The notes beneath the pieces were generated by a model. It did not search any database. It had not been told where the DNA came from and was given only the letters and a program-made list of their open reading frames with translations. 64,000 bases of DNA, taken from Rhodothermia bacterium (GTDB lineage Bacteria; Bacteroidota; Rhodothermia; Balneolales; Balneolaceae). Positions 1 through 64,000 of the stretch are shown here, piece by piece. Position 1 is the stretch's first letter; the number at the start of each line of letters is the position of its first letter. The stretch spans positions 124,001-188,000 of the forward strand of contig JAUICM010000007.1 of the NCBI GenBank assembly GCA_030427885.1, in the 5' to 3' direction. The position numbers and the translations under genes are program-made.

Positions 1-2
1 TC

Positions 3-527
3 CCAATGTTTGTTTTAATGTTGGCATCAAGTGTGCCATCGTTTGCGCAATTCACTACTTATCTTCGATTAGTAGAGTTAGAACCATACACAGAGATTAA
101 CATGAATGTAGACTCAGAAGTTATTCTTCTGAAGAGCACCAGAGATCATATTACTTTCTCCGGTGATTCCACATTCATCGCTTCTATCAATGTTACTCAG
201 AACGACAGCGTTCTTTCGTTTAATTACGAGAAAGAGCCTGAAGACAAACTGATTCGTGTAGTGATCGAATACAAAGACATTAGCTCTGTGACCACTGGTG
301 GAAACGGAACCTACTATTTCCACAAACTAAAGCAGGACAATCTTGCGATCCGTAACCCACACGCGAAAGTTCACCTCAATGGTGATGCAGAAAACCTGAC
401 GCTTGTTTCTGTTGACGGTATCAATGATGTAACCTCACTGAATGCAGATAAAATGTTTGTTCAGATCGGTGAGAAAGCAACCCTTATCAACCGGGAAGAC
501 AGAACAGTTCTTTCTGCTCTTAACTGA
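3..527 (+). CDS. GIN/DUF2807-like secreted protein, 5' end cut by window
   Basis: The frame is open to the left window edge, and the first visible residues (FVLMLASSVPSFAQ) look like the end of a signal peptide with an A-x-A-type cleavage site. The true start therefore lies just outside. The remaining ~155 residues are short alternating polar/hydrophobic strands (for example INMNVDSEVILLKS and LAIRNPHAKVHLNGDA), typical of the right-handed beta-helix GIN domain (putative auto-transporter adhesin head, DUF2807) common in Bacteroidota. It is probably exported to the periplasm or surface. The fold is inferred from the strand pattern; no catalytic motif is visible and the exact role is unknown. 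Confidence 0.6.
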   Translation, partial: PMFVLMLASSVPSFAQFTTYLRLVELEPYTEINMNVDSEVILLKSTRDHITFSGDSTFIASINVTQNDSVLSFNYEKEPEDKLIRVVIEYKDISSVTTGGNGTYYFHKLKQDNLAIRNPHAKVHLNGDAENLTLVSVDGINDVTSLNADKMFVQIGEKATLINREDRTVLSALN

Positions 528-679
528 TCTAAAAGATACTATTCATTAGAAAAAACAAATCTGAAGGTTCTGATAATTAATCCGTATCTTGACGCGTGAG
601 TTCGTGATAAGACTGGATGCACCTGTTCACTCAGGTATCATAACCTTTCAGGTTTGTAAATTTTGCTGGCTTTTATAAC

Positions 680-735
680 TCAGGCTGTCGTGCCTGACTC
701 TTGTCCAAAGCTCACCTAAATCAATTCCGGACAAG
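680..735 (+). promoter_or_regulatory. structured leader of the helicase gene
   Basis: Two perfect stems lie upstream of the helicase start: TCAGGC/GCCTGA (680-685 with 692-697, 6-base loop) and CTTGTCC/GGACAAG (700-706 with 729-735). mRNAs of cold-shock DEAD-box helicases often have long structured leaders in other bacteria. A similar role here is inference. The rest of the 528-787 gap shows no convincing promoter. Confidence 0.3.
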
Positions 736-787
736 AAGACCGTGCAGCACAAAGTTTTTGAATGGGATTATAACGCAAAATTTTACA

Positions 788-2572
788 ATGACATCGTTTA
801 ACGAACTAGGCCTGAAGCAGGAATTGCTTGAGGCAGTGGAACTACTGGGTTTCCAACATCCTACCCAGGTACAGGAAGAAGCAATACCTGCTATTCTTAA
901 TTCACAGAATGATCTTATAGCTCTGGCTCAAACCGGAACCGGTAAAACCGGAGCATTCGGCTTGCCAAGTTTGCAGAAAGTAAATGCTGATTCGGGAGCT
1001 GTTCAGGTTTTGGTTTTATCGCCTACCCGGGAGCTTGCCATTCAGATCGCTAAAGATATGAAGGCATTCGCCAAGAAGATCAAAGGACTTAAAACAGTTG
1101 CCGTGTATGGGGGAGCAAATATCTCAACCCAGATTCGCGCACTCGACAATGGTTGCCAGGTAGTGATTGGAACTCCGGGCCGGATGCTCGATCTGATAAA
1201 ACGCCGTAAACTGGACGTAACCAATGTTCGTACTTTGGTACTCGACGAAGCCGACGAGATGCTCAACATGGGATTCCAGGATGACCTGGATGCGATCCTT
1301 GCCGATACTCCAAAAGAGAAGCAAACGCTGTTGTTTTCTGCGACCATGCCTAAAGGAATCGCAAAAATTGCAAAAAAGTATATGAATAACCCTGCGGAGA
1401 TTGAAGTAGGGGAACGAAATTCAGGCGCTAAAAACGTAGAACACCATTTTTATATGGTACACGCCAAAGACCGTTTTGAAGCGCTGAAACGGATTGTGGA
1501 TATGAATCCTGATGTATATGGGATCGTGTTTTGCAGAACAAGAAGAGAAACATCAGAGATCGCCCATAAACTGAATAAAGACGGATATGATGTGGATCTG
1601 CTGAACGGGGATCTGTCTCAGGCTCAGCGTGATGACGTAATGAACCGGTTCAGAACTAAAGAACTCCAATTGCTGGTTGCGACCGATGTTGCTGCCCGTG
1701 GTCTGGATGTGAATGAACTCACCCATGTGATCAACTTTAATTTGCCAGATGATCTTGAGGTGTATATTCACCGTAGTGGCCGAACCGGTCGCGCAGGCAA
1801 GAGTGGAATTTCTATATCTATTGTTCACACACGTGAAATGCGAAGGATCAAAGATCTGGAACGAATGAGTGGAAAGGAATTCATCAAAAAAGAAGTTCCA
1901 AGTGGAGAAGAGATCTGTGGTATCCGGATGCTGGATCTTATCGACACCGTTAAAGAAACAAAAGTGAATGAAGAGCAGATGCAGAAATTTCTGCCTCAGG
2001 CTTTGGAAAAACTTGCAGACCTTGAACGTGATGAGTTGATCAAGCATTTCCTTTCTGTTGAATTCAACCAATTCCTCGACTATTACAAAAATGCCTCAGA
2101 TCTGAACGCTTCTGGAAGAGGAGACCGTGGTGGAAAGAATGATCGCGGAGGCCGAAACGACCGTGGTGGAAGAAGTGATCGCGGTGGACGGGATTCTTCA
2201 TCTGAGAACTTCGACCGCTACTTCATCAATATTGGTCGCCGGGACGGATTGAATCCTGTTCGCATGATGGGGCTGATCAATGAGCAGTTAAATGGCTCAA
2301 AACCGGATTTTGGTAAGATCGATGTTCAGAATAACTTCTCATTCTTTGAGGTGGAACAAGGCTACGAAAATCAACTCGTGAACGGAATGAAAGGGGCAAC
2401 CTTTGAAGGTCGTGATGTTGCTGTGGAACCAGCTCAGCAAGACCAGAAGAGTAAAGGCGGTGGCCGTAGCAAAGGAAAGAAATCAGGCGGCGGCAAGTAC
2501 AAAAGTAAAAGCGGTGGATCCGGATCAGCCGACTGGAAGAAAAACGGCCGTAAAAGAAGAAGCCGGAAATAG
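788..2572 (+). CDS. deaD: DEAD-box ATP-dependent RNA helicase (DeaD/CsdA type)
   Basis: This protein unwinds structured RNA in ribosome assembly or cold adaptation. I choose the ATG at 788 because the family's N-terminus begins there (MTSFNELGLKQ, then the Q-motif GFQHPTQVQ). An in-frame ATG at 701 would add 29 atypical residues. Visible motifs: AQTGTGKT (~47-54, Walker A), PTRELAIQ, DEAD (~153-156), SAT, and HRSGRTGRAG in the second RecA lobe. A Gly/Arg/Asp-rich repeat tract at ~442-470 is followed by a DbpA-like RNA-binding domain (~474-546, beginning FDRYFINIGRRDG) and a Lys/Gly-rich tail. The layout matches DeaD-family proteins at 594 residues. Confidence 0.93.
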   Translation: MTSFNELGLKQELLEAVELLGFQHPTQVQEEAIPAILNSQNDLIALAQTGTGKTGAFGLPSLQKVNADSGAVQVLVLSPTRELAIQIAKDMKAFAKKIKGLKTVAVYGGANISTQIRALDNGCQVVIGTPGRMLDLIKRRKLDVTNVRTLVLDEADEMLNMGFQDDLDAILADTPKEKQTLLFSATMPKGIAKIAKKYMNNPAEIEVGERNSGAKNVEHHFYMVHAKDRFEALKRIVDMNPDVYGIVFCRTRRETSEIAHKLNKDGYDVDLLNGDLSQAQRDDVMNRFRTKELQLLVATDVAARGLDVNELTHVINFNLPDDLEVYIHRSGRTGRAGKSGISISIVHTREMRRIKDLERMSGKEFIKKEVPSGEEICGIRMLDLIDTVKETKVNEEQMQKFLPQALEKLADLERDELIKHFLSVEFNQFLDYYKNASDLNASGRGDRGGKNDRGGRNDRGGRSDRGGRDSSSENFDRYFINIGRRDGLNPVRMMGLINEQLNGSKPDFGKIDVQNNFSFFEVEQGYENQLVNGMKGATFEGRDVAVEPAQQDQKSKGGGRSKGKKSGGGKYKSKSGGSGSADWKKNGRKRRSRK

Positions 2573-2597
2573 TCTTAGCTCCTGGAAATAAATTTAA

Positions 2598-2671
2598 AGT
2601 CAACCTGAGCGAAAGCGAAGGATCTCGTCGTCTAATCGATAAGGTCCTTCGGGAGTACACTCAGTATGACT
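2598..2671. repeat. dispersed imperfect inverted repeat, copy 1
   Basis: The left end AGTCAACCTGAGCGAAAGCG and the right end reading ..CTCAGTATGACT form imperfect inverted termini around an internal CTTCG-type core. It is related to the elements at 5199-5279 and 21926-22032. It sits just after the helicase stop and could act as a folded transcript end between convergent genes. Confidence 0.6.
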
Positions 2672-2698
2672 TTTTACTTCCGGTTCCAATCCTGTCGA

Positions 2699-3166
2699 TT
2701 ACATATCAAACGATTTATCCTTCCAGTTGTTCTCAGCGGCAGGGTAGAGCTTTTCCTCATCCTTATTCCATTTTGGTAAAGTATTGGTGAAAAACTTGTT
2801 ATAGAAGAGCAGCAACTTTCCATCGAGGATCTTGTAGGTTTCCGGGTTGATATCGGCGGTATAACCTTTACCCATCGCATAAGCACACCAACCGCCATAA
2901 GCAGGTTCATACTTTTCAGGATCGGACTCAAAAGTGTCCAGATTAGCCTGACTAACAAAATAATAGGTGGCACCTTTATAGCTGAAGCTGAAGGTTTCAG
3001 AACCTTCCTTTGGACCTGATTCCATGAAGTAACTCACAGGATCATAGCCTTTTATGGCAAGATCATTCTTCCCAAGGTTGAGGTATTCTTTTTCAGATCT
3101 AGTTTCCTGACCGTTTACAATGATCGGCAGCAATAAAAGAGCTAGTGTAAGGCTTAGATACTTCAT
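2699..3166 (-). CDS. YHS-domain secreted protein
   Basis: It has an N-terminal signal peptide (MKYLSLTLALLLLPIIVNGQ) and then a YHS domain: KGYDPVSYFMESGPKEGS, FSYKGATYYFVSQANLDTFESDP and KYEPAYGGWCAYAMGKG. These match the family of small exported YHS proteins found in Bacteroidota. The domain is thought to bind metal in some relatives, but the function of this type is unsettled. It is 155 residues long and convergent with the helicase gene, with a repeat element between them. Confidence 0.85.
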   Translation of the reverse strand: MKYLSLTLALLLLPIIVNGQETRSEKEYLNLGKNDLAIKGYDPVSYFMESGPKEGSETFSFSYKGATYYFVSQANLDTFESDPEKYEPAYGGWCAYAMGKGYTADINPETYKILDGKLLLFYNKFFTNTLPKWNKDEEKLYPAAENNWKDKSFDM

Positions 3167-3323
3167 GATGTTTTTGATTAAAGCTAGAATTCCTGAGATC
3201 TAATTGTATCACGGAAGTGTAAAAAGATCTGTATCCTATTGAGGGAGAAAATGTTAGAACATTAAGAACTTGTATATCAAAGAAAAAAGTGTAGATTCCT
3301 AAAAACTAACTAATTCATCAAGT

Positions 3324-4703
3324 ATGTCCGGATTTCACAATAGCTCTTTTGAGTCTCGCAGAAGTATGATCAAGAAACTGCTAATGGGAGTGGCAGCAGT
3401 ACCGCTATCAGGTTGGGCCACAGATGGATCCGGACAAAAGTTGATGCTTCCGGATCTTTCCGGAAACAAAGTAAAAAAGCCTGTTACTGCGATCACATTA
3501 GGCGCAGGATCCCGGGGAAATGTATATGGAAATTATGGGGTCGAATATCCGGATCAATTGGATATCGTTGGCGTTGCTGAACCCATCCCGATCAGAAACA
3601 GCAGATATTGTGAAAAGCATAACATAGATTCAAAAAACAGTTTTACCACCTGGGAACATGTGTTCGAGCGTCCCAAATTTGCTGACGCTGTGTTGATCAC
3701 TACTCCCGATGACCTGCATTATGGACCATGCATGAAAGCGCTGGAAATGGGCTATGATATTTTGCTGGAAAAACCGATCGCGCCAACGGAACAGGAGTGC
3801 AGGGATATCCTGGCTTTGGCTGAGAAAACGGGTCGTATTGTAGCGGTTTGTCATGTACTGAGATACGCACCTTATTTTCAGAAACTCAGAGAGATCATTC
3901 AGGCTGGTTTGCTGGGAGAGGTTGTTAGCATTCAACACTTTGAGCCCATCAATCACGTGCACATGTCCCACTCTTATGTGAGGGGAAACTGGCATAATTC
4001 CAAACAAACCACTCCGATCATCCTGGCTAAATCCTGCCACGACCTGGATATCATCAAATGGATGCTGGAGAAGGATTCAAAGAAGATCCAGGCATTTGGG
4101 GAATTGAGTTGGTTCCGGTCAGAAAAAGCTCCTGAAGGGAGTACTCAACGCTGTACCGGTGGTTGTGCTATTGAAGGAGAGTGCCCGTATTCAGCACTTA
4201 AGATCTACTACCGGGACCGGAGTTATTTGCATCATTTTGATCTTCCTGCTGATGAGCCTGCCAGAGGGGAGAAGATCATGGAGTATCTGAAAAATTCAGA
4301 TTATGGCAAGTGTGTATACCATATGGATAACGACCAGCCTGACCACTACACTACCAATATCTTATTTGAAGACGATGTGACAGCCACTTTCTCAATGGAG
4401 GCGTTTACTTCCTACCATGGCCGCAGAACCAGGATAATGGGCAGCATGGGCGATATTGTAGGCGACATGAGTTCCTTTACCTGGACCGATTTCAGAACAG
4501 GTAAACAGGAAACCTGGGAAGGAACCGGAGATTCGCATGGTGGCGGAGACTGGCGACTGGTTGCAGACTGGATCAAAGCGGTAGATCAGCAAGATCCTAA
4601 TCTGCTTACCTCAACCATAGCCGCTTCTATCGAAAGCCACATCATGGGTTTCGAAGCTGAAAAGAGCCGAAAGAAGGGCACCGTTCAGTCGATCAATTTA
4701 TAG
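3324..4703 (+). CDS. exported Gfo/Idh/MocA-family oxidoreductase
   Basis: The N-terminus carries a Tat-like leader ([12 protein letters not shown], then a hydrophobic stretch), so the folded NAD(P)-binding enzyme is probably exported. The nucleotide-binding start ([16 protein letters not shown]), the family EKP motif ([13 protein letters not shown]) and the C-terminal alpha/beta domain are visible. A Cys cluster ([15 protein letters not shown], near residue 280) is an unusual addition. Substrate is unknown; relatives act on sugars or polyols, and GH109 glycosidases share this fold and Tat export. Its stop overlaps the convergent hisI stop by 6 bases (4698-4703). Confidence 0.85.
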
Positions 4704-5180
4704 CTTAGTCGGATTAGGAGCATCTCCGTAGACTTCCTCAGGATCGAATACTTTCTCGGATTCTTCGAATTTGAGTTCACCTTCTTTTTCGAAGAATTCA
4801 TCTCCTGTTGGAATAGAGCGGTAAAAACAGGAGCGGTAACCTACGTGGCAACTCGCTCCGTTGCCTTGAACTTCAACACGAAGCCACACACAGTCCTGAT
4901 CATCATCAATACGCATTTCTTTTACGATCTGCGTCAGACCTGAGGAAGCACCTTTATGCCATAGTGTTTCCCGGCTGCGGCTGTAGTACACGGCTTCTCC
5001 AAGCTCGATGGTTTTCTTCAGAGCTTCTTCATTCATATATCCATGCATGAGGAGTTCTCCTGAACTGTAATCAGTGGTTACAACAGGGATAAGCCCGTCT
5101 TCCTGAAATTTAGGAGCCAGGTCTTTTTCTTCTTCTACCTGATAAACTGTTTTGCGTTCTTTAAAAGTTATTTCTGACAT
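4698..5180 (-). CDS. hisI: phosphoribosyl-AMP cyclohydrolase HisI
   Basis: HisI opens the adenine ring of phosphoribosyl-AMP in step 3 of histidine synthesis. Family signatures are visible: [36 protein letters not shown], and the metal-binding region [28 protein letters not shown]. There is no HisE (phosphoribosyl-ATP pyrophosphatase) domain; instead a short acidic tail follows. No other his genes are nearby, so it is an isolated pathway gene at the end of a minus-strand series after yidD and a repeat element. Confidence 0.93.
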
Positions 5181-5198
5181 TTTCAGATATTAAATTGG

Positions 5199-5279
5199 GT
5201 CATTCTGATCCGCCAGCTGGCGGAGAAGAACCTTGCCGATGAACCGACGAGTTCCTTCGGCAGCAGCCTCAGGATGACT
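5199..5279. repeat. dispersed inverted repeat, copy 2
   Basis: The termini GTCATTCTGA and CCTCAGGATGAC are inverted. An internal 16-base perfect palindrome (TCCGCCAGCTGGCGGA, 5209-5224) lies near one end. About 28 of the last 29 bases match the right end of the element at 21926-22032. It separates yidD from hisI. Confidence 0.7.
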
Positions 5280-5280
5280 T

Positions 5281-5538
5281 TCAAGGATTAATATGTTTTT
5301 GAGGATTTTTTGGAACCGGATCATGGCCATATCCGCCCCAGGGGTGACAACGGCCAATGCGTTTTATTCCCAACCAAAATCCTTTTAATGGTCCCCATTC
5401 ATTCACCGCTTCGATCATATAGTGCGAACAAGTGGGGGTATATCGGCAACTACTTCCCAGCCAGGGAGAAATAGCCATCTGGTAAAAACGTACAATACCA
5501 ATGATGAGTTTACTGAATATGAATTTCAGCGCTTTCAT
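5281..5538 (-). CDS. yidD: membrane protein insertion efficiency factor YidD
   Basis: This 85-residue protein carries the YidD signature: a short membrane-associated N-terminus, [20 protein letters not shown], and [17 protein letters not shown]. YidD assists YidC/Sec membrane protein insertion at the inner membrane. Its ATG overlaps the cysS stop by one base (TGATG), so it is probably translationally coupled to cysS. It usually neighbours rnpA/yidC elsewhere; here it is separated from them. Confidence 0.95.
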
Positions 5539-7001
5539 CAGTCAATTTCGAAGGTCGTACCTTCTTTACCATCCATGAGCTGTACGCCGAGCTCTTTCAG
5601 GTCATCACGGATCTTATCCGAGAGTGCAAAATCTTTATTCGTTCTGGCTTCTTTTCTGATCTCGATCAGGAGTTCAACCAGTTCTCCGGTCAACTTTCCG
5701 TTTCCGGATTCACCACCTTTCGGCCAGATACCTAACACTTCTTCAGCAACTGAATGCATGAAGATCTTAACCGGGTTCAGGTTAGCCGGAGCATTTCCTT
5801 CCGTGATCTGTTTACGGATCGCTTTCAGATGTTCAAACAGAACCGCAATTCCCTGGGCTGAATTGAAGTCGTCATTCATAGCTTCTTCAAAATCAGCACG
5901 GAATGCTTCAATATCATAATCCTCTCCTGAACCGGGAACTGCCTTCTCAATGGTGTTGATCATGGAATGCAGATTCTTAAGTCCCGTCTCGGAAGCTTCC
6001 AGCGCTTCCTCTGATAGATCTGTAGTACTTCTGTAGTGACTTTGAAGCAGGAAGAAGCGAACTACCTGTGGATCCCAGGCTCTGGAGAGAGTTTCATGGT
6101 TTCCGGTAAATAATTCCTCCAGGTTCACAGCATTTCCAAGCGACTTACCCATTTTCTGTCCGTCACGGGTAACCATATTATTATGCATCCAGTACTTTAC
6201 AAACTGGGAGTCGTGAGCACATTCTGATTGTGCGATCTCACATTCGTGGTGAGGGAATTGGTTCTCCAATCCGCCGCCATGGATATCAAAACTATCGCCC
6301 AGATATTTGGTACTCATGGCAGAGCATTCGATATGCCAGCCCGGATAGCCTACACCCCAGGGTGAATTCCATTTCATAAGGTGCTCGTCATCCGCCTTTT
6401 TCCATAGGGCAAAATCAGCAGGGTTTCTTTTATCAGAAGCTGTTACAACTCTTGTGCCTGATTCCGCATCTTCCAGATTTCGTCCGCTTAGTTTTCCATA
6501 ATCTTCATCGGAACTCACATCGAAATACACATTGCCATCCACATTATAGGCATGACCTTTTTCAATGAGTGTTTCTATCATTTCGATCTGTTCCGGAATG
6601 TGACCAGTTGCTCGTGGAGCAATATCAGGACGTAGTACGTTCAGGGCATCCATATCCCTGAAGTAAGTGTAAGTATACTTTTCGGCGATCTGCATAGGAT
6701 CAGTTTGTTCCAGACGCGCCTTTTTTGCCAGTTTGTCTTCACCTTCATCGCCATCGCCCACAAGGTGACCAACATCTGTGATATTCTGAACATAACGAAC
6801 CTGGTAACCCAGATATCTCAGATAGCGAAGCACCACATCGAAGGAAACATAACTTTTAGCATGCCCTAGGTGTGCATCACCATAAACTGTTGGGCCACAT
6901 ACATACATCCCGACAAATGGAGGATTGATCGGTTCAAACAGCTCCTTTTTTCTGGTGAGCGTATTATAGACTGTAAGTTGTGATTTTTCGGAGTTCGCCA
7001 C
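5538..7001 (-). CDS. cysS: cysteine--tRNA ligase
   Basis: It charges tRNA-Cys. Class I signatures are present: [16 protein letters not shown] (HIGH-type HLGH), [10 protein letters not shown] in the zinc/Cys pocket region, [12 protein letters not shown], and [10 protein letters not shown] (KMSKS). The length of 487 residues is normal. It is coupled to yidD downstream. The 111-base gap from cutC upstream could hold its own promoter. Confidence 0.97.
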
Positions 7002-7112
7002 GAATTCTTTTGATTCGGTTTGAATTAAATTTTGCTGATACCGCCCAATTAAATTGGAGCGCTAAAATAAGGCTTAAACATACAAAAAGCTGAGTGATAT
7101 TTACTCTAAAGC

Positions 7113-7811
7113 TTATAATCTGTTTAGTATTGAATGTACTTTTTCGGGATCAGGATCATACTGATCTCCCATGTCTGGATTACCCCGATGGGTAACTTTC
7201 TTTCTTGCTGTAAAATGTATGCCATCAACCTGAGCCGCTTTAAAAAGATCAACATTATCTGCATGCACACCAGATCCTGCCATGATCTGTATGTTTCCAT
7301 TTGCCAGTTTGATAAGATGGTTTATAAGATCGATCCCATCTGCAGCTTTAGCTCGTTGCCCGGAAGTCAGTATCCGGTCAAATCCAAGCTCAACAAGCTG
7401 ATCAAATGCCTTCAACGGGTCAGAGGTAAGATCGAAAGCCCGGTGAAAGGTGATCTCCAATCCAGAAGACTTAGCTTCATTCGAAAGTGATCTCAGTACG
7501 GGTATATCGGGTTCATGATCTTCAGTTAATACTCCAAAAACGACGCCATGAGCTCCATACTCAGCTGCAGTTTTGATGTCATTCATCATAATGTTGAGCT
7601 CGAACTCTGAGTACACGAAATTTCCTGCTCTGGGACGGATCATTATATGCGTCTCAACTTTCGGGATCTGTACACATTGCCTGATTAATCCGGAACTTGG
7701 TGTAAGTCCACCAAGTTCCAGAGCAGAACAAAGCTCAATACGTTTTAAACGAAATTGTTGTGCCAGCAATGCCTCATCGAAAGATCCGGCACAAAGTTCA
7801 ACATCCATCAC
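7113..7811 (-). CDS. cutC: CutC-family protein
   Basis: A TIM-barrel protein of the CutC family, historically linked to copper homeostasis, though that role is disputed. Signatures: ELCAGSFDEALLAQQ, RIELCSALELGGLTPS, HIMIRPRAGNFVYSE, FHRAFDLTSDP, RILTSGQR and IMAGSGVHADN. The start is ATG at 7811, with a second Met following. It lies 9 bases after the folE stop, so the two are probably co-transcribed. Its function in this strain cannot be read from the sequence. Confidence 0.93.
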   Translation of the reverse strand: MMDVELCAGSFDEALLAQQFRLKRIELCSALELGGLTPSSGLIRQCVQIPKVETHIMIRPRAGNFVYSEFELNIMMNDIKTAAEYGAHGVVFGVLTEDHEPDIPVLRSLSNEAKSSGLEITFHRAFDLTSDPLKAFDQLVELGFDRILTSGQRAKAADGIDLINHLIKLANGNIQIMAGSGVHADNVDLFKAAQVDGIHFTARKKVTHRGNPDMGDQYDPDPEKVHSILNRL

Positions 7812-7820
7812 AAAAGCGTA

Positions 7821-8519
7821 TTAAAGCTCAGTGTTGGTCTTGATGAAATCGATGAACTTCTGCTGTACTTCTTTTTCTTTGAATGCGCCACGGAATTCTG
7901 AAGTGATGGTACTACTCGAAGTATCTTTGATACCTCGCGTAGACACACAAAGGTGTTTGCTGTCGATAAATACAGCTACATCATCAGTTTCCATTGCTTC
8001 AGAAAGTGCGTCAGCAATCTGCAGGGTAAGACGTTCCTGAACCTGAGGGCGACGTGAGAAATAGTCAACCAGGCGATTGATCTTTGAAAGCCCGATCACT
8101 TTTCCTTTTGACATGTAAGCAACATGAGCCTTCCCGATGAATGGGAGGAAGTGATGCTCACAGAAAGAAGTAACCTGAATATTCTTTTCTATAACCATAT
8201 CACTGTACTCATAGCCATTGCTGAAAGTACGTGCATCAGGTCTGTTTTTAGGATTTAGTCCGTGGAAGATCTCTTTAACATACATCTTTGCCACACGGTA
8301 AGGTGTACCACGAAGGCTGTCATCGGTCAGGTCCAGCCCAAGGGTCTCCATGATCTTTGAGAAATGCTCCTGTATGATCTCGATCTTTTCCGAATCAGTA
8401 AGATCAAAAGCGTCTTCTCTGATCGGAGTTAGTTCCGAAGATCCAAAATGAGCATCTCCAACTTCGTCTGCGATTTGTTCTAAGTCTATTTTTTCCAATA
8501 TGAGGGTGTTTTCTTTCAT
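7821..8519 (-). CDS. folE: GTP cyclohydrolase I
   Basis: FolE converts GTP to dihydroneopterin triphosphate, the first step of folate/pterin synthesis. Diagnostic zinc and active-site motifs are FCEHHFLPFIGKAHVAY, SKINRLVDYFSRRPQVQERLT and DSKHLCVSTRG. The 232-residue chain has an N-terminal extension of ~35 residues before the core. It is probably the first gene of a minus-strand series with cutC and diverges from the Dabb gene at 8705 across a 185-base intergenic region. Confidence 0.96.
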   Translation of the reverse strand: MKENTLILEKIDLEQIADEVGDAHFGSSELTPIREDAFDLTDSEKIEIIQEHFSKIMETLGLDLTDDSLRGTPYRVAKMYVKEIFHGLNPKNRPDARTFSNGYEYSDMVIEKNIQVTSFCEHHFLPFIGKAHVAYMSKGKVIGLSKINRLVDYFSRRPQVQERLTLQIADALSEAMETDDVAVFIDSKHLCVSTRGIKDTSSSTITSEFRGAFKEKEVQQKFIDFIKTNTEL

Positions 8520-8704
8520 AGTGAAACAGGATATCCTGCATATGATTATAACCGAACCCTAAAAATAAGAGTTCCTGAGGTCAATAAACAGAGTAAGCCT
8601 GATCAATTAATATTATGAGACAGATAGGCATGGAAGATTTTAGGAATGTTTCAGATAAAGTTTTTTATCATAAGAGCTGTATATGAACATCTAATGAGAT
8701 TATT

Positions 8705-9013
8705 ATGATTAAGCATGTGGTAATGTGGAAGCTTCATGAGGAAGCGAACGGGAAATCAAAACATGAAAATGCCATGGAGTTCAAGAACAGGTTGGAGGCA
8801 CTTATTCCGGTGGTCGATGAAATTGAGAGTATGAGTGTGGGTATTGGGTACAAACTGGCAGAAGGACCAGTATTCGATATGACACTAACCACCACTCACA
8901 AAAATAAAGAGGCACTTCAGGGATATATTGATCATCCGGATCATCAGGAAGTGGTGGCGTATGCAAAAGATATTGTAGCCGACCGTCGTGTTGTTGACTA
9001 CGAGGTGAGTTGA
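8705..9013 (+). CDS. Dabb-family stress-responsive alpha/beta-barrel protein
   Basis: A 102-residue single-domain protein: MIKHVVMWKLHEEANG, then FKNRLEALIPVVDEIESMSVGIG, and IDHPDHQEVVAYAKDIVADRRVVDYEV. This is the Dabb (dimeric ferredoxin-like barrel) pattern. Family members bind small hydrophobic ligands or act in stress response; the specific role is unknown. It lies 41 bases upstream of the Smr gene and may share its transcript. Confidence 0.85.
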   Translation: MIKHVVMWKLHEEANGKSKHENAMEFKNRLEALIPVVDEIESMSVGIGYKLAEGPVFDMTLTTTHKNKEALQGYIDHPDHQEVVAYAKDIVADRRVVDYEVS

Positions 9014-9054
9014 AAATGCTTCCATTAAGCATTGAACCATTTTAATTAAAAAAA

Positions 9055-9330
9055 ATGGATGAGCCCGAACCTATAGAACTTCCAATCGATGGCATTCTGG
9101 ATCTTCACTTATTCAGCCCAAATGAAGTAAAGGATCTGATACCGGACTATATTGAAGCATGTCTGGAGAAGGGGATCTACTCGGTAAGGATCATTCATGG
9201 TAAGGGCAAAGGTGTTCTGAGAAGATTAGTTCACAGTATCCTTGAGAAACATTCCGAAGTGGTTTCGTATCGGCTAGCCGACGATAGCAGCAGTTGGGGA
9301 GCTACCCTCGCAGAATTGAAAAGAAATTAA
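9055..9330 (+). CDS. standalone Smr-domain protein
   Basis: A 91-residue protein made of little more than an Smr domain: ILDLHLFSPNEVKDLIPDYIEACLEKG, RIIHGKGKGVLRRLVHSIL and SWGATLAEL. Smr domains act as nucleases or nucleic-acid binders and form the C-terminus of MutS2. The first motif reads LDLHLF rather than the usual LDLHG. Its stop TAA overlaps the start of the next gene as TAATG, so the Smr and MutS-type proteins are probably made together. Confidence 0.9.
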   Translation: MDEPEPIELPIDGILDLHLFSPNEVKDLIPDYIEACLEKGIYSVRIIHGKGKGVLRRLVHSILEKHSEVVSYRLADDSSSWGATLAELKRN

Positions 9331-11162
9331 TGACGATCAAAAATATTTTAATACAGCAATTAAACCGGCAGATCGAGCGGATAGAGAGTGTAATAGAACA
9401 GAGGAAAAATCTGAGTTCGGTCTATTCAAAGTTAAGACTCGGCTATTTCATAGTGGCTTTTTTTGGGGTGATCTATACCTATGATCTGTTAAGTGGCCCT
9501 CAATATGTATTAAGTCTGATACTTTGGGTTGCTGGATTCCTGGTCTTGGTTGACCGACATCGTAAAGTGTATGAATCGCAGGAGAGGTTCGAACACCTGA
9601 GAGATGTAAAGAAGGATCATATTGCAAGAATGGAGCTTAACTGGGAAAAACTCTCTGGTAATAAACATGCATTTTCAGAGTCGGAACATCCATTTGCTTA
9701 CGATCTGGACCTGGTTGGAGATCATTCATTAATGCAGTTGCTTGATAGCGCCATTTATGAAGGAGGGAGCCGGGAATTGGTTCAGATACTAACTAATACT
9801 TCTCCGGATCTGAGTCAGATCAAAAGAAGGCAAAAGCTGGTTAAAGAACTTTCGGCATTGCAGGCATTCCGTGATAAACTCAGAGTGATTGGATTGTTTA
9901 CTCAGACACACACCTCAGAAAAAGACTGGAGCTTAGACCGAATGATGAAATGGCTTCGCAGTCCTGCGATCACCGGCTTCATGAATCCTATCATTTACAT
10001 GTCTGTTTTATCGGTCTTTAATATAGTGGTATTGATCCTGATGCTGAACAAACTGATAACACCATGGGTGCTTATTGGAGGGTGGGTTACTTATATGACA
10101 GCCTATAAATTCAATGAGGATAAATGTTCGGGTATGTTTGAAACGGCCTATCAAATGGATCGTTTACTTGAGCGCTTAAAGGCAATCCTACTGCATATCG
10201 AGCAATTCAAATTTAAAAAAGAGAGTGAACTGCATGTTTTTCTGGAACCTTTTAATACCAAAGGGGAAAGTCCGGTAAGCTATCTAAAGAAAGTTGGGAG
10301 GATGCTTCAGCCTGCTGCCTTGAAAACGAATCAGATATTGTGGTTCGTTATTAATGCTATCATTCCCTGGGATCTGTTTTTTGCGATGAAGATCGAGCAG
10401 CTGAAGAAAGATCTGGAACCCAGACTTAGTATCTGGCTCGAAAAATTCTATCAGCTTGAGGCCTTGAATTCACTAGCTAATTTTGCGGAATTGAATCCAC
10501 ATTACTGTTATCCGGAATTCGGAGCTGAACACGGATCCTTGCTTCAGTCAAAGTCACTTGGGCATCCCCTGATACCTGATCACAAAAAAGTGGTGAATGA
10601 TTTTACAGTTGAAGACGAGAAGAACCTGTTTTTGATCACGGGTTCTAATATGGCTGGTAAAAGTACGTTTCTGAGAACAGTGGGGATAAATCTGATACTC
10701 GCTTTTTCAGGAGCTCCGGTAAATGCGGTGCAATTCAAAACCGGATTATTCAGAGTGTTCACAAGTATCAATGTGAATGATTCTTTGGGAGATGGGTTAT
10801 CTCATTTCTATGCCGAAGTGAAAAGACTACGTGCCTTGCTTACAGCACTGAAGTCTGATGAAGAGGTTCCGTTATTCTATTTTGTGGATGAGATATATAA
10901 AGGTACTAACAACCGGGAGCGTTTTGCAGGCAGCTCAGCATTTCTGAAATACGTAGCTGGGAAAAGAGGAGTTGGAATGGTTTCCAGTCATGATCTTGAA
11001 CTGGCCGATCTGGAAGAAGAAATAGCCCCTCTCACAAACTGGCATTTCGCAGAATCCATACAAGATGGAAAAATGACTTTCGAATATAAATTATCACCGG
11101 GACCCTGCCCAAGTACCAATGCGTTAAAAATTATGGAGATGGAAGGGTTGCCGGTTTCCTGA
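9330..11162 (+). CDS. membrane-anchored MutS-type ATPase
   Basis: The chosen ATG at 9330 overlaps the Smr stop; an ATG at 9294 lies inside the Smr gene. The 610-residue chain has two N-terminal hydrophobic segments (~38-53 and 58-75), a further hydrophobic pair (~215-265), a MutS-core helical region, and a C-terminal ABC-type MutS ATPase. The Walker A is GSNMAGKST (~438-446) and the Walker B region is FYFVDEIYKGTNNRERF (~515). Mismatch-recognition domain I is absent, so it is not canonical MutS. Such TM-containing MutS relatives occur in Bacteroidota with no known role. Coupling to Smr suggests a split MutS2-like pair. Confidence 0.88.
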   Translation: MTIKNILIQQLNRQIERIESVIEQRKNLSSVYSKLRLGYFIVAFFGVIYTYDLLSGPQYVLSLILWVAGFLVLVDRHRKVYESQERFEHLRDVKKDHIARMELNWEKLSGNKHAFSESEHPFAYDLDLVGDHSLMQLLDSAIYEGGSRELVQILTNTSPDLSQIKRRQKLVKELSALQAFRDKLRVIGLFTQTHTSEKDWSLDRMMKWLRSPAITGFMNPIIYMSVLSVFNIVVLILMLNKLITPWVLIGGWVTYMTAYKFNEDKCSGMFETAYQMDRLLERLKAILLHIEQFKFKKESELHVFLEPFNTKGESPVSYLKKVGRMLQPAALKTNQILWFVINAIIPWDLFFAMKIEQLKKDLEPRLSIWLEKFYQLEALNSLANFAELNPHYCYPEFGAEHGSLLQSKSLGHPLIPDHKKVVNDFTVEDEKNLFLITGSNMAGKSTFLRTVGINLILAFSGAPVNAVQFKTGLFRVFTSINVNDSLGDGLSHFYAEVKRLRALLTALKSDEEVPLFYFVDEIYKGTNNRERFAGSSAFLKYVAGKRGVGMVSSHDLELADLEEEIAPLTNWHFAESIQDGKMTFEYKLSPGPCPSTNALKIMEMEGLPVS

Positions 11163-11337
11163 GATCAAAAATAAATCCTAGAGGCTTTGCAATTTTTAAA
11201 AAATAGAATGAGATTGTTTGATAGCAATTCCTTACCATCGAACGATATTTAACTTATTTACTCATTTACATAAATAAATAAGGGTATTAATAATGTTTAC
11301 TTCAATAAATTATTGATATCTGCATGTTGGTCAAATT

Positions 11338-12918
11338 TTGTCGAAACTAACACGAAAGGACTTTATAAAGAAAAGTGGTGCTCTATTGGGAGGAGCCTAC
11401 TCATCGCTACTCGCCCTGGATCTGATAAAAGCAGCCCCGGTTCACCCCTTTGATCTTCACAAGGGAACAGAAGGAAAGAAAGTGATCATTCTGGGAGCCG
11501 GTCTTGCAGGAATGACAGCTGCTTACGAACTCAACAAACTTGGATATGAATGTACAATCCTGGAAGCTCGTGATCGTGTTGGTGGCCGGTGTTGGAGTAT
11601 CAGAGGGGGAAGCACAAATATTGAAACCGAGCATGGAGCTCACACCGCGGCCTTTGATAAAGGCCTTTATTTTAATGCGGGGCCAAGCCGGATTCCTCAT
11701 CACCATGAACTCTCGATGCACTACTGCAAAGAGTTTGGGGTACAGCTCGAAGTGTATAATAATATCAATGAAGCGGCATACTACTTCAGTGAAGGCAACG
11801 GGCCGCTTTCAGGTAAAAAGATCAGGAAACGCGAGATCCACAACGATGTACGCGGATACATGACCGAGCTTTTGGCTAAGGCCATCGATCAGGGGCAGAT
11901 CCAGATGGCAATGACCAAAGATGATGTCGAAAAGATCGTTCATTACCTCGAAGCAGAAGGGGGACTGGATCGTGATAAACTATATAAAGCCTCAGCCCGC
12001 CGCGGATACAAAGTGCCACCAGGAGTGTATGAAGGAGAATACTCCGAAGCTTATCCATTAATGGATATCCTGTCTTCCGGACTGATGGAACCCGATTTTT
12101 ATAATGTGGCTGAATATACCTATGAGCTCCAGATGACTATGTTTCAGGCGGTTGGCGGAATGGATATGATAGCAAAGGCTCTTGGTGAGCGTGTTAAACC
12201 CGCAGTAAATCTGGGTGCTGAGGTTAGTTCAATAAAGAACACGGATACCGGAGTTAAAGTTGTATATAAAACTGCTGCGGGTGAAAAAGAGATTGAAGGG
12301 GATATGTGTATTTGTACGATCCCATTACCAGTTCTGAGCTATATCGATCATAATTTTTCGGGTACAGTAACCAGGGCCATCGATTATGCTACTTATAACA
12401 AAACCGGTAAGATCGGTCTTCAGTTCAAACGCAGGTTCTGGGAAGAAGATGAGCGTATTTATGGAGGCATCACTCATACGAATAACGAATTAACGCAGAT
12501 ATTCTATCCATCTAACGAATACCAGTCGAATAAAGGTGTTCTGATCGGCTACTATAATTTTGGGGATAAAGCAGAAAGGGTGGGAGAATTATCCTATGCT
12601 GAACGTGAAAAACTGGCTCTCGAAAAAGGAGCGATGATCCATCCTCAGTACAACAACGAATTTGAAAACTCATTCTCAGTAACATGGCATAAGACCAAAT
12701 ACAATATGGGAGGGTGGGCAGAATATAACTCACAAACCAGAGAGTCGATCTATAAAGTACTTCTGGAACCGGAAAAGAATGTTTATTTCGCCGGGGAACA
12801 CATGACCTATCTCAATGCATGGATGGCCGGGGCTTTTGAATCAGCCCGGAGCGTTGTCGCCGAGATACATACCAGAGTGAGCGGTCAGAATTTTAAATAT
12901 CCAAAAACGACAGGTTAA
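11338..12918 (+). CDS. exported flavin amine oxidase
   Basis: It starts at a TTG (11338), after which a Tat-like leader follows (TRKDFIKKSGALLGG, an RK variant of the twin-arginine motif). The FAD-binding dinucleotide fold is VIILGAGLAGMTAAYELN with LEARDRVGGRCWS. The C-terminal FAD motif is VYFAGEHMTYLNAWMAGAFESA. These define the flavin monoamine oxidase / L-amino-acid oxidase family at a normal 526 residues. It probably oxidises an amine or amino acid in the periplasm, giving H2O2, ammonia and an aldehyde or keto acid. It is the first gene of a four-gene co-directional set, 24 bases before the first aminotransferase. Confidence 0.9.
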   Translation: MSKLTRKDFIKKSGALLGGAYSSLLALDLIKAAPVHPFDLHKGTEGKKVIILGAGLAGMTAAYELNKLGYECTILEARDRVGGRCWSIRGGSTNIETEHGAHTAAFDKGLYFNAGPSRIPHHHELSMHYCKEFGVQLEVYNNINEAAYYFSEGNGPLSGKKIRKREIHNDVRGYMTELLAKAIDQGQIQMAMTKDDVEKIVHYLEAEGGLDRDKLYKASARRGYKVPPGVYEGEYSEAYPLMDILSSGLMEPDFYNVAEYTYELQMTMFQAVGGMDMIAKALGERVKPAVNLGAEVSSIKNTDTGVKVVYKTAAGEKEIEGDMCICTIPLPVLSYIDHNFSGTVTRAIDYATYNKTGKIGLQFKRRFWEEDERIYGGITHTNNELTQIFYPSNEYQSNKGVLIGYYNFGDKAERVGELSYAEREKLALEKGAMIHPQYNNEFENSFSVTWHKTKYNMGGWAEYNSQTRESIYKVLLEPEKNVYFAGEHMTYLNAWMAGAFESARSVVAEIHTRVSGQNFKYPKTTG

Positions 12919-12942
12919 ACTTTAAACAGAGGGTGTATATAA

Positions 12943-14124
12943 ATGGCTAATGCAATGAACAGGAAAGAATGGTTAAGATCGAGCGGAGCTCTTCTGGCTG
13001 GAGGCTTGTCCGTGTTTTCAGCAGGGTTTGTTCCCAGAGAAAAAAGTATCAAAGAGATCAAACGAGATATTACTTCAACCAGGGTTTTTATCTCCGACGC
13101 TGACTACGCCCGTATTGCACCTCAAAATTTGCAGGCTCGTTTGAGTGCCAATGAAAATCCATTTGGTCCCTCAGAGGCTGCCAAAGAGGCTTTCATCGGA
13201 GCAATGGGGGAAAGTAACCGCTATTCATTCGGGGGGTTGAGAGATCTGGGAATGAAGATTTTGGAACATGAAGGGCTCGAGCGTGAAAACCTGTTGATGT
13301 CAGCTGGTTCATCTCCAATACTGACTGCAGGAGCTGTCTATTACGGACAGGCCGGAGGTAACATAGTAACTGGAGATCCAAGCTATAGTGATATGCCCAG
13401 TAAGATCGAAGAATTTGGTACAGAAGTACGTTGGGTACCTCTTACATCAGAGTACAAAGTAGACCTGAAGGCCATGGAGGCGAAGGTAGACGAGAACACG
13501 AAAATGGTGTATGTATGTAACCCTAATAACCCAACTGCTACCATGGTTGACAGTGAGGAGCTTCGCTCATTTTGTAAGAGGGTTTCAAAGAAAGCCACGG
13601 TTTTTGTGGATGAAGCTTACATCGAGTTTCAGGATGACATGGATTCAAAAACGATGATGGGGCTTATCAAAGAGGGCCATGATGTTATCGTTGCCAGAAC
13701 ATTCTCCAAACTGTATGGATTTGCAGGTCTGAGGGTGGGATACATGGCTTCTACCAAAGAGAACATTGAGAAATTCGAGCCTTATACGCGAGGTGCAATG
13801 TCGATCTCAGGTCCTGCGGCGGCGGCAGCAGGTGTGACCTATCTGGAGCCAGACTACATGAAGATGGTACGTGCCAGGATCGTAGAAAGTAAAGAACATC
13901 TTTATGCCACTCTGAAGAAAGAAGGCTATGAATATGTTCCCTCTGACGCCAATTTCGTGATCTTCCCGATCAATATGGACACCAAACGTTTCATGCAGGA
14001 AATGTGGAAGCGTGGGGTTGGAATCCGTACCTGGGAATTTGACAATAAAAACTGGTGCCGGATCAGTATAGGTGAAATGCATGAGATGGAGACATTTGCC
14101 AAAGCATTCCATCAGATATCTTGA
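12943..14124 (+). CDS. exported PLP aminotransferase, HisC-like, copy 1
   Basis: A class I/II fold aminotransferase resembling histidinol-phosphate aminotransferase. Visible motifs: RLSANENPFGPS, YVCNPNNPTATM, VDEAYIEFQ and TFSKLYGFAGLRVGYM, where the Lys of TFSK is the expected PLP Schiff-base lysine. The usual NPTG glycine is Ala here. An N-terminal leader (MNRKEWLRSSGALLAGG) looks like an RK-type Tat signal, unusual for a transaminase and suggesting a periplasmic location. Substrate unknown. It pairs with a close paralog downstream and an amine oxidase upstream. Confidence 0.85.
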   Translation: MANAMNRKEWLRSSGALLAGGLSVFSAGFVPREKSIKEIKRDITSTRVFISDADYARIAPQNLQARLSANENPFGPSEAAKEAFIGAMGESNRYSFGGLRDLGMKILEHEGLERENLLMSAGSSPILTAGAVYYGQAGGNIVTGDPSYSDMPSKIEEFGTEVRWVPLTSEYKVDLKAMEAKVDENTKMVYVCNPNNPTATMVDSEELRSFCKRVSKKATVFVDEAYIEFQDDMDSKTMMGLIKEGHDVIVARTFSKLYGFAGLRVGYMASTKENIEKFEPYTRGAMSISGPAAAAAGVTYLEPDYMKMVRARIVESKEHLYATLKKEGYEYVPSDANFVIFPINMDTKRFMQEMWKRGVGIRTWEFDNKNWCRISIGEMHEMETFAKAFHQIS

Positions 14125-14194
14125 TTAGAATTGTAGCCCGGGGTTTTATTAATCGTACAGATAATGTTTATTCAGTAAACTTTTAACGGGAGGA

Positions 14195-15385
14195 ATGGGT
14201 ATGTCATCAATGATGAATAGAAAAGAGTGGTTAAAAAGCAGTGGTGCTGTGGTAGCAGGTGGTATTTCAATGCTTTCTGCAGGAATTTTTCCACGAACCA
14301 AGTCGGTGGAACAAATTCGAAAAGATCTCAGATCCAGTCGTAAATTTGTTTCTGATCGTGATTTCATGCGGACATTCCCCGAAGATTTTGGCGCGATCAG
14401 GTTGATGGCTAATGAAAATCCGTGGGGACCGTCACCAAAAGCAAAAGAAGCTATCATCAAAGCTACGGAGCAGGGCAACCGGTATCCGATCCTGATTTAC
14501 GAAAACTTCCTTAAGAGAATAGCAGATCATGAAAAAGTAGAGGTGGAGCAGCTTATGCTTACCCCGGGGTCAAGCGGAGTACTGACCGGTGCGGGGATCT
14601 ATTTTACCAGCCTGGGCGGAAATATCGTAACAGCAGACCCAAGCTATTCAGATATGCCCGATTTTGCTGAATCTATAGGAGCAGAAGTACGCTGGGTTCC
14701 GCTAACCGATGAGTACAAGCTAGATCTGAAAGCTATGGAAGCTAAAGTGGATAGTGATACTAAAGTGGTCTACATCTGCAACCCTAATAACCCAACGGGT
14801 ACAAAGCTTGATTCCAGTGAATTGAAAGAGTTTTGTAAGAGGGTTTCTAAGAAGACCCACATTCTTGTTGACGAAGCCTATCTGGATTATCAGGATGATC
14901 CACTCGCTGAAAGTATGATGCCTCTGGTTCGGGAAGGATATAACATCACTGTAGCAAAGACATTCTCTAAATTATACGGCTTTGCTGGAATGAGGATCGG
15001 ATATGCAGTTTCAAGTCCTGAAATGATCAAGAATCTGGATAACAATGCCAGAGGATTTTACGGGATCTCAATGCTGGCTTTAGAAGGAGCTGATGCAGCT
15101 TTTCAGGAAGATGAATTCCTGAATTTTGCCAAAAAGCAAACCGTAGCAAGCCGAGACTATCTGTATTCAGTTCTTGAAAAAGAAGGATACGAGTACATTC
15201 CATCGCACACTAATTTCGTCATGTTTCCGATCAGGATGAATGGCGACCGATTCGTTCAGGAAATTTGGAAACGCGGAGTAGCCGTTCGGAACTGGGAATT
15301 TAACAATCAACAATGGTGCAGGGTAAGTATTGGAAAAATGGAATCCATGGAAGCCTTTGCCACCGCATTTAAGCAAATCTCATAA
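14195..15385 (+). CDS. exported PLP aminotransferase, HisC-like, copy 2
   Basis: A paralog of the preceding gene along its whole length: leader MNRKEWLKSSGAVVAGG, RLMANENPWGPS, YICNPNNPTGTK, VDEAYLDYQ and TFSKLYGFAGMRIGYAV. This copy keeps the canonical NPTG glycine and the PLP lysine. The tandem arrangement with 70 bases between implies gene duplication with possible divergence of substrate. The leader again suggests Tat export. The Hint-domain gene starts only 6 bases after the stop, so the two are almost certainly co-transcribed. Confidence 0.85.
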   Translation: MGMSSMMNRKEWLKSSGAVVAGGISMLSAGIFPRTKSVEQIRKDLRSSRKFVSDRDFMRTFPEDFGAIRLMANENPWGPSPKAKEAIIKATEQGNRYPILIYENFLKRIADHEKVEVEQLMLTPGSSGVLTGAGIYFTSLGGNIVTADPSYSDMPDFAESIGAEVRWVPLTDEYKLDLKAMEAKVDSDTKVVYICNPNNPTGTKLDSSELKEFCKRVSKKTHILVDEAYLDYQDDPLAESMMPLVREGYNITVAKTFSKLYGFAGMRIGYAVSSPEMIKNLDNNARGFYGISMLALEGADAAFQEDEFLNFAKKQTVASRDYLYSVLEKEGYEYIPSHTNFVMFPIRMNGDRFVQEIWKRGVAVRNWEFNNQQWCRVSIGKMESMEAFATAFKQIS

Positions 15386-15391
15386 ATACAC

Positions 15392-16390
15392 ATGCAGTCT
15401 AAATCGATACTATCGCTGGTATTGCTCTTCGCAATACTGCTAACCGTACGTTCACAAGCACAGGATTCAAGAGCTATCACCATGGAGGAGTATGATCTCG
15501 CCAAAACCTTTGTGGTGGAAGATCTTGATAACGATACCTATGTAAAGTTCGAAAATAAATATATCCTCGATCGTTATGAGATGAAGAAGCCGATCTTCAT
15601 CACAGGCGATGACGGCAAAAGAAAAAGGGTAGACCTGTATAAGCTTGTTGCCCGTGAAGGTCTTAACGATCTAGGGTTGATGGTTTTTTATACCACCGAA
15701 ACCGGAACCTTGTATACAGCACTGGTTCCAAGTTTTCCTTCGGGAGGGGATGTCTGGGAAAAGTACTTCGAGGATATCCATGCCATTGATAAAGTAGAAG
15801 CAAATTTTGTACTTAAGCTTTCATATGTGCTTTCGAGAGAAGTTTCCTACCAGATGTTCAAGAATGTGAACAATGGTGAGCTCACAAATGAGCATGCTAC
15901 CTATGGAACAGATATCTGTTTTCCGGGAGACCAGCTCGTAACTCTTGCTGATGGAAGTACCCGTCTCTTGAAGGATATCAAAACAGGGGACAAGGTCATT
16001 ACGATCGACCCGGCTACGAAGGTTGGTTCTGTGGTTACAGTAAATAAGCTGGTGACTCATAAGCCCGAAAATTATGCCATTACTGTTTTGACAGTGATCA
16101 GCTCTGACAAATCAGAATCGTCAGAAGGTGTCGATATCAAGCTTTCAGTAAAAGAACTCAAAGCCACTCCAAATCACCCAATGCTCACTGATAAAGGAAA
16201 TAAGCCGATTGGTGAAGTACTGGAGGGAGAAGCTATCCTCAGCTGGAATGAAGCTACTCAGTCGTATGATGAGTTTACAGTTCTTGGAACCAAAGAGATC
16301 ACCGAAGGTGCGCAGCCTGTTTACAGTATTGAAGCCGATGCCGGTACAACCCTGCTCATGAATGGAGTAATGGTTAAACAAAAGAACTGA
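15392..16390 (+). CDS. secreted protein with C-terminal Hint domain
   Basis: A signal peptide (MQSKSILSLVLLFAILLTVRSQAQ) leads a ~150-residue domain I do not recognise, then a Hint (intein/hedgehog-type) domain from Cys176: CFPGDQLVTLADGSTRLLKD. The Hint TxxH motif is TPNH (259-262). Cys176 is the only cysteine in the 332-residue chain. The C-terminus aligns with Hint block F (VYSIEADAGTTLLMNGVMV) but ends KQKN, without the His-Asn plus nucleophile needed for splicing. The domain could support N-S acyl shift and cleavage before Cys176, not full protein splicing. It may be a processed substrate of the neighbouring exported enzymes. Confidence 0.8.
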   Translation: MQSKSILSLVLLFAILLTVRSQAQDSRAITMEEYDLAKTFVVEDLDNDTYVKFENKYILDRYEMKKPIFITGDDGKRKRVDLYKLVAREGLNDLGLMVFYTTETGTLYTALVPSFPSGGDVWEKYFEDIHAIDKVEANFVLKLSYVLSREVSYQMFKNVNNGELTNEHATYGTDICFPGDQLVTLADGSTRLLKDIKTGDKVITIDPATKVGSVVTVNKLVTHKPENYAITVLTVISSDKSESSEGVDIKLSVKELKATPNHPMLTDKGNKPIGEVLEGEAILSWNEATQSYDEFTVLGTKEITEGAQPVYSIEADAGTTLLMNGVMVKQKN

Positions 16391-16418
16391 TACTAAAACA
16401 TCAGTACGAGGTCAAAAG

Positions 16419-16470
16419 AGAAGCCGGTTTTTTAAAAAAACGTTGGAAGACGATCCGGCTTCTTTATTAT
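16419..16470 (+). terminator. likely terminator after the Hint gene
   Basis: A perfect 9-bp stem AGAAGCCGG/CCGGCTTCT (16419-16427 with 16455-16463) closes a 27-base loop and is followed by TTATTAT. It lies 29 bases after the Hint stop and would end the amine oxidase-aminotransferase-Hint transcript. Confidence 0.6.
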
Positions 16471-16489
16471 CTAAAAAATGTAGAATGAC

Positions 16490-16610
16490 CTTCTAACTCC
16501 CTCCGCGAGGAGTGTATACGACGCGGCGGTCTCTTGAGTAAGGTTTTCTTAAAGTTGAGACTACTTCGCTTCGCTCGCAGATGGAGATTGTTAAAAAAAG
16601 ATTGATCTTT
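16490..16610. repeat. degenerate palindromic intergenic repeat
   Basis: This stretch holds several short inverted motifs, for example ACTCC/GGAGT (16496-16513), and a CTTCGCTTCGCTCGCAG segment resembling cores of the other intergenic elements. It looks like a decayed member of the same kind of repeat, placed between convergent genes. Confidence 0.3.
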
Positions 16611-16636
16611 GGCCCTCAATCGTCAATCGTCATTTG

Positions 16637-17461
16637 TCACTCCTCATCCAGCTCATACACCCGCACATAGTCGATCTCGAATGTAGCAGGGAAATTATTG
16701 TCATTCACACCCTGAGCGCCACCCCAGTCGCCACCGACAGCCATGTTTAAGAGAAAGAAATGGGGTTTGTCAAAAGGCCAGTTATCGGCGGTTGGATTTG
16801 AAGGCTTGTTGAACCGGAATACGGTATTGGAAGGATCATCAAGGTAGAATTTGATGTAATCTTCCGTCCAGATAATTCCATAGTTATGAAACTCTTCTTC
16901 AATGTCTTGTAGTGAAATAGCACCGGACCCAACCTGGGTGCCATTTGTATGATTGTTGGCAGTACTGTGAATAGTTGAATAGAACTGATTGGGCTGATAG
17001 CTCACATATTCCATGATATCAATCTCACCGCAGGCAGGCCAGCCCACCTGACCAATGTTCTCACCCAGCATCCAGATAGCAGGCCAGAGCCCGTTGCCTT
17101 TCAAATCCGGAATCTTGGCACGGATCTCCATTCGGCCATAGGTAAAGCTTTCAAGGCTGTTCAATCGAGCAGAAGTATAATCTCCGGCAGATTGACCGTC
17201 TCCAACCTTTTTAGCAATGATCTTCAAAGTTCCGTTACTAACTTCGGTGTTTTGGTTCACCGTGTAATTCTGGAGTTCATTATTACCCCAGCCATGGGCA
17301 CCGATTTCAAATTTCCATTTATCACCATCAAGGCGTTCTCCGTCAAATTCATCACTCCAGATCAACCCTTCATCTTCTCCGCCAGCAGGTTCTTCTTTAC
17401 AGGCATTGAAAGCAAAAGGAACGGCTATCAGTAATAATATTAATATGCTTAGTCGTTTCAT
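16637..17461 (-). CDS. GH16 endo-beta-glucanase lipoprotein, copy 1
   Basis: A lipoprotein signal with lipobox Cys (PFAFNACKEE) precedes a glycoside hydrolase family 16 domain. The catalytic E-x-D-x-x-E signature is GEIDIMEYV, with GLWPAIWMLGENIGQVGWPACGE before it and PFDKPHFFLLNMAVGGDWGG after. GH16 members of this type commonly cleave beta-1,3(4)-glucans such as laminarin, but the exact polysaccharide is not settled by motif alone. It is 274 residues and probably sits on the cell surface or in the periplasm. It lies 21 bases downstream of a paralog. Confidence 0.92.
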   Translation of the reverse strand: MKRLSILILLLIAVPFAFNACKEEPAGGEDEGLIWSDEFDGERLDGDKWKFEIGAHGWGNNELQNYTVNQNTEVSNGTLKIIAKKVGDGQSAGDYTSARLNSLESFTYGRMEIRAKIPDLKGNGLWPAIWMLGENIGQVGWPACGEIDIMEYVSYQPNQFYSTIHSTANNHTNGTQVGSGAISLQDIEEEFHNYGIIWTEDYIKFYLDDPSNTVFRFNKPSNPTADNWPFDKPHFFLLNMAVGGDWGGAQGVNDNNFPATFEIDYVRVYELDEE

Positions 17462-17482
17462 GATACTAAATCTCTTGTATGA

Positions 17483-18313
17483 TTATTTAAGTTGCCAAAC
17501 ACGGATATAGTCGATATCCATGGTTGCAGGAAAAATACTGTCATCCACGCCCATCAGGCCTCCCCAATCACCTCCAACTGCAATATTGAGAAGGAAGTAG
17601 AAGGGCTTGTCAAATGGCCAGTTATTTTGATCATATTCTTCAGGCCTGTCGAATGTGAGTACTACATTATCAATATCATCGATATAGAAACTCAGTGATT
17701 CTTCATCCCAGAGAATACCATAATTATGAAATTCTTCTTCCGCCGTTGGTAAGCCAACAAAACCGGTGCTCACCTGAGTTCCATCTTTGTGATTATTTGC
17801 CACACTGTGAATACTGAATACAACAGAATCAGGGTTATAACTAACATATTCCATGATGTCGATCTCTCCGGAATTTGGCCATCCGATCTCACCAATATTG
17901 GTTCCCAGCATCCAGATAGCCGGCCAGATACCTTTACCTTTATAATCAGGAATCTTAGCCCGGGCTTCCATTCTTCCATAAGTAAAAGACTCAGTACTGT
18001 TCATCCGGGCCGAAGTATAGTCGCCTATATTCTGTCCTTCTCCTTCCAGTTTTGCAGTGATATGGAGCATTCCATCACTTACTGTAGCGTTACCATGTTC
18101 CAGGGGTTTGTAGTCCTGCCATTCATTATTACCCCATCCCCGCGCTCCGGTTTCGAAGGTCCATTTGCTGGTGTCTACTTCAGAACCGTCAAATTCATCG
18201 CTCCAGACGAGCTGTGCCTTATCCCATTTACTGGTTGGTTTTTCAGGTTTCGAACAGGCCAGAAAAAGGACAGGTATAAGAAAAAATGTGAGGGTGCTGA
18301 AAATATTTTTCAT
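17483..18313 (-). CDS. GH16 endo-beta-glucanase lipoprotein, copy 2
   Basis: I choose the ATG at 18313 (MKNIFSTLTFFLIPVLFLACSKPEKP) because it places the lipoprotein signal and lipobox correctly; an ATG at 18358 would add 15 residues before it. The GH16 catalytic signature is GEIDIMEYV, flanked by GIWPAIWMLGTNIGEIGWPNSGE and PFDKPFYFLLNIAVGGDWGG. It is closely similar to the following gene, so the pair arose by tandem duplication. Co-transcription is likely. Together with the GH3 enzyme at 31.9 kb it suggests growth on beta-glucan. Confidence 0.92.
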   Translation of the reverse strand: MKNIFSTLTFFLIPVLFLACSKPEKPTSKWDKAQLVWSDEFDGSEVDTSKWTFETGARGWGNNEWQDYKPLEHGNATVSDGMLHITAKLEGEGQNIGDYTSARMNSTESFTYGRMEARAKIPDYKGKGIWPAIWMLGTNIGEIGWPNSGEIDIMEYVSYNPDSVVFSIHSVANNHKDGTQVSTGFVGLPTAEEEFHNYGILWDEESLSFYIDDIDNVVLTFDRPEEYDQNNWPFDKPFYFLLNIAVGGDWGGLMGVDDSIFPATMDIDYIRVWQLK

Positions 18314-18498
18314 GACTAAAATAGCTGAATGCAGGTTGATTAGGATATTTATTGGCATTTAAGCCAGCGCTTTTCCTGAAGGTTAAAGCACTTCAAACTT
18401 TTAATCAATTGAGAAGAATTTTCATGAGATACGTGTAATTGCGACTAAAGAGATTTTTAATTTAATTTCATTTTAAATCAGACAGTTAGCTTATAAAA

Positions 18499-18930
18499 AT
18501 GAAAAGGATACACTTTCACAGACTCGGTGACACTTTTGACCTCATAATTTTGATTCCATGTATTATTGGTATGGTTTTTTATTGGGTGGGATTCTTAACA
18601 GCCAAAGAAAGTGAATTATATAGTATCTCAATGGTATTCACTCATTCTCTACTGGTCGTTTTCTTTTTAAGACAATTGGTGATTCCAAATTCCATCATTT
18701 GGACGAAAACGACTATTGATTTCCGTTTAGGAAAATTATGGGCCAGGAGGGTAGCTATCAATGATGTGAAGGAATACAGTATAGATCGGGAAAAACTGTT
18801 GATAAAACTCCCTTTTCAAAAGTCATTGGAAATGGTTCTCTCCAGGTATGATGAACAGGACGTATTCAAACTAAGAGAGTTTCTATCTGAAAAGATCCCA
18901 AAACCAGCCGCAGGGTTTTCAGAAAACTAA
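18499..18930 (+). CDS. two-TM membrane protein, PH-like
   Basis: I do not recognise a named family. The 143-residue protein has two hydrophobic segments (about residues 13-33 and 43-60), then a soluble part with the strand pattern of bacterial PH-like membrane proteins: IIWTKTTIDFRLGKLWARRVAINDVKEYSI. It diverges from the GH16 pair. Its last bases overlap the stop of the convergent NTF2-like lipoprotein by 4 bases (18927-18930). Confidence 0.65.
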   Translation: MKRIHFHRLGDTFDLIILIPCIIGMVFYWVGFLTAKESELYSISMVFTHSLLVVFFLRQLVIPNSIIWTKTTIDFRLGKLWARRVAINDVKEYSIDREKLLIKLPFQKSLEMVLSRYDEQDVFKLREFLSEKIPKPAAGFSEN

Positions 18931-19370
18931 TCCCACACGTATTTCCAGCTTCCATCAGCCTGTCGTTTCCAGACGGTATGGAAAACACCACTGGCACGTT
19001 GAATTTCACCTGTTCGGTCAAAATATCGGTACCGGTATGTTCCATAGGTATAGGCAAGATCACCAGACTCAGAAACCTCAATAAAATCGGGAGTCCACAA
19101 AAGAGTGGAAGAAAGAAGTGACTGCTTAGCAAAATATTTCTTAATGCTTTCCTTTCCTATGATCAATGAATCGTTCCGGTTGAGGACAGCATTCTCATCT
19201 GCAAAATGGACGAATGCTTTGGCCATTCCAGAATCGGCTACCATCTTTTGAAATAGTAGTTCCGCCATCTCGATCTCTTTGATCGTATCACTTTTATCCG
19301 GAGAAGAACAGGCGATGAGGAATATCAGAGGTAAAAGAAATATGTGAGTTGGAAATTTGAGTTTTAGCAT
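18927..19370 (-). CDS. DUF4440/NTF2-like lipoprotein
   Basis: It has a lipoprotein signal (FLLPLIFLIACSSPDK), then a ~115-residue cone-shaped NTF2/SnoaL-type domain: ELLFQKMVADSGMAKAFVHFADENAV, LIIGKESIKKYFAKQ, LAYTYGTYRYRYFDRTGE and FHTVWKRQADGSWKYVWD. This matches the DUF4440 pattern. Such proteins bind small molecules or serve as enzymes, but no catalytic residue can be assigned. It is probably anchored in the periplasm. Confidence 0.8.
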   Translation of the reverse strand: MLKLKFPTHIFLLPLIFLIACSSPDKSDTIKEIEMAELLFQKMVADSGMAKAFVHFADENAVLNRNDSLIIGKESIKKYFAKQSLLSSTLLWTPDFIEVSESGDLAYTYGTYRYRYFDRTGEIQRASGVFHTVWKRQADGSWKYVWD

Positions 19371-19443
19371 GATCTCGAAATGAATTGTATGGAATAGGAT
19401 TAATTACCAAAGTTCTACATTTTAACAAAAAAAGTGTGTTAAA

Positions 19444-19902
19444 ATGCTTTCAAAAGAGGTGAAGGAATATATAGACAAAAGTATTCTGTGCTGGCTCGCT
19501 ACTTCTTCAGCAGATGGTCAGCCGAACGTGTCTCCCAAAGAGGTATTTACTTTTTATGGGGATGAACATATTCTGGTCGCAAATATAGCTTCTCCCGGAA
19601 CAGTTCGAAATATCAGGAAAAACCCGAAGGTCAGCATCAGTTTTGTGGATGTGTTTGTGCAAAAGGGATTTCAGTTGAAAGGCGAGGCTGAGATCATTAA
19701 AAAGACAGATGCTGAATTCGGGGAATTATCAGTTCCAATTCTTGAGATCACAAAAGGTAAGTATCCTTTTGGCTCAATAATTAAGATCAGGGTGAATAAA
19801 GTGAAAGAGATAATAGCTCCTGGCTATAAATTATTTCCCGATATTAGCGAAGAAGAACAAATACAAAGTGCTTATAAAACCTATGGAGTAAAACCGGAAT
19901 GA
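19444..19902 (+). CDS. pyridoxamine 5'-phosphate oxidase-family flavoprotein
   Basis: A 152-residue split-barrel flavin-binding protein: KEYIDKSILCWLATSSADGQPNVSPKEVFTF, followed by NIASPGTVRNIRKNPKVSISFVDVF. This matches the small PNPOx-like group rather than PdxH itself, so a role in vitamin B6 synthesis should not be assumed. It overlaps the dipeptidase gene by ATGA (19899-19902), so the two are translationally coupled. Confidence 0.85.
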   Translation: MLSKEVKEYIDKSILCWLATSSADGQPNVSPKEVFTFYGDEHILVANIASPGTVRNIRKNPKVSISFVDVFVQKGFQLKGEAEIIKKTDAEFGELSVPILEITKGKYPFGSIIKIRVNKVKEIIAPGYKLFPDISEEEQIQSAYKTYGVKPE

Positions 19903-21068
19903 AGAAGTTTCTAATAATACTGATCGGGTCATTAGCGGTCTTGTATTTACTGCTTACTCAAATTGCACCCGATATTGTGGAGAAGCAGCAGAATCCTATT
20001 GCTGAGTTAGCTCCATATCAGGTAAGTGATTCAGTACAAGTGTTTTACGACTCACTTACATTCATTGGAGACCTCCATTGCGATGCTCTGCTTTGGGACC
20101 GGGATCTGACCAAACACGAAGATTTTGGTCAGGTTGACTTTCCCCGAATGCAGCAGGCTAATATTGCAGTAGAAGCTTTCACGATAGTAACCAAATCTCC
20201 GGCCGGTCAGAATTTCGAAGAAAACTCAGCGGATGCTTTTGATAATATCACTCTTTTGAATTTCGCCCAGGGACGCCCGCTTTCTAACTGGTTCAGCTTG
20301 TTCAAAAGGGCCGAATATCAGTCCGGAAAACTCCAGGATCTTGCAGATGACTATGGGGACAAATTTTCAGTGATTCGTACCAAGAGTGATCTTGAGATGC
20401 TTATCAGTAAAAGAGCATCCGATCCTTCCTATACCGGTGGATTTCTGGGAGTAGAAGGAGCTCATGCCTTAGAGGGAGATTTCGGGAATGTAGACCGGTT
20501 ATTTGATCTGGGAGTTCGGATGATGGCCCCAACCCATTTCTTTGATAATGAACTCGGTGGCTCTGCTCATGGAATATCAGGAGAAGGATTAACCGAATTC
20601 GGGGAGCAGGTGATCGACCGGATGAATGAACTGGAAATGATCGTGGACCTGGCGCATATCTCTCCACAAATGATCGATGATGTACTTGCCAGAACGAACC
20701 GGCCTGTCATAGTTTCTCATACCGGTGTGGATGCCGTATTTGATTCCCCAAGAAACCTGTCAGATGAACATATTCAGGCCATCGCAGAAAATGGTGGGCT
20801 TATCGGAATCGCGTTCTTTCCGGGTGCAGTAGGAGAGGGTGGAACTCCGGCAATCGTACAGTCTATGAAACATGTCAGAGATCTGGTGGGGGTTGAATAT
20901 ATAGCACTTGGATCTGATTACGATGGCAGTGTTCTGGTTCCTTTTGATATCACAGGTTTAACACTGTTGGTAGAAGAGATGTTTAAACAGGGATTCACCC
21001 GGGATGAGATTCGTGCCATCATGGGTGAAAACATGAAACGGTTTTTACTGGAAAACTTACCTGAATAA
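19899..21068 (+). CDS. M19-family membrane dipeptidase
   Basis: A renal-dipeptidase-type zinc peptidase with an N-terminal membrane anchor or signal (FLIILIGSLAVLYLLLTQIA). Motifs: FIGDLHCDALLWDRDL (first metal ligands), GFLGVEGAHALEGD, MIVDLAHISPQMI, PVIVSHTGVDAV and YIALGSDYDGSV. M19 enzymes hydrolyse dipeptides, often with a D-residue, at the cell envelope. The length of 389 residues is normal. It is coupled to the flavoprotein upstream. Confidence 0.93.
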   Translation: MKKFLIILIGSLAVLYLLLTQIAPDIVEKQQNPIAELAPYQVSDSVQVFYDSLTFIGDLHCDALLWDRDLTKHEDFGQVDFPRMQQANIAVEAFTIVTKSPAGQNFEENSADAFDNITLLNFAQGRPLSNWFSLFKRAEYQSGKLQDLADDYGDKFSVIRTKSDLEMLISKRASDPSYTGGFLGVEGAHALEGDFGNVDRLFDLGVRMMAPTHFFDNELGGSAHGISGEGLTEFGEQVIDRMNELEMIVDLAHISPQMIDDVLARTNRPVIVSHTGVDAVFDSPRNLSDEHIQAIAENGGLIGIAFFPGAVGEGGTPAIVQSMKHVRDLVGVEYIALGSDYDGSVLVPFDITGLTLLVEEMFKQGFTRDEIRAIMGENMKRFLLENLPE

Positions 21069-21094
21069 GAATTTAGTTTGGGAATGAACCATGT

Positions 21095-21231
21095 CCCTCC
21101 CCGGGGAGGGAAAGATCAGCATACTTGTATGATGATCAGGGAGAGGACGGAATGGCGCTTTACTAAGTACCGATACTGTCCTCCCTCTGAGTCCAAACAG
21201 GTTTGGATTCTGTCTCCCTCAGGAGGGAGAC
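21095..21231. repeat. palindrome cluster (REP-like)
   Basis: Three palindromes lie in one gap: CCCTCCCC/GGGGAGGG with no loop (21095-21110), TCCAAAC/GTTTGGA with an AG loop (21192-21207), and GTCTCCCTC/GAGGGAGAC with an AG loop (21212-21231). The CCCTC/GAGGG theme recurs at both ends, so this looks like a compound REP-type element between the dipeptidase and reductase-like genes. Confidence 0.65.
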
Positions 21232-21269
21232 AAGGTTTGACCTAAACTTTTAACTAAGACCAAAAACTC

Positions 21270-21935
21270 ATGAAAGTTATAATAACCGGTTCAACCGGAA
21301 TGGTGGGAAAAGGTGTTCTGCTGGAATGTCTGGAAAGTGTAGAAGTCAGCGAAGTACTTGTTGCCAATCGTTCCAAACTGGATATGGAGCATCCCAAACT
21401 GAAAGAACTGATCATTCCGGACTTCTATGATCTGAGCAAACAGGAAGAATGGCTGGCCGGATACGATGCCTGTTATTTTTGTCTGGGAACAACAGCCGTA
21501 GGAAAAACAGAGGAACAATACACCCGTATTACCTACGACCTGACCCTTCACTTTGCCAAAACAGTTCTGAAAATGAATCCGAATATGGTATTCACCTATG
21601 TTTCTGGTGTGGGGACTTCAACCGAAATGAATGCCAGAATGATGTGGGCGAATGTAAAAGGGCGGACGGAGAACGATCTGCTACGGCTCAGCTTCAAAGA
21701 TGCCTATATGTTTCGTCCGGGTATGATTTTACCCATGAAGGGAATCCGGTCTAAAATGTGGTACCAGTATCTGTACGATATCATGAGGCCGTTTTACCCA
21801 CTTTTCAGGAAAAGCAGTTCAATAACTGATACCGTCAGAATTGGCCAGGCTATGCTGAATGTGACCCTCCACGGAAATGAGAAAAAGATCCTGGAGCCGG
21901 AGGATATTAATGAGGTTGCTAACCAGTCATCCTGA
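21270..21935 (+). CDS. NAD(P)-binding Rossmann protein, HTATIP2-like
   Basis: A short-chain/atypical SDR of ~221 residues: VIITGSTGMVGKGVLLECLE (nucleotide-binding glycine motif), CYFCLGTTAVGKTEEQYTRITYDLTL, FTYVSGVGTS and WANVKGRTENDLLRLSFKDAYMFRPGMI. It resembles the oxidoreductase HTATIP2/YbjT-like group; the substrate is unknown. Its last codons, TCA TCC TGA, are formed by the first bases of the intergenic repeat starting at 21926, so the repeat supplies the stop codon. Confidence 0.82.
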   Translation: MKVIITGSTGMVGKGVLLECLESVEVSEVLVANRSKLDMEHPKLKELIIPDFYDLSKQEEWLAGYDACYFCLGTTAVGKTEEQYTRITYDLTLHFAKTVLKMNPNMVFTYVSGVGTSTEMNARMMWANVKGRTENDLLRLSFKDAYMFRPGMILPMKGIRSKMWYQYLYDIMRPFYPLFRKSSSITDTVRIGQAMLNVTLHGNEKKILEPEDINEVANQSS

Positions 21936-22032
21936 GCGATAGCGAAGGACCTTATCGATGTTGAGCTTAAATATTTTGATAACTGGGAAGCAATTCAACG
22001 ATTAGTTCCTTCGGCAGTAGCCTCAGGATGAC
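21926..22032. repeat. dispersed inverted repeat, copy 3
   Basis: The termini GTCATCCTGAG and CTCAGGATGAC are perfect inverted 11-mers, with AGCGAAGGACCTT and AGTTCCTTCGGCAG inside. It has the same architecture as the elements at 2598 and 5199 and shares ~28 of 29 right-end bases with the latter. It overlaps the last three codons of the gene at 21270. Confidence 0.8.
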
Positions 22033-22163
22033 ATATCTTTCTCTGTCCCTCTGTCCTTTGCCCACTCAAAACTCCTCCACTCAAAACTCAAAACTAATTT
22101 GTAACCTTTCCAAAACCCATCAGTGTACATGAGTAACAACGCTAACACGGGCTGAACTCGATA

Positions 22164-22730
22164 TTGGATTCAACGACAGATAAAGCATTAATGATGAAAG
22201 TAAAGGACGGGGACCTCGATAAACTCGGGCTCCTGTACGAGCGGTATAACCGTTCACTATTCAGCTTTTTCTATCGGAAAACGAGACAGCCCCAGTTAAG
22301 CGAAGATCTTGTTCAGTCGGTGTTCGAGCGCATGCTCAAATATCGGACAACGTACTCCGGCACGGGGGCATTCACCACCTGGATGTTCAGCATCGCGCGC
22401 AATGCCCACATCGACCACTACCGAAAGGAGAAGCGGCGAAAGGAAGACGAAATTCTTGACGAAGAACGAATCGAAGGTGAGAACCCGTCCGGATACGCTG
22501 AGCTGGATGAAAGAAGCAGAAAGAGAATATTACTGGAACAGGCCCTTGATCAACTCGACGATGATAAAAAAGACGTGGTGATACTGAGCCGGTTCGAAGG
22601 GCTCCGTTACCAGGAAATTGCTGAGATCCAGGGTGTGAGTGAAAGCGCAGTGAAAGTGAGGATGTTCAGAGCAATGAAAGAATTAAAGGATATTGTAAGC
22701 ACACTTAGTGAGGAATACACCAATGAGTGA
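22164..22730 (+). CDS. ECF-type RNA polymerase sigma factor
   Basis: A 188-residue sigma-70 family protein of ECF type (sigma2 plus sigma4 only), starting at a TTG at 22164. Sigma2 is LGLLYERYNRSLFSFFYRKTR with AFTTWMFSIARNAHIDHYRK. Sigma4 is DVVILSRFEGLRYQEIAEIQGVSESAVKVRMFRAMKEL, a helix-turn-helix for the -35 element. Its end overlaps the anti-sigma start by 8 bases (22723-22730). It probably directs transcription of its own operon. Confidence 0.93.
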   Translation: MDSTTDKALMMKVKDGDLDKLGLLYERYNRSLFSFFYRKTRQPQLSEDLVQSVFERMLKYRTTYSGTGAFTTWMFSIARNAHIDHYRKEKRRKEDEILDEERIEGENPSGYAELDERSRKRILLEQALDQLDDDKKDVVILSRFEGLRYQEIAEIQGVSESAVKVRMFRAMKELKDIVSTLSEEYTNE

Positions 22731-23511
22731 TAAACACAAACAATTGATCGCCGATTACCTGCAGGGTAACCTCGACGAAAAGGGCAAAAAGGAAGTAGAA
22801 GAGCTCCTGGCTAAAGGAGAAGTTGATTTCATCGACTTCAGGGCCATGGAGCAACTACACGATGAACTGGATCTTATCCAGGTGCCGGAGCCATCTTCTG
22901 AGATGAGCAGGAAGTTTTACACAATGCTGGAAGAAGAGAAGGCCAGCGCTAAAGTATCCATTCGCGGCACGATTCGTGATAAGTTCATGGAGCTGATCAA
23001 TGAAATAAGCATGCCAAGACTGGCCTACGCTTTCATTTTGCTGATCATCGGTGGGTTTATCGGCGGGCAGATAAATAGCAACGATGACGAGATCAGCGAG
23101 CTTACTTCAGAGATGCAAAGCATGCGTGAGATGATGATGGTGAGTATGCTGGAAGGCCCTACTACCACGGATCGTTTGCGTGCTGTAAATATAAGTGCCC
23201 AACTTCCATCCGCAGATGAGAAAGCGATTCGTGCCTTACTCTTCACCCTGAATAATGATGAGAGTATCAACGTGCGGGTTCAAACCATTGAAGCACTTAC
23301 CCGTTGGGGCGATAATGAGCTGGTTCGGGAAGGACTGGTGAAGTCCATTATGAATCAGGATTCGGATATCGTGATCGTGACACTGGCCGACGCAGTGGTG
23401 GAACTCGGTGTTGAAAGCTCTGCCGGTGAATTCCAGCGTCTTATCGATGAAAAAGACCTGACATTGACTACTAAACAGAAAGTTGAAAGCAGCATCGCTG
23501 TATTACTATAA
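22723..23511 (+). CDS. anti-sigma factor with HEAT-like periplasmic domain
   Basis: The ATG at 22723 gives a typical anti-sigma N-terminus (KQLIADYLQGNLDEKGKKEVEELL); an upstream ATG at 22708 is less likely. One TM segment (~99-116) separates a cytoplasmic sigma-binding part from a periplasmic part with HEAT-like helices (ALLFTLNNDESINVRVQTIEALTRWGDN, then LADAVVELGVES). There is no cysteine, so it is not a zinc-type anti-sigma. Position and topology support inhibition of the ECF factor, released by an envelope signal; this is inference. Confidence 0.8.
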   Translation: MSDKHKQLIADYLQGNLDEKGKKEVEELLAKGEVDFIDFRAMEQLHDELDLIQVPEPSSEMSRKFYTMLEEEKASAKVSIRGTIRDKFMELINEISMPRLAYAFILLIIGGFIGGQINSNDDEISELTSEMQSMREMMMVSMLEGPTTTDRLRAVNISAQLPSADEKAIRALLFTLNNDESINVRVQTIEALTRWGDNELVREGLVKSIMNQDSDIVIVTLADAVVELGVESSAGEFQRLIDEKDLTLTTKQKVESSIAVLL

Positions 23512-23519
23512 GGGACATC

Positions 23520-24611
23520 ATGAAAAAAACAGTACATACTCTAATGATCATACTGGCTGCAGCAACGCTGGCCATCGCACAACAATTTAATATGGCAGTT
23601 CCCCTGCCGATCGATATCAACATTCCGGATATCGAAATGGATCTGGATATAGATCCGCAGCTAAATGTTGATATAGCTCATGAGATCGCTCAGAACATCA
23701 AAGTGGACATGACTTCAGTATTCGAAGGCAATTACTGGTGGGGATCCGGTGATCATCGCTCTGATTACATGCCCGGTCTTCATAATGGTGAAATTCCTGA
23801 AAATGCAGACAAAGAGGATATTCATATCGTAATAGGCCCGGACCGGTACAATGCCGATTCAGAATTCTCAATCAAAAATATAAATGGGGATGTGATGGTG
23901 ATCGGATATGAAGGGGATGAGATCGTGATTGAAGGAACTAAAGAGATCTGGGGCAGAAAGGGGAAGAAGGTCAGTGATGAGGACGCGGCCAAATTCAATA
24001 TTAAAGTGGAAGAACATGATGGTGATTTGTTCGCATACATGGAGGCACCAGGGGTGCATGCTGAATTTTATGAGGGTAAAATGGACTATCACTGGCATAA
24101 TGATGATGACCGCGAAGACATCAATTTCAGTTTCAACCTCAATATTAAAGTGCCAAAGAAGCTGGCACTGAATGCATCAACCGTGAATGGTGGGGAGCTC
24201 AGAATTGAAAATATGATGGGCGATGTGAATGCCCATAATGTGAACGGATCAGTGTATGTGAAAGATGTGATCGGGTTGACGAAAGCAAACACTGTGAATG
24301 GTGATATTGAAGTATGGTTCCTGGAAAGTCCAAAGCGGGATACCCGTTTTCATACGGTAAATGGAACCATCGAAATTTATTCCCCAAAAGATTTGAATGC
24401 CGTTGTAACCTTTGAAAGTATACACGGTGAACTATATACAGATTTTGAGCGCGTTAAAACTCTCCCGAACCGGCTGGACAAGCAAAAAAGTGGAGATGGA
24501 TTTCGCTACCGCATCAACAAGAACTCACCCATCCAGATCGGCGATGGCGGACCTGAGATGAGTTTCGAAATGGTAAATGGTAGTGCCTACATCCGCGAAA
24601 GAAAATCTTAA
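23520..24611 (+). CDS. DUF4097-family exported beta-strand repeat protein, copy 1
   Basis: A signal peptide (MKKTVHTLMIILAAATLAIAQ) is followed by an acidic segment and then the DUF4097/DUF4098-type beta-helix repeat pattern: FSIKNINGDVMVIGYEGDEIVIEGT, ASTVNGGELRIENMMGDVNAHNVNGSVYVKD and ANTVNGDIEVWF. VNG/GDI-type turns recur. It is 363 residues, likely periplasmic or surface, and 8 bases downstream of the anti-sigma gene. It is a probable output gene of this sigma operon. Molecular function is unknown. Confidence 0.8.
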   Translation: MKKTVHTLMIILAAATLAIAQQFNMAVPLPIDINIPDIEMDLDIDPQLNVDIAHEIAQNIKVDMTSVFEGNYWWGSGDHRSDYMPGLHNGEIPENADKEDIHIVIGPDRYNADSEFSIKNINGDVMVIGYEGDEIVIEGTKEIWGRKGKKVSDEDAAKFNIKVEEHDGDLFAYMEAPGVHAEFYEGKMDYHWHNDDDREDINFSFNLNIKVPKKLALNASTVNGGELRIENMMGDVNAHNVNGSVYVKDVIGLTKANTVNGDIEVWFLESPKRDTRFHTVNGTIEIYSPKDLNAVVTFESIHGELYTDFERVKTLPNRLDKQKSGDGFRYRINKNSPIQIGDGGPEMSFEMVNGSAYIRERKS

Positions 24612-24621
24612 TAAAAAAAAC

Positions 24622-25434
24622 ATGAAGATGAAGACGTTTAAAAATAAAATACTCTACATACTGGCATTGGTGATGATCGCATCCGGAACTGTTTATGGTC
24701 AGAACGACCTTACGGTTCCATTAACAAATCCCGGGAAACAGGGAACGCTTAAACTCAATGCTGTTTTTGCTGATGACATAATCATTAAAGCACATAACGG
24801 TAAAGATGTGATCGTAAAATTTGATGGCGATGAAGATTCGGATGATGAAGACTACCGCCGCAACGGACTCAGAAGGATCTCAACAAATGGAGTTGGCCTG
24901 GAGGTAACCGAAGACAATAACGTGGTAACCATTAAAACAGCTGCCAACTCTCATGATCTCGATCTCGAGGTATTGGTCCCTAAAAACTTCTCTATGAACG
25001 TACAGGTAACTCATGGTGATGTAACCATAGAGGGGGTTAACGGTGAGCACGAGATAAAAGCAACCAATGGTGATGTTGAAATGCGCCAGGTAGGTGGCTC
25101 TGTAATTGTGAACAGCGTAAATGGTGATATTGAGGTGAGTATGACCACTGTTACTCCAAACACTCCCATGTCATTCACCGGGCTCAATGGCGATATCGAT
25201 GTAGTTTTTCCAGCAAACACTAAGTTCACCGGAAAAATGAAAACGGATTATGGTGATGTATATACCAACTTTGATATCAAGATCGACAGAAGTGCGAATG
25301 CCAATGAGATCACTAAAGGAGACGGAAAGTATTCTGTAACCATCAATAAGTGGATCACCGGTACCGTAAATGGCGGCGGTCCAGAGTTCCTTTTCAAGAC
25401 TCTGCATGGCGATATAGAAATAAGTAAAAACTAG
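24622..25434 (+). CDS. DUF4097-family exported beta-strand repeat protein, copy 2
   Basis: The ATG at 24622 begins a clean signal peptide (KNKILYILALVMIASGTVYGQ); an ATG at 24577 lies inside the previous gene. The 270-residue protein has repeated strand turns of the form NGDV/NGDI: VTHGDVTIEGVNGEHEIKA, GDVEMRQVGGSVIVNSVNGD and FTGLNGDIDVVF. It is related to the preceding gene in repeat logic but shorter. With a 10-base gap it is the fourth gene of the sigma/anti-sigma operon. Confidence 0.8.
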   Translation: MKMKTFKNKILYILALVMIASGTVYGQNDLTVPLTNPGKQGTLKLNAVFADDIIIKAHNGKDVIVKFDGDEDSDDEDYRRNGLRRISTNGVGLEVTEDNNVVTIKTAANSHDLDLEVLVPKNFSMNVQVTHGDVTIEGVNGEHEIKATNGDVEMRQVGGSVIVNSVNGDIEVSMTTVTPNTPMSFTGLNGDIDVVFPANTKFTGKMKTDYGDVYTNFDIKIDRSANANEITKGDGKYSVTINKWITGTVNGGGPEFLFKTLHGDIEISKN

Positions 25435-25493
25435 TAAAACGGGGTAACGAACCCCATCGCCTTTCGTCAAACCTCCAGAAATAAAAATCGGAA

Positions 25494-25537
25494 AACCCGG
25501 CGCTTCTATTAGTCCTTTGTTTTGAACCGCCGGGCTT
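25494..25537 (+). other. stem-loop between DUF4097 and DUF5916 genes
   Basis: CCCGGCG/CGCCGGG pair across a ~25-base loop just upstream of the first DUF5916 start. A smaller GGGGT/ACCCC hairpin lies at 25441-25455. Neither is followed by a clear T-run, so termination or leader regulation are both possible. Confidence 0.35.
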
Positions 25538-25557
25538 TACCAAGCCTGACCTATATC

Positions 25558-28338
25558 ATGAGAAAAGTTACTACCCTGCTATTAGTATGTCTTGCAGCCA
25601 CAGCTAATATCTCCGCCCAAAACCGGACTCCCGGTGAAAATGACCAGGAGAAGACCAACAAAACTCATCTGATTGATTACCGGCAGGGAACAGCAGAAAA
25701 CCCAACAATGGATGCCATCAGGGTTGAGGATGGCGACATTCAACTGGATGGAAAACTGGATGAATCAGTATGGATACTTGCACCGGTAGCAACCGGATTT
25801 ACCCAACAGAGGCCGAAAGATGGTGGGAGCCCATCTCAAAGAACGGAAGCACAAATACTGTATACGAACAGCTATGTGTATGTAGGTATCAAAGCCTATG
25901 AGACATCGATCGATTCTATCGATGCTCCATTATTCAGAAGGGATGGAGACGAGACCTCAGACTGGGTGTACGTAGCATTCGACAGTTATAACGACAAAAG
26001 AACAGCTTTTGCTTTTGGAGTGAATCCCCGTTCGGTTCAGAAAGATATTCTACTCTATGATGACACAGAAGAGGACGAACTTTGGGATGCAGTCTGGGAG
26101 GCTTCAACAAATATTGATGGAGATTACTGGACCGTTGAAATGAAGATTCCGTTATCACAGTTAAGATTCAGCTCCAGAAATAATATTCAGTCATGGGGTG
26201 TCAACTTTATGAGAGGAATTGCACGGCATAACGAGGAGAACTACTGGGCACCCGTACTCCAGTCAGATCCGGGATTCGTATCCAAGTTTGGAAGGTTGAA
26301 CGGGATCGAGGATCTGGAAGAACCCAACAGGTTGGAGATCAGTCCTTATTTCTCATCCAGTCTTACCAGAGTGCCGGAATCGGATACTTCCGATCCATAC
26401 TATGATAGCAATGAATTCAAGAGTAGTATAGGTGGAGATATCAAATATGGACTTACCTCAGATCTGACACTGACGGCTACCGTTAACCCGGATTTTGGAC
26501 AGGTAGAAGCTGATCCATCCACCATAAACCTGACGGCTTACGAAACCTACTTCGAGGAACGCCGGCCGTTTTTCCTTGAGGGAAGTGATATCTTCTATTT
26601 TGGAAACACCAGAACCTACAACAGTTTTGGCAATCCGGTAACGTTCTATTCCAGGAGAATCGGACGGGCTCCAACGGGTAACATTTCTATGGCTAATAAT
26701 TACTCTGGTGGGGGTTATTTCAATTCCGATAGCGCCCAGTCCCGATATCAGGACATTCCCGATCAAACCAGTATTGCTGCAGCCGCTAAAATAAGTGGTA
26801 AAACCAAATCAGGCTGGTCTATTGGTTTTCTGGATGCTTATACCCTTAAAGAAACGGCCAGCTATACCGTAGATCAGGGTGGACTTGGTGAAACCAGAGG
26901 GAAGTTCGATGCAGAACCTGTAGCAAACTATCTAATTACAAGAGTTAAGAAAGATATCAATGAAGGAAATACAGTAGCGGGCGGATATTTTGGTTCCGTG
27001 CTGAGAGGTACTGACGGGACCTATTTCGAAGATTATATGACCAGTTCAGCTTTCATCACCGGGGTAGACTTTGAGCACAACTGGAAAGATCGGGAGTGGG
27101 TTGTCAGTGGAACATTTTCTGTCAGTCAGATCAACGGAACAGAGCAAGTGATCACCAACGCCCAGAATGCCCCTCAGCGATATATGCAACGGGTAGATTC
27201 TGATGAGTTGAATGTGGACCCAACCAAAACCAGTCTGGAAGGTTTTGCAACAGAGTTGAGTTTGAGGAAGTCATCGGGTGATCACTGGACAGGTTCAGTA
27301 ACCTATTCGGAAGTGAGCCCCGGATACGAAACCAATGACATTGGCTTCCAGAACAGGGCAGACTACAGAGCCCTGGCATTTGCTTTTCAGTACCAGGAAT
27401 CAAAGCCAAAGAAACTTCAGTACTGGGAAATGTGGAGTAACCATTTGTATGGCTGGAATTACGATGGTGATAAACTCTTTCAGAATTATAATCTGGGTGG
27501 ATTCTGGAGATTTGAAAATCAATGGTCATTCAACCTTAATTTAAATGGCTCATTTGGCCGCGTTTCTGATCGCCTAACCCGTGGAGGCCCTCTTATGAAG
27601 TATAATGATGATATCAACTTCAACTTTAATATCAGGTCTAATCAGGCTAAGAAATTTGCAGGCGGAATCGGAAATTTTCACCGCAGGGATATCGGGAACG
27701 AATACGATGACTATTACTGGGTTTGGTTTAGCTATCGACCTACCACGTTCATCCAGATCTCTTTTGAACCCGAATTAGGATTTGAATTAGATGAAGATCA
27801 ATTTGTAAGTACTATTGCCCGCCAGCCTGGCGACCCCGATGCCAGTCAAACCTATGGGAACCGCTATATTTTTGCGGATGCACGAACTGTGAATCTGGTA
27901 GGGAATATCAGGCTGAACTGGACATTTACCCCAAAAATGAGTCTCCAGACCTATCTGCGCCCATATATTGCATCTGCTAATTTCTCTAATTTCGGAGAAT
28001 TCAATGATCCCGGAGGTTTTGGTTTCGATCGTTATGGTAAAGATGAAGGTCAGCTATATGATAACGGCAATGGAAATTACGGTGTTGATATAGATTCTGA
28101 TGGAGATCAGGATTTTAACTTCCACCGTGAAGATTTTACTTACCGGGCTATTCAGGGTAATGCTGTATTCAGATGGGAGTATAAACCTGGTTCTACTTTT
28201 TTCCTTGTCTGGCAACAGCAAAGAGACGGTGTGATCCAGGATGGGACGCATGATCTGGGACGCGATATCAGGGGGCTATTTGACCCAAAACCAGTGAATG
28301 TGTTTCTGATAAAGTTCAGCTATTGGTTCGGAACCTGA
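25558..28338 (+). CDS. DUF5916/CBM9-like outer-membrane protein, copy 1
   Basis: The ATG at 25558 gives the signal peptide MRKVTTLLLVCLAATANISAQ; an ATG at 25522 adds 12 unlikely residues. The N-terminal ~200 residues form a carbohydrate-binding family 9-like sandwich (IQLDGKLDESVWILAPVATGF, then AQILYTNSYVYVGIKAYE). The rest is the DUF5916 region with DFGQVEADPSTINLTAYETYFEERRPFFLEG and C-terminal alternating strands ending FLIKFSYWFG, as in outer-membrane barrels. Role unknown; carbohydrate or peptide handling at the surface is speculated for the family. Confidence 0.87.
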   Translation: MRKVTTLLLVCLAATANISAQNRTPGENDQEKTNKTHLIDYRQGTAENPTMDAIRVEDGDIQLDGKLDESVWILAPVATGFTQQRPKDGGSPSQRTEAQILYTNSYVYVGIKAYETSIDSIDAPLFRRDGDETSDWVYVAFDSYNDKRTAFAFGVNPRSVQKDILLYDDTEEDELWDAVWEASTNIDGDYWTVEMKIPLSQLRFSSRNNIQSWGVNFMRGIARHNEENYWAPVLQSDPGFVSKFGRLNGIEDLEEPNRLEISPYFSSSLTRVPESDTSDPYYDSNEFKSSIGGDIKYGLTSDLTLTATVNPDFGQVEADPSTINLTAYETYFEERRPFFLEGSDIFYFGNTRTYNSFGNPVTFYSRRIGRAPTGNISMANNYSGGGYFNSDSAQSRYQDIPDQTSIAAAAKISGKTKSGWSIGFLDAYTLKETASYTVDQGGLGETRGKFDAEPVANYLITRVKKDINEGNTVAGGYFGSVLRGTDGTYFEDYMTSSAFITGVDFEHNWKDREWVVSGTFSVSQINGTEQVITNAQNAPQRYMQRVDSDELNVDPTKTSLEGFATELSLRKSSGDHWTGSVTYSEVSPGYETNDIGFQNRADYRALAFAFQYQESKPKKLQYWEMWSNHLYGWNYDGDKLFQNYNLGGFWRFENQWSFNLNLNGSFGRVSDRLTRGGPLMKYNDDINFNFNIRSNQAKKFAGGIGNFHRRDIGNEYDDYYWVWFSYRPTTFIQISFEPELGFELDEDQFVSTIARQPGDPDASQTYGNRYIFADARTVNLVGNIRLNWTFTPKMSLQTYLRPYIASANFSNFGEFNDPGGFGFDRYGKDEGQLYDNGNGNYGVDIDSDGDQDFNFHREDFTYRAIQGNAVFRWEYKPGSTFFLVWQQQRDGVIQDGTHDLGRDIRGLFDPKPVNVFLIKFSYWFGT

Positions 28339-28485
28339 TAATTTAAAAGGGGTGCATTAGCATTCCTTTTTCTTTGTAACATTACCTGATAAAGCCCCTC
28401 TTGCAAAACAACGCGGGCATATTTCCTTGGTCACAGGGGTCCTGAGATTAATATTAGGAAAGAAAGTTAGTCGATCAGGTATATC

Positions 28486-31095
28486 ATGTATAAAATGGCT
28501 GGTGTGCTAAGGTGTACACTTTTAGTCGTAATACTATTTTCATCACTTACAAAGGCGCAGTCTAATCCGGTAAAACCAAGTTTGACAGCAGTCCGGATCG
28601 GTTCAGATTCTGAGATCACTCTGGATGGCTTATTAAACGAATACGTTTGGTCGAAAGCACCCATTGCTTCAGATTTTACCCAGAACAGGCCATTTGATGG
28701 AGGGAGTCCGTCTGAGCGCACTGAGGTAAGGGTTCTCTACTCTGACAAATATCTGTATGTGGGTATTAAGGCATTTGATTCTTCACCAGATTCTATTACT
28801 GCTTCACTTTTCAGAAGGGATGGTTCTGAAGTGAGTGACTGGGTATACGTTAATATCGACAGTTATAATGATAACCGAACTGCATTCAGTTTTGGAGTGA
28901 ATCCATTAGGGGTTCAGAAAGATATCATGTACTTCAATGATGAGGAAGATGATGTATTGTGGGATGCCGTTTGGGATGCTGAAGTTACAATAGTGGAAGA
29001 TGGCTGGGTTGTTGAATACAGAATCCCATTGTCTCAGCTCCGGTTTACTTCAACAGAGGAAAAACAGACATGGGGGATCAATTTTGAAAGGGAAATAGCA
29101 CGTCTGGATGAATTAAATTTCTGGGCTCCAAAGCCTCGGGAAGAATTCGGATTTGTTTCCTGGTTTGGTGACCTGGATGGGGTAGAGGATCTCAGCCGTC
29201 CACTACGGCTTGAAGTGCTGCCTTATGCTTCCGCTGAATTAACCCGTGAACCTGTAACAAATCCAAACGATCCTTTTTATGATGAGAATGCGTATCGCTT
29301 CAAGATCGGTGGAGATATTAAATATGGCATCACATCTGACCTGACCCTCACAGCAACGATAAACCCTGATTTTGGGCAGGTGGAAGCAGATCCTGCAACA
29401 ATCAACCTTACAGCTTTTGAGACCTTTTTTGAGGAGCGCCGACCTTTCTTTTTGGAAGGCAGTGATATATTCTCATTTGGAGGGACAACTTCGGAGAATA
29501 GCTTCAGAAGTCATTACAATTTCTATAGCCGCAGGATTGGTAAAGCTCCATACGGAGATGCATCAATCGCAGGATTGAATAATACGTTTGAGGATGGCCC
29601 CAATGAGACCAGTATTGCCGGAGCTGTGAAACTAAGTGGAAAGACCAAGAACGGACTTTCCGTAGGTTTTTTGAATGCATACACTTTGGATGAAAATGGT
29701 AAATATTATAATGGAGGAACGGATACTAAAAGTTCATACTTGATCGAACCTGCGACGAATTATATGGTTGGAAGAGCAACTAAAGATCTTGATGGTGGAG
29801 ATTCGAGATTTGGAGGATTTTTCAGCGCCGTTAACAGGAAAGATCTTTCCAATAGTTACCTTAATGATTATTTGCACCAGTCAGCCTATCAGGCAGGTAT
29901 TGATGGACAGACTTTTTGGAATAACAAAAACTGGGGAGCGAGCGGAGTCTTATCATTTTCACAAGTAAATGGATCTGAAAATGCCATTTTCCGAACACAG
30001 ACTTCTTCAGCCAGATATTATGATCGGATTGATTCGGATAAACTTTCGGTTGAAACAAATGCCACGAATCTTCAAGGATATTTCGGAGAGTTTAGTATTG
30101 GAAAGTACAGTGGTCCGGGACTCCGTTATTCCTTTACATACTCAGAAATGAGTCCGGGCTATGAAGTAAATGATATGGGCTTCCAGGAAAGAGCAGATTA
30201 TCGGGCTCCTCATTTTTTTGCAGAATACTTCAATGTAAACCCTTCACTATTCAGGTATTATCTGCTTTGGGGCGGTGCCAATTACGCCTGGAATTTTGAT
30301 GGAGACATGATCTTTAACTACTACTACACCGGAGGATGGTTTCAGTTCAGGAATTTGTGGACCATGATCGTAGGTGCGGGAATAACTGGTACGTTTTACA
30401 ACGACCGAATTGTCCGTGGCGGACCTATTATGAGAAGGCCCAAGGATTGGAACACAAGTCTGGAATTAACTTCTAATACAACCCGGGACTTCCATGCCAA
30501 GATTGGGGGATCATACCGTCGGGATGCTTCAGGGGAACACACAACTAACATTTATACATCCTTCAATTACAGGCCTACCAGTTTTATTCAGTTGCAACTT
30601 TCACCTACTTACGTAAAAGAAAAGAATACAGATCAGTATCAGGGAGAAGGGAATTATGACAGTGACCCGGATATTGACTACCTGTTCTCAGATTCATATC
30701 TGAATATCTTCTACACCGAGTTCAGACTGGACTGGACCTTTACTTCTAAAATAAGTCTGCAAACCTACGTCAGACCGCTTTTATATACGGCTGATTTTTC
30801 CGGTTTTAAAACCTTCGAAGAACGAAAAACCTATAATTTCACAAATCTTTCACCAAGCCAGGAGGAAGCATATGCTCCGGCGCTTGATTTCAATTACAAA
30901 ACAGTACAGGGCAATGCAGTGCTAAGATGGGAATACCGCCCCGGGTCAACTATTTATCTGGTTTGGCAGCAGGAAAGAGAAAATATGTTGTATCAAAACC
31001 ACAATTTCCGGCCTTTTGATGGTACGAGAGATATCTTCAAAGAAGATCCAATTAATATCTTTCTGATCAAGTTCAGCTATTGGTTTGGCAGCTAA
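28486..31095 (+). CDS. DUF5916/CBM9-like outer-membrane protein, copy 2
   Basis: A paralog of the previous gene, 869 residues, with signal peptide LRCTLLVVILFSSLTKAQ. The same blocks recur: ITLDGLLNEYVWSKAPIASDF, VRVLYSDKYLYVGIKAFD, DFGQVEADPATINLTAFETFFEERRPFFLEG and a barrel-like C-terminus ending FLIKFSYWFGS. Tandem duplication is evident. The 147-base gap holds no clear terminator, so both may be transcribed together, possibly from the upstream sigma-controlled unit. Confidence 0.87.
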   Translation: MYKMAGVLRCTLLVVILFSSLTKAQSNPVKPSLTAVRIGSDSEITLDGLLNEYVWSKAPIASDFTQNRPFDGGSPSERTEVRVLYSDKYLYVGIKAFDSSPDSITASLFRRDGSEVSDWVYVNIDSYNDNRTAFSFGVNPLGVQKDIMYFNDEEDDVLWDAVWDAEVTIVEDGWVVEYRIPLSQLRFTSTEEKQTWGINFEREIARLDELNFWAPKPREEFGFVSWFGDLDGVEDLSRPLRLEVLPYASAELTREPVTNPNDPFYDENAYRFKIGGDIKYGITSDLTLTATINPDFGQVEADPATINLTAFETFFEERRPFFLEGSDIFSFGGTTSENSFRSHYNFYSRRIGKAPYGDASIAGLNNTFEDGPNETSIAGAVKLSGKTKNGLSVGFLNAYTLDENGKYYNGGTDTKSSYLIEPATNYMVGRATKDLDGGDSRFGGFFSAVNRKDLSNSYLNDYLHQSAYQAGIDGQTFWNNKNWGASGVLSFSQVNGSENAIFRTQTSSARYYDRIDSDKLSVETNATNLQGYFGEFSIGKYSGPGLRYSFTYSEMSPGYEVNDMGFQERADYRAPHFFAEYFNVNPSLFRYYLLWGGANYAWNFDGDMIFNYYYTGGWFQFRNLWTMIVGAGITGTFYNDRIVRGGPIMRRPKDWNTSLELTSNTTRDFHAKIGGSYRRDASGEHTTNIYTSFNYRPTSFIQLQLSPTYVKEKNTDQYQGEGNYDSDPDIDYLFSDSYLNIFYTEFRLDWTFTSKISLQTYVRPLLYTADFSGFKTFEERKTYNFTNLSPSQEEAYAPALDFNYKTVQGNAVLRWEYRPGSTIYLVWQQERENMLYQNHNFRPFDGTRDIFKEDPINIFLIKFSYWFGS

Positions 31096-31110
31096 AGATC
31101 TTGCTCAGTA

Positions 31111-31144
31111 TTGCAAGATTTTTCAAAATAGTTATCTATCTTCG
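31111..31144 (+). promoter_or_regulatory. possible Bacteroidota-type promoter for the BI-1 gene
   Basis: TTGC at 31111 and TATCTTCG at 31137-31144 resemble the TTTG / TAnnTTTG elements of Bacteroidota primary promoters, 22-23 bases apart and ~40 bases before the start codon. The match is imperfect. Confidence 0.35.
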
Positions 31145-31182
31145 CAGTTGTAGGAATAGGAAAAATTAACACAGTAAACGTT

Positions 31183-31875
31183 ATGCAAGCACAATTAACA
31201 GCGGATCAGGTAAGAACGATACAGGCGAGTTTTATCAATAAAGTATATGCCTGGATGTGTCTGGCACTAGCCATTACCGGCTTTGTGGCCATGAGAACAG
31301 TGACTTCAGATGTAATGTTGAGTATGATTTTTGGTACCCGGTTCGGGTTCCTTGCCTTGATAATTATTGAGGTCGGGATCGTAATCTGGCTTTCAAAAAA
31401 CATCAGCACTATGTCATCGAATATGGCAATAGGCTTATTTTTACTCTATTCGGCATTAAATGGGTTAACACTGTCGGTTCTGCTTCTGGTTTATACCAGC
31501 GCTTCAGTGGCGTCCACATTTTTTATTACAGCAGGAACCTTTGGAGCCATGAGTGTCTATGGATTCTTTACCAAAAAAGATCTGTCCAGTTGGGGCAATC
31601 TATTATTTATGGCATTGATCGGCCTGATCATTGCGAGTGTCGTTAATATCTTCTGGCACAATGATGGATTGTATTGGATCATCACTTATGCTGGGGTTCT
31701 CATTTTTGTAGGACTAACTGCATATGATACTCAGAAGATCAAGCAAATGAGTTTACAGCTTGATGAAGAAAGTGAAGAAGGAAGAAAAGGGGCGATAATG
31801 GGAGCTTTGGCACTGTACCTAGACTTCGTGAACATGTTCATATTTCTGTTGAGAATATTTGGAAACAGACGATAA
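31183..31875 (+). CDS. Bax inhibitor-1/YccA-family membrane protein
   Basis: A 230-residue protein with about seven hydrophobic segments, such as VYAWMCLALAITGFVAM, FGFLALIIIEVGIVIWL and GLFLLYSALNGLTLSVLLLVYTS. The family signature near the C-terminus is VGLTAYDTQKIKQM. BI-1/YccA proteins form pH-sensitive calcium-leak channels or modulate FtsH in other bacteria. It is flanked by a candidate promoter and a strong terminator, so it is probably monocistronic. Confidence 0.93.
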   Translation: MQAQLTADQVRTIQASFINKVYAWMCLALAITGFVAMRTVTSDVMLSMIFGTRFGFLALIIIEVGIVIWLSKNISTMSSNMAIGLFLLYSALNGLTLSVLLLVYTSASVASTFFITAGTFGAMSVYGFFTKKDLSSWGNLLFMALIGLIIASVVNIFWHNDGLYWIITYAGVLIFVGLTAYDTQKIKQMSLQLDEESEEGRKGAIMGALALYLDFVNMFIFLLRIFGNRR

Positions 31876-31882
31876 GATCTTG

Positions 31883-31912
31883 ATCCCGGGCTACAAACCC
31901 GGGATTTTTTTT
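31883..31912 (+). terminator. Rho-independent terminator after BI-1 gene
   Basis: A perfect 8-bp stem ATCCCGGG/CCCGGGAT with a CTACAAA loop is followed by a run of T. It ends 5 bases before the convergent GH3 stop and may serve only the plus strand. Confidence 0.9.
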
Positions 31913-31916
31913 ATCC

Positions 31917-34178
31917 CTACGAATCTAAAAGTTCCAATTCTGTTTTGAGCAGATCCTGAGAATTTCCTCCTATCATGATATCGAATTCCCCTGGTTCAGC
32001 TTTGAACTCCTGATCAGATCCGTAAAAAGCTAGTGTTTGCCAATCTATTGTAAAAGTAATGAGCTTCTCTTCACCAACTTCAAAATGTACTTTTTGAAAG
32101 CCTTTCAGCTCCTTTACCGGACGGATCGTGCTTGAATACTTATCATTGATATAGAACTGAATCACTTCTTCACCTGCCAATGCGCCTGTATTTTTAACAC
32201 GGACACTAACATTAATCGTATCTGACATATTCATGGTTGGACTTTCGATGCAAAGGTCCGAATACTTAAAAGAGGTATAGCTCAGGCCGTGACCAAAATA
32301 GTATTGAGGTGTTTTATCAGAATCAGTGTAATGGGACCAAAAAACCATATCAGCATCGTTTGGGTAGCCAAAAGGCCTGCCGGTTTGATTGTGATTGTAG
32401 TATATAGGTACCTGTCCCAGGTTTCTCGGAATTGATACTGGTAATTTTCCGGAAGGATTATAGTCTCCGAAAAGTACATCTGCAATAGCATTGCCCGCTT
32501 CAGATCCCAAATGCCATGTTTCCAGGATGGATGGAATATTCTCATACAACCAGGGTTCTGCAACAGGACGGCCATTCATAAGAACTACTACAATATTCGG
32601 ATTTACCGAATGAAGTTTTTTAAGCAGTTCAAGCTGTTTTCCTTTCAGATTTATGCTGGTTTGGCTACGCCCTTCCCCGGATTGAAAGCATTCTTCACCC
32701 AGAGCAACCACCACTACGTTTGATTTCGAAGCAGCTTCTGTTGCAGCATCAAAACCGGAGGTATCATCGATACCTTCAAACTTCAATTCCTGAGTAAATT
32801 CCCTTTTTCCTGAAGCTAAATTATATCCTTTCTCAAAGCGGACATCTGAAGAAGATCCAACAGCTGATCTGATTCCCTCTAATAGAGAAACAGCAGAATT
32901 TTCTAATGCCTGACCTCTCCAACTGCCAAGTGGAGTGTCTTTATCATCAGCCAGTGAACCGATCACAGCCAACGAGGGGATGTTCTTTGAAAGGGGGAGT
33001 AAGCTAGTTTCATTCTTCAGGAGTACAATTGATCGTTTAGCAGCGTCTCTGGAGATTACCTTGTGCTCCTCTGTATTAATATTCGCTTTTTCCCGTTCTT
33101 CACTGCAATATTTATAGGGGTCATCAAATAGTCCGAGCAGGAACTTGACTCTTAGTATCCGGCGAACAGCATCATTTACTACAGATTCTTCTATTTTGCC
33201 TGATCGTACCAGATCACCCAAATGGTACTCATATCCACGGGATTCCATATCCATGTCGGTTCCGGCTTTAGCTGCTTTGAAAGCGGCGTCTTTGAGATCT
33301 TTGGCATATTGGTGAATGGGCATCTCACCGATCGTATTCCAATCAGAAACTATAAAACCATCAAAATTCCAGTCCTTTTTCAATATATCTCTTTGAAGAA
33401 ATTCATTCCCGGTTACTGGGATACCGTTATAGTCATTAAAAGCATTCATCACTGTTGCCACACCCGCTTCGACAGCAGCTTTAAAAGGGGGAAGAACGGT
33501 ATTGAATAAGGTGTTTTGGTTGAGCTCGGTTGTATTGTAATCAAGTCCGGCAATCACGAACCCATACCCGGAAAAGTGTTTTGCAGTAGCGGCAATTGTA
33601 TCAAGATCGCAGAGGCTGTATCCCTGAAACCCTTGCACTCGGGCTTCTGCAACTCTGGCTCCAAGAAAGGGGTCTTCTCCCGCACCTTCCATGATACGGC
33701 CCCAGCGTGCATCCCGGGCTATATCCATCATAGGAGCAAAAGTCCAGTGGACTCCGGCAGCCGAAGCTTCTTTTGCGGCGATAGCACATCCCTTTTTTAC
33801 AACTTCCATATCCCAGCTGGAGGCATCTGCAATTGGAATAGGGAACATAGTTTTGTAGCCGTGAATAACATCATATCCAAATATCAGTGGGATACCAAGG
33901 CGCGAATTCTCTACGGCGATCTTTTGAGCTTCGTAGGTAGCCTGAGCTCCAAGTATATTGAGCATTGAACCCACTTTACCTTCCGCAACTTTTTGGTATC
34001 TGTCCTTTGTATCACCTTCATCAGGCATGGGGCCTGTAACATCCCAGGTACTTGTATATTGATTCATCTGGCCAACTTTCTCTTCAATAGTCATTTTAGC
34101 CATCAGGTCGTCGATTTTTTTTTCGATATCAGGGTCGATCAAAGAAGATCTTTTATCTGTTAGTACACCGTTCGCCAT
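31917..34178 (-). CDS. bglX: GH3 beta-glucosidase (BglX-like)
   Basis: A 753-residue glycoside hydrolase family 3 enzyme. The N-terminal barrel starts KMTIEEKVGQMNQYT; the nucleophile Asp lies in GFIVSDWNTIGEM (~residue 280). Substrate-site motifs include GIPLIFGYDVIHGYKT and TAKHFSGYG. A C-terminal sandwich and Fn3-like domain end the chain (SDTINVSVRVKNTGALAGEEVIQFYI). The N-terminus MANGVLTDKRSS shows no signal peptide, unlike typical periplasmic BglX, so it may act in the cytoplasm on imported oligosaccharides. It fits beta-glucan use with the two GH16 lipoproteins. Confidence 0.93.
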   Translation of the reverse strand: MANGVLTDKRSSLIDPDIEKKIDDLMAKMTIEEKVGQMNQYTSTWDVTGPMPDEGDTKDRYQKVAEGKVGSMLNILGAQATYEAQKIAVENSRLGIPLIFGYDVIHGYKTMFPIPIADASSWDMEVVKKGCAIAAKEASAAGVHWTFAPMMDIARDARWGRIMEGAGEDPFLGARVAEARVQGFQGYSLCDLDTIAATAKHFSGYGFVIAGLDYNTTELNQNTLFNTVLPPFKAAVEAGVATVMNAFNDYNGIPVTGNEFLQRDILKKDWNFDGFIVSDWNTIGEMPIHQYAKDLKDAAFKAAKAGTDMDMESRGYEYHLGDLVRSGKIEESVVNDAVRRILRVKFLLGLFDDPYKYCSEEREKANINTEEHKVISRDAAKRSIVLLKNETSLLPLSKNIPSLAVIGSLADDKDTPLGSWRGQALENSAVSLLEGIRSAVGSSSDVRFEKGYNLASGKREFTQELKFEGIDDTSGFDAATEAASKSNVVVVALGEECFQSGEGRSQTSINLKGKQLELLKKLHSVNPNIVVVLMNGRPVAEPWLYENIPSILETWHLGSEAGNAIADVLFGDYNPSGKLPVSIPRNLGQVPIYYNHNQTGRPFGYPNDADMVFWSHYTDSDKTPQYYFGHGLSYTSFKYSDLCIESPTMNMSDTINVSVRVKNTGALAGEEVIQFYINDKYSSTIRPVKELKGFQKVHFEVGEEKLITFTIDWQTLAFYGSDQEFKAEPGEFDIMIGGNSQDLLKTELELLDS

Positions 34179-34313
34179 AGAACTGATCTAAAAGGTTAGT
34201 TAACTGCTCCAAAAATATTTTTATTAAAATGATTTGAGTAATTAAACTAAAGAATAAATACCTATTCGAAAACTCAATTTTTTAATTACTCTAATTAATT
34301 TATAAACAGCATC

Positions 34314-35186
34314 TTAATTATTTAATATGATATCATTAATTCGATGGGTCTCAGCTATTATGAGTTCAGGATTGGTCCAGGGAACAAAGTGATTCATGTC
34401 TGGAACCCGCACCATATGAGGCTTTGTATTAATTAACATTTCCTCAGCATAATCGGCATTTTCCTTTGGTACAAGATCATCGCTACCACCCTGAATGACG
34501 GATACAGGAATTTGAATATCTGACCAGTAGGGGCTGAGTTTTTCCAGTTCCGCTTTCAAAGCTATGATTTCTTCATTTGTTGAGTAGAGCATATCAGGAA
34601 GTATCCAGGAGAATGCTTTATAATGAACCGGAATCTGATACCACCTTGTTTTCTCAAGATCAGGATCCACAGATCCGGCCACAATGACCAGGCCATCTAC
34701 CAAGTCAGGATTGTCAACGGCCATCTGTACGATAACAGGGCCTCCGAAAGAATGTCCGATCAAAACAGCTGTTGTATGTTCCCTTCTGAGGACTTGTGAT
34801 ATCATATCGGATTGTGCTGAGAGAGAGCGTTCCGGGCTTCCATCTCCTGACTTGCCAAAGCCTGGTCGGTCTACTGAAATGATCCTGAAATCGTTAAGAA
34901 GAGAGCTGTCTGCCATGAATCCCAGAAAATTATCCCATGAGCCAGGAGAACCATGCACAAACATGATGCTTTGTTTGGCAGAATCACCTATAGATACATA
35001 ATGCATGTTTCGGCCTTTATACTGAAAAGACTTATATTCAGGTTTATATTGAACTGCTGAAAACGAATGTTCTATATAGTCTTCGCTGGGAGAAAAGTCG
35101 ATAGTATGGAGAAAGATTATTATACCTATCAATGCCAGAAGCAGAATCCCAGCGATCCATTTGAGTGTAAGGGAGAGGTATTTCAA
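34314..35186 (-). CDS. membrane-anchored alpha/beta hydrolase
   Basis: It has an N-terminal hydrophobic anchor (LKWIAGILLLALIGIIIFLH) and then an alpha/beta-hydrolase fold. The oxyanion region is MFVHGSPGSWDN, the nucleophile elbow is LIGHSFGGPVIVQMA (Ser in GHSFG), a late Asp occurs in VIQGGSDDLVPKEN, and a likely catalytic His in VPDMNHFVPW. Substrate is unknown (esterase, lipase or peptidase type). 290 residues. Confidence 0.85.
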   Translation of the reverse strand: MKYLSLTLKWIAGILLLALIGIIIFLHTIDFSPSEDYIEHSFSAVQYKPEYKSFQYKGRNMHYVSIGDSAKQSIMFVHGSPGSWDNFLGFMADSSLLNDFRIISVDRPGFGKSGDGSPERSLSAQSDMISQVLRREHTTAVLIGHSFGGPVIVQMAVDNPDLVDGLVIVAGSVDPDLEKTRWYQIPVHYKAFSWILPDMLYSTNEEIIALKAELEKLSPYWSDIQIPVSVIQGGSDDLVPKENADYAEEMLINTKPHMVRVPDMNHFVPWTNPELIIAETHRINDIILNN

Positions 35187-35269
35187 ACCAATTTTTTAGT
35201 GTTAATTCAGTATAAGTTCAAGAGAAAGTATAAAGAACAGGTCGTATTATAATTCGAAATTATTAAATA

Positions 35270-35992
35270 ATGGGGATGTTTGGAAAGAAGTTAGATAAGA
35301 AGTTCACGATCGAGGTATCCGGTATAGAAGTGGAAGTCTCTCAAAAGAGGATCAAGAACTTATATCTGAGAGTGAGTAAACAAACGGGAAAGGTTAGAGC
35401 TTCAGTTCCATTATTTGTTTCAGAAAGGGGGATAAGGGAGTTTATACAGTCCAGAACTGAATGGATCAGAAAACAACAAAAAAAGATAAAGAGCAGGATA
35501 CCAAAAGAAGAGTTGAGTTATAAGGATGGTTCAGCTCATTATTTTAAAGGAGAGAAGAAGCATCTGGAAGTTAAGACTACTTCAGGAAGAGAGACCGTCG
35601 AACTGATTGATGATCGCTTTATCATCAAAGTAAAGGACCTTAGTGATGTACAAAAAGTGGAGAAATTACTAACCGAATGGTACAGAGCATTTCTCAAGAA
35701 TGAAATTCCAAAGCTGATCGATAAGTGGGAACCGGTCATGGAAGTGAAAGTCAGGGAATTTGGAGTTCGGAAAATGAAAACCCGATGGGGAACCTGCAAC
35801 ATCAATAAGAAGAGGATTTGGCTTAACCTGGAATTGGCAAAGAAGTCACCGGGATGTCTTGAATCGGTAGTAGTGCACGAAATGGTTCACCTGTTAGAAC
35901 GATATCACAACAAACGGTTTTATGGTTTTATGGATCGTTTTCTTCCAGACTGGCGAAGTTATGAAACTGAATTGGAAACGATCATAGATTAG
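35270..35992 (+). CDS. YgjP-type zinc metallopeptidase-like protein (DUF45)
   Basis: The 240-residue protein has the YgjP/SprT-like core: WGTCNINKKRIWLNLELAKKSP and VVVHEMVHLLERYHNKRFYGFM, where HEMVH is the HExxH zinc site and a later His (YHNKRF) is the third ligand. It also shows the typical Lys/Arg-rich N-terminal half with SQKRIKNLYLRVSKQTGKVRASVP. Activity has not been shown for most family members. It diverges from the hydrolase gene. Confidence 0.9.
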   Translation: MGMFGKKLDKKFTIEVSGIEVEVSQKRIKNLYLRVSKQTGKVRASVPLFVSERGIREFIQSRTEWIRKQQKKIKSRIPKEELSYKDGSAHYFKGEKKHLEVKTTSGRETVELIDDRFIIKVKDLSDVQKVEKLLTEWYRAFLKNEIPKLIDKWEPVMEVKVREFGVRKMKTRWGTCNINKKRIWLNLELAKKSPGCLESVVVHEMVHLLERYHNKRFYGFMDRFLPDWRSYETELETIID

Positions 35993-36056
35993 CTGTTATG
36001 ACAAGTTGTTCCAAAATTTGATTAACGGTATTTTATCAGTTTAAATACAGCAAAGA

Positions 36057-36437
36057 ATGAGCGAAGAAAAGCAGGGAAATTTAGGATTTTGGGACAGGGT
36101 GGGAATAGGGTTGTCAGGGGTATGTGCAGTCCACTGTCTGCTGGTTCCGGTAGTGGTTTCCCTAATTCCGTTGTGGCCTGCTTTTGAAGAACTTCACGGA
36201 TATACTCATCTGATCTTTTTCCTGGCTATCACTCCGACAGTAATACTATCACTTCAACGCAGGCACGCAACAAATCAAGTAACGTGGTTTCTCATAAGTG
36301 GGGTGCTGGTCATTTTTCTTGCATGGTTTTTTAATGAATACCTCGGAGAGTACGGAGAAGCCGGCGTTACCCTGATAGGGAGTATGTTATTGATAAGAGG
36401 TCATTGGTTGAATTACCGATCTAAAACAGGGAATTAA
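36057..36437 (+). CDS. MerC-domain membrane protein
   Basis: A 126-residue protein with about four hydrophobic segments and the paired-Cys start GVCAVHCLLVPVVVSLIPLWP, as in MerC mercury-transport proteins. There are no mer genes nearby, so a mercury role is not implied; Bacteroidota carry many MerC-domain proteins of unknown substrate. It ends 4 bases into the stop of the convergent DAAO-like gene (36434-36437). Confidence 0.85.
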   Translation: MSEEKQGNLGFWDRVGIGLSGVCAVHCLLVPVVVSLIPLWPAFEELHGYTHLIFFLAITPTVILSLQRRHATNQVTWFLISGVLVIFLAWFFNEYLGEYGEAGVTLIGSMLLIRGHWLNYRSKTGN

Positions 36438-37600
36438 TCTTGCAGGAGCGAGCATAATTCTTCAGCGGTGAACGGGTCTGCTCCAATTGCTGAAGAAAGA
36501 AGATTCACCACTTTTGTGGCGCAACCCCAGCTCAAAGTAGCACCTGCTCCACCATGCCCATAGTTATTTATCATAAGTTTGTTACCAATCTCCTGAGTAT
36601 CAATTTTTAAGCCTTTTGTTTTGTTTCCCATGAATCGGTATCCGACCTTTGCCCTTACTTCCGGGTAATCCTTTATATCGATTCCAAAGCTTGAATGGAT
36701 GATTGCTCCGTGTAGTTCCATTAATTGGTCAGGAAAAAGTTGTCCATTCATTTCAGTAAAGGGTGGCTTCGTTTCTTCGCCTATCCAGCTGCCGCTTTCA
36801 TTAAGTGTTCCTTTTTGGCGGGTTCCTCCCAGGACCCACCCGTCATTTCTGGGGTAACAATAAATATCCATAGGATCTCCCTCTGAAGAACTGTAAATAT
36901 CAGCTCCGGGAGTGAAATTATAGGAAACGATCTTTCCATTATTGTCTTTTAGTACGGGAGCATTTTTGATGTGTAAAAGGTGTCCCCGGTAAATGACAGG
37001 TTTAAAATCATCTCCTGACAGTGCGGGACCTCCAAATTCTGCAGCATTAACTATGATGTCACCTTCGAGTGAGTGTAGTTCATCTATGGAGATTTCACGA
37101 TATATGATTGAACCACCACAAGCCAGATAAGCTGAAATAAGGTTTGGGTAATAGATCCCCCAATCAGCAAAAAAACATTGAAATTCCCAACCGGTTTTTG
37201 TGGGAATAGTTGGATGATGAAGCACATTTGAAAGTTCAGAAGAAGATAAGATCCTGAATTCAAGAATTTGCTTTGCATAACTGGGAATCTCTTCATCAAT
37301 AGCAAAGAGTTCGTAATGCTTATGGGTGGTAACACCAGGAAAATTATGTTCTAACAGTGTAGTGAAGAATGATTGACTGTTGGTATACAAGCTTTCTAAT
37401 TCCGGATGATTAAAAGAATGAGGGATAATTGATGCGGCGGGGAAAAGGCTGACAAAAGTTGGATCAGTATGGGCTGTATTGTGTGAATGTTTAGAATATA
37501 CAGTAGTGCTAAAGCCCAATTTTTGAAGTAAAAGCGCACAGGAAATTCCTGATACCCCGGCTCCGATAATGGATATTTTAAGGTCAGTTTGTAGGTTCAT
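36434..37600 (-). CDS. D-amino-acid-oxidase-like FAD oxidoreductase
   Basis: A 388-residue DAO-fold flavoprotein. The FAD-binding start is KISIIGAGVSGISCALLLQKLGFSTTVYSKH. The C-terminal D-amino acid oxidase signature is LMINNYGHGGAGATLSWGCA, with VLGGTRQKGTLNE and YPEVRAKVGYRFMG earlier. It probably oxidises D-amino acids or a related amine, releasing H2O2; the real substrate cannot be fixed from sequence. No signal peptide, so cytoplasmic, in contrast to the exported amine oxidase at 11.3 kb. Confidence 0.85.
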   Translation of the reverse strand: MNLQTDLKISIIGAGVSGISCALLLQKLGFSTTVYSKHSHNTAHTDPTFVSLFPAASIIPHSFNHPELESLYTNSQSFFTTLLEHNFPGVTTHKHYELFAIDEEIPSYAKQILEFRILSSSELSNVLHHPTIPTKTGWEFQCFFADWGIYYPNLISAYLACGGSIIYREISIDELHSLEGDIIVNAAEFGGPALSGDDFKPVIYRGHLLHIKNAPVLKDNNGKIVSYNFTPGADIYSSSEGDPMDIYCYPRNDGWVLGGTRQKGTLNESGSWIGEETKPPFTEMNGQLFPDQLMELHGAIIHSSFGIDIKDYPEVRAKVGYRFMGNKTKGLKIDTQEIGNKLMINNYGHGGAGATLSWGCATKVVNLLSSAIGADPFTAEELCSLLQD

Positions 37601-37742
37601 TGAGAGTAAATTAAATAAAATATGGGCTTAAATTTTCACTTCTCAAACGCTTTTTAAGAAGTAATATGAAGACATATTAATGAAATGTGATTTTTAATAT
37701 TCTTTATATTTAATGAACAAGAAGGCTGGGCAAGCTTAAATT

Positions 37743-38594
37743 TTGAAGACTAGTTATATCATCTACTCATTCGTGCTTGTATTCACATTTTCGTGTGATA
37801 TGATTGAGGTGTCTGATATACCAACGTACCCAATAAAAATAGAACGTCTGGATATTTCCACATTACAGGATCTGAACGTCCGATATCATCAAGAGAATGA
37901 AGGACGCTTATGTTCAACTTTGAATGAGTACGGTTTTACTGGCTTCAGCAGAGTTCTGTTTCCGGGGAATCAAAATCCATGTTTGAAAAGAGAGCCGGTT
38001 CGTATTGAATTAACAAATAAAGACAGTTTAATAAGTCTGGCGAAACGATCATTATTGAAGAACAAAGAATATACTTTGGTTGAAGACACAACAAGTCTGG
38101 AACTTGTAAATGTGCTGGAATTATATGGATGTACTATTTGTGAGGGGCCGGAAATAAATAATGTTCCGATCGAGTTAAAGATCAGTTTTGCCGCGCAACA
38201 ACTTGGCGGTGTGGAAGTAAGTGACTCTGAAATAACAGTATTTGCTGATGCCAGAGGAGTAAACAGGATCTGGGGAAACTGGTATCCTGATTTTGAAGTG
38301 AACGGATTACTCAATGTTGGATATAATACAGCAAAATTGTCACTACTGGGACTTAAACTGGATTTGAATAAAGGAACGGAAGGCGGTGAGGTCTTTACAG
38401 TATCTGAAGATAATCTGAAAAGTGAACCGGTTTTTCAGTTCATACCTCACGAAAATGATGGGGTGCTTGAATTAAGGAAAGCCTGGAAGGTATTCATTGA
38501 ATATCCTGAGGCTGAATTTACCGGATGGTTCGCTTATGTGGACATTATGGATGGTTCGTTATTACGAATAACCGACATCATCGTGAATAGTTAA
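37743..38594 (+). CDS. uncharacterised lipoprotein
   Basis: I do not recognise this 283-residue protein. It starts at a TTG (37743), giving MKTSYIIYSFVLVFTFSCDMIE, a lipoprotein signal with lipobox FSC. The mature part has strands and four further Cys (RLCSTLNEYG, NPCLKREP, and GCTICEGPE), which could form disulfides. No motif allows a function. It stands alone between divergent and co-directional neighbours; location is probably periplasmic or outer membrane. Confidence 0.6.
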   Translation: MKTSYIIYSFVLVFTFSCDMIEVSDIPTYPIKIERLDISTLQDLNVRYHQENEGRLCSTLNEYGFTGFSRVLFPGNQNPCLKREPVRIELTNKDSLISLAKRSLLKNKEYTLVEDTTSLELVNVLELYGCTICEGPEINNVPIELKISFAAQQLGGVEVSDSEITVFADARGVNRIWGNWYPDFEVNGLLNVGYNTAKLSLLGLKLDLNKGTEGGEVFTVSEDNLKSEPVFQFIPHENDGVLELRKAWKVFIEYPEAEFTGWFAYVDIMDGSLLRITDIIVNS

Positions 38595-38716
38595 AATTAA
38601 TCTAAATCGATGGGTAGAAAGAGCTTAGCATTTGAAACTTTCCAAACAATAAAGTAACGTTAGGTCGTTAGGTTTCTCTTAATACATGCTAACAAACCCG
38701 TATAAACAGGAATACA

Positions 38717-39091
38717 TTGACAGAGTTATTAGGAAAGCAAAAAAGAGTTCTGATCGTCGAAGACGATATGATCATTTCATTAGTGATCGAAAATATGGTT
38801 AAAGAACTCGGCCACGAAGTTATAGGTAAAGCTACATCAGGTTCTGAGGCAATTGAGATCGCCCTTGAAAATGCACCTGACCTTATACTGATGGATATTC
38901 GTCTGAAAGGAGAGATGGATGGAATTGAAGCAGTTACTCATATTAAAGAACGGATTAATACAGCAGTGATCTATCTCACAGGGAATTCTGACCGGGTGAA
39001 CTATGATAGAGCACGGGCAACTAATTTTATCGATCTCATTACTAAACCTTTTACTATTTCAGATCTTACAAAATCTCTGGAACTCGTTTAA
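38717..39091 (+). CDS. standalone response-regulator receiver
   Basis: A CheY-like receiver of 124 residues with no output domain, starting at TTG (38717). Acidic pocket VEDD (15-17), phosphoacceptor Asp60 in LILMDIRLKG, Thr88 in YLTGN and Lys110 in ITKPF are all in place. No histidine kinase is in the window, so its partner is unknown. It may act by protein contact. The downstream gene lies 68 bases away. Confidence 0.92.
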   Translation: MTELLGKQKRVLIVEDDMIISLVIENMVKELGHEVIGKATSGSEAIEIALENAPDLILMDIRLKGEMDGIEAVTHIKERINTAVIYLTGNSDRVNYDRARATNFIDLITKPFTISDLTKSLELV

Positions 39092-39159
39092 ATCAACTTT
39101 GATTGTGTATCTTTCTGGCAGATATTCCGTATGGAACCCCGCATTAAAAGCCAGATGTT

Positions 39160-39936
39160 ATGAGTACAAAGTTCAAGAAGCTTAAAAACGATCTACAGGA
39201 TCTCGAAAATGAAACGCAAGGCACGGAACTGGGAAGGAATTCTGACCTTGCACCAGGTAATTCAAAAATGGCGAACTACTTTCTGGTAGTAGCATTTGTC
39301 GCAACCCTGATTTTTTATGCGGGAAGCAGAATGGATAATTTCTTCTCCAATCCTGAAAATCCAATTGTTAATGCTCTTCCTAATTTCGGGGGGTATTCGC
39401 CGGAATTACTGGATGATATGGGTGCTATGATGGCTGATATGGGATACGGTACTCTTACCCATGAAGAACTTACAGAGCTCAGAGATGAAGGTGTAACTGC
39501 AACTGAAACTCAACGCCTGCATAATTTAGGGTATACCGATCTCACTCTCGAACAACTGGTACAACTTCGAAATGCAGGGATTTCTGCCTCAGATATTGCC
39601 TCATTCCAGGATGTTGGGTATACAGATATAACCATAGCTCAGATGATTGAGGTCGGGGATGCAGATGCTAGTCCCACCTATGCAAGAATGATGAAAGAGC
39701 TTGGATATGAGTTCACAATGGAAGACCTGGCAGAAACCCGTCGTAATGGAGTTACAGCTTATTTCACCAGTAGAATGATGGATCTTGGATATACACTGGA
39801 AGAACTCACTAAAGAAAATCTTATCCGATTAAAAAGCGTTGATGTAACTGATAGTATCGCCCGTCGCCTGATCGATGAAAGAGGGGAGAAACCGAGTGTA
39901 GAAGAGCTCATCCGTTATATGATCAGTAATCAGTAA
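39160..39936 (+). CDS. TM protein with ~30-residue helical repeats
   Basis: After a basic/acidic N-terminus and one TM segment (~39-54), about five copies of a ~30-residue unit follow. The pattern is LGYxDLTxEQLVxLRNAGIxA: LTHEELTELRDEGVTA, YTDLTLEQLVQLRNAGISA, YTDITIAQMIEVGDADA, FTMEDLAETRRNGVTA and LTKENLIRLKSVDVT. Similar repeats follow M56/BlaR1-type peptidases in Bacteroidota. Here there is no peptidase domain, so the function is unknown. Confidence 0.75.
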   Translation: MSTKFKKLKNDLQDLENETQGTELGRNSDLAPGNSKMANYFLVVAFVATLIFYAGSRMDNFFSNPENPIVNALPNFGGYSPELLDDMGAMMADMGYGTLTHEELTELRDEGVTATETQRLHNLGYTDLTLEQLVQLRNAGISASDIASFQDVGYTDITIAQMIEVGDADASPTYARMMKELGYEFTMEDLAETRRNGVTAYFTSRMMDLGYTLEELTKENLIRLKSVDVTDSIARRLIDERGEKPSVEELIRYMISNQ

Positions 39937-40005
39937 ATATTACAATCCGGAACTCATCCGGTATCTGGTAGTTGAATTATTCAAATACGAATAAATCATA
40001 CTACA

Positions 40006-40578
40006 ATGAAGAAACTAGTTTATTTACTTACATTTTTAATTGTTGGGGGCCTTTCAGTTAATGTTTATGCTCAAAGTGCACCAACCAGTAATAAAGCAGG
40101 CATAGGTCCAAGATTTGGATATTACAAAGCTCCCGATGCTGAAGATGGCACCATGTTCTTTGGTGCCCAGATGAGAATTAGAGGAAAATCAGTTATAGGT
40201 GCAGAATTTGCAGGAGAATACAGGGGTACTCAATCCTATTCAACCACCGGTGGTACTGTTGACGTGCGCCAGATACCGGTAACAGGTTCTTTAATGCTTT
40301 TTGTTCCGATCGCACCAAATTTCCAACCATACGGTCTGGCAGGTCTCGGAGCTTATTACACGATCTATGATTATGAAGGTGGATTCATTAATCCTGGTGA
40401 TGATTCAGAAGTAAATATAGGGTATCATCTTGGTTTCGGATTAGATCTCCCACTTGCGAAAAATGCAGCTCTCAATCTCGATTACAGATATCTGTTCCTT
40501 GATGGTGAAAATGATAACCTAAGCGATAAAAAGTACAGTGGTAATGTGATCACTGGTGGACTTACCTTTTATTTCTGA
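40006..40578 (+). CDS. outer-membrane beta-barrel protein (OmpA/OmpW-like)
   Basis: Signal peptide (MKKLVYLLTFLIVGGLSVNVYAQ), then ~165 residues of amphipathic strands ending in a C-terminal aromatic (YSGNVITGGLTFYF), as required for BAM-dependent insertion. Typical turns are MFFGAQMRIRGKSVIGAEFAGEYRG and FQPYGLAGLGAYYTIYDYEGGF. It is an eight-strand-type porin family member of unknown cargo. A strong terminator follows. Confidence 0.85.
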   Translation: MKKLVYLLTFLIVGGLSVNVYAQSAPTSNKAGIGPRFGYYKAPDAEDGTMFFGAQMRIRGKSVIGAEFAGEYRGTQSYSTTGGTVDVRQIPVTGSLMLFVPIAPNFQPYGLAGLGAYYTIYDYEGGFINPGDDSEVNIGYHLGFGLDLPLAKNAALNLDYRYLFLDGENDNLSDKKYSGNVITGGLTFYF

Positions 40579-40603
40579 TAGATCCTGAATAGAATAAAGA
40601 CTC

Positions 40604-40636
40604 AAAATCCCGATCGTTTATAACGATCGGGATTTT
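40604..40636 (+). terminator. Rho-independent terminator after the barrel gene
   Basis: The stem AAAATCCCGATCGTT/AACGATCGGGATTTT is perfect over 15 bp (40604-40618 with 40622-40636), with a TAT loop and a following T-run. It is probably active in both directions, though only the plus-strand gene needs it. Confidence 0.95.
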
Positions 40637-40755
40637 TTTTATTCCTTTGATTTCATCGAAAATTCATTTAAATGCATTTTTATTTTAAAACAAATACAGA
40701 CTAACTATTTTAGTCGGGACTTTAGAATTCCTGAATAAATAAACTACCTACATCT

Positions 40756-41679
40756 ATGGCCGAGATCATTTTACCCGAAGTTGAATTAAATATTAATTCT
40801 CCGAAAGATCCTGCGGAGGCTACATTAGTTGAGAATTTTGTATGTACTGCGGAAAATAGCCCAAATATAATTCGTCACCTTACTTTTGATATCTCAGGTA
40901 CTGATCTGGTTGGAAAGTTCAGGGTTGGGCAGTCTATTGGAGTGCTTGCACCAGGGGAGGATCACAGAGGTAAACCCCATAAGCTGCGTTTATATTCAGT
41001 TTCTTCGCCAAGTAACGGAGAAGGAGGTAATTCACATTTGGTTTCAACCACTGTGAAAAGAGCAATGGATGAGGTGGACGGCACTTTTTACATGGGTGTA
41101 TGTTCAAACTATCTCTGTAATCTGAAAGTAGGAGACAAGCTCAAAGTTACGGGTCCGAGTGGACGTCGGTATCTGCTCCCCGAAAATTCAGAAGATTTCA
41201 ACTATGTGTTTTTTGCTACAGGAACCGGGATTGCTCCGTTCAGAGGTATGATCATAGAACTGCTGGAGTCTGGTTTTAAGGGGCAGGTTGCTCTGGTTTT
41301 TGGTTGTCCGTACCGCACAGATGTGATCTACCCAAAATTCTTTACTGAGATGGCAGAAAAATATGACAATTTCCATTACATCAAGATGATCTCCCGGGAA
41401 GACAGAAGAGCAGACGGTAGTAAATATTACGTCCAGACCGCCATCGAAGATCGTGCTGAAACACTCGATCCTATTCTTTCACAGGATAATACACTGATCT
41501 ACCTTTGCGGAATGAAAGGAATGGAAACAGGAATCTATCACAATCTTGCTAAGAAAGGATTTATGGATTATCTGCTTCTAAAAGACGGACTCGAGGATAA
41601 AGCCCCCGCTGACTGGAGCTGGGAAGAAGCTAAGAATCTTGTTAAACCTTCTTCAAGAACATTCGAGGAAGTTTACTAG
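40756..41679 (+). CDS. ferredoxin--NADP(+) reductase, plant type
   Basis: A 307-residue FAD/NADP oxidoreductase. The FAD motif is RLYSVSSPSNGEG, the second FAD/structural motif is VCSNYLCNLKVGD, the NADP site is FFATGTGIAPFRGM, and LIYLCGMKGMETG follows. The C-terminus ends in Tyr (TFEEVY), like plant-type FNRs whose terminal aromatic stacks on the flavin. It transfers electrons between NADPH and ferredoxin or flavodoxin. Single-gene unit, convergent with the DUF502 gene. Confidence 0.92.
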   Translation: MAEIILPEVELNINSPKDPAEATLVENFVCTAENSPNIIRHLTFDISGTDLVGKFRVGQSIGVLAPGEDHRGKPHKLRLYSVSSPSNGEGGNSHLVSTTVKRAMDEVDGTFYMGVCSNYLCNLKVGDKLKVTGPSGRRYLLPENSEDFNYVFFATGTGIAPFRGMIIELLESGFKGQVALVFGCPYRTDVIYPKFFTEMAEKYDNFHYIKMISREDRRADGSKYYVQTAIEDRAETLDPILSQDNTLIYLCGMKGMETGIYHNLAKKGFMDYLLLKDGLEDKAPADWSWEEAKNLVKPSSRTFEEVY

Positions 41680-41685
41680 ACTAAC

Positions 41686-42258
41686 TCACTTTATAGTTCC
41701 TCCTGTTACTCCACCTGAGACAATGAAACGCATAAAATCTGCGGGATCAGTTTTGATAGTGGTAACAGCAGTTCTGGGTACGATATATAAATTACCTGAG
41801 AAGTTATAAGAATGAGGGCAGTACACGGCTACTTCGTGTTCCAACCCAAAATTATCGAGTGATTTCTGAGTGATAAACCCGAAACGGATCATCCCCATTT
41901 CACCAAACTGAACTCTAACGGGCACATTGAATTTTTTCTTGTCACCCACAAAGGCTTCAGTCAGATCTTTAAGAGAAGTATAGATGATACTCACCAACGG
42001 AGTTTTGGTGAAAAGACGCTCAAATAAATGAACAATAGGCTTGGTGAAGGCACGGGTAAAAATAAAACCAACTAATGAGATCAGAATAAAACCGGACAAA
42101 ATTCCTAAGCCTGGAATGTGATAGTCGAACCAGCCAAATAATAGTTTTTCGAAAATGGAGTTCATCCAATTGATAGTTACGGTAACTATATAGATGGTGG
42201 CTCCCAATGGAAATATGATCAATAACCCTCTCAGGAAGTAATTCAGAATAGTTTTCAT
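41686..42258 (-). CDS. DUF502-family membrane protein
   Basis: A 190-residue protein with two N-terminal TM segments (LLIIFPLGATIYIVTVTI and GLGILSGFILISLVGFIF). The family pattern LFERLFTKTPLVSIIYTSLKDLTEAF, then MIRFGFITQKSL and VAVYCPHSYNFSGNLYIVPR, follows. DUF502 proteins are widespread in plants and bacteria and their function is unknown. It lies 6 bases from the FNR stop and diverges from alaS. Confidence 0.9.
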   Translation of the reverse strand: MKTILNYFLRGLLIIFPLGATIYIVTVTINWMNSIFEKLLFGWFDYHIPGLGILSGFILISLVGFIFTRAFTKPIVHLFERLFTKTPLVSIIYTSLKDLTEAFVGDKKKFNVPVRVQFGEMGMIRFGFITQKSLDNFGLEHEVAVYCPHSYNFSGNLYIVPRTAVTTIKTDPADFMRFIVSGGVTGGTIK

Positions 42259-42386
42259 GACTTAAAAATAAATTATGGAATGATTTGATAGCTACTTAAT
42301 AACTTTAGTATTAGTTCCATGAGTTAGAGATGGAATTTTTTTATCTTCCTGCCCTCAAAAATCTCAATTTTCTACAGAACAAATTA

Positions 42387-45068
42387 ATGCCCAATAAGAC
42401 ATCTTCCCAAATCAGAAATGAATTTCTGCAATTCTTTGCTGAGAAAGAACATGCAATAGTAGATAGTGCCCCGGTGGTTCCTAAGGATGACCCCACACTT
42501 TTGTTTACAAATGCGGGAATGAATCAGTTTAAACCAATATTCCTGGGTGAGGAGTCCGTTCTTAAACACGAAAATAAAGACTGGAGCCGCGCGGCTGATA
42601 CCCAGAAATGTATCAGGGTTAGTGGAAAACACAACGATCTGGAAGAGGTTGGACATGACACTTATCATCATACTCTGTTTGAGATGCTGGGTAACTGGTC
42701 GTTTGGTGATTACTTTAAGAAAGAAGCTATTTCATGGGCCTGGGAATTACTGGTAGATAAATGGGGAATGGAACCAGATCGTCTGTACGCTACCGTTTTT
42801 GGTGGTGATGAAGATGATGGTCTTCCGGTGGATGAAGAAGCAATTGAGCTCTGGAAAAGTGAGACTCCGATCAAACATGATCATATCCTCAAATTCGGGA
42901 AGAAAGATAACTTCTGGGAAATGGGTGATACCGGGCCATGTGGACCTTGTTCTGAGGTTCATATCGATCTGAGGCCTGATGAAGAGAGGAAGAAAGTTGA
43001 CGGCGCCACTCTGGTAAATATGGATGATCCGCGTGTGATGGAGATCTGGAACCTGGTATTCATTCAGTTTAACCGACAAGCGGATGGAAGCCTCAAAACG
43101 CTTCCTGCTCAACATGTGGATACCGGAATGGGATTCGAGCGTGTATGTGCTGTGCTTCAGGGGAAAAAATCGAATTATGACTCCGATGTATTTACCCCAT
43201 TGCTCGATAAGATCTCTGAAATGGCTGGATTGAAATATGGCGCCGATGAGGAGAAAGATATTGCAATGCGTGTAATAGCCGATCATATCCGCGCAGTCGT
43301 GTTTTCAATTGCTGATGGAGCCAGTCCCGGTAATGATGGCCGTGGATATGTGATCAGAAGGATCCAACGGCGGGCGATTCGTTATGGATGGGATAAACTG
43401 GGCTTTAAAGAGCCGTTCATGTATAAACTGGTGCAAGTACTGGCTGATCAGTTTAAAAACGTTTTTGGCGAAGTTGTGGCTCAGCAAGAGTATATCACCA
43501 ATGTTGTGAAGGCTGAAGAAAAGAGTTTTCTGAAAACTCTTGGGCAAGGCATCGAAATATTTAATGAAATGCTGAAAGGGAAAGAGAAACTGTCTGGGGA
43601 GAATGCATTCAAATTGCATGATACGTACGGTTTTCCAATCGACCTTACACAACTGATGGCCCGTGAGAAAGGCATTGAAGTGGATGTGGAAGGCTTCAAT
43701 AAGAATATGCAGGAACAAAAAGACCGTGCCCGCGCTGCTGGTAAGTTTGGTATAGATCATAGTGAATCAAAAGCATGGACTGCTATTCAGGATGGATCAG
43801 TGGCTGATTATGGTTTTGAATTCGTTGGTTATGACGATTTTGAAGCAGAGGTACTTATTGTTGGATATCGTAAGGAAGGTGATCGTTTCGCTCTTCAACT
43901 TAATAAAACACCTTTCTATGCTGAAAGTGGTGGTCAGGTAGCCGATACCGGGATGCTTAGCAATGGTGAAGAATTCATAAAAATACTGGATGTTCAGAAA
44001 GGTAGCGGAAGCTTCATCCACTATACTGATAAACTTCCAGAGAATCTTGAAGGTACTTGGAAAGCTACAATTGATCTGAACCGAAGACTGGAAATTCAAA
44101 AGCATCACTCAGCCACCCACCTTGCTCATGCAGCGCTCAGAGATGTACTTGGAGATCATGTGGCACAGAAAGGTTCTTTGGTGAGCGATACCCATCTGAG
44201 ATTCGATTTCTCTCATTACGAAGCGATGACACAGGAGCAACTTGATGAGGTTGAAGCCCAGGTGAATGAGAAAATACAGGAGAATATTCCGCTTACCGAA
44301 GAACGTGATGTACCTATTGATGAAGCCAAAGAGAAAGGGGCAATGATGCTTTTTGGTGAGAAGTATGGCGAGTTTGTACGGGTGATCACATTTGATGAGG
44401 ATTATTCAGTAGAATTGTGTGGTGGAACACATGTTGGAGCTACGGGTGAGATCGGATATTTCCGCTTTCTTCATGAAAGTTCAGCGGCAGCCGGAATCAG
44501 GCGAATTGAAGCTGTAGTTGGGAATGCTGCAGACAAACTGTTGCGTTCTGAGAAGCACATCGTGCACAATATTAAAGCTGCTTTTGGCCAAACAAATGAT
44601 CCTGTTGCTAATATTCACAAGCTGCTCCAGGAGAAAAAAGAGCTGGAGAAAGAACTTGAGAAACTGAATATGCAGAACAGCGCATCTAAGCTGGACGATA
44701 TTATTAAATCAGGCATCGTGCTCAAATCTGGTATTAGTTTGATAAAAGGAGAAGTTCCCGGCGCAGATATGAATACTCTGAAACAGCTGGGATATGATGC
44801 TCTTCAAAAGTCTGATTCAAACAGCGTTATCGTACTGGGATCAAAAGATGAAGAAGAAGGAAAAGTGTTCCTGATGGTTGCTGTGACTGAAGATCTGATC
44901 AAAGAAAAAGGTTTAAAAGCTGGGGCATTAGTTGGTCAGCTTGGTCGTTTGGTCGGTGGTGGAGGTGGTGGGCAACCAAATCTTGCTACCGCTGGCGGAC
45001 GTAATCCGGAAAAGCTTTTAGATGCTCTTGAAAGTGTACATGATATTGTACAGCAAAGCATTAGTTAA
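42387..45068 (+). CDS. alaS: alanine--tRNA ligase
   Basis: The ATG at 42387 gives the family N-terminus (SSQIRNEFLQFFAEKEH); an ATG at 42330 would add 19 residues. Class II core: FTNAGMNQFKPIFLGEE, DTGPCGPCSEVHIDL and HVDTGMGFERVCAVLQG. The editing/zinc site is HSATHLAHAALRDVLG plus CGGTHVGATGEIGYF. The C-terminal C-Ala domain ends with a Gly-rich GGGGGGQPNLATAGG. Normal length (893 residues). Two in-cell roles: charging tRNA-Ala and hydrolysing mischarged Ser/Gly. Confidence 0.97.
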   Translation: MPNKTSSQIRNEFLQFFAEKEHAIVDSAPVVPKDDPTLLFTNAGMNQFKPIFLGEESVLKHENKDWSRAADTQKCIRVSGKHNDLEEVGHDTYHHTLFEMLGNWSFGDYFKKEAISWAWELLVDKWGMEPDRLYATVFGGDEDDGLPVDEEAIELWKSETPIKHDHILKFGKKDNFWEMGDTGPCGPCSEVHIDLRPDEERKKVDGATLVNMDDPRVMEIWNLVFIQFNRQADGSLKTLPAQHVDTGMGFERVCAVLQGKKSNYDSDVFTPLLDKISEMAGLKYGADEEKDIAMRVIADHIRAVVFSIADGASPGNDGRGYVIRRIQRRAIRYGWDKLGFKEPFMYKLVQVLADQFKNVFGEVVAQQEYITNVVKAEEKSFLKTLGQGIEIFNEMLKGKEKLSGENAFKLHDTYGFPIDLTQLMAREKGIEVDVEGFNKNMQEQKDRARAAGKFGIDHSESKAWTAIQDGSVADYGFEFVGYDDFEAEVLIVGYRKEGDRFALQLNKTPFYAESGGQVADTGMLSNGEEFIKILDVQKGSGSFIHYTDKLPENLEGTWKATIDLNRRLEIQKHHSATHLAHAALRDVLGDHVAQKGSLVSDTHLRFDFSHYEAMTQEQLDEVEAQVNEKIQENIPLTEERDVPIDEAKEKGAMMLFGEKYGEFVRVITFDEDYSVELCGGTHVGATGEIGYFRFLHESSAAAGIRRIEAVVGNAADKLLRSEKHIVHNIKAAFGQTNDPVANIHKLLQEKKELEKELEKLNMQNSASKLDDIIKSGIVLKSGISLIKGEVPGADMNTLKQLGYDALQKSDSNSVIVLGSKDEEEGKVFLMVAVTEDLIKEKGLKAGALVGQLGRLVGGGGGGQPNLATAGGRNPEKLLDALESVHDIVQQSIS

Positions 45069-45156
45069 AGCCTGTAAATCGGTTCACGAAAACTTCAAAA
45101 AAAATGGATATATTTTAAGTCTGTTTTAGAGAACAAAGTTCAGAATAAAATTAACT

Positions 45157-46257
45157 ATGGCGAAGAAGAAAAAAGACGATATCGTTTTTGCCCCGAGGGG
45201 TATTGGTGATGCTAACGACGGAGTTGTACAAAAGGGAGTAGACCTTCCGGCTGCAACGAAGAAAAAACATAAATCACTGGGACTATCTGATGATGATGTG
45301 AAAGCAATGTACGAACAAATGTACTTGCAGCGTCGTTTTGAAGAGCGTGCAATGCAACAATACCAGAAAGGTAAATTCGGTGGATTCCTTCACCTTTATA
45401 TTGGTCAGGAAGCAATTTCCACCGGTACTGTATTTGCTTTTGATGATGAAGATGATATCATTACTGGATATCGAGACCATGGTTGGGGATTATGCCGTGG
45501 TGTGACTTCCAATGAAGGAATGGCTGAACTGTTTGGTAAGGCTACTGGCTGTTCAAAAGGTAAAGGTGGTTCCATGCACTTTGCAAAGTCAGAGAATCAT
45601 TTCTGGGGCGGGTATGGCATCGTTGGTGGACATATTCCAATTGGTGCAGGTTTTGCGTTCGCAAACAAATACAAAGGTACCGGTAAAATATCAGCTACTT
45701 TCTTTGGAGATGGTGCAGTTGACCAAGGTTCGTTGCATGAGTCAATGAACCTGGCTCAGTTATGGAAGCTTCCGGTATTATTTGTGGTAGAAAACAACGG
45801 ATATTCGATGGGGACTGCCGCAAAAAGACATACCGTTGCTGAAATCGTTGACCGTGCTAAAGGCTACGGAATGAAAAGCGCTGTGATCAATGGAATGGAT
45901 GTATTCTCGGTATATGAGAAAATGAAAGAGATCGCAGATGACGTTCGTAAAAACTCAGAGCCATACTTTGTTGAGATCAGAACCTATCGGTACAGAGGAC
46001 ATTCCATGTCTGATCCTCAGAAATACAGAACAAAAGAAGAGCTCGAAGAATATCAAAAGATCGATCCTATCCTTCGCCTGAAGGATTACATTCACTCCAA
46101 TAAACTAATGACTGAAGAGGATTTTACAGAGGTAGAAGAAAGAGTTGAACAGGAAGTTCTGGATGCGGTTGAGTTTGCAGATAACTCGCCATTCCCGGAA
46201 GAAAGCGATATGTATGATGATATGTTCGCTGAAGAAAATCCTTACTTCCACACTTAA
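45157..46257 (+). CDS. pdhA: pyruvate dehydrogenase E1 component, alpha subunit
   Basis: E1alpha with the thiamine-diphosphate motif GDGAVDQGSLHESMNLAQLW...VENN, substrate/cofactor motifs YRDHGWGLCRGV and GKGGSMHF, and the phosphorylation-loop-like YRYRGHSMSDP. It has an N-terminal Lys-rich extension of ~35 residues before the core. With the beta subunit it decarboxylates pyruvate and acetylates the E2 lipoyl group. First gene of a tight operon (21 bases to pdhB). Confidence 0.96.
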   Translation: MAKKKKDDIVFAPRGIGDANDGVVQKGVDLPAATKKKHKSLGLSDDDVKAMYEQMYLQRRFEERAMQQYQKGKFGGFLHLYIGQEAISTGTVFAFDDEDDIITGYRDHGWGLCRGVTSNEGMAELFGKATGCSKGKGGSMHFAKSENHFWGGYGIVGGHIPIGAGFAFANKYKGTGKISATFFGDGAVDQGSLHESMNLAQLWKLPVLFVVENNGYSMGTAAKRHTVAEIVDRAKGYGMKSAVINGMDVFSVYEKMKEIADDVRKNSEPYFVEIRTYRYRGHSMSDPQKYRTKEELEEYQKIDPILRLKDYIHSNKLMTEEDFTEVEERVEQEVLDAVEFADNSPFPEESDMYDDMFAEENPYFHT

Positions 46258-46278
46258 TTTTTAGAACAACTACGAATA

Positions 46279-47262
46279 ATGGCTGAATTACAATTTAGAG
46301 AAGCAATTAAACACGCTATCGATGAAGAAATGGGTCGTGATGAAAATGTATTCATCATGGGCGAAGAGGTAGCTGAATATAATGGAGCATATAAAGTAAC
46401 CGAAGGTCTCCTTGATAAGTATGGGTTTAGAAGAGTGATCGATACTCCTATCTCGGAACTGGGATTTGCAGGATTGGGAGTGGGAGCTGCCATGCATGGA
46501 CTGAGACCGATCGTGGAGTTCATGACCTTCAACTTTGCTGTGCTGGCTGCCGATCAGATCATCAATCATGCTACAAAAGTGAAATACATGACAGGTGGTC
46601 AGGCTGATTGTCCGATCGTATTCAGAGGCCCTAATGCTTCTGCCGGACAGTTGGGTGCTACACACTCCGTGGCTTACGACTCAATGTACGCTCAATTCCC
46701 GGGACTTAAAGTTATTTATGTATCTGAACCTGATGATGCCAAAGGTTTAATGAAGTCTGCAATTCGTGATGATAATCCGGTTCTTTTTATGGAATCGGAG
46801 CAGATGTATGGCTTAAAAGGGGAAGTTTCTGAAGAGGAAGATTATATCATCCCTATTGGAAAAGGTAAGATCAAACGTGAAGGAAGTGATGTAACCATCA
46901 TAGCTCACGGGAAGATGTACCACGTGGCAGTTCAGGCAGCTGCTCAGCTTGCCAAAGATGGGGTAGAAGCAGAAATCATTGATCCCAGAACCGTTAAGCC
47001 TCTGGATCTCCCATTGATCATTGAATCCATCAAGAAAACAAACCGCTGTGTGGTTGTTGATGAAGCTCATCCATTCGCAGGTTTTGCAGCAGAGATCGGC
47101 TACTTGATCCAGAGAGAAGCATTCGACTATCTGGATGCACCGGTACTGCGTGTTACTCTTCCGGATGTGAACGCACCATTTTCAAAGAAACTATTTGATA
47201 CCTGGTTCCCAAGCCCAAAACAGGTGATCGATGCGGTTAAACAGGTAACTTACAGAAATTAA
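46279..47262 (+). CDS. pdhB: pyruvate dehydrogenase E1 component, beta subunit
   Basis: A 327-residue transketolase-like E1beta: FIMGEEVAEYNGAYKVTEGL, DTPISELGFAGLGVGAAMHGLRP, FRGPNASAGQLGATHS and VVVDEAHPFAGFAAEIGYLIQ. It pairs with the E1alpha immediately upstream and is followed 20 bases later by E2. The three-gene order matches Bacteroidota pdh operons. Confidence 0.96.
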   Translation: MAELQFREAIKHAIDEEMGRDENVFIMGEEVAEYNGAYKVTEGLLDKYGFRRVIDTPISELGFAGLGVGAAMHGLRPIVEFMTFNFAVLAADQIINHATKVKYMTGGQADCPIVFRGPNASAGQLGATHSVAYDSMYAQFPGLKVIYVSEPDDAKGLMKSAIRDDNPVLFMESEQMYGLKGEVSEEEDYIIPIGKGKIKREGSDVTIIAHGKMYHVAVQAAAQLAKDGVEAEIIDPRTVKPLDLPLIIESIKKTNRCVVVDEAHPFAGFAAEIGYLIQREAFDYLDAPVLRVTLPDVNAPFSKKLFDTWFPSPKQVIDAVKQVTYRN

Positions 47263-47282
47263 AATCACTCAATACTCAGATT

Positions 47283-48515
47283 ATGGCTATAAAGATCGAA
47301 ATGCCCAAACTCAGCGATACCATGGAAGAAGGTGTTATCGCGAAATGGAATGTTAAAGAAGGTGATAAAGTAGAGGCCGGCGATATAATTGCTGAGGTTG
47401 AAACTGATAAAGCCACTATGGACGTGGAAGTATTTGATGGCGGTACCATTCTTAAAATCGTTCCTGGAGAAGGCGATGCTGTTCCCTTGGGAGGACTGAT
47501 TGCCGTAATCGGTGAGGAAGGGGAAGATATCAGTGATTTGGTTGATGGAAGTGCGTCTTCTGAACCAGCAGCTAAGGATGAAGAAAAAGTAGAAGCGGCA
47601 GCTCCGGCTGAAAAGTCCAAGGCAGCTCCAGCAGCTCCAACTTCAGATGATGGAAGAGTTAAAGCTTCTCCATTGGCTCGTAAAATAGCAGAAGAAAAGG
47701 GAATTGACCTTACTTCTGTAAATGGTACAGGTCCTGAAGGACGTATCATTAAAAAAGATGTGGAAGATTTTAAAGGAGTTGGTTCTGTTTCAGCACCATC
47801 AGTTTCTGCGCCATCTGCTCCTGTCTTCAAGAGTCTTGAAAGTAAAGAGGTTAAAATTTCTCAGATGAGAAAAGCGATTGCCCGAAGACTTTCAGAAAGT
47901 AAATTCAGTAATCCTCATTTCTATGAGACCATTGACATTGATATGAAGGCTGCAATAGCAGCACGTTCAGCAATGAATGCTTCGAATGATGTAAAGATCA
48001 GTTTCAACGATATTGTTGTTAAGGCCTGCGCTGTTGCTCTAACACGACATCAGGCTGTAAACAGCTCATGGTTGGGAGATGTTATTATGGAACACGGAGA
48101 CGTGAATGTTGCCGTTGCCGTAGCAATTGATGAAGGACTTATGACTCCTGTTATCAAACATGCCGATAAAAAAGGTCTGGCACAGATCTCAGCAGAGACA
48201 AAAGAACTTGCAGGCCTGGCCCGTGAAAGAAAACTCCAGCCGGATCAGATGGAAGGAAGTACATTTACGATCAGTAATCTGGGGATGTTCGGAATAGAAG
48301 AGTTCACAGCTATTATAAATCCACCGAATGCATGTATCCTGGCAGTTGGAGCAATAAGAGACGTTCCGGTTGTAGAAAATGGGGAAGTGGTTCCGGGTAA
48401 GCGTATGAAAGTGACTCTTTCCAGTGATCACCGCGTAGTTGATGGAGCTAAATCAGCTCAATTCCTGAATACGGTTAAGGATCTTATTGAGAACCCACTA
48501 TCAATGCTACTCTGA
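47283..48515 (+). CDS. pdhC: pyruvate dehydrogenase E2 (dihydrolipoamide acetyltransferase)
   Basis: A single N-terminal lipoyl domain has the lipoylation lysine in EVETDKATMDVEVF. An Ala/Pro/Glu-rich linker, an E1/E3-binding domain (VKASPLARKIAEEKGIDLTSVNGTGPEGRIIKKDV) and a catalytic domain with SSDHRVVDGAK (HxxxDG) follow. 410 residues. E3 (lipoamide dehydrogenase) is not in this window. Only 13 bases separate its stop from the convergent usher stop. Confidence 0.96.
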   Translation: MAIKIEMPKLSDTMEEGVIAKWNVKEGDKVEAGDIIAEVETDKATMDVEVFDGGTILKIVPGEGDAVPLGGLIAVIGEEGEDISDLVDGSASSEPAAKDEEKVEAAAPAEKSKAAPAAPTSDDGRVKASPLARKIAEEKGIDLTSVNGTGPEGRIIKKDVEDFKGVGSVSAPSVSAPSAPVFKSLESKEVKISQMRKAIARRLSESKFSNPHFYETIDIDMKAAIAARSAMNASNDVKISFNDIVVKACAVALTRHQAVNSSWLGDVIMEHGDVNVAVAVAIDEGLMTPVIKHADKKGLAQISAETKELAGLARERKLQPDQMEGSTFTISNLGMFGIEEFTAIINPPNACILAVGAIRDVPVVENGEVVPGKRMKVTLSSDHRVVDGAKSAQFLNTVKDLIENPLSMLL

Positions 48516-48528
48516 TTCAGAGACGGTG

Positions 48529-51500
48529 TTAGTTCTCTCTTACGATTTCAATGAAAGGCTTTCTGAGTTCATCGGAAGGCCTTTCTAATAAAGATACTTC
48601 CTCAATCTTTTTCTCGTAGAGGTGCAGGATTGGCTTTTCAAAGGTAGCATCTGCAGAGATCTTATTCTTCAAACTCAGGATCTCATCCCAGTTAATGAAG
48701 GCCTTATTAACAAAAAGAACCACGCTCTCATTCTCATCAATCACAATCTTTGATTTGACATCGAATTCGCTTTCGATACGAATAGCATACAGAAGAGCTT
48801 TTTCCTTATCTGGAAATTCTCCTAACTGAAGCATGTATTCAAAATCAACATTGATCATCCTTGCACCACCTTCCGATTCACTGATATACAGCTGTCGGAT
48901 GGAAGTATTTGATAACATGTCGCTACGTTCTCTGTTTGCTTCATTCTTGCTTTCAAATGGCCCTAAACGAACTTTATAAAGCATATCTTTCTCATCCTGT
49001 GCTACAAATGATTTTAAACCAAACTGCTCATTGATCTGCTTGGAAAATAAATTAGCACGGATACGATTTGAAAAGGCTCCAAATTGAAGATGATACAGAT
49101 TCGATCCTGGCTGGTAATTACTGGCAACAGTTCCATAACATTGATTTAGTACAGAAGCATCAGAAGGTGTGTTACCGCTGATCTCCTTCATAGACTTAGC
49201 AGTAGAAGCCAGGCTCTGATATAAACCACTACGAATAGCATACAGTTGACGTGCGGAGTTATAGATCACATAAGTATCAACCGGAAGGGTAGCAGCAGCT
49301 TCATTAGCCTTTGCGTAACTGGAGTAAGCACCTAACTGGAAACCATACCGGCATTTATTCTTTTCAAGCTCTGTAACTGGAAGAGAGTATTCAATGGAAA
49401 TCCCACCACCGTCATTAGAAGTCTCGGACATCCCAACACCAGGAATGCCAGAGCTGCTTGACTGAGAAGAAGGCTCAGTGATCGGGTCTTCTGGTTCTTC
49501 CTCAATATCAAAACCCAAAGGAACTAATTCTAAATAAAGACCTTCAATAAAATCACCTTCAGGTATCGCTTTTACTTCAAATTCAATGCTTCCTGGATTT
49601 GATTTCACATTAAGCTTTTCCAAAGAAGAACTCTCTACAGTCAATTCGTATTTACCTGGAGGTATTTCATAGTCATAAAAAGAACCATCAGAGAATGTCC
49701 GGATCTCTTTCGTATAATCTGAACCAATAGAACGAAGATGCAATTTTAGTCCCCCGATGCCATTTTTTTGTTTACTAGCTATATTATATCGTTCTACCTG
49801 GCCTTCAATAACTCCCGACATATAGAATGGTATTTCAATTTTTTTAAAGGAATTAGGATCCGTAATGACAGAGAACTTATCTAAACCGGGAACCAGCATT
49901 GGGTTCTTAATAGAACCTTTGTTCAACTCAAGGTTATATCTGTAATATGGTTGCATTTGCGTGTAATAAATCACACCATTTTTCTCAATGCTGGAAGATC
50001 CGCCACGACCAATTCTTACAGAACCTTCACTGATCTCTTCATCAGTTGTATTGTCATAAATATCATCGTTGTTATTATCAACAAAAAGCCTAATAGCTGC
50101 AGCAGAGCGTCCAACCTGATCACGACTGGTAGCAATAAAATTGTGATAGTTTGTGTCGTAACCAATTGAACCTCTTACGTTCTGAGAAACGGAATAATTA
50201 ACATGAACGGAATTCACGGTAGTATTCGATCTTACTTTGTTCAGATCAATAATGAAATTAAACCTGAAAAGATTATATCCCCCAAGGAAATTTCGTCCGA
50301 AAGAAATCTGCATTCTACCATTTCTAAATAGATTTTTGGAAATCAGAAACTCAGTATTCTCAACTTGAGAAAAACTAGGTATATATCTCATTTGAGCCCG
50401 TAGGAATGCACCTCTGATTAATTTAGGAATGTTGCGACTATTGCTAAAATTGTAAGTAGCGGAAGATTCCAGATATGCAGAAGAATTTTGCCTGAATGGA
50501 ACATAACTATTAAATAGTCTTTCACTATATGCCAGGCGTAAATTAATTTTTGTAATACGGGTACTAAGATCAAAACGCAAAGTACTGTTCTGATTCGAAT
50601 CTCTGTACCGCGTAAAGGTTGAGGCTCTAATATTTAATGGAAGTCCCTTGATCTGAAAAGGGTAGTAAACACTAGCTATTAGCTGCTGGTCATTGCCTGA
50701 AGTATTATAAATATTAGTATTTTCAATGAAGTTAGTATAATCAAGTGAGAAACTTGCAGAATTTGGAAAGACAGTATTAACAGCAGCTCTGTAATATGCA
50801 TTGGTAATTGCTTCAACTGTCAATAAGTAATTTGTTAAGAGTCGGGCGGATAGAGAAGTTGCAAGTGAGGGAGCGTCTTTCTCCAATCCATTTTTATAAT
50901 ATTCTATACCTACTTTTGAAGTTAGCCAGTTAGTTAATCCGTAGGCAATATTCCCCTGTACTGCTAAATTCTTTTCAGTACTTCCTATAACAGGATTATT
51001 AAGTCTACCTGCGTTAAAGCGATAAGTATATTCTCCTTTCGGTACAAAAGTAAATGGAACCTGAACTCTGGAAGTCTGAGTTATTACCTGTCCGGTAGGT
51101 CCATATACTCGAAGGTCAATCTGTGAACTTCCATAAAAAAGCGGGGTAATGAATCTATAGTTTCCTATTTCATCAGATTCCGCAAAATCTATTAGAGCAT
51201 TGTTTAGGTATACTTCAACCTCTGAATTAGGAAGGGTATTGCCCTGAATTTCAAATTCATCGCAAAGTCTTCTCGGCTCAATAGGTTCATTTGTAATCCT
51301 GATACCTGTATATGGATTCGATAGGGCACCGTCAAGGGTTGTTTGACCAACAGTAACTTTTGATATGTACTTGCTGTCCCTGATAAAGTATCTCCATCTC
51401 AAATTATTTGTTGAATTTGTTAAACCATTATCAGATAAATTTCCATAGAGAGTACCTTGGAGATCGCCGCCTGCAACTTGTAAGCCAACTGAAGTGTTAT

Positions 51501-52143
51501 ATAAAAGTGACTCAGTATTTTGATTTTTATTTATAGTAATACCATAATCTGCAAATCCACCATCTAGCATCTTAACATTTCTTCCCTGGCTAAGTGGGTA
51601 GGATGGAGTTTCAAATCTGTTAGCATCTGCAATGCGTCGCCTTTGCTCTCTGATAGCTTTTGCGATGACAGGTAATTCAGTCATCGTTTCCAAATGGAGA
51701 GTAAGATTATTGAAATCAACATTGAATTCGAGATCAAATATCCTTTTCCACATTTCAGTTGGAAGATAATTATCTAAATCACCAAGAATAAAGTCATCTT
51801 GATTAAGCAGAATCTCCTTCTTACCAAAAATGATCTTCTGCTTGTTTAGATCAATAGAATATGGTGTTTGAGAGGTCGAAAATTTACCTGATGAGACTAG
51901 ACCTTCGGTGGAGACATCTACCTGAAAGACTTCGAGTAGTTCATTTACAGGAAGAAAGAATCTTTCATCCTTATAGTAGGAAACTAATACAGTATTAATA
52001 ATTCCACGATGTCGGAAAGAGAGGTATACCTCAACTTCATCCCCAGAGTCATTTTGTGCAAATATCGGAGTTGCACTGAAAGAGATAATGCATAGAACGA
52101 CAAGGGATAAATGTATTATTCTTTTTGTGCAATCAGTGATCAC
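48529..52143 (-). CDS. usher-like outer-membrane assembly protein with C-terminal SPOR repeats
   Basis: It starts at GTG (52143), overlapping the chaperone stop by 4 bases (GTGA), with signal peptide IIHLSLVVLCIISFSATPIFAQ. An N-terminal domain (~30-150) precedes a long strand-rich barrel. A usher-plug-like stretch (RRLCDEFEIQGNTLPNSEVEVYLNNALIDFA, then IDLRVYGPTGQ) is followed by FVPKGEYTYRFNAGRLN, as in FimD-type ushers. A carboxypeptidase-regulatory-like sandwich (~770-850, DGSFYDYEIPPGKYELTVE) and a Pro/Ser linker lead to two clear SPOR domains (~931-1002 and ~1016-1090) and a degenerate third (~1101-1177). The SPOR array is a feature I know of in no described usher. Usher assignment comes from pattern and operon. 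Confidence 0.72.
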   Translation of the reverse strand: MITDCTKRIIHLSLVVLCIISFSATPIFAQNDSGDEVEVYLSFRHRGIINTVLVSYYKDERFFLPVNELLEVFQVDVSTEGLVSSGKFSTSQTPYSIDLNKQKIIFGKKEILLNQDDFILGDLDNYLPTEMWKRIFDLEFNVDFNNLTLHLETMTELPVIAKAIREQRRRIADANRFETPSYPLSQGRNVKMLDGGFADYGITINKNQNTESLLYNTSVGLQVAGGDLQGTLYGNLSDNGLTNSTNNLRWRYFIRDSKYISKVTVGQTTLDGALSNPYTGIRITNEPIEPRRLCDEFEIQGNTLPNSEVEVYLNNALIDFAESDEIGNYRFITPLFYGSSQIDLRVYGPTGQVITQTSRVQVPFTFVPKGEYTYRFNAGRLNNPVIGSTEKNLAVQGNIAYGLTNWLTSKVGIEYYKNGLEKDAPSLATSLSARLLTNYLLTVEAITNAYYRAAVNTVFPNSASFSLDYTNFIENTNIYNTSGNDQQLIASVYYPFQIKGLPLNIRASTFTRYRDSNQNSTLRFDLSTRITKINLRLAYSERLFNSYVPFRQNSSAYLESSATYNFSNSRNIPKLIRGAFLRAQMRYIPSFSQVENTEFLISKNLFRNGRMQISFGRNFLGGYNLFRFNFIIDLNKVRSNTTVNSVHVNYSVSQNVRGSIGYDTNYHNFIATSRDQVGRSAAAIRLFVDNNNDDIYDNTTDEEISEGSVRIGRGGSSSIEKNGVIYYTQMQPYYRYNLELNKGSIKNPMLVPGLDKFSVITDPNSFKKIEIPFYMSGVIEGQVERYNIASKQKNGIGGLKLHLRSIGSDYTKEIRTFSDGSFYDYEIPPGKYELTVESSSLEKLNVKSNPGSIEFEVKAIPEGDFIEGLYLELVPLGFDIEEEPEDPITEPSSQSSSSGIPGVGMSETSNDGGGISIEYSLPVTELEKNKCRYGFQLGAYSSYAKANEAAATLPVDTYVIYNSARQLYAIRSGLYQSLASTAKSMKEISGNTPSDASVLNQCYGTVASNYQPGSNLYHLQFGAFSNRIRANLFSKQINEQFGLKSFVAQDEKDMLYKVRLGPFESKNEANRERSDMLSNTSIRQLYISESEGGARMINVDFEYMLQLGEFPDKEKALLYAIRIESEFDVKSKIVIDENESVVLFVNKAFINWDEILSLKNKISADATFEKPILHLYEKKIEEVSLLERPSDELRKPFIEIVREN

Positions 52144-52967
52144 CGCTTAGTATATGAGATAGATTGAGTTTTTCGATCCATCTGAATAAGATCAGATGCT
52201 TCGATATCACGTCTTACAGTTTCAAAGGCAACATTAACAGTATAATTTCCTGTAGGTAGATCTTTAGTATCAAAAGTTTGTCTATGTACACCATCAAAAT
52301 AGATAGTAGTTGACAGGTATTTTGTATCGATAGTCTCACCGGAAGCATTAACTAAACTTGTTGTTATTGTACCGAGAAAAGGTGAATTACCCGTTCTGCT
52401 ATATTCAACTAACACATTTAGTTTATCTGATTCTGAATCATCCAGTGTAATGTTATTTATATCAATACCCGTATTAACGTTTCCTTTTTTATAAAATAAG
52501 CCGGTAACCTGCTCCACAACCATGCCTAAGCGAGCAGAAACGGCACTATTATCACCTAATTCTGCAGGAGGACTTTGGGGGTTGGAAGCAGTTTTAATTC
52601 TTGTCCAGTAAGTACCATCTGGTGAGGTATTTGGAACAGCAATCCTTAAACGAACAATTTGACGTTGTCCAGGATTTAATACGAAGTTTTGAGGAAACGC
52701 TCTGACATAATCTGAAATCGAATGCTCTTGAGCTATAACTGAGTCATCTTCAACAAAAACACGCTCTCCATTGCTATCTGTAATTGTATAACTAAATACA
52801 AAATCGATAGAAACTTCCTGATTTTCGTTTGAATTATTGATGACCATATATGTTCCAAATCTTGAGTTATCTGAAACAAAAAGATTGGTGGGAGCGATAG
52901 TGATTTGACCAATTCCACTAATCGTAATAGCCAGACTAAATAAAACCGAAAGAGATAATTTTTTCAT
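52140..52967 (-). CDS. PapD-like periplasmic pilus chaperone
   Basis: A 275-residue protein with signal peptide MKKLSLSVLFSLAITISGIG and an immunoglobulin-like N-terminal domain: ITIAPTNLFVSDNSRFGTYMVINNSNENQEVSID, then FVLNPGQRQIVRLRIAVPN (the G1-strand donor region). A second sandwich domain (VEYSRTGNSPFLGTITTSLVN) follows. This matches the two-domain chaperones of chaperone-usher systems, and probably an archaic-type branch. It folds the subunit in the periplasm. It is 4 bases overlapped with the usher gene and 156 bases downstream of the pilin. Confidence 0.72.
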   Translation of the reverse strand: MKKLSLSVLFSLAITISGIGQITIAPTNLFVSDNSRFGTYMVINNSNENQEVSIDFVFSYTITDSNGERVFVEDDSVIAQEHSISDYVRAFPQNFVLNPGQRQIVRLRIAVPNTSPDGTYWTRIKTASNPQSPPAELGDNSAVSARLGMVVEQVTGLFYKKGNVNTGIDINNITLDDSESDKLNVLVEYSRTGNSPFLGTITTSLVNASGETIDTKYLSTTIYFDGVHRQTFDTKDLPTGNYTVNVAFETVRRDIEASDLIQMDRKTQSISYTKR

Positions 52968-53073
52968 ATCCGATGATTTATTGAATTTATAATAAATAAT
53001 AGTACTAATTGTAAATTACTTATACCATTATTTATTTAACGATTTATTTATGCTGGAGTGTTTTCTCTTTTAT

Positions 53074-53104
53074 AAAAAAAAAGCCCTGTCAAGTGACAAG
53101 GCTT
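53074..53104 (-). terminator. internal terminator between pilin and chaperone genes
   Basis: Read on the minus strand, AAGCCTTGTC and GACAGGGCTT pair with one mismatch across an ACTT loop and are followed by nine T (53074-53082). It would attenuate read-through, giving more subunit than chaperone and usher. Confidence 0.75.
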
Positions 53105-53122
53105 TTTATACCTATCAGTGAA

Positions 53123-53686
53123 TTATTGATAGTAAACAGTCAGTGTAATAGTACCAGTGTAAAGACCCATGTGTACAGTTTCATCGATAGTTTCTAATGA
53201 ACCACCAACATAAACCCATGCATTGTTTGTACTAGCTGCAGCACTTGTAGAACCACTTAAAGTAGCGGTTGAAGTACCACCAGTAAAATCCTGAGCATTT
53301 GTACCAGTTTCTGGGTCATTAACAGTTTCAGTATAAGTAGCTTCAAGCGCATCCACTTCGATGTCTTGAACAGCACCACCACCTAAAGCAACAGTAACAG
53401 CTCCAGTAGAAGTAAGGTCGGTTGCACTAAGCTCCATAAGGAAGTCAGCAGAATTCGCAAGAGAAGTAAGATTAAATGAACCGGTATTAGCTACATTTGC
53501 AGTACTTACAGCAACAGTAGGGTCGTCGCCATCAGTAAGGGTTCCAAAGTCAAGGTCATTACCGGCAGCTACAGAAGCGGAAGCGGTAACCTGAGCACTA
53601 GTTGTAATAGATGTTTGTGCAAATGCAGAAGCAGATACTACTGCGATAATTGCAAAAACAGATAAGAGAGATTTAAGAGTTTTCAT
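53123..53686 (-). CDS. DUF4402-like fibre subunit (pilin-like)
   Basis: A secreted 187-residue protein: signal peptide MKTLKSLLSVFAIIAVVSASAFAQ, an N-terminal strand SITTSAQVTASASVAAGNDLDFG, an Ala/Thr/Gly-rich middle and the C-terminal YTGTITLTVYYQ. This is the DUF4402 pattern (LDFG start, GxYxGTxxVxV end), found in fibre subunits handled by chaperones and ushers. No cysteine. The alternating N-terminal strand fits a donor strand. It heads the three-gene operon. Confidence 0.75.
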   Translation of the reverse strand: MKTLKSLLSVFAIIAVVSASAFAQTSITTSAQVTASASVAAGNDLDFGTLTDGDDPTVAVSTANVANTGSFNLTSLANSADFLMELSATDLTSTGAVTVALGGGAVQDIEVDALEATYTETVNDPETGTNAQDFTGGTSTATLSGSTSAAASTNNAWVYVGGSLETIDETVHMGLYTGTITLTVYYQ

Positions 53687-53704
53687 AATTTAATTTGTCG
53701 CGGC

Positions 53705-53779
53705 CGAAAATAAATGAAACGCTTTGTTTGAATTTAATTGTAACAGAGTGTCGGGATTTTCGAAATTAAATGAAACGCT
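53705..53779. repeat. direct repeat at pilin/prophage junction
   Basis: CGAAA(A/T)TAAATGAAACGCT occurs twice, at 53705-53723 and 53761-53779, with one mismatch in 19. Copy 2 overlaps the stop of the phage gene; copy 1 lies in the pilin leader. On the minus strand each copy contains TA(T/A)TTTCG, similar to the Bacteroidota -7 element. It may be an attachment-site remnant or tandem promoters for the pilin. Confidence 0.6.
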
Positions 53780-55613
53780 ATCTTTCGATGTAGTTGAAGC
53801 TTTTATTGGGTATAGTCACATCGTTATTAAGCTCAATTAAGTGAGCCTGTATTGAGTCGTTTATCTTATCATATACTATATAATACGGATTGTAATAAAC
53901 ACCGTCTTCATACAGTGAGTTAGAAAGATTGATATCAACTTGCTCACGATCTAATTTAAGCTTCAATCCGTTAGCAGGAAGACTCAAATAGCTCAACATT
54001 ATATCAGCTTTCCTATCTGATATGGTCTGAGTTGTAGCGCCTGAAGTATCCCAATTATACGCCTGTTGCCAATAGGTATCTAAAAGGAACTGAATACAAT
54101 CTTCATAATTATGACCGTAATAATCGCAAATGCCTAAATCGAATTCTGAAGCATTTGATTTAACCTCTTTAAAATAATTAATAGACGGTACAAGGCCATT
54201 ATCAGTAGAAACAAGAGTTATATTTAATTCATTGTATTCGAAACTGTCAAATTCGTCTATTGAATCACTGTCAGGATCAAAGCTTGTATTCGTAGTCCTT
54301 ATATATAGTTCCAAATAACCAATAAAACCGGCAGGAATAACAACATCTTCATTGATCAAAAGATTGTGATTTTGTGGCCCTGGTATGGTGTTGATGTAAG
54401 CATTGAAGTAACCTGAAGTATTTTCAACTGCTAAACCGGCCCCTGTATTTTTAATCCAGTAATCGTCACCGCCTTCAATATCAATTAGTTTTATTTCAGC
54501 TACAGGAAGAATAAAATTATCATCATCAACCCCCGTATCATGAATATCAACATTAATATCTAAATGAATGATTTGACCGTCCAATAATAGCCTTGAACAA
54601 AGCTGATATAGTACACAAGGCCCCTCAGACTTTAACCCCGCATCAGGCCCTATTGAAACAGGTTCAACAACACCAGATTGAAGATCCCAATTATCAGGTT
54701 CAGAGTCGCCCGCATTCCAGGATGAAAAAGAACTATTCACAACACCACCAGATAAGCTTTCTTTGAAACGGTCAACTATGTTAACCAGTCCTGAACTCTT
54801 TATAAAAGTATCAAAGCTATTCTTTGCAATCTTACCATCGAGATTAACAACCGGATCAAATAGATTAGTATAAGTCTGTTCTGGTATGCTAGCGTAGGTT
54901 TTCCCGTAAATATTTCGCTCTGCATTCTTCAGGTTTATTTGTTGGATCATCCAAACACCGTTTGCCTGAAATAAATGAAGCTCAAACCGGTTTAAAACCG
55001 CCTCAAGAACATTATAATAAGTACGCCTCTTTTCATTTGAAAGAACAGCATCAACGGGTATTCTGGTAATATTTGGCAAATATGCACCGGTTGCCTGATA
55101 GTGCTTAAGATCAAAGAATAATTCAAAAGGGATACCGTGACCGGTCTTTTCAAATACTTCAGTGAAAAACTGATTAAGAGTCTTCAAACCAGTCTTATCA
55201 TAATCAATTGCTTTCAAATTTGTAAGGCCGTCAAAGGCTAAAATTGGTACTTCAGGATGAAACCCGTCTTTTGGGGTTTCGTTCAGTTCAGTTAATAGAT
55301 TAAGCCTGTTTTTTAACACACCATTAAGCCGGATATCTAACCTGAATTGTGTTGAAATAGCATTCTTTAATTTATCATATAGGTACCCGTTTTCATCAAG
55401 TATAGTAAAGTGTTCCTGTGTTGGGTGAATATACTTTTTAGGATCAAGGCGCGAAGATCCCTGAATCTGGTTTAAACCCTTTCCTTTTATAATTAGTAAT
55501 TCATTTTCATTACCAGCGCCCGGATCATCGTTTTCATCATATATGGAGTAAGTCCAGTCACCTTGCCAGTAAGAAAATGTTTTGGTTAATATTGGGGTAA
55601 CAGGAAAAGCCAT
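53778..55613 (-). CDS. phage tail protein downstream of tape measure
   Basis: A 611-residue protein I cannot name by motif. Its place directly after the tape measure (overlap of one base) and its start FPVTPILTKTFSYWQGDWTYSIYDENDD fit a distal-tail or tail-tip component. The N-terminal half holds NRFELHLFQANGVWMIQQINLKN; the C-terminal half has mixed beta-rich segments. It is the last phage gene at this end; its stop overlaps the junction repeat. Confidence 0.6.
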   Translation of the reverse strand: MAFPVTPILTKTFSYWQGDWTYSIYDENDDPGAGNENELLIIKGKGLNQIQGSSRLDPKKYIHPTQEHFTILDENGYLYDKLKNAISTQFRLDIRLNGVLKNRLNLLTELNETPKDGFHPEVPILAFDGLTNLKAIDYDKTGLKTLNQFFTEVFEKTGHGIPFELFFDLKHYQATGAYLPNITRIPVDAVLSNEKRRTYYNVLEAVLNRFELHLFQANGVWMIQQINLKNAERNIYGKTYASIPEQTYTNLFDPVVNLDGKIAKNSFDTFIKSSGLVNIVDRFKESLSGGVVNSSFSSWNAGDSEPDNWDLQSGVVEPVSIGPDAGLKSEGPCVLYQLCSRLLLDGQIIHLDINVDIHDTGVDDDNFILPVAEIKLIDIEGGDDYWIKNTGAGLAVENTSGYFNAYINTIPGPQNHNLLINEDVVIPAGFIGYLELYIRTTNTSFDPDSDSIDEFDSFEYNELNITLVSTDNGLVPSINYFKEVKSNASEFDLGICDYYGHNYEDCIQFLLDTYWQQAYNWDTSGATTQTISDRKADIMLSYLSLPANGLKLKLDREQVDINLSNSLYEDGVYYNPYYIVYDKINDSIQAHLIELNNDVTIPNKSFNYIER

Positions 55614-58033
55614 TAGTTACCGATCACCTCTTCAATCTCATTTAGTTCATCAAAGGTATCTTTCAGGGCGCGGGCGTTTGGTGTGAAATTGATATTAGAT
55701 CGTACATTTACAGTAATCTGAGGTACTCCCACATCTTTAGGCCCTTGTGAATTCTCTTCCTCTATAGGCGTTATTCGAACCTCTTCTTTACCTGAAGGAT
55801 TGTCACCAACCAGGATCATTTGCGGGCCGTCTGTCATAAAATGACCACCTTCAGCAAATGCAGGTATCTGATCAATAGCCGCTGAACTTAAACGTTGTGC
55901 CGCCGCTACTAAGATCGGAGCCGCTATCAAAGCCGCTGGGCCGGAAGCCCCGGCGGTCTGTAATGCGTTACGAATGAAAAGACCGGTAATCTCAGCCGCA
56001 ATTGATTTTAGAACGCCTTTTGTTGCCTCTTTAACTGATTTAGCGTATTTGATCTGATTTGCTATGCCTTGACCAATAGCTGACATCGCCTGTATTCTGT
56101 TTTGTTCCACCTGAATTGCTGTCTGAACAGCGTTAATCTGATCATTGATTGCATTTATATATTCTTGGCTTGTACTCTCTCTTTTGGCAGCTTCCAAGTC
56201 CATTAAATGAGCTTGGAGTTCGTACAAATTCATAGCCGCTAATTCACGTTGGCTATACATCTCAACCATTGGATCTGAAGAAAGGTCAATATCTTCAGGC
56301 GCGTTATTATCTTCTATAACAGAATGTTCAGGATCTTCCTCACTTGGCTTAAAGCTTTCGTCTCTCAATTCCCGTTGAAGATCCCGCTTCTTTTCAAGGG
56401 CCTCAACTTCGCGTTCTAATTGTGCAATACGGGCTTCATCTTCAGCATCAGGGGCCTGTAAATCCTTTAATGTCTCTAACTCTTCATTCAGCTTTTTAAG
56501 CTCTTCTGAATAGGTTTTTACGACCTCAACCGTCTTTTCTTCTTGGTTAGTTTTCTCTTCCGTTTCTTTTGCTGATTCAGCGGCTTCAATACGATATTTA
56601 GAAAGTAATTCATTTACTCTTTCTTGGCTTAAACCTGTTGCTAAAAGAAATTCTTCCGCCTTCTCAATCTCTTCATTTAGAATATGTTGAGATCGGGCAA
56701 CATCAGCGGCCTGAATGCTATATTGAGAATAACCGGCAACAGTTGATTTATTGATCCTATTTTTTGCCTCTTCTAGTGATATGTTCTCCTTTAATGAAAC
56801 GCCAAAAACCCTGGTTAATTCGTGGAGTTCCTTAAGGCTCATTTCATATTTACCCCGCTCAATTCCTACATCAGCGATAGTCTTTCCGTATTTTTTTTCT
56901 AACTCTGTGATCGAAGTTATAAGCCTATCCTTTTGCTTTTCTGCACTTTGTTGCGCCTGTAAGGATTTAGTATAGGCATCCTGAACTGGTTGAAGGGTCT
57001 TAGCTGTTAATATCTGTTCAGCTTTTTGAATATTTACTTCCTTAAGAACTTCAAGTAATTCATCGTTAGAAACCTTTTCAAGATCTATGTTTTCCAACAA
57101 TTCGGGGTACTGTTCATTAAGCTGATTTAACAGCTCAATTCTACGTTCATTTTCAGGATTTAGAAATGTGATTTGATTGATCAATAAATGAATTTCGTCT
57201 TGTTGATCCTGAAGCTGTTGAACTTCCGTTTTTTGGTATCCTAGCAGCCTGTCAGTAACATCTAAAAAGCTTTCCCAAACCGGCAACATTTGAACCTTCA
57301 TTTTCAGGATCACGGCCCCGATCTTTTCTTGTGTGTCACCTAAACGATTGTTGAATTGCTGAAGCTTACCAGAATCAGTTTGGGCCATAGCTTCAGCAAC
57401 CCCGCCTAATTGCCCTTCAAGTATCTGCATAAGCATACTTTGAGCCTTAACTAATTGGTTGCTTTCCTGGAACTTCTTGATTTGCTCTTCCTGTTCCTCT
57501 GAAAAGGTGATACCAACCCGGCGCAATTGGGAAAGGTTACGGGCCGGATCTTCAAAGGCTTTACCGTATTGTAAAATAGCACTTTCAGCGCTACCAAATA
57601 ACTCACCGGTATCAAGGGCTAATTTAACCACGCCTTCGTAAATCTCACCTTGAACACTCTTAAAAGTTAACAACTTGCTTTGCAAGCTCTGAATGTTTTC
57701 ATCCCCAAACGTGGTAAGCTGTTGAAGACCTGAAGCCTGGGCTTTTAATTGCTCATAGGTGAATCCGGCGGCTTGACCTGTGGTCTTAACCAGTTGCCTT
57801 AACTTTGCGTCTTGCTGTTCCTGAGTGATAGCAAGTTGTTCCGATTCAGCTATTAACTGTTTTAGGCTTGAAAGTGCATTACTGAACTGTTGAGCTATAA
57901 AGTTACCAACAGCGGTATTTTTTATCTGATCAAAGGTGGAAGAAACCCGTTCAGACTGAAGCTGTGTTTTATCCAACACGGCTTCAGCCTGTTTACCATC
58001 AATGGTAAGTTTTATTTTGATTTCGTTAGCCAT
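55613..58033 (-). CDS. phage tail tape-measure protein
   Basis: An 806-residue protein rich in coiled-coil heptads (for example KTYSEELKKLNEELETLKDLQ, LEREVEALEKKRDLQRELRDES) with a hydrophobic C-terminal segment (~690-745, TGLFIRNALQTAGASGPAALIAAPILVAAA). The N-terminus resembles tape-measure starts (KIKLTIDGKQAEAVLDKTQ). Tape-measure proteins set tail length and assist DNA passage. Size implies a tail of ordinary siphovirus length. It follows the tail-chaperone frameshift product with a TAATG junction. Confidence 0.85.
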   Translation of the reverse strand: MANEIKIKLTIDGKQAEAVLDKTQLQSERVSSTFDQIKNTAVGNFIAQQFSNALSSLKQLIAESEQLAITQEQQDAKLRQLVKTTGQAAGFTYEQLKAQASGLQQLTTFGDENIQSLQSKLLTFKSVQGEIYEGVVKLALDTGELFGSAESAILQYGKAFEDPARNLSQLRRVGITFSEEQEEQIKKFQESNQLVKAQSMLMQILEGQLGGVAEAMAQTDSGKLQQFNNRLGDTQEKIGAVILKMKVQMLPVWESFLDVTDRLLGYQKTEVQQLQDQQDEIHLLINQITFLNPENERRIELLNQLNEQYPELLENIDLEKVSNDELLEVLKEVNIQKAEQILTAKTLQPVQDAYTKSLQAQQSAEKQKDRLITSITELEKKYGKTIADVGIERGKYEMSLKELHELTRVFGVSLKENISLEEAKNRINKSTVAGYSQYSIQAADVARSQHILNEEIEKAEEFLLATGLSQERVNELLSKYRIEAAESAKETEEKTNQEEKTVEVVKTYSEELKKLNEELETLKDLQAPDAEDEARIAQLEREVEALEKKRDLQRELRDESFKPSEEDPEHSVIEDNNAPEDIDLSSDPMVEMYSQRELAAMNLYELQAHLMDLEAAKRESTSQEYINAINDQINAVQTAIQVEQNRIQAMSAIGQGIANQIKYAKSVKEATKGVLKSIAAEITGLFIRNALQTAGASGPAALIAAPILVAAAQRLSSAAIDQIPAFAEGGHFMTDGPQMILVGDNPSGKEEVRITPIEEENSQGPKDVGVPQITVNVRSNINFTPNARALKDTFDELNEIEEVIGN

Positions 58034-58604
58034 TACTTAGATCTGAATAGTATTGAGTTCAACCAACTCTGTTCTAATACACGGCTCCAGGGCCATTCAT
58101 AATAAGCGTCATTATAAAGTTCAGGGCGGCCCATTGTGGCAAGTGCTATTGTTTGTTTATGGTTGAAATCATCCGGGATCAGCGAAGGAAAAGGTTCGTG
58201 TTCCTTTCCCTTGTATCTCTTCTTTACGGCTGATTTGTATTGGCTTTGCTTTTCTTCGAATTTTTGGTTGATAACTCTTGATCTTTTACGGTCGTTATCA
58301 TATTCAAAAAAAAAGCTCTAATTCCGGCTTGTGCCTGTTGATAATTGCTTAAGTCGTCTTCTACATCAACTTGCTGTAATAGGTGGTTATCGTCTTTAAC
58401 TGAGGCCGTTAAGAACCGTTTAAAATCCCTGGGCGATAATGTGAATATATCATCCAGATCAATAGGTAATTCTTCGCCCTTATTCGTATCAACTCCAAAC
58501 ACAGTAGCCAAAAGCATAAAGAATTGACTTCGATTAAACAGGCTTGGCGGCCTGATTTCAAATTGTTCCTGGTTTCCTTGTATAGTTAGGCTTATTGATT
58601 TCAT
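58033..58604 (-). CDS. tail assembly chaperone, long form by -1 frameshift
   Basis: This is the 190-residue product predicted if ribosomes slip -1 on the nine-U run at 58306-58314. The first 99 residues are shared with the short form; then FEYDNDRKRSRVINQKFEEK ... SWLNSILFRSK is read. The -1 frame stays open for 91 codons and ends in TAA overlapping the tape-measure ATG. Tail phages of many families use exactly this G/GT arrangement. Total length with one base re-read is divisible by three. Confidence 0.75.
58224..58604 (-). CDS. tail assembly chaperone, short form
   Basis: The zero-frame product is 126 residues, beginning MKSISLTIQGNQEQFEIRPP. Its position just before the tape-measure gene fits a tail-assembly chaperone (the G role in lambda), with weak sequence features otherwise. 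It overlaps the preceding gene by four bases (ATGA at 58601-58604). Confidence 0.7.
   Translation of the reverse strand: MKSISLTIQGNQEQFEIRPPSLFNRSQFFMLLATVFGVDTNKGEELPIDLDDIFTLSPRDFKRFLTASVKDDNHLLQQVDVEDDLSNYQQAQAGIRAFFLNMITTVKDQELSTKNSKKSKANTNQP
58306..58314 (-). other. programmed -1 frameshift slippery site
   Basis: On the coding strand the bases are GCT TTT TTT TTG, so the heptamer U UUU UUU lies in the right phase for tandem -1 slippage. A run of nine U could also cause assembly or sequencing error; raw reads would settle it. Confidence 0.75.
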
Positions 58605-59113
58605 AGTACATTAAATCCTAGTTGTTTGATTTCATTTTCTGAAAGATCGGTTACAGGCCCTTTGCTTTTAAAATTCAGGGTAAAACTCCCGTAATGAATC
58701 CCGTCCTTTATATTCGGTAATTTGATTTGATTACCTTCTAATACAACCTCGATCGGCGGCCAGGTCGCTTCATTTTCTCCGGGCTTTGGAATAAAGAATA
58801 CCTGGTTAGTAATGAACTGGTTTACTAACCAAACAGGGTCATAATCTACGTTATGAACTTCGTCATACTCACCCTGATCAAGCGCTGAAGCACTGTCAGA
58901 TACATAGTGTTTAAAATGCTCCCAACCTGCACTAAAAAACAATCTGGCACCTCTGAATTGCTGATAAATTACATCGTCAATCAATTCTGTTTCCTTCTTA
59001 ATCAACCTCGCGTCCTTATCCAGATTTTCAAGGTAAAACGAATGATAAGTTGTAACCGGCCCATCGCTTACAACCTTAAATTGGATATATTCTATGTATT
59101 CGGAGGTGTTCAT
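58601..59113 (-). CDS. hypothetical phage tail-region protein
   Basis: A 170-residue protein I do not recognise. It lies just before the tail chaperone, where major tail or tail-completion proteins often sit. The sequence has mixed strands (YIQFKVVSDGPVTTYHSFYLEN; ITNQVFFIPKPGENEATWPP) and no TM or signal. Four-base overlaps on both sides show tight phage packing. Confidence 0.7.
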   Translation of the reverse strand: MNTSEYIEYIQFKVVSDGPVTTYHSFYLENLDKDARLIKKETELIDDVIYQQFRGARLFFSAGWEHFKHYVSDSASALDQGEYDEVHNVDYDPVWLVNQFITNQVFFIPKPGENEATWPPIEVVLEGNQIKLPNIKDGIHYGSFTLNFKSKGPVTDLSENEIKQLGFNVL

Positions 59114-60696
59114 TTAATGATACCTAACGCCTTCAAAAATCGTAGTTTTAAATTCGCAACAACATCATAACCGTCATTATTAAAGTGAACCAAGTCCGTT
59201 GGATAATCATCTAATAAGCTTGCGGGGCATCGGTTGGCGGCAATTTCTGTAAGATCATCAGCAGTAGGCACAATACCAGCATCTTCTAAGCCATAGTTAA
59301 CTAAATACTCTCTCAGTATAATAGCCCTCATTCCAAAGCTATCAATCAAAGCGGCTTCTAATGCGTCCGTAGTCCTTGAATGTGTGCAAATAATCAAATA
59401 GTTATTATGAGGCAACATATTAACAGCCTTCCAAAGTCTGTCAATTAAGGTCTGATGATTAGCATCAGAAACATAAGCCCAACCACCCTCAAAATGACCG
59501 TTTTGACCTATAAAAAATATATGAGGATACTTAAGATATTCTTTAGCGTGCTTTGTTTGAATAATGCTCCCTGAAATAATATCACGTGATGTTCCCGCAA
59601 TAGAACGCGCAAAATAATATGTTCCCCCTGCATAACTTATAGTTCCTTCAATACCTTGAATAGTAACCGGGTTAATATTGTCATTTCCGTTTGCATTCTT
59701 CCAAAAATCAACGAGTTCACCCCCTTCAGTTGATTCAATGGTAATTGCAGTGGTTCCAGTACCCGCCGGGATGGTAAACCCTGCGGCAATCCTCATTGGT
59801 ATAGATCCCATTCTAGCTAAAGCCTCTAACTCAGTATTTCCGCTCCAACCACAATTAATATATTCCCAGTCATCAGGCAAAACACTAGCTAATGCATTGC
59901 TCCTGAACGTAAGGCTATCACCAACACCAATAATTTTTTTATTCTTAAGTTGCTCAACCTCTTTATAAGTTGACAGGCTATATAAGCCATAAAAAAAGCA
60001 CTCTTTATAAAGTTCGTTTACAGCGATTCCCTGAGTAAGAAAGTCTAAGCCTATATAGCTTATACCTTCGGGTATTGAAAACATCCAAAGATCACTTTCA
60101 ATTTGAACCAGTGTTCCTTCAGAATCAAAATTAGGAATACCTGGATCACCCGTATAATAAACAAGAAATTCAGGGGCAATCGAAGACCTAAGAAAGTATA
60201 ATTCACCGGCATTCACTTCTATTTGGCATCCGTCATAGGTTGGAGAAGCCTTAACCTCACCCGTTGCAATACTATATACCGTTTCAGGCGAAATTATATC
60301 AAATAAATTATAGGGAAGACCCCTTATAAAACTATTTGAAAACGGGTCTCCATAAGCGGTTAATGATTCATTTATAGATGCTGTTACTTTGGTTAAGGTA
60401 GGCACATTATACCCCAGGGCCACCCAATGACCAACAGCGGGGCTGTAATAGAGGTGTGTTAAAGAATTGCCGTCCAACTCTATTGGATCACCTTCTGAAT
60501 CTAAAAAATTATTAAACACCCCGCCCGCTGATGTGATATAGAAAATATCTGTTTGTGTTGGGAGAACCCCGGGATTTGTACTTGTTACAGCTTTACCTTT
60601 AAAGGTTCCTTCAAATTCAGGAATCTGAGCTAATGCAGCCGCTAAAGCGTCTTTAAGGGTTTCAATCGAAGACTCTTTTACAAGTGAAATATTCAT
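59110..60696 (-). CDS. tail protein with SGNH/GDSL hydrolase domain
   Basis: A 528-residue protein. Residues ~1-240 are adapter-like; then IIGVGDSLTFRSNALA begins an SGNH hydrolase (block I Ser in GDSL), NCGWSGNTELEALARMGS and FFIGQNGHFEGGW follow, and DLVHFNNDGYDVVA supplies the block V Asp-His. SGNH enzymes remove acetyl or ester groups. On a phage tail fibre this would be a receptor-modifying or host-polysaccharide deacetylating function (inference). Confidence 0.8.
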   Translation of the reverse strand: MNISLVKESSIETLKDALAAALAQIPEFEGTFKGKAVTSTNPGVLPTQTDIFYITSAGGVFNNFLDSEGDPIELDGNSLTHLYYSPAVGHWVALGYNVPTLTKVTASINESLTAYGDPFSNSFIRGLPYNLFDIISPETVYSIATGEVKASPTYDGCQIEVNAGELYFLRSSIAPEFLVYYTGDPGIPNFDSEGTLVQIESDLWMFSIPEGISYIGLDFLTQGIAVNELYKECFFYGLYSLSTYKEVEQLKNKKIIGVGDSLTFRSNALASVLPDDWEYINCGWSGNTELEALARMGSIPMRIAAGFTIPAGTGTTAITIESTEGGELVDFWKNANGNDNINPVTIQGIEGTISYAGGTYYFARSIAGTSRDIISGSIIQTKHAKEYLKYPHIFFIGQNGHFEGGWAYVSDANHQTLIDRLWKAVNMLPHNNYLIICTHSRTTDALEAALIDSFGMRAIILREYLVNYGLEDAGIVPTADDLTEIAANRCPASLLDDYPTDLVHFNNDGYDVVANLKLRFLKALGIIK

Positions 60697-61272
60697 CTAA
60701 TAAACCAGTGTTACAGTTTCTATTTCATAATCAATACCACCAATTGTCCAGGTAAAAACAGATTCTTCATCAATTTCAGCGGGCGGTATCGCGTGAACAA
60801 CAGCACCATCTTCTGAGATAGAAGAGGCTATAAAACCGTAAAGTAATTCACCGTTAGCCTGAACCTGATAACCTTTACCAATAGTCACAGTGGGAGATGC
60901 TAACGCGGATTCAGTTGTAAAAGTAACCTCATACCCTTGTAAACCGTCTGAATCTTTAACCTCTTGGCCAATACTAAAATTTGTTGCCCGTTCCCAAAGC
61001 AGGTAATGGGTTCCAGTCATGAAGGCGTAAATAGTTGCTCCTTCATTTTCCCAGGATCTTAAAGTTTCTAACGCTTCCTGATCAAAGATCTGAGCGGTAA
61101 CGGTGTAAACTTTCTTAACCGTCCGTTGCTGTTTTTGTTGAACCGTTTTTTTTATGGGTTTTTCCGAGAACAAAAACCGTTTATGATCAAAAAGTTGAGG
61201 CTCACAAACAGTGAAATCCTCAACTTTCTGAAAAACTAATCGGTCTGCTATGAAGGAAGTAAACACACCCAT
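60697..61272 (-). CDS. hypothetical phage protein
   Basis: A 191-residue protein with no family that I recognise. It contains a Lys/Gln-rich stretch (KKTVQQKQQRTVKKVYTVTA) and beta-rich C-terminal half (YQVQANGELLYGFIASSISEDG). Its stop abuts the SGNH gene start. Context suggests a structural or adapter tail component. Confidence 0.65.
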   Translation of the reverse strand: MGVFTSFIADRLVFQKVEDFTVCEPQLFDHKRFLFSEKPIKKTVQQKQQRTVKKVYTVTAQIFDQEALETLRSWENEGATIYAFMTGTHYLLWERATNFSIGQEVKDSDGLQGYEVTFTTESALASPTVTIGKGYQVQANGELLYGFIASSISEDGAVVHAIPPAEIDEESVFTWTIGGIDYEIETVTLVY

Positions 61273-61283
61273 ATAACCGCCAA

Positions 61284-61712
61284 TTAAACCGCGTCAGTAA
61301 ATACGGTTTCATCTTCGTAAACCGCCTGAGAACGATCTACATCGTATTCCTGGGTAACGGTGTAGGAAATCAATTCACCAGTACTGTTAAAATGTTCTTC
61401 AACGTTTACAATTTTTGGCTTAGTAGTGAAAGACTTAGCTGAATCAAGTAACGTAGCCTTGATATACACACCGGTATAATTTGCCTCAAACCCTTCCAGA
61501 AGCGCTTTAACAGCCGCGTCCAGATCATGAAGTTCAAGGGTTACCGTGACATGCTTTTTTGCAGTTGCCTTTTGGCCTCCGTTCACATTCGATTTAGTAG
61601 GTACAGCGTTAAATGTGATTGCATCTTCTTTAAAAAGATTCACATCAACCAACGCCTGATCATCATCACCAAGTTCAAGTTTTTCGATTAAGTCAGAAGT
61701 ATAGCGGGGCAT
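61284..61712 (-). CDS. hypothetical phage structural protein
   Basis: A 142-residue, beta-strand-rich protein (KHVTVTLELHDLDAAVKALLEGFEANYTG) with no TM. It might be a tail-tube or adapter protein, which would fit its place and size. No motif supports this. Confidence 0.65.
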   Translation of the reverse strand: MPRYTSDLIEKLELGDDDQALVDVNLFKEDAITFNAVPTKSNVNGGQKATAKKHVTVTLELHDLDAAVKALLEGFEANYTGVYIKATLLDSAKSFTTKPKIVNVEEHFNSTGELISYTVTQEYDVDRSQAVYEDETVFTDAV

Positions 61713-61730
61713 TGTATTACCTCAATATTT

Positions 61731-61937
61731 TTAGTTTAGAAATAGTGCAACTATCGCGATCGCAATAGTGAATGTTGTTGCGCAAGCCGCTAACAACTGA
61801 AAAATGGTTGGGCGCTTTGCAACCTCAACCTTCAAATCGTTTACAGACTCCATACCACGGAATAAAGCCGACATTTGCCGTTGAAGGCTCTCGAACTTTT
61901 CATCCAGGTATTTTTTTTCGTCATCTGTTAAAGCCAT
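61731..61937 (-). CDS. small coiled-coil plus TM protein, XhlA/holin-like
   Basis: A 68-residue protein: an N-terminal amphipathic helix (DDEKKYLDEKFESLQRQMSALFRG) then a C-terminal TM segment (LLAACATTFTIAIAIVALFL). This layout is typical of XhlA-like hemolysin/holin-associated proteins. It sits next to other lysis-type genes, so a role in host lysis is likely. Its start overlaps the preceding stop by one base. Confidence 0.65.
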   Translation of the reverse strand: MALTDDEKKYLDEKFESLQRQMSALFRGMESVNDLKVEVAKRPTIFQLLAACATTFTIAIAIVALFLN

Positions 61938-62305
61938 TACAGCACCCCGATACTTTGAAGAAATTCAATGATCGGCTGAAGGCTTACCAGGAGCTTTGCA
62001 AGCGTACCATTTACCGCCGCCTGAACAAACAAATAACCAAAGGCAAGACCTGCACCAATACGAACCCATTTAATCGTTGTATCAGACAGGTTCAGATCCT
62101 GAACAGCCTTACCAACCTGAAATGCTTCACGTTCTGAAGTAACCTTTCCTTTGATCTCAGAAAGCGGCTTTCCTATAATTGGCACAAAAGACACAGCCAC
62201 ATCTTTTACAATACCGAGCGTTTGCCCGGTTTTATTGCGCCCGGAAAGCGTACGGCCCAGGGCTGTTTTCTTAAAAAATGGTCGGTTAAATAGCTTTTTA
62301 AACAT
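61937..62305 (-). CDS. small membrane protein in lysis module
   Basis: I choose the ATG at 62305 (MFKKLFNRPFFKKTALG); a TTG at 62335 would add 10 residues. The 122-residue product is basic at the N-terminus, with a hydrophobic segment near the C-terminus (IGAGLAFGYLFVQAAVNG) and a second weak one. It is sandwiched between the DUF5675 protein and the XhlA-like gene, so a holin or membrane-spanning role is plausible but unproven. Confidence 0.6.
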   Translation of the reverse strand: MFKKLFNRPFFKKTALGRTLSGRNKTGQTLGIVKDVAVSFVPIIGKPLSEIKGKVTSEREAFQVGKAVQDLNLSDTTIKWVRIGAGLAFGYLFVQAAVNGTLAKLLVSLQPIIEFLQSIGVL

Positions 62306-62753
62306 GGTAGAAAACCTGTTTTTCGGGGTGGTCAAAAATAGTTATTTGTATCTCTGATCCTTCAGGAATCAGGCTTAGTAATTCTTCCAAAGTGTCTTTT
62401 GAACGGGTGATATCGTATTCATTATCATTGTTCAAATGGGTAAACTTTTCACCTACCCCGATACACCCTTCAGACTCTTTGAAATAGTTAAGTACGTGCA
62501 TTAAGATCATGTCACGATCAGGCACGTTTTGTATATGCAAATGCTTTCCGTAGGTATCTGAATAGCGTATCTCAACAGGATAAGTACCTGTTGGTATACA
62601 GCTAATATCTCTCTGGTTCAGTATCCAGCTTAATTCCAGGGATACGCACTTAAACACCTCTTTTCCATTAACAACCAATACAGTATTATCAAGTGTTTGA
62701 ACGCCCGTATCCCGGAACCGTTGCAACCAGATATGAACCAGATCGCGGGGCAT
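62298..62753 (-). CDS. DUF5675-family protein, likely lysis-related
   Basis: A 151-residue protein with the DUF5675 pattern: TLDNTVLVVNGKEVFKCVSLELSW, ISCIPTGTYPVEIRYSDTYGKHLHI and MILMHVLNYFKESEGCIGVG. Members are phage-borne, and the family resembles L,D-transpeptidase-like or peptidoglycan-acting proteins. Activity is not established. It probably takes part in host-cell lysis along with the two small membrane proteins after it. Confidence 0.75.
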   Translation of the reverse strand: MPRDLVHIWLQRFRDTGVQTLDNTVLVVNGKEVFKCVSLELSWILNQRDISCIPTGTYPVEIRYSDTYGKHLHIQNVPDRDMILMHVLNYFKESEGCIGVGEKFTHLNNDNEYDITRSKDTLEELLSLIPEGSEIQITIFDHPEKQVFYHV

Positions 62754-62754
62754 A

Positions 62755-63138
62755 TTATTCTGCGTCTTCAGTTAAGATCGAAACGATCTTTTTTGAAGTT
62801 GCTTGGCCTATTCCGTCCAATGCGGAAAAGTCGTTATTATGCTCTTCAGCATATTCTACAACCTTTTCCATTGAATCGAGACCGGCGGCAATCAGATCAT
62901 CTTTGCCAGGAATGGAATCAAAAGGATCTAGCCCGAAAGAGTCACCAACTTTTACAGCAGTGTAACCATATGCTTTAGCTAGTGCTTTTGCGTGAGTTTC
63001 CGGCAGGGCTTCACTCTCCCCCTCAAAAAATTTCACATCATACCCCTTGCTTTTCTTTTCGCCGGGAATATTGGTTAATGCTCTCTTTCCAGTGAAAGCA
63101 ACTTTTGATTTTACAATATGAGTTTTTTTAGCTGACAT
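62755..63138 (-). CDS. small phage protein with C-terminal helix-hairpin-helix-like motif
   Basis: A 127-residue protein beginning MSAKKTHIVKSKVAFTGKRA. The middle resembles a beta-rich phage structural piece and the C-terminus FSALDGIGQATSKKIVSIL looks like a helix-hairpin-helix, usually a DNA-binding element. Only one base separates its stop from the DUF5675 start. Function unknown. Confidence 0.65.
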   Translation of the reverse strand: MSAKKTHIVKSKVAFTGKRALTNIPGEKKSKGYDVKFFEGESEALPETHAKALAKAYGYTAVKVGDSFGLDPFDSIPGKDDLIAAGLDSMEKVVEYAEEHNNDFSALDGIGQATSKKIVSILTEDAE

Positions 63139-63170
63139 AGTTCTAAGTTTAAAATGAATGGTTATTAGTG

Positions 63171-63240
63171 GCGGGTAGCGGGTTCGAACCGCTGACCTCC
63201 GGGTTATGAATCCGGCGCTCTGACCGCTGAGCTAACCCGC
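63171..63240 (-). tRNA. tRNA with CAT anticodon (Met or Ile2-like)
   Basis: On the minus strand a cloverleaf folds: acceptor GCGGGT/ACCCGC (6 bp), D-arm GCTC/GAGC, anticodon arm with loop TTCATAA (CAT) and stem CCGGA/CCCGG (one A-C mismatch next to the loop), variable loop AGGTC, and T-arm AGCGG TTCGAAC CCGCT. A seventh acceptor pair would be U-C. CCA is not encoded. It lies 5 bases after a phage CDS, so it is phage-borne. Elongator Met, initiator and Ile2 cannot be told apart. Confidence 0.85.
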
Positions 63241-63245
63241 AATAT

Positions 63246-63617
63246 TTAACCCGCCCGATGAAATTCAGATCGGGTTAAGGTTCCTTTACTGTTTAATTTT
63301 GGCGGCCTTTTAACTCTCATACCTTCATAACACAGGTATCTATACTTTAAAAAGGCGTTGGGCGTAATGATTATACCTGACAACAGAACATCAGTAAATA
63401 CAATAGTTTCATTAACATCAGCCTGAAGGCTATATATAAGAGCGTTAAGCCCTGCATCAGAAATACTCACAGTTACGGGTGCATTAATTGCTAAAGTATC
63501 ACTTGATACAATTACCAAAGTGCCGTCTGGTTCACTTGCCTTTGTCGGGCCTGGGATCACCAGAATTACTGCGAAAGCAAGGATTAAAAAATGATATAGT
63601 CGGGAAATAGATTTCAT
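63246..63617 (-). CDS. secreted hypothetical protein in phage region
   Basis: A 123-residue protein with a clear signal peptide (LYHFLILAFAVILVIPGPTKASE) and a mature domain of strands (TLVIVSSDTLAINAPVTVSISDAG). It is not a family I recognise. Position between a terminator and the tRNA makes it part of the phage transcript; an exported phage protein may alter the host surface, but this is speculative. Confidence 0.6.
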   Translation of the reverse strand: MKSISRLYHFLILAFAVILVIPGPTKASEPDGTLVIVSSDTLAINAPVTVSISDAGLNALIYSLQADVNETIVFTDVLLSGIIITPNAFLKYRYLCYEGMRVKRPPKLNSKGTLTRSEFHRAG

Positions 63618-63662
63618 AATTCAGTTGTTTGTTTATAGTTGGGGTTATAGTGGTTTAAAACC

Positions 63663-63687
63663 CTCTCCCTGAGTCAATCAGGGAGAG
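63663..63687 (-). terminator. hairpin terminator downstream of the partial edge gene
   Basis: A perfect 10-bp stem CTCTCCCTGA/TCAGGGAGAG (63663-63672 with 63678-63687) with a 5-base loop. On the minus strand it is followed by GGGTTTTAAACC, a short T-run only. It separates the edge gene from the secreted protein. Confidence 0.65.
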
Positions 63688-63735
63688 AGTGAATCAAAAA
63701 CCACATGTCACCATGCAATTGGCCGAAGCCAATTT

Positions 63736-63999
63736 CTATCCAAGCCGTAGACCTGCCACGCGCTCAACACACTTGTTAGACAACCTTACAAGGTCAATAT
63801 CAAGCTCAGTATCAGTAACAATGAAGTTTCCATCCTCTCGGGTTTTGCTTACATCAAGACCGATAGTTGTTGCTAGAGCTAAATCTCGCTTACTGAGCTT
63901 TCCTACATAAACAGAAGAGCAGTCATCCGTTGCGCCAACAGTCTCAGAAAACGGGAGAATATCTTCGCTTTCGTCACTATTCCAACCAGAGCTAAAAAT
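63736..63999 (-). CDS. phage-region protein, 5' end outside window
   Basis: An open minus-strand frame with no start in the window runs in from the right edge for 87 codons to TAG at 63736-63738. Residues include NSDESEDILPFSETVGATDD, VYVGKLSKRDLALATTIGLD and ELDIDLVRLSNKCVERVAGL. I do not recognise it. Being on the same strand as the phage genes, it is probably structural. Confidence 0.6.
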   Translation of the reverse strand: MFSSGWNSDESEDILPFSETVGATDDCSSVYVGKLSKRDLALATTIGLDVSKTREDGNFIVTDTELDIDLVRLSNKCVERVAGLRLG

Positions 64000-64000
64000 C

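Follow-up and report, generated by a model that had tools for sequence, protein, structure and literature searches.

The window analysed here comprises 64,000 nt from a Rhodothermia bacterium of the family Balneolaceae (assembly GCA_030427885.1, contig JAUICM010000007.1, positions 124,001–188,000 of the forward strand), and carries on its minus strand three genes in the order pilin, chaperone, usher. The open reading frames that a first-pass annotation had assigned to these genes were reproduced with exactly the same coordinates. The pilin gene (53123..53686, minus strand) encodes 187 amino acids including a signal peptide. In Pfam, its product matched SCPU at no better than E = 0.66; homologues of this protein occupy the same position in the loci of relatives, and the pilins of sister loci in proteobacteria are DUF4402 proteins. 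On the basis of position and relatives, it is classified as a DUF4402/SCPU-like major subunit.

The spacer between pilin and chaperone contains a strong hairpin with a 13-bp stem and a T-run (53078..53107, minus strand; z = −5.2 for the folding of the spacer), which is likely to act as a partial terminator that would keep the pilin in excess. The chaperone gene (52140..52967, minus strand; 275 amino acids) ends in a 4-nt overlap between its stop codon and the usher start. Comparison of the chaperone with Pfam yielded no PapD hit, including PapD_N, and a chaperone profile found no match among PDB chains. A homologue encoded beside a DUF4402 pilin gene in locus L139 scores 24.1 bits against PapD_N (cut-off 23), and the window chaperone matches this homologue at 6e−8 in a phmmer comparison within a small sequence set. 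This points indirectly to a putative PapD-like periplasmic chaperone. As for prophage ends, one 5-bp repeat was found as a candidate, which is not secure.

The usher pore and its SPOR tail

The usher gene (48529..52143, minus strand) starts with GTG and encodes 1204 amino acids, for which the AlphaFold2 model has a mean pLDDT of 79. The model contains an N-terminal periplasmic domain (residues ~31–155, 51679..52053, limits approximate), a β-barrel with an inserted plug (residues ~187–663, 50155..51585; Pfam, model and structure alignment), and C-terminal β-sandwich domains (residues ~668–875, 49519..50142), which include a CarboxypepD_reg-like match; these features are all on the minus strand, as is the E-set/TcfC-like plug itself, which lies near 51070–51228 according to a sub-threshold Pfam match and the model. 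In the Foldseek comparison with the PDB, FimD and PapC were the best matches (E = 5e−30), with large coverage, and the best 19 rows were all ushers. Similarly, the first 15 rows of the VIA-align ranking were all ushers, with Z between 18 and 23 (best non-usher, 16.8), and the PapC/FimD translocation pores 2vqi and 3ohn aligned over model residues 165–633. This ranking rules out an unrelated porin, and the 1204-residue protein is, as modelled, a FimD/PapC-type usher pore, the identity originally proposed. Profile searches gave no match to the Pfam Usher family PF00577, either for the window usher (E ≤ 1) or for five distant relatives (E ≤ 0.1); the TcfC E-set, below threshold, was the only usher-type Pfam signal in the window protein, and direct sequence comparison with PDB chains provided no link for usher or chaperone. 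Because PF00577 is unmatched, this usher class is considered divergent and is assigned by fold and gene context only.

The C-terminal domains are followed by three SPOR repeats. Given that the corresponding C-terminal domains are periplasmic in known ushers, the tail is, by analogy, placed on the periplasmic side, as had been supposed. The Pfam SPOR family (PF05036) matches the usher with 65.8 bits (E = 4.5e−18, cut-off 21), with two stretches above the threshold. Repeat 1 (residues 931–1002, 49138..49353), with cysteines C931 and C1002, is modelled with low confidence; repeat 2 (residues ~1015–1080, 48904..49101) is the best Pfam match of the three and aligns to the SPOR structures of RlpA and of CwlC-type amidase. 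Repeat 3 (residues ~1100–1180, 48604..48846; all three on the minus strand) is degenerate in sequence and had no Pfam hit, and is recognized by its SPOR-like β-α-β-β-α-β fold in the model, where pLDDT is mostly 75–94. The first-pass count of two clear domains and one degenerate domain thus holds.

The SPOR residues that contact glycan have been described (RlpA Q270, F274 and R309/R311; PMC6895207). The equivalents are Q936, Y940 and R971 in repeat 1, and Q1020, F1024 and K1057/R1059 in repeat 2; repeat 3 retains only the Q/F pair and has lost the basic residue. Among 28 usher tails of the family (see below), the positions of repeat 1 are kept to different extents: Q936 in 26/28, an aromatic residue at 940 in 27/28 and R971 in 20/28. 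In several divergent tails, the Q/R of repeat 2 is substituted, so that not every tail need bind glycan.

Tailed and motor-linked ushers among relatives

The family comparison included 41 Balneolaceae loci. A SPOR-tailed usher was identified in 28 of these, which makes the tail a family trait; this conservation rules out a chance hit or a gene-calling artefact. Every tail-bearing homologue scanned has SPOR, and seven of eight divergent tails exceed the Pfam cut-off. SPOR-tailed ushers are also present in other families of the phylum.

All 28 tailed loci are motor-less. The ushers of the other 13 loci (hereafter type B) lack SPOR without exception and are TPR-tailed, and rotor and stator genes lie directly downstream. 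Specifically, in 12 of the 13, the same operon continues downstream with a fusion of FliF (RBM3), a transmembrane segment and FliG, a TPR lipoprotein, MotA and MotB; the remaining locus lies in a damaged stretch and is broken after a FliG fragment. Type-B FliG has the middle and C-terminal domains (E = 5e−17 to FliG in the PDB), MotA is of the flagellar type (E = 6e−25 to MotA in the PDB), and MotB has the plug, the OmpA peptidoglycan-binding domain and a membrane aspartate, Asp33, that is invariant in 12/12 sequences. The C-terminus of type-B MotB bears the three-repeat SPOR module, which is homologous to the usher-borne tail and colinear with it, down to the two cysteines.

The usher tree forces at least six swaps between the two arrangements; the mutual exclusion of SPOR tail and motor is thus not a single inherited event. 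In the tail tree, all MotB-borne copies form one clade and the usher-borne copies fall into separate lineages (99% SH-aLRT). Repeated derivation of the tail from MotB, by deletions fusing usher and MotB, would involve six independent fusions, which the tail tree does not support; judging from these trees, the swaps are better accounted for by an exchange involving the 3′ portion of the operon.

In a family of the same order (f2), MotB lacks SPOR, which shows that the system does not always include this domain, and in family f12, related ushers are accompanied by ExbB/ExbD genes. Related ushers of alphaproteobacteria carry AMIN domains at the C-terminal end, in the same place as the SPOR tail; AMIN is a peptidoglycan-binding domain unrelated to SPOR, and its presence on ushers is an independent case.

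Proposed wall anchoring and alternative readings

It is reasonably probable, in our view, that the window locus specifies a divergent pilus of the chaperone-usher type, assembled on a platform that is fastened to the cell wall, as a motor-less alternative to the motor-linked form. Under this scheme, chaperone-held pilin would pass through the usher in the way established for other such pili; SPOR repeats 1 and 2 would hold the usher to peptidoglycan by binding glycan stripped of its peptides; and a pull on the pilus would thereby be transmitted to the wall. This static form would replace the motor-linked form of the relatives, in which the stator, with OmpA and SPOR, would contact the wall and the TPR domains would couple the usher to an ion-driven rotor. 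Peptidoglycan anchoring, put forward in the first-pass annotation, stands as the best reading because repeats 1 and 2 retain the RlpA-type glutamine and aromatic residues, and because alphaproteobacterial ushers have AMIN tails.

The same retained ligand residues would suit an address label, i.e. a tail that recruits the usher to denuded glycan at the septum or new pole, such that pili are built at division sites; as a class, SPOR domains go to septal denuded glycan (PMC6895207). The AMIN tails of other ushers are compatible with either reading. However, the same module is found on a MotB-like stator that is already anchored by OmpA, where load-bearing fits better, and the exchangeability with the MotB-borne copy makes a machine anchor likelier than a septal label, which we accordingly regard as rather unlikely.

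That the tail is mainly a docking piece for another machine and not a wall binder appears improbable. Usher and motor are co-encoded in the sister operons, and the window genome has a potential partner: its sole FliG_M match lies on contig C8, in an open frame of 621 codons that resembles a FliF-FliG fusion and belongs to a separate FliF-FliG/MotAB operon. No FliM/FliN (PF01052) match was found in this genome, which thus lacks a standard flagellum. However, the C8 MotB has no SPOR. Moreover, many genomes with SPOR ushers lack such a separate motor and have no FliG at all (G003, G008, G021, G026, G031, G035, G041 and G042), so that SPOR ushers cannot depend in every case on a C8-type motor acting in trans. 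A functionless remnant of recombination with a motor-type operon, conceivable given the repeated exchange between arrangements, is very improbable, since the separate lineages of the usher-borne tails and the retention of Q936 indicate that these tails are old and under constraint.

The shared module, carried by either usher or stator, hints that these pili can be either wall-clamped or motor-driven. We see an even chance that they form an undescribed class of chaperone-usher machine with two interchangeable forms, one in which FliF-FliG and MotAB (elsewhere ExbBD) drive usher or pilus via TPR domains, the other static and SPOR-clamped, with the window locus of the static form. If true, a peptidoglycan clamp of the usher's own would explain how the envelope carries force on the pilus, and could keep pili to those parts of the wall where glycan is bare. 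The larger result is that the same SPOR module moves between the usher and an in-operon flagellar-type stator, with a second motor type, ExbBD, accompanying related ushers. With this exchangeability, one may ask if the pili of the relatives are driven by a motor, and the comparative result makes the motorization of chaperone-usher pili directly testable. An usher pilus that rotates or runs on ion power would count as a new kind of machine, and the motor-linked relatives may be one. In type-B loci, a minimal FliF-FliG/MotAB set may operate outside a flagellum, with a bearing on the recruitment of rotary motors.

Comparison with known systems

Ushers are generally seen, to our knowledge, as outer-membrane pores that stand alone, with neither a wall link nor ion-motor drive, and we know of no chaperone-usher pilus driven by an ion motor. 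In the open-licence literature, no description was found of an usher combined with SPOR (in line with the novelty claimed at the outset), AMIN, MotA/FliG or DUF4402, and a review of 5:2 ion-driven machines does not mention ushers (PMC9389320). These machines (ExbBD-TonB, TolQR, AglRQS and GldLM) are alike in pairing an inner-membrane ion motor with an outer-membrane machine, but none has been described with an usher.

Compared with the flagellar rotor and stator, type-B loci share flagellar-type MotA, MotB with OmpA, and the folds of FliF RBM3 and FliG, which here lie on a single chain; however, FliF and FliG are fused, with FliF cut down to RBM3, MotB ends in a triple SPOR, and the operon encodes a chaperone-usher pilus without rod, hook or filament genes. 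With the SPOR wall proteins FtsN, DamX, RlpA and CwlC, the usher repeats share the PF05036 fold and, in repeats 1 and 2, most glycan-contact positions, whereas here three tandem repeats are borne by an outer-membrane usher without a catalytic or divisome domain. The closest likeness is to the chaperone-usher pathway of type 1 pili (FimD/FimC) and P pili (PapC/PapD), with which the window locus shares the pilin-chaperone-usher order and the overlapping chaperone and usher genes, and whose ushers have the same barrel and plug and the same N- and C-terminal domains. The window usher differs from the Fim and Pap systems in its unmatched PF00577, its C-terminal SPOR repeats and its DUF4402/SCPU-like pilin, and the ushers of its relatives differ in being TPR-tailed and accompanied by motor genes.

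The pilus locus and its surroundings

The genome that carries the window (4.15 Mb in 13 contigs, the window being C13:124001-188000) has its relatives in Balneolaceae, namely Gracilimonas, Balneola, Fodinibius/Aliifodinibius and Rhodohalobacter. The three minus-strand genes proposed in the first-pass annotation were confirmed as open reading frames, i.e. a pilin (53123-53686), a chaperone (52140-52967) and the usher (48529-52143), the only copy of its class in this genome, the start of which shares four bases with the end of the chaperone gene; pyruvate dehydrogenase genes adjoin the three. Pilin and chaperone are separated by a strong stem-loop with a T-run behind it (53107-53078, minus strand), as expected if the pilin is produced in excess.

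A Mu-like prophage of ~28 kb, with transposase, terminase, tape-measure and tail genes, occupies window positions 53690-64000 and continues to about C13:205750 (sequence stretch L193, 1-18250; ends approximate). Its insertion point, no more than ~50 bases 5' of the pilin start, splits the pilus operon; the conserved upstream genes, together with three more genes for pilin-like proteins, lie on the far side of the prophage, so that the native promoter of pilin, chaperone and usher has probably been displaced. The upstream genes, seen at L194 802-14469 and L044 1668-4567, encode single-span membrane proteins (~139 and ~195 residues), a ~490-residue DUF4900/bactofilin-like protein, a small domain protein of 131 residues and repeat proteins of very large size that end in a sorting-like tail.

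Fold of the usher and its SPOR tail

The profile search proposed in the first-pass annotation gave a divided result: SPOR scored 65.8 bits over two stretches of the window usher, but Pfam yielded no PF00577 match, the sole usher-like sequence signal being a TcfC plug-like match below threshold. No usher in the PDB was matched by sequence with the family profile, and sequence profiles are nearly blind to this usher. An AlphaFold2 model built from 35 homologues (mean pLDDT 79; about 80-90 across most of the barrel and the C-terminal domains) had only FimD or PapC chains as its first 19 Foldseek matches (E down to 5e-30) and only ushers in the first 15 VIA-align rows (Z 18-23), with the best non-ushers, TonB-dependent receptors and LptD, at Z 16.8 and below; the suggested usher identity is thus supported by the predicted fold. 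In Alpha- and Gammaproteobacteria, distant homologues (21-27% identical for the most part) adjoin DUF4402 pilins and chaperones, one chaperone exceeding the PapD_N cut-off. Gene context therefore links the Balneolaceae set with the chaperone-usher pathway and indirectly suggests that the chaperone of the window locus may be PapD-like. Judged by predicted fold and gene content, the system is a divergent chaperone-usher system outside the PF00577 sequence family.

The SPOR tail, likewise anticipated, was corroborated by the Pfam score and by the alignment of repeat 2 to solved SPOR domains of RlpA and a sporulation amidase. In RlpA, Q270, the A273/F274 strand and the basic residues R302/R309/R311, which form a patch, make the contacts with stripped glycan (PMC6895207). 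As counterparts, repeat 1 of the window usher has Q936/Y940/R971 and repeat 2 has Q1020/F1024/K1057/R1059, whereas only the Q and F persist in repeat 3. Q936 is conserved in 26/28 usher tails and 11/12 MotB tails, and C931/C1002 in 17-18/28 and 12/12, respectively. The C-terminal domains of FimD and PapC are periplasmic, so the tail faces the cell wall.

Near one usher that already bears its own SPOR tail lies a separate 548-residue protein (L076, 12065-13711), the N-terminal part of which is of outer-membrane type and the tail of which is triple-SPOR-like.

Two operon forms and the motor module

Usher homologues were found in 59 of the 92 Balneolaceae genomes, and 41 loci, the window's included, were inspected. 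At 28 loci (type A), the usher comprises 1123-1549 residues with SPOR at its end, so that the tail recurs among relatives, as a survey suggested at first pass was to establish; FliF-FliG, TPR lipoprotein, MotA and MotB genes are absent beside these ushers. The 13 type B ushers comprise about 1000 residues and end in TPR where examined. Twelve of these 13 loci continue with genes for a ~620-residue FliF-FliG fusion, a TPR lipoprotein, a 264-265-residue MotA and a ~500-630-residue MotB that combines a plug, an OmpA domain and a triple SPOR; the thirteenth (L063, same as L104) has a FliG fragment, then a damaged frame. The C-terminal half of the fusion matches solved FliG (E 5e-17), and the N-terminal half of its predicted model, with a mean pLDDT of only 66, resembles the FliF RBM3/collar ring; a profile search from this half also catches part of ~550-residue FliF-sized frames in relatives. 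MotA belongs to the flagellar type (NCBIfam MotP/PomA/MotA; PDB MotA, E 6e-25), and the membrane aspartate of MotB is invariant (12/12).

In the usher-core tree, types A and B interchange seven times, at least six of these being forced by starred branches, and in the tail tree all MotB-borne modules form one clade (99%), separate from usher-borne modules. Thus, the two forms resemble 3' cassettes that can be exchanged within a single operon.

The window genome has no FliM/FliN and no canonical FliG. Its contig C8 carries an operon separate from the usher (L080, 4131-9187), encoding a 609-residue FliF-FliG-like protein, a 367-residue protein, a TPR lipoprotein, a MotA-like protein and a MotB-like protein without SPOR; such operons are absent from many SPOR-usher genomes and hence are not needed for the SPOR form. 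FliG-like frames of ~610-650 residues also occur away from the usher locus in other Balneolaceae, group g19 among them.

Related families and interpretation

In family f2 (same order), a TPR-tailed usher precedes the same motor module, with a MotB without SPOR. In f12 (same class), the operons of distant ushers and their chaperones also contain ExbB and ExbD genes, a second, separate association of ushers with an ion-driven motor; ExbB is present beside 9 of 11 loci, and the other two lie on short or incomplete stretches. These f12 operons (L240, L243-L252) include ExbB, two ExbD genes, a 310-364-residue membrane protein and a TPR lipoprotein. SPOR-tailed ushers also occur in families f30, f3 and f7, and alphaproteobacterial ushers of the same class (L131, L133, L148, L150, L157) carry AMIN domains at their C-termini, three of them scoring above the Pfam cut-off. 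This usher class has therefore probably become associated with a wall-binding tail or an ion motor on more than one occasion.

Computation reveals a usher fold and a SPOR tail, and shows that the tail alternates with a motor module that has a homologous tail on its stator. The tail would bind stripped glycan and, so bound, clamp the assembly platform; that it holds the usher platform to the wall is the reading we favour, if modestly. Placement of ushers at septa by the SPOR tail is a less likely possibility. Alongside a wall-clamped platform in type A, wall contact in type B would be made by the stator and the rotor would act on either usher or pilus, a coupling that we consider about as likely as not.

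Among open-licence papers, none was found that describes a usher carrying SPOR or AMIN or linked to a motor, which is not proof that no precedent exists; recent surveys covering stators and lost flagella mention neither ushers nor Balneolaceae. The motor-linked relatives may merit a stronger claim of novelty after experiment.
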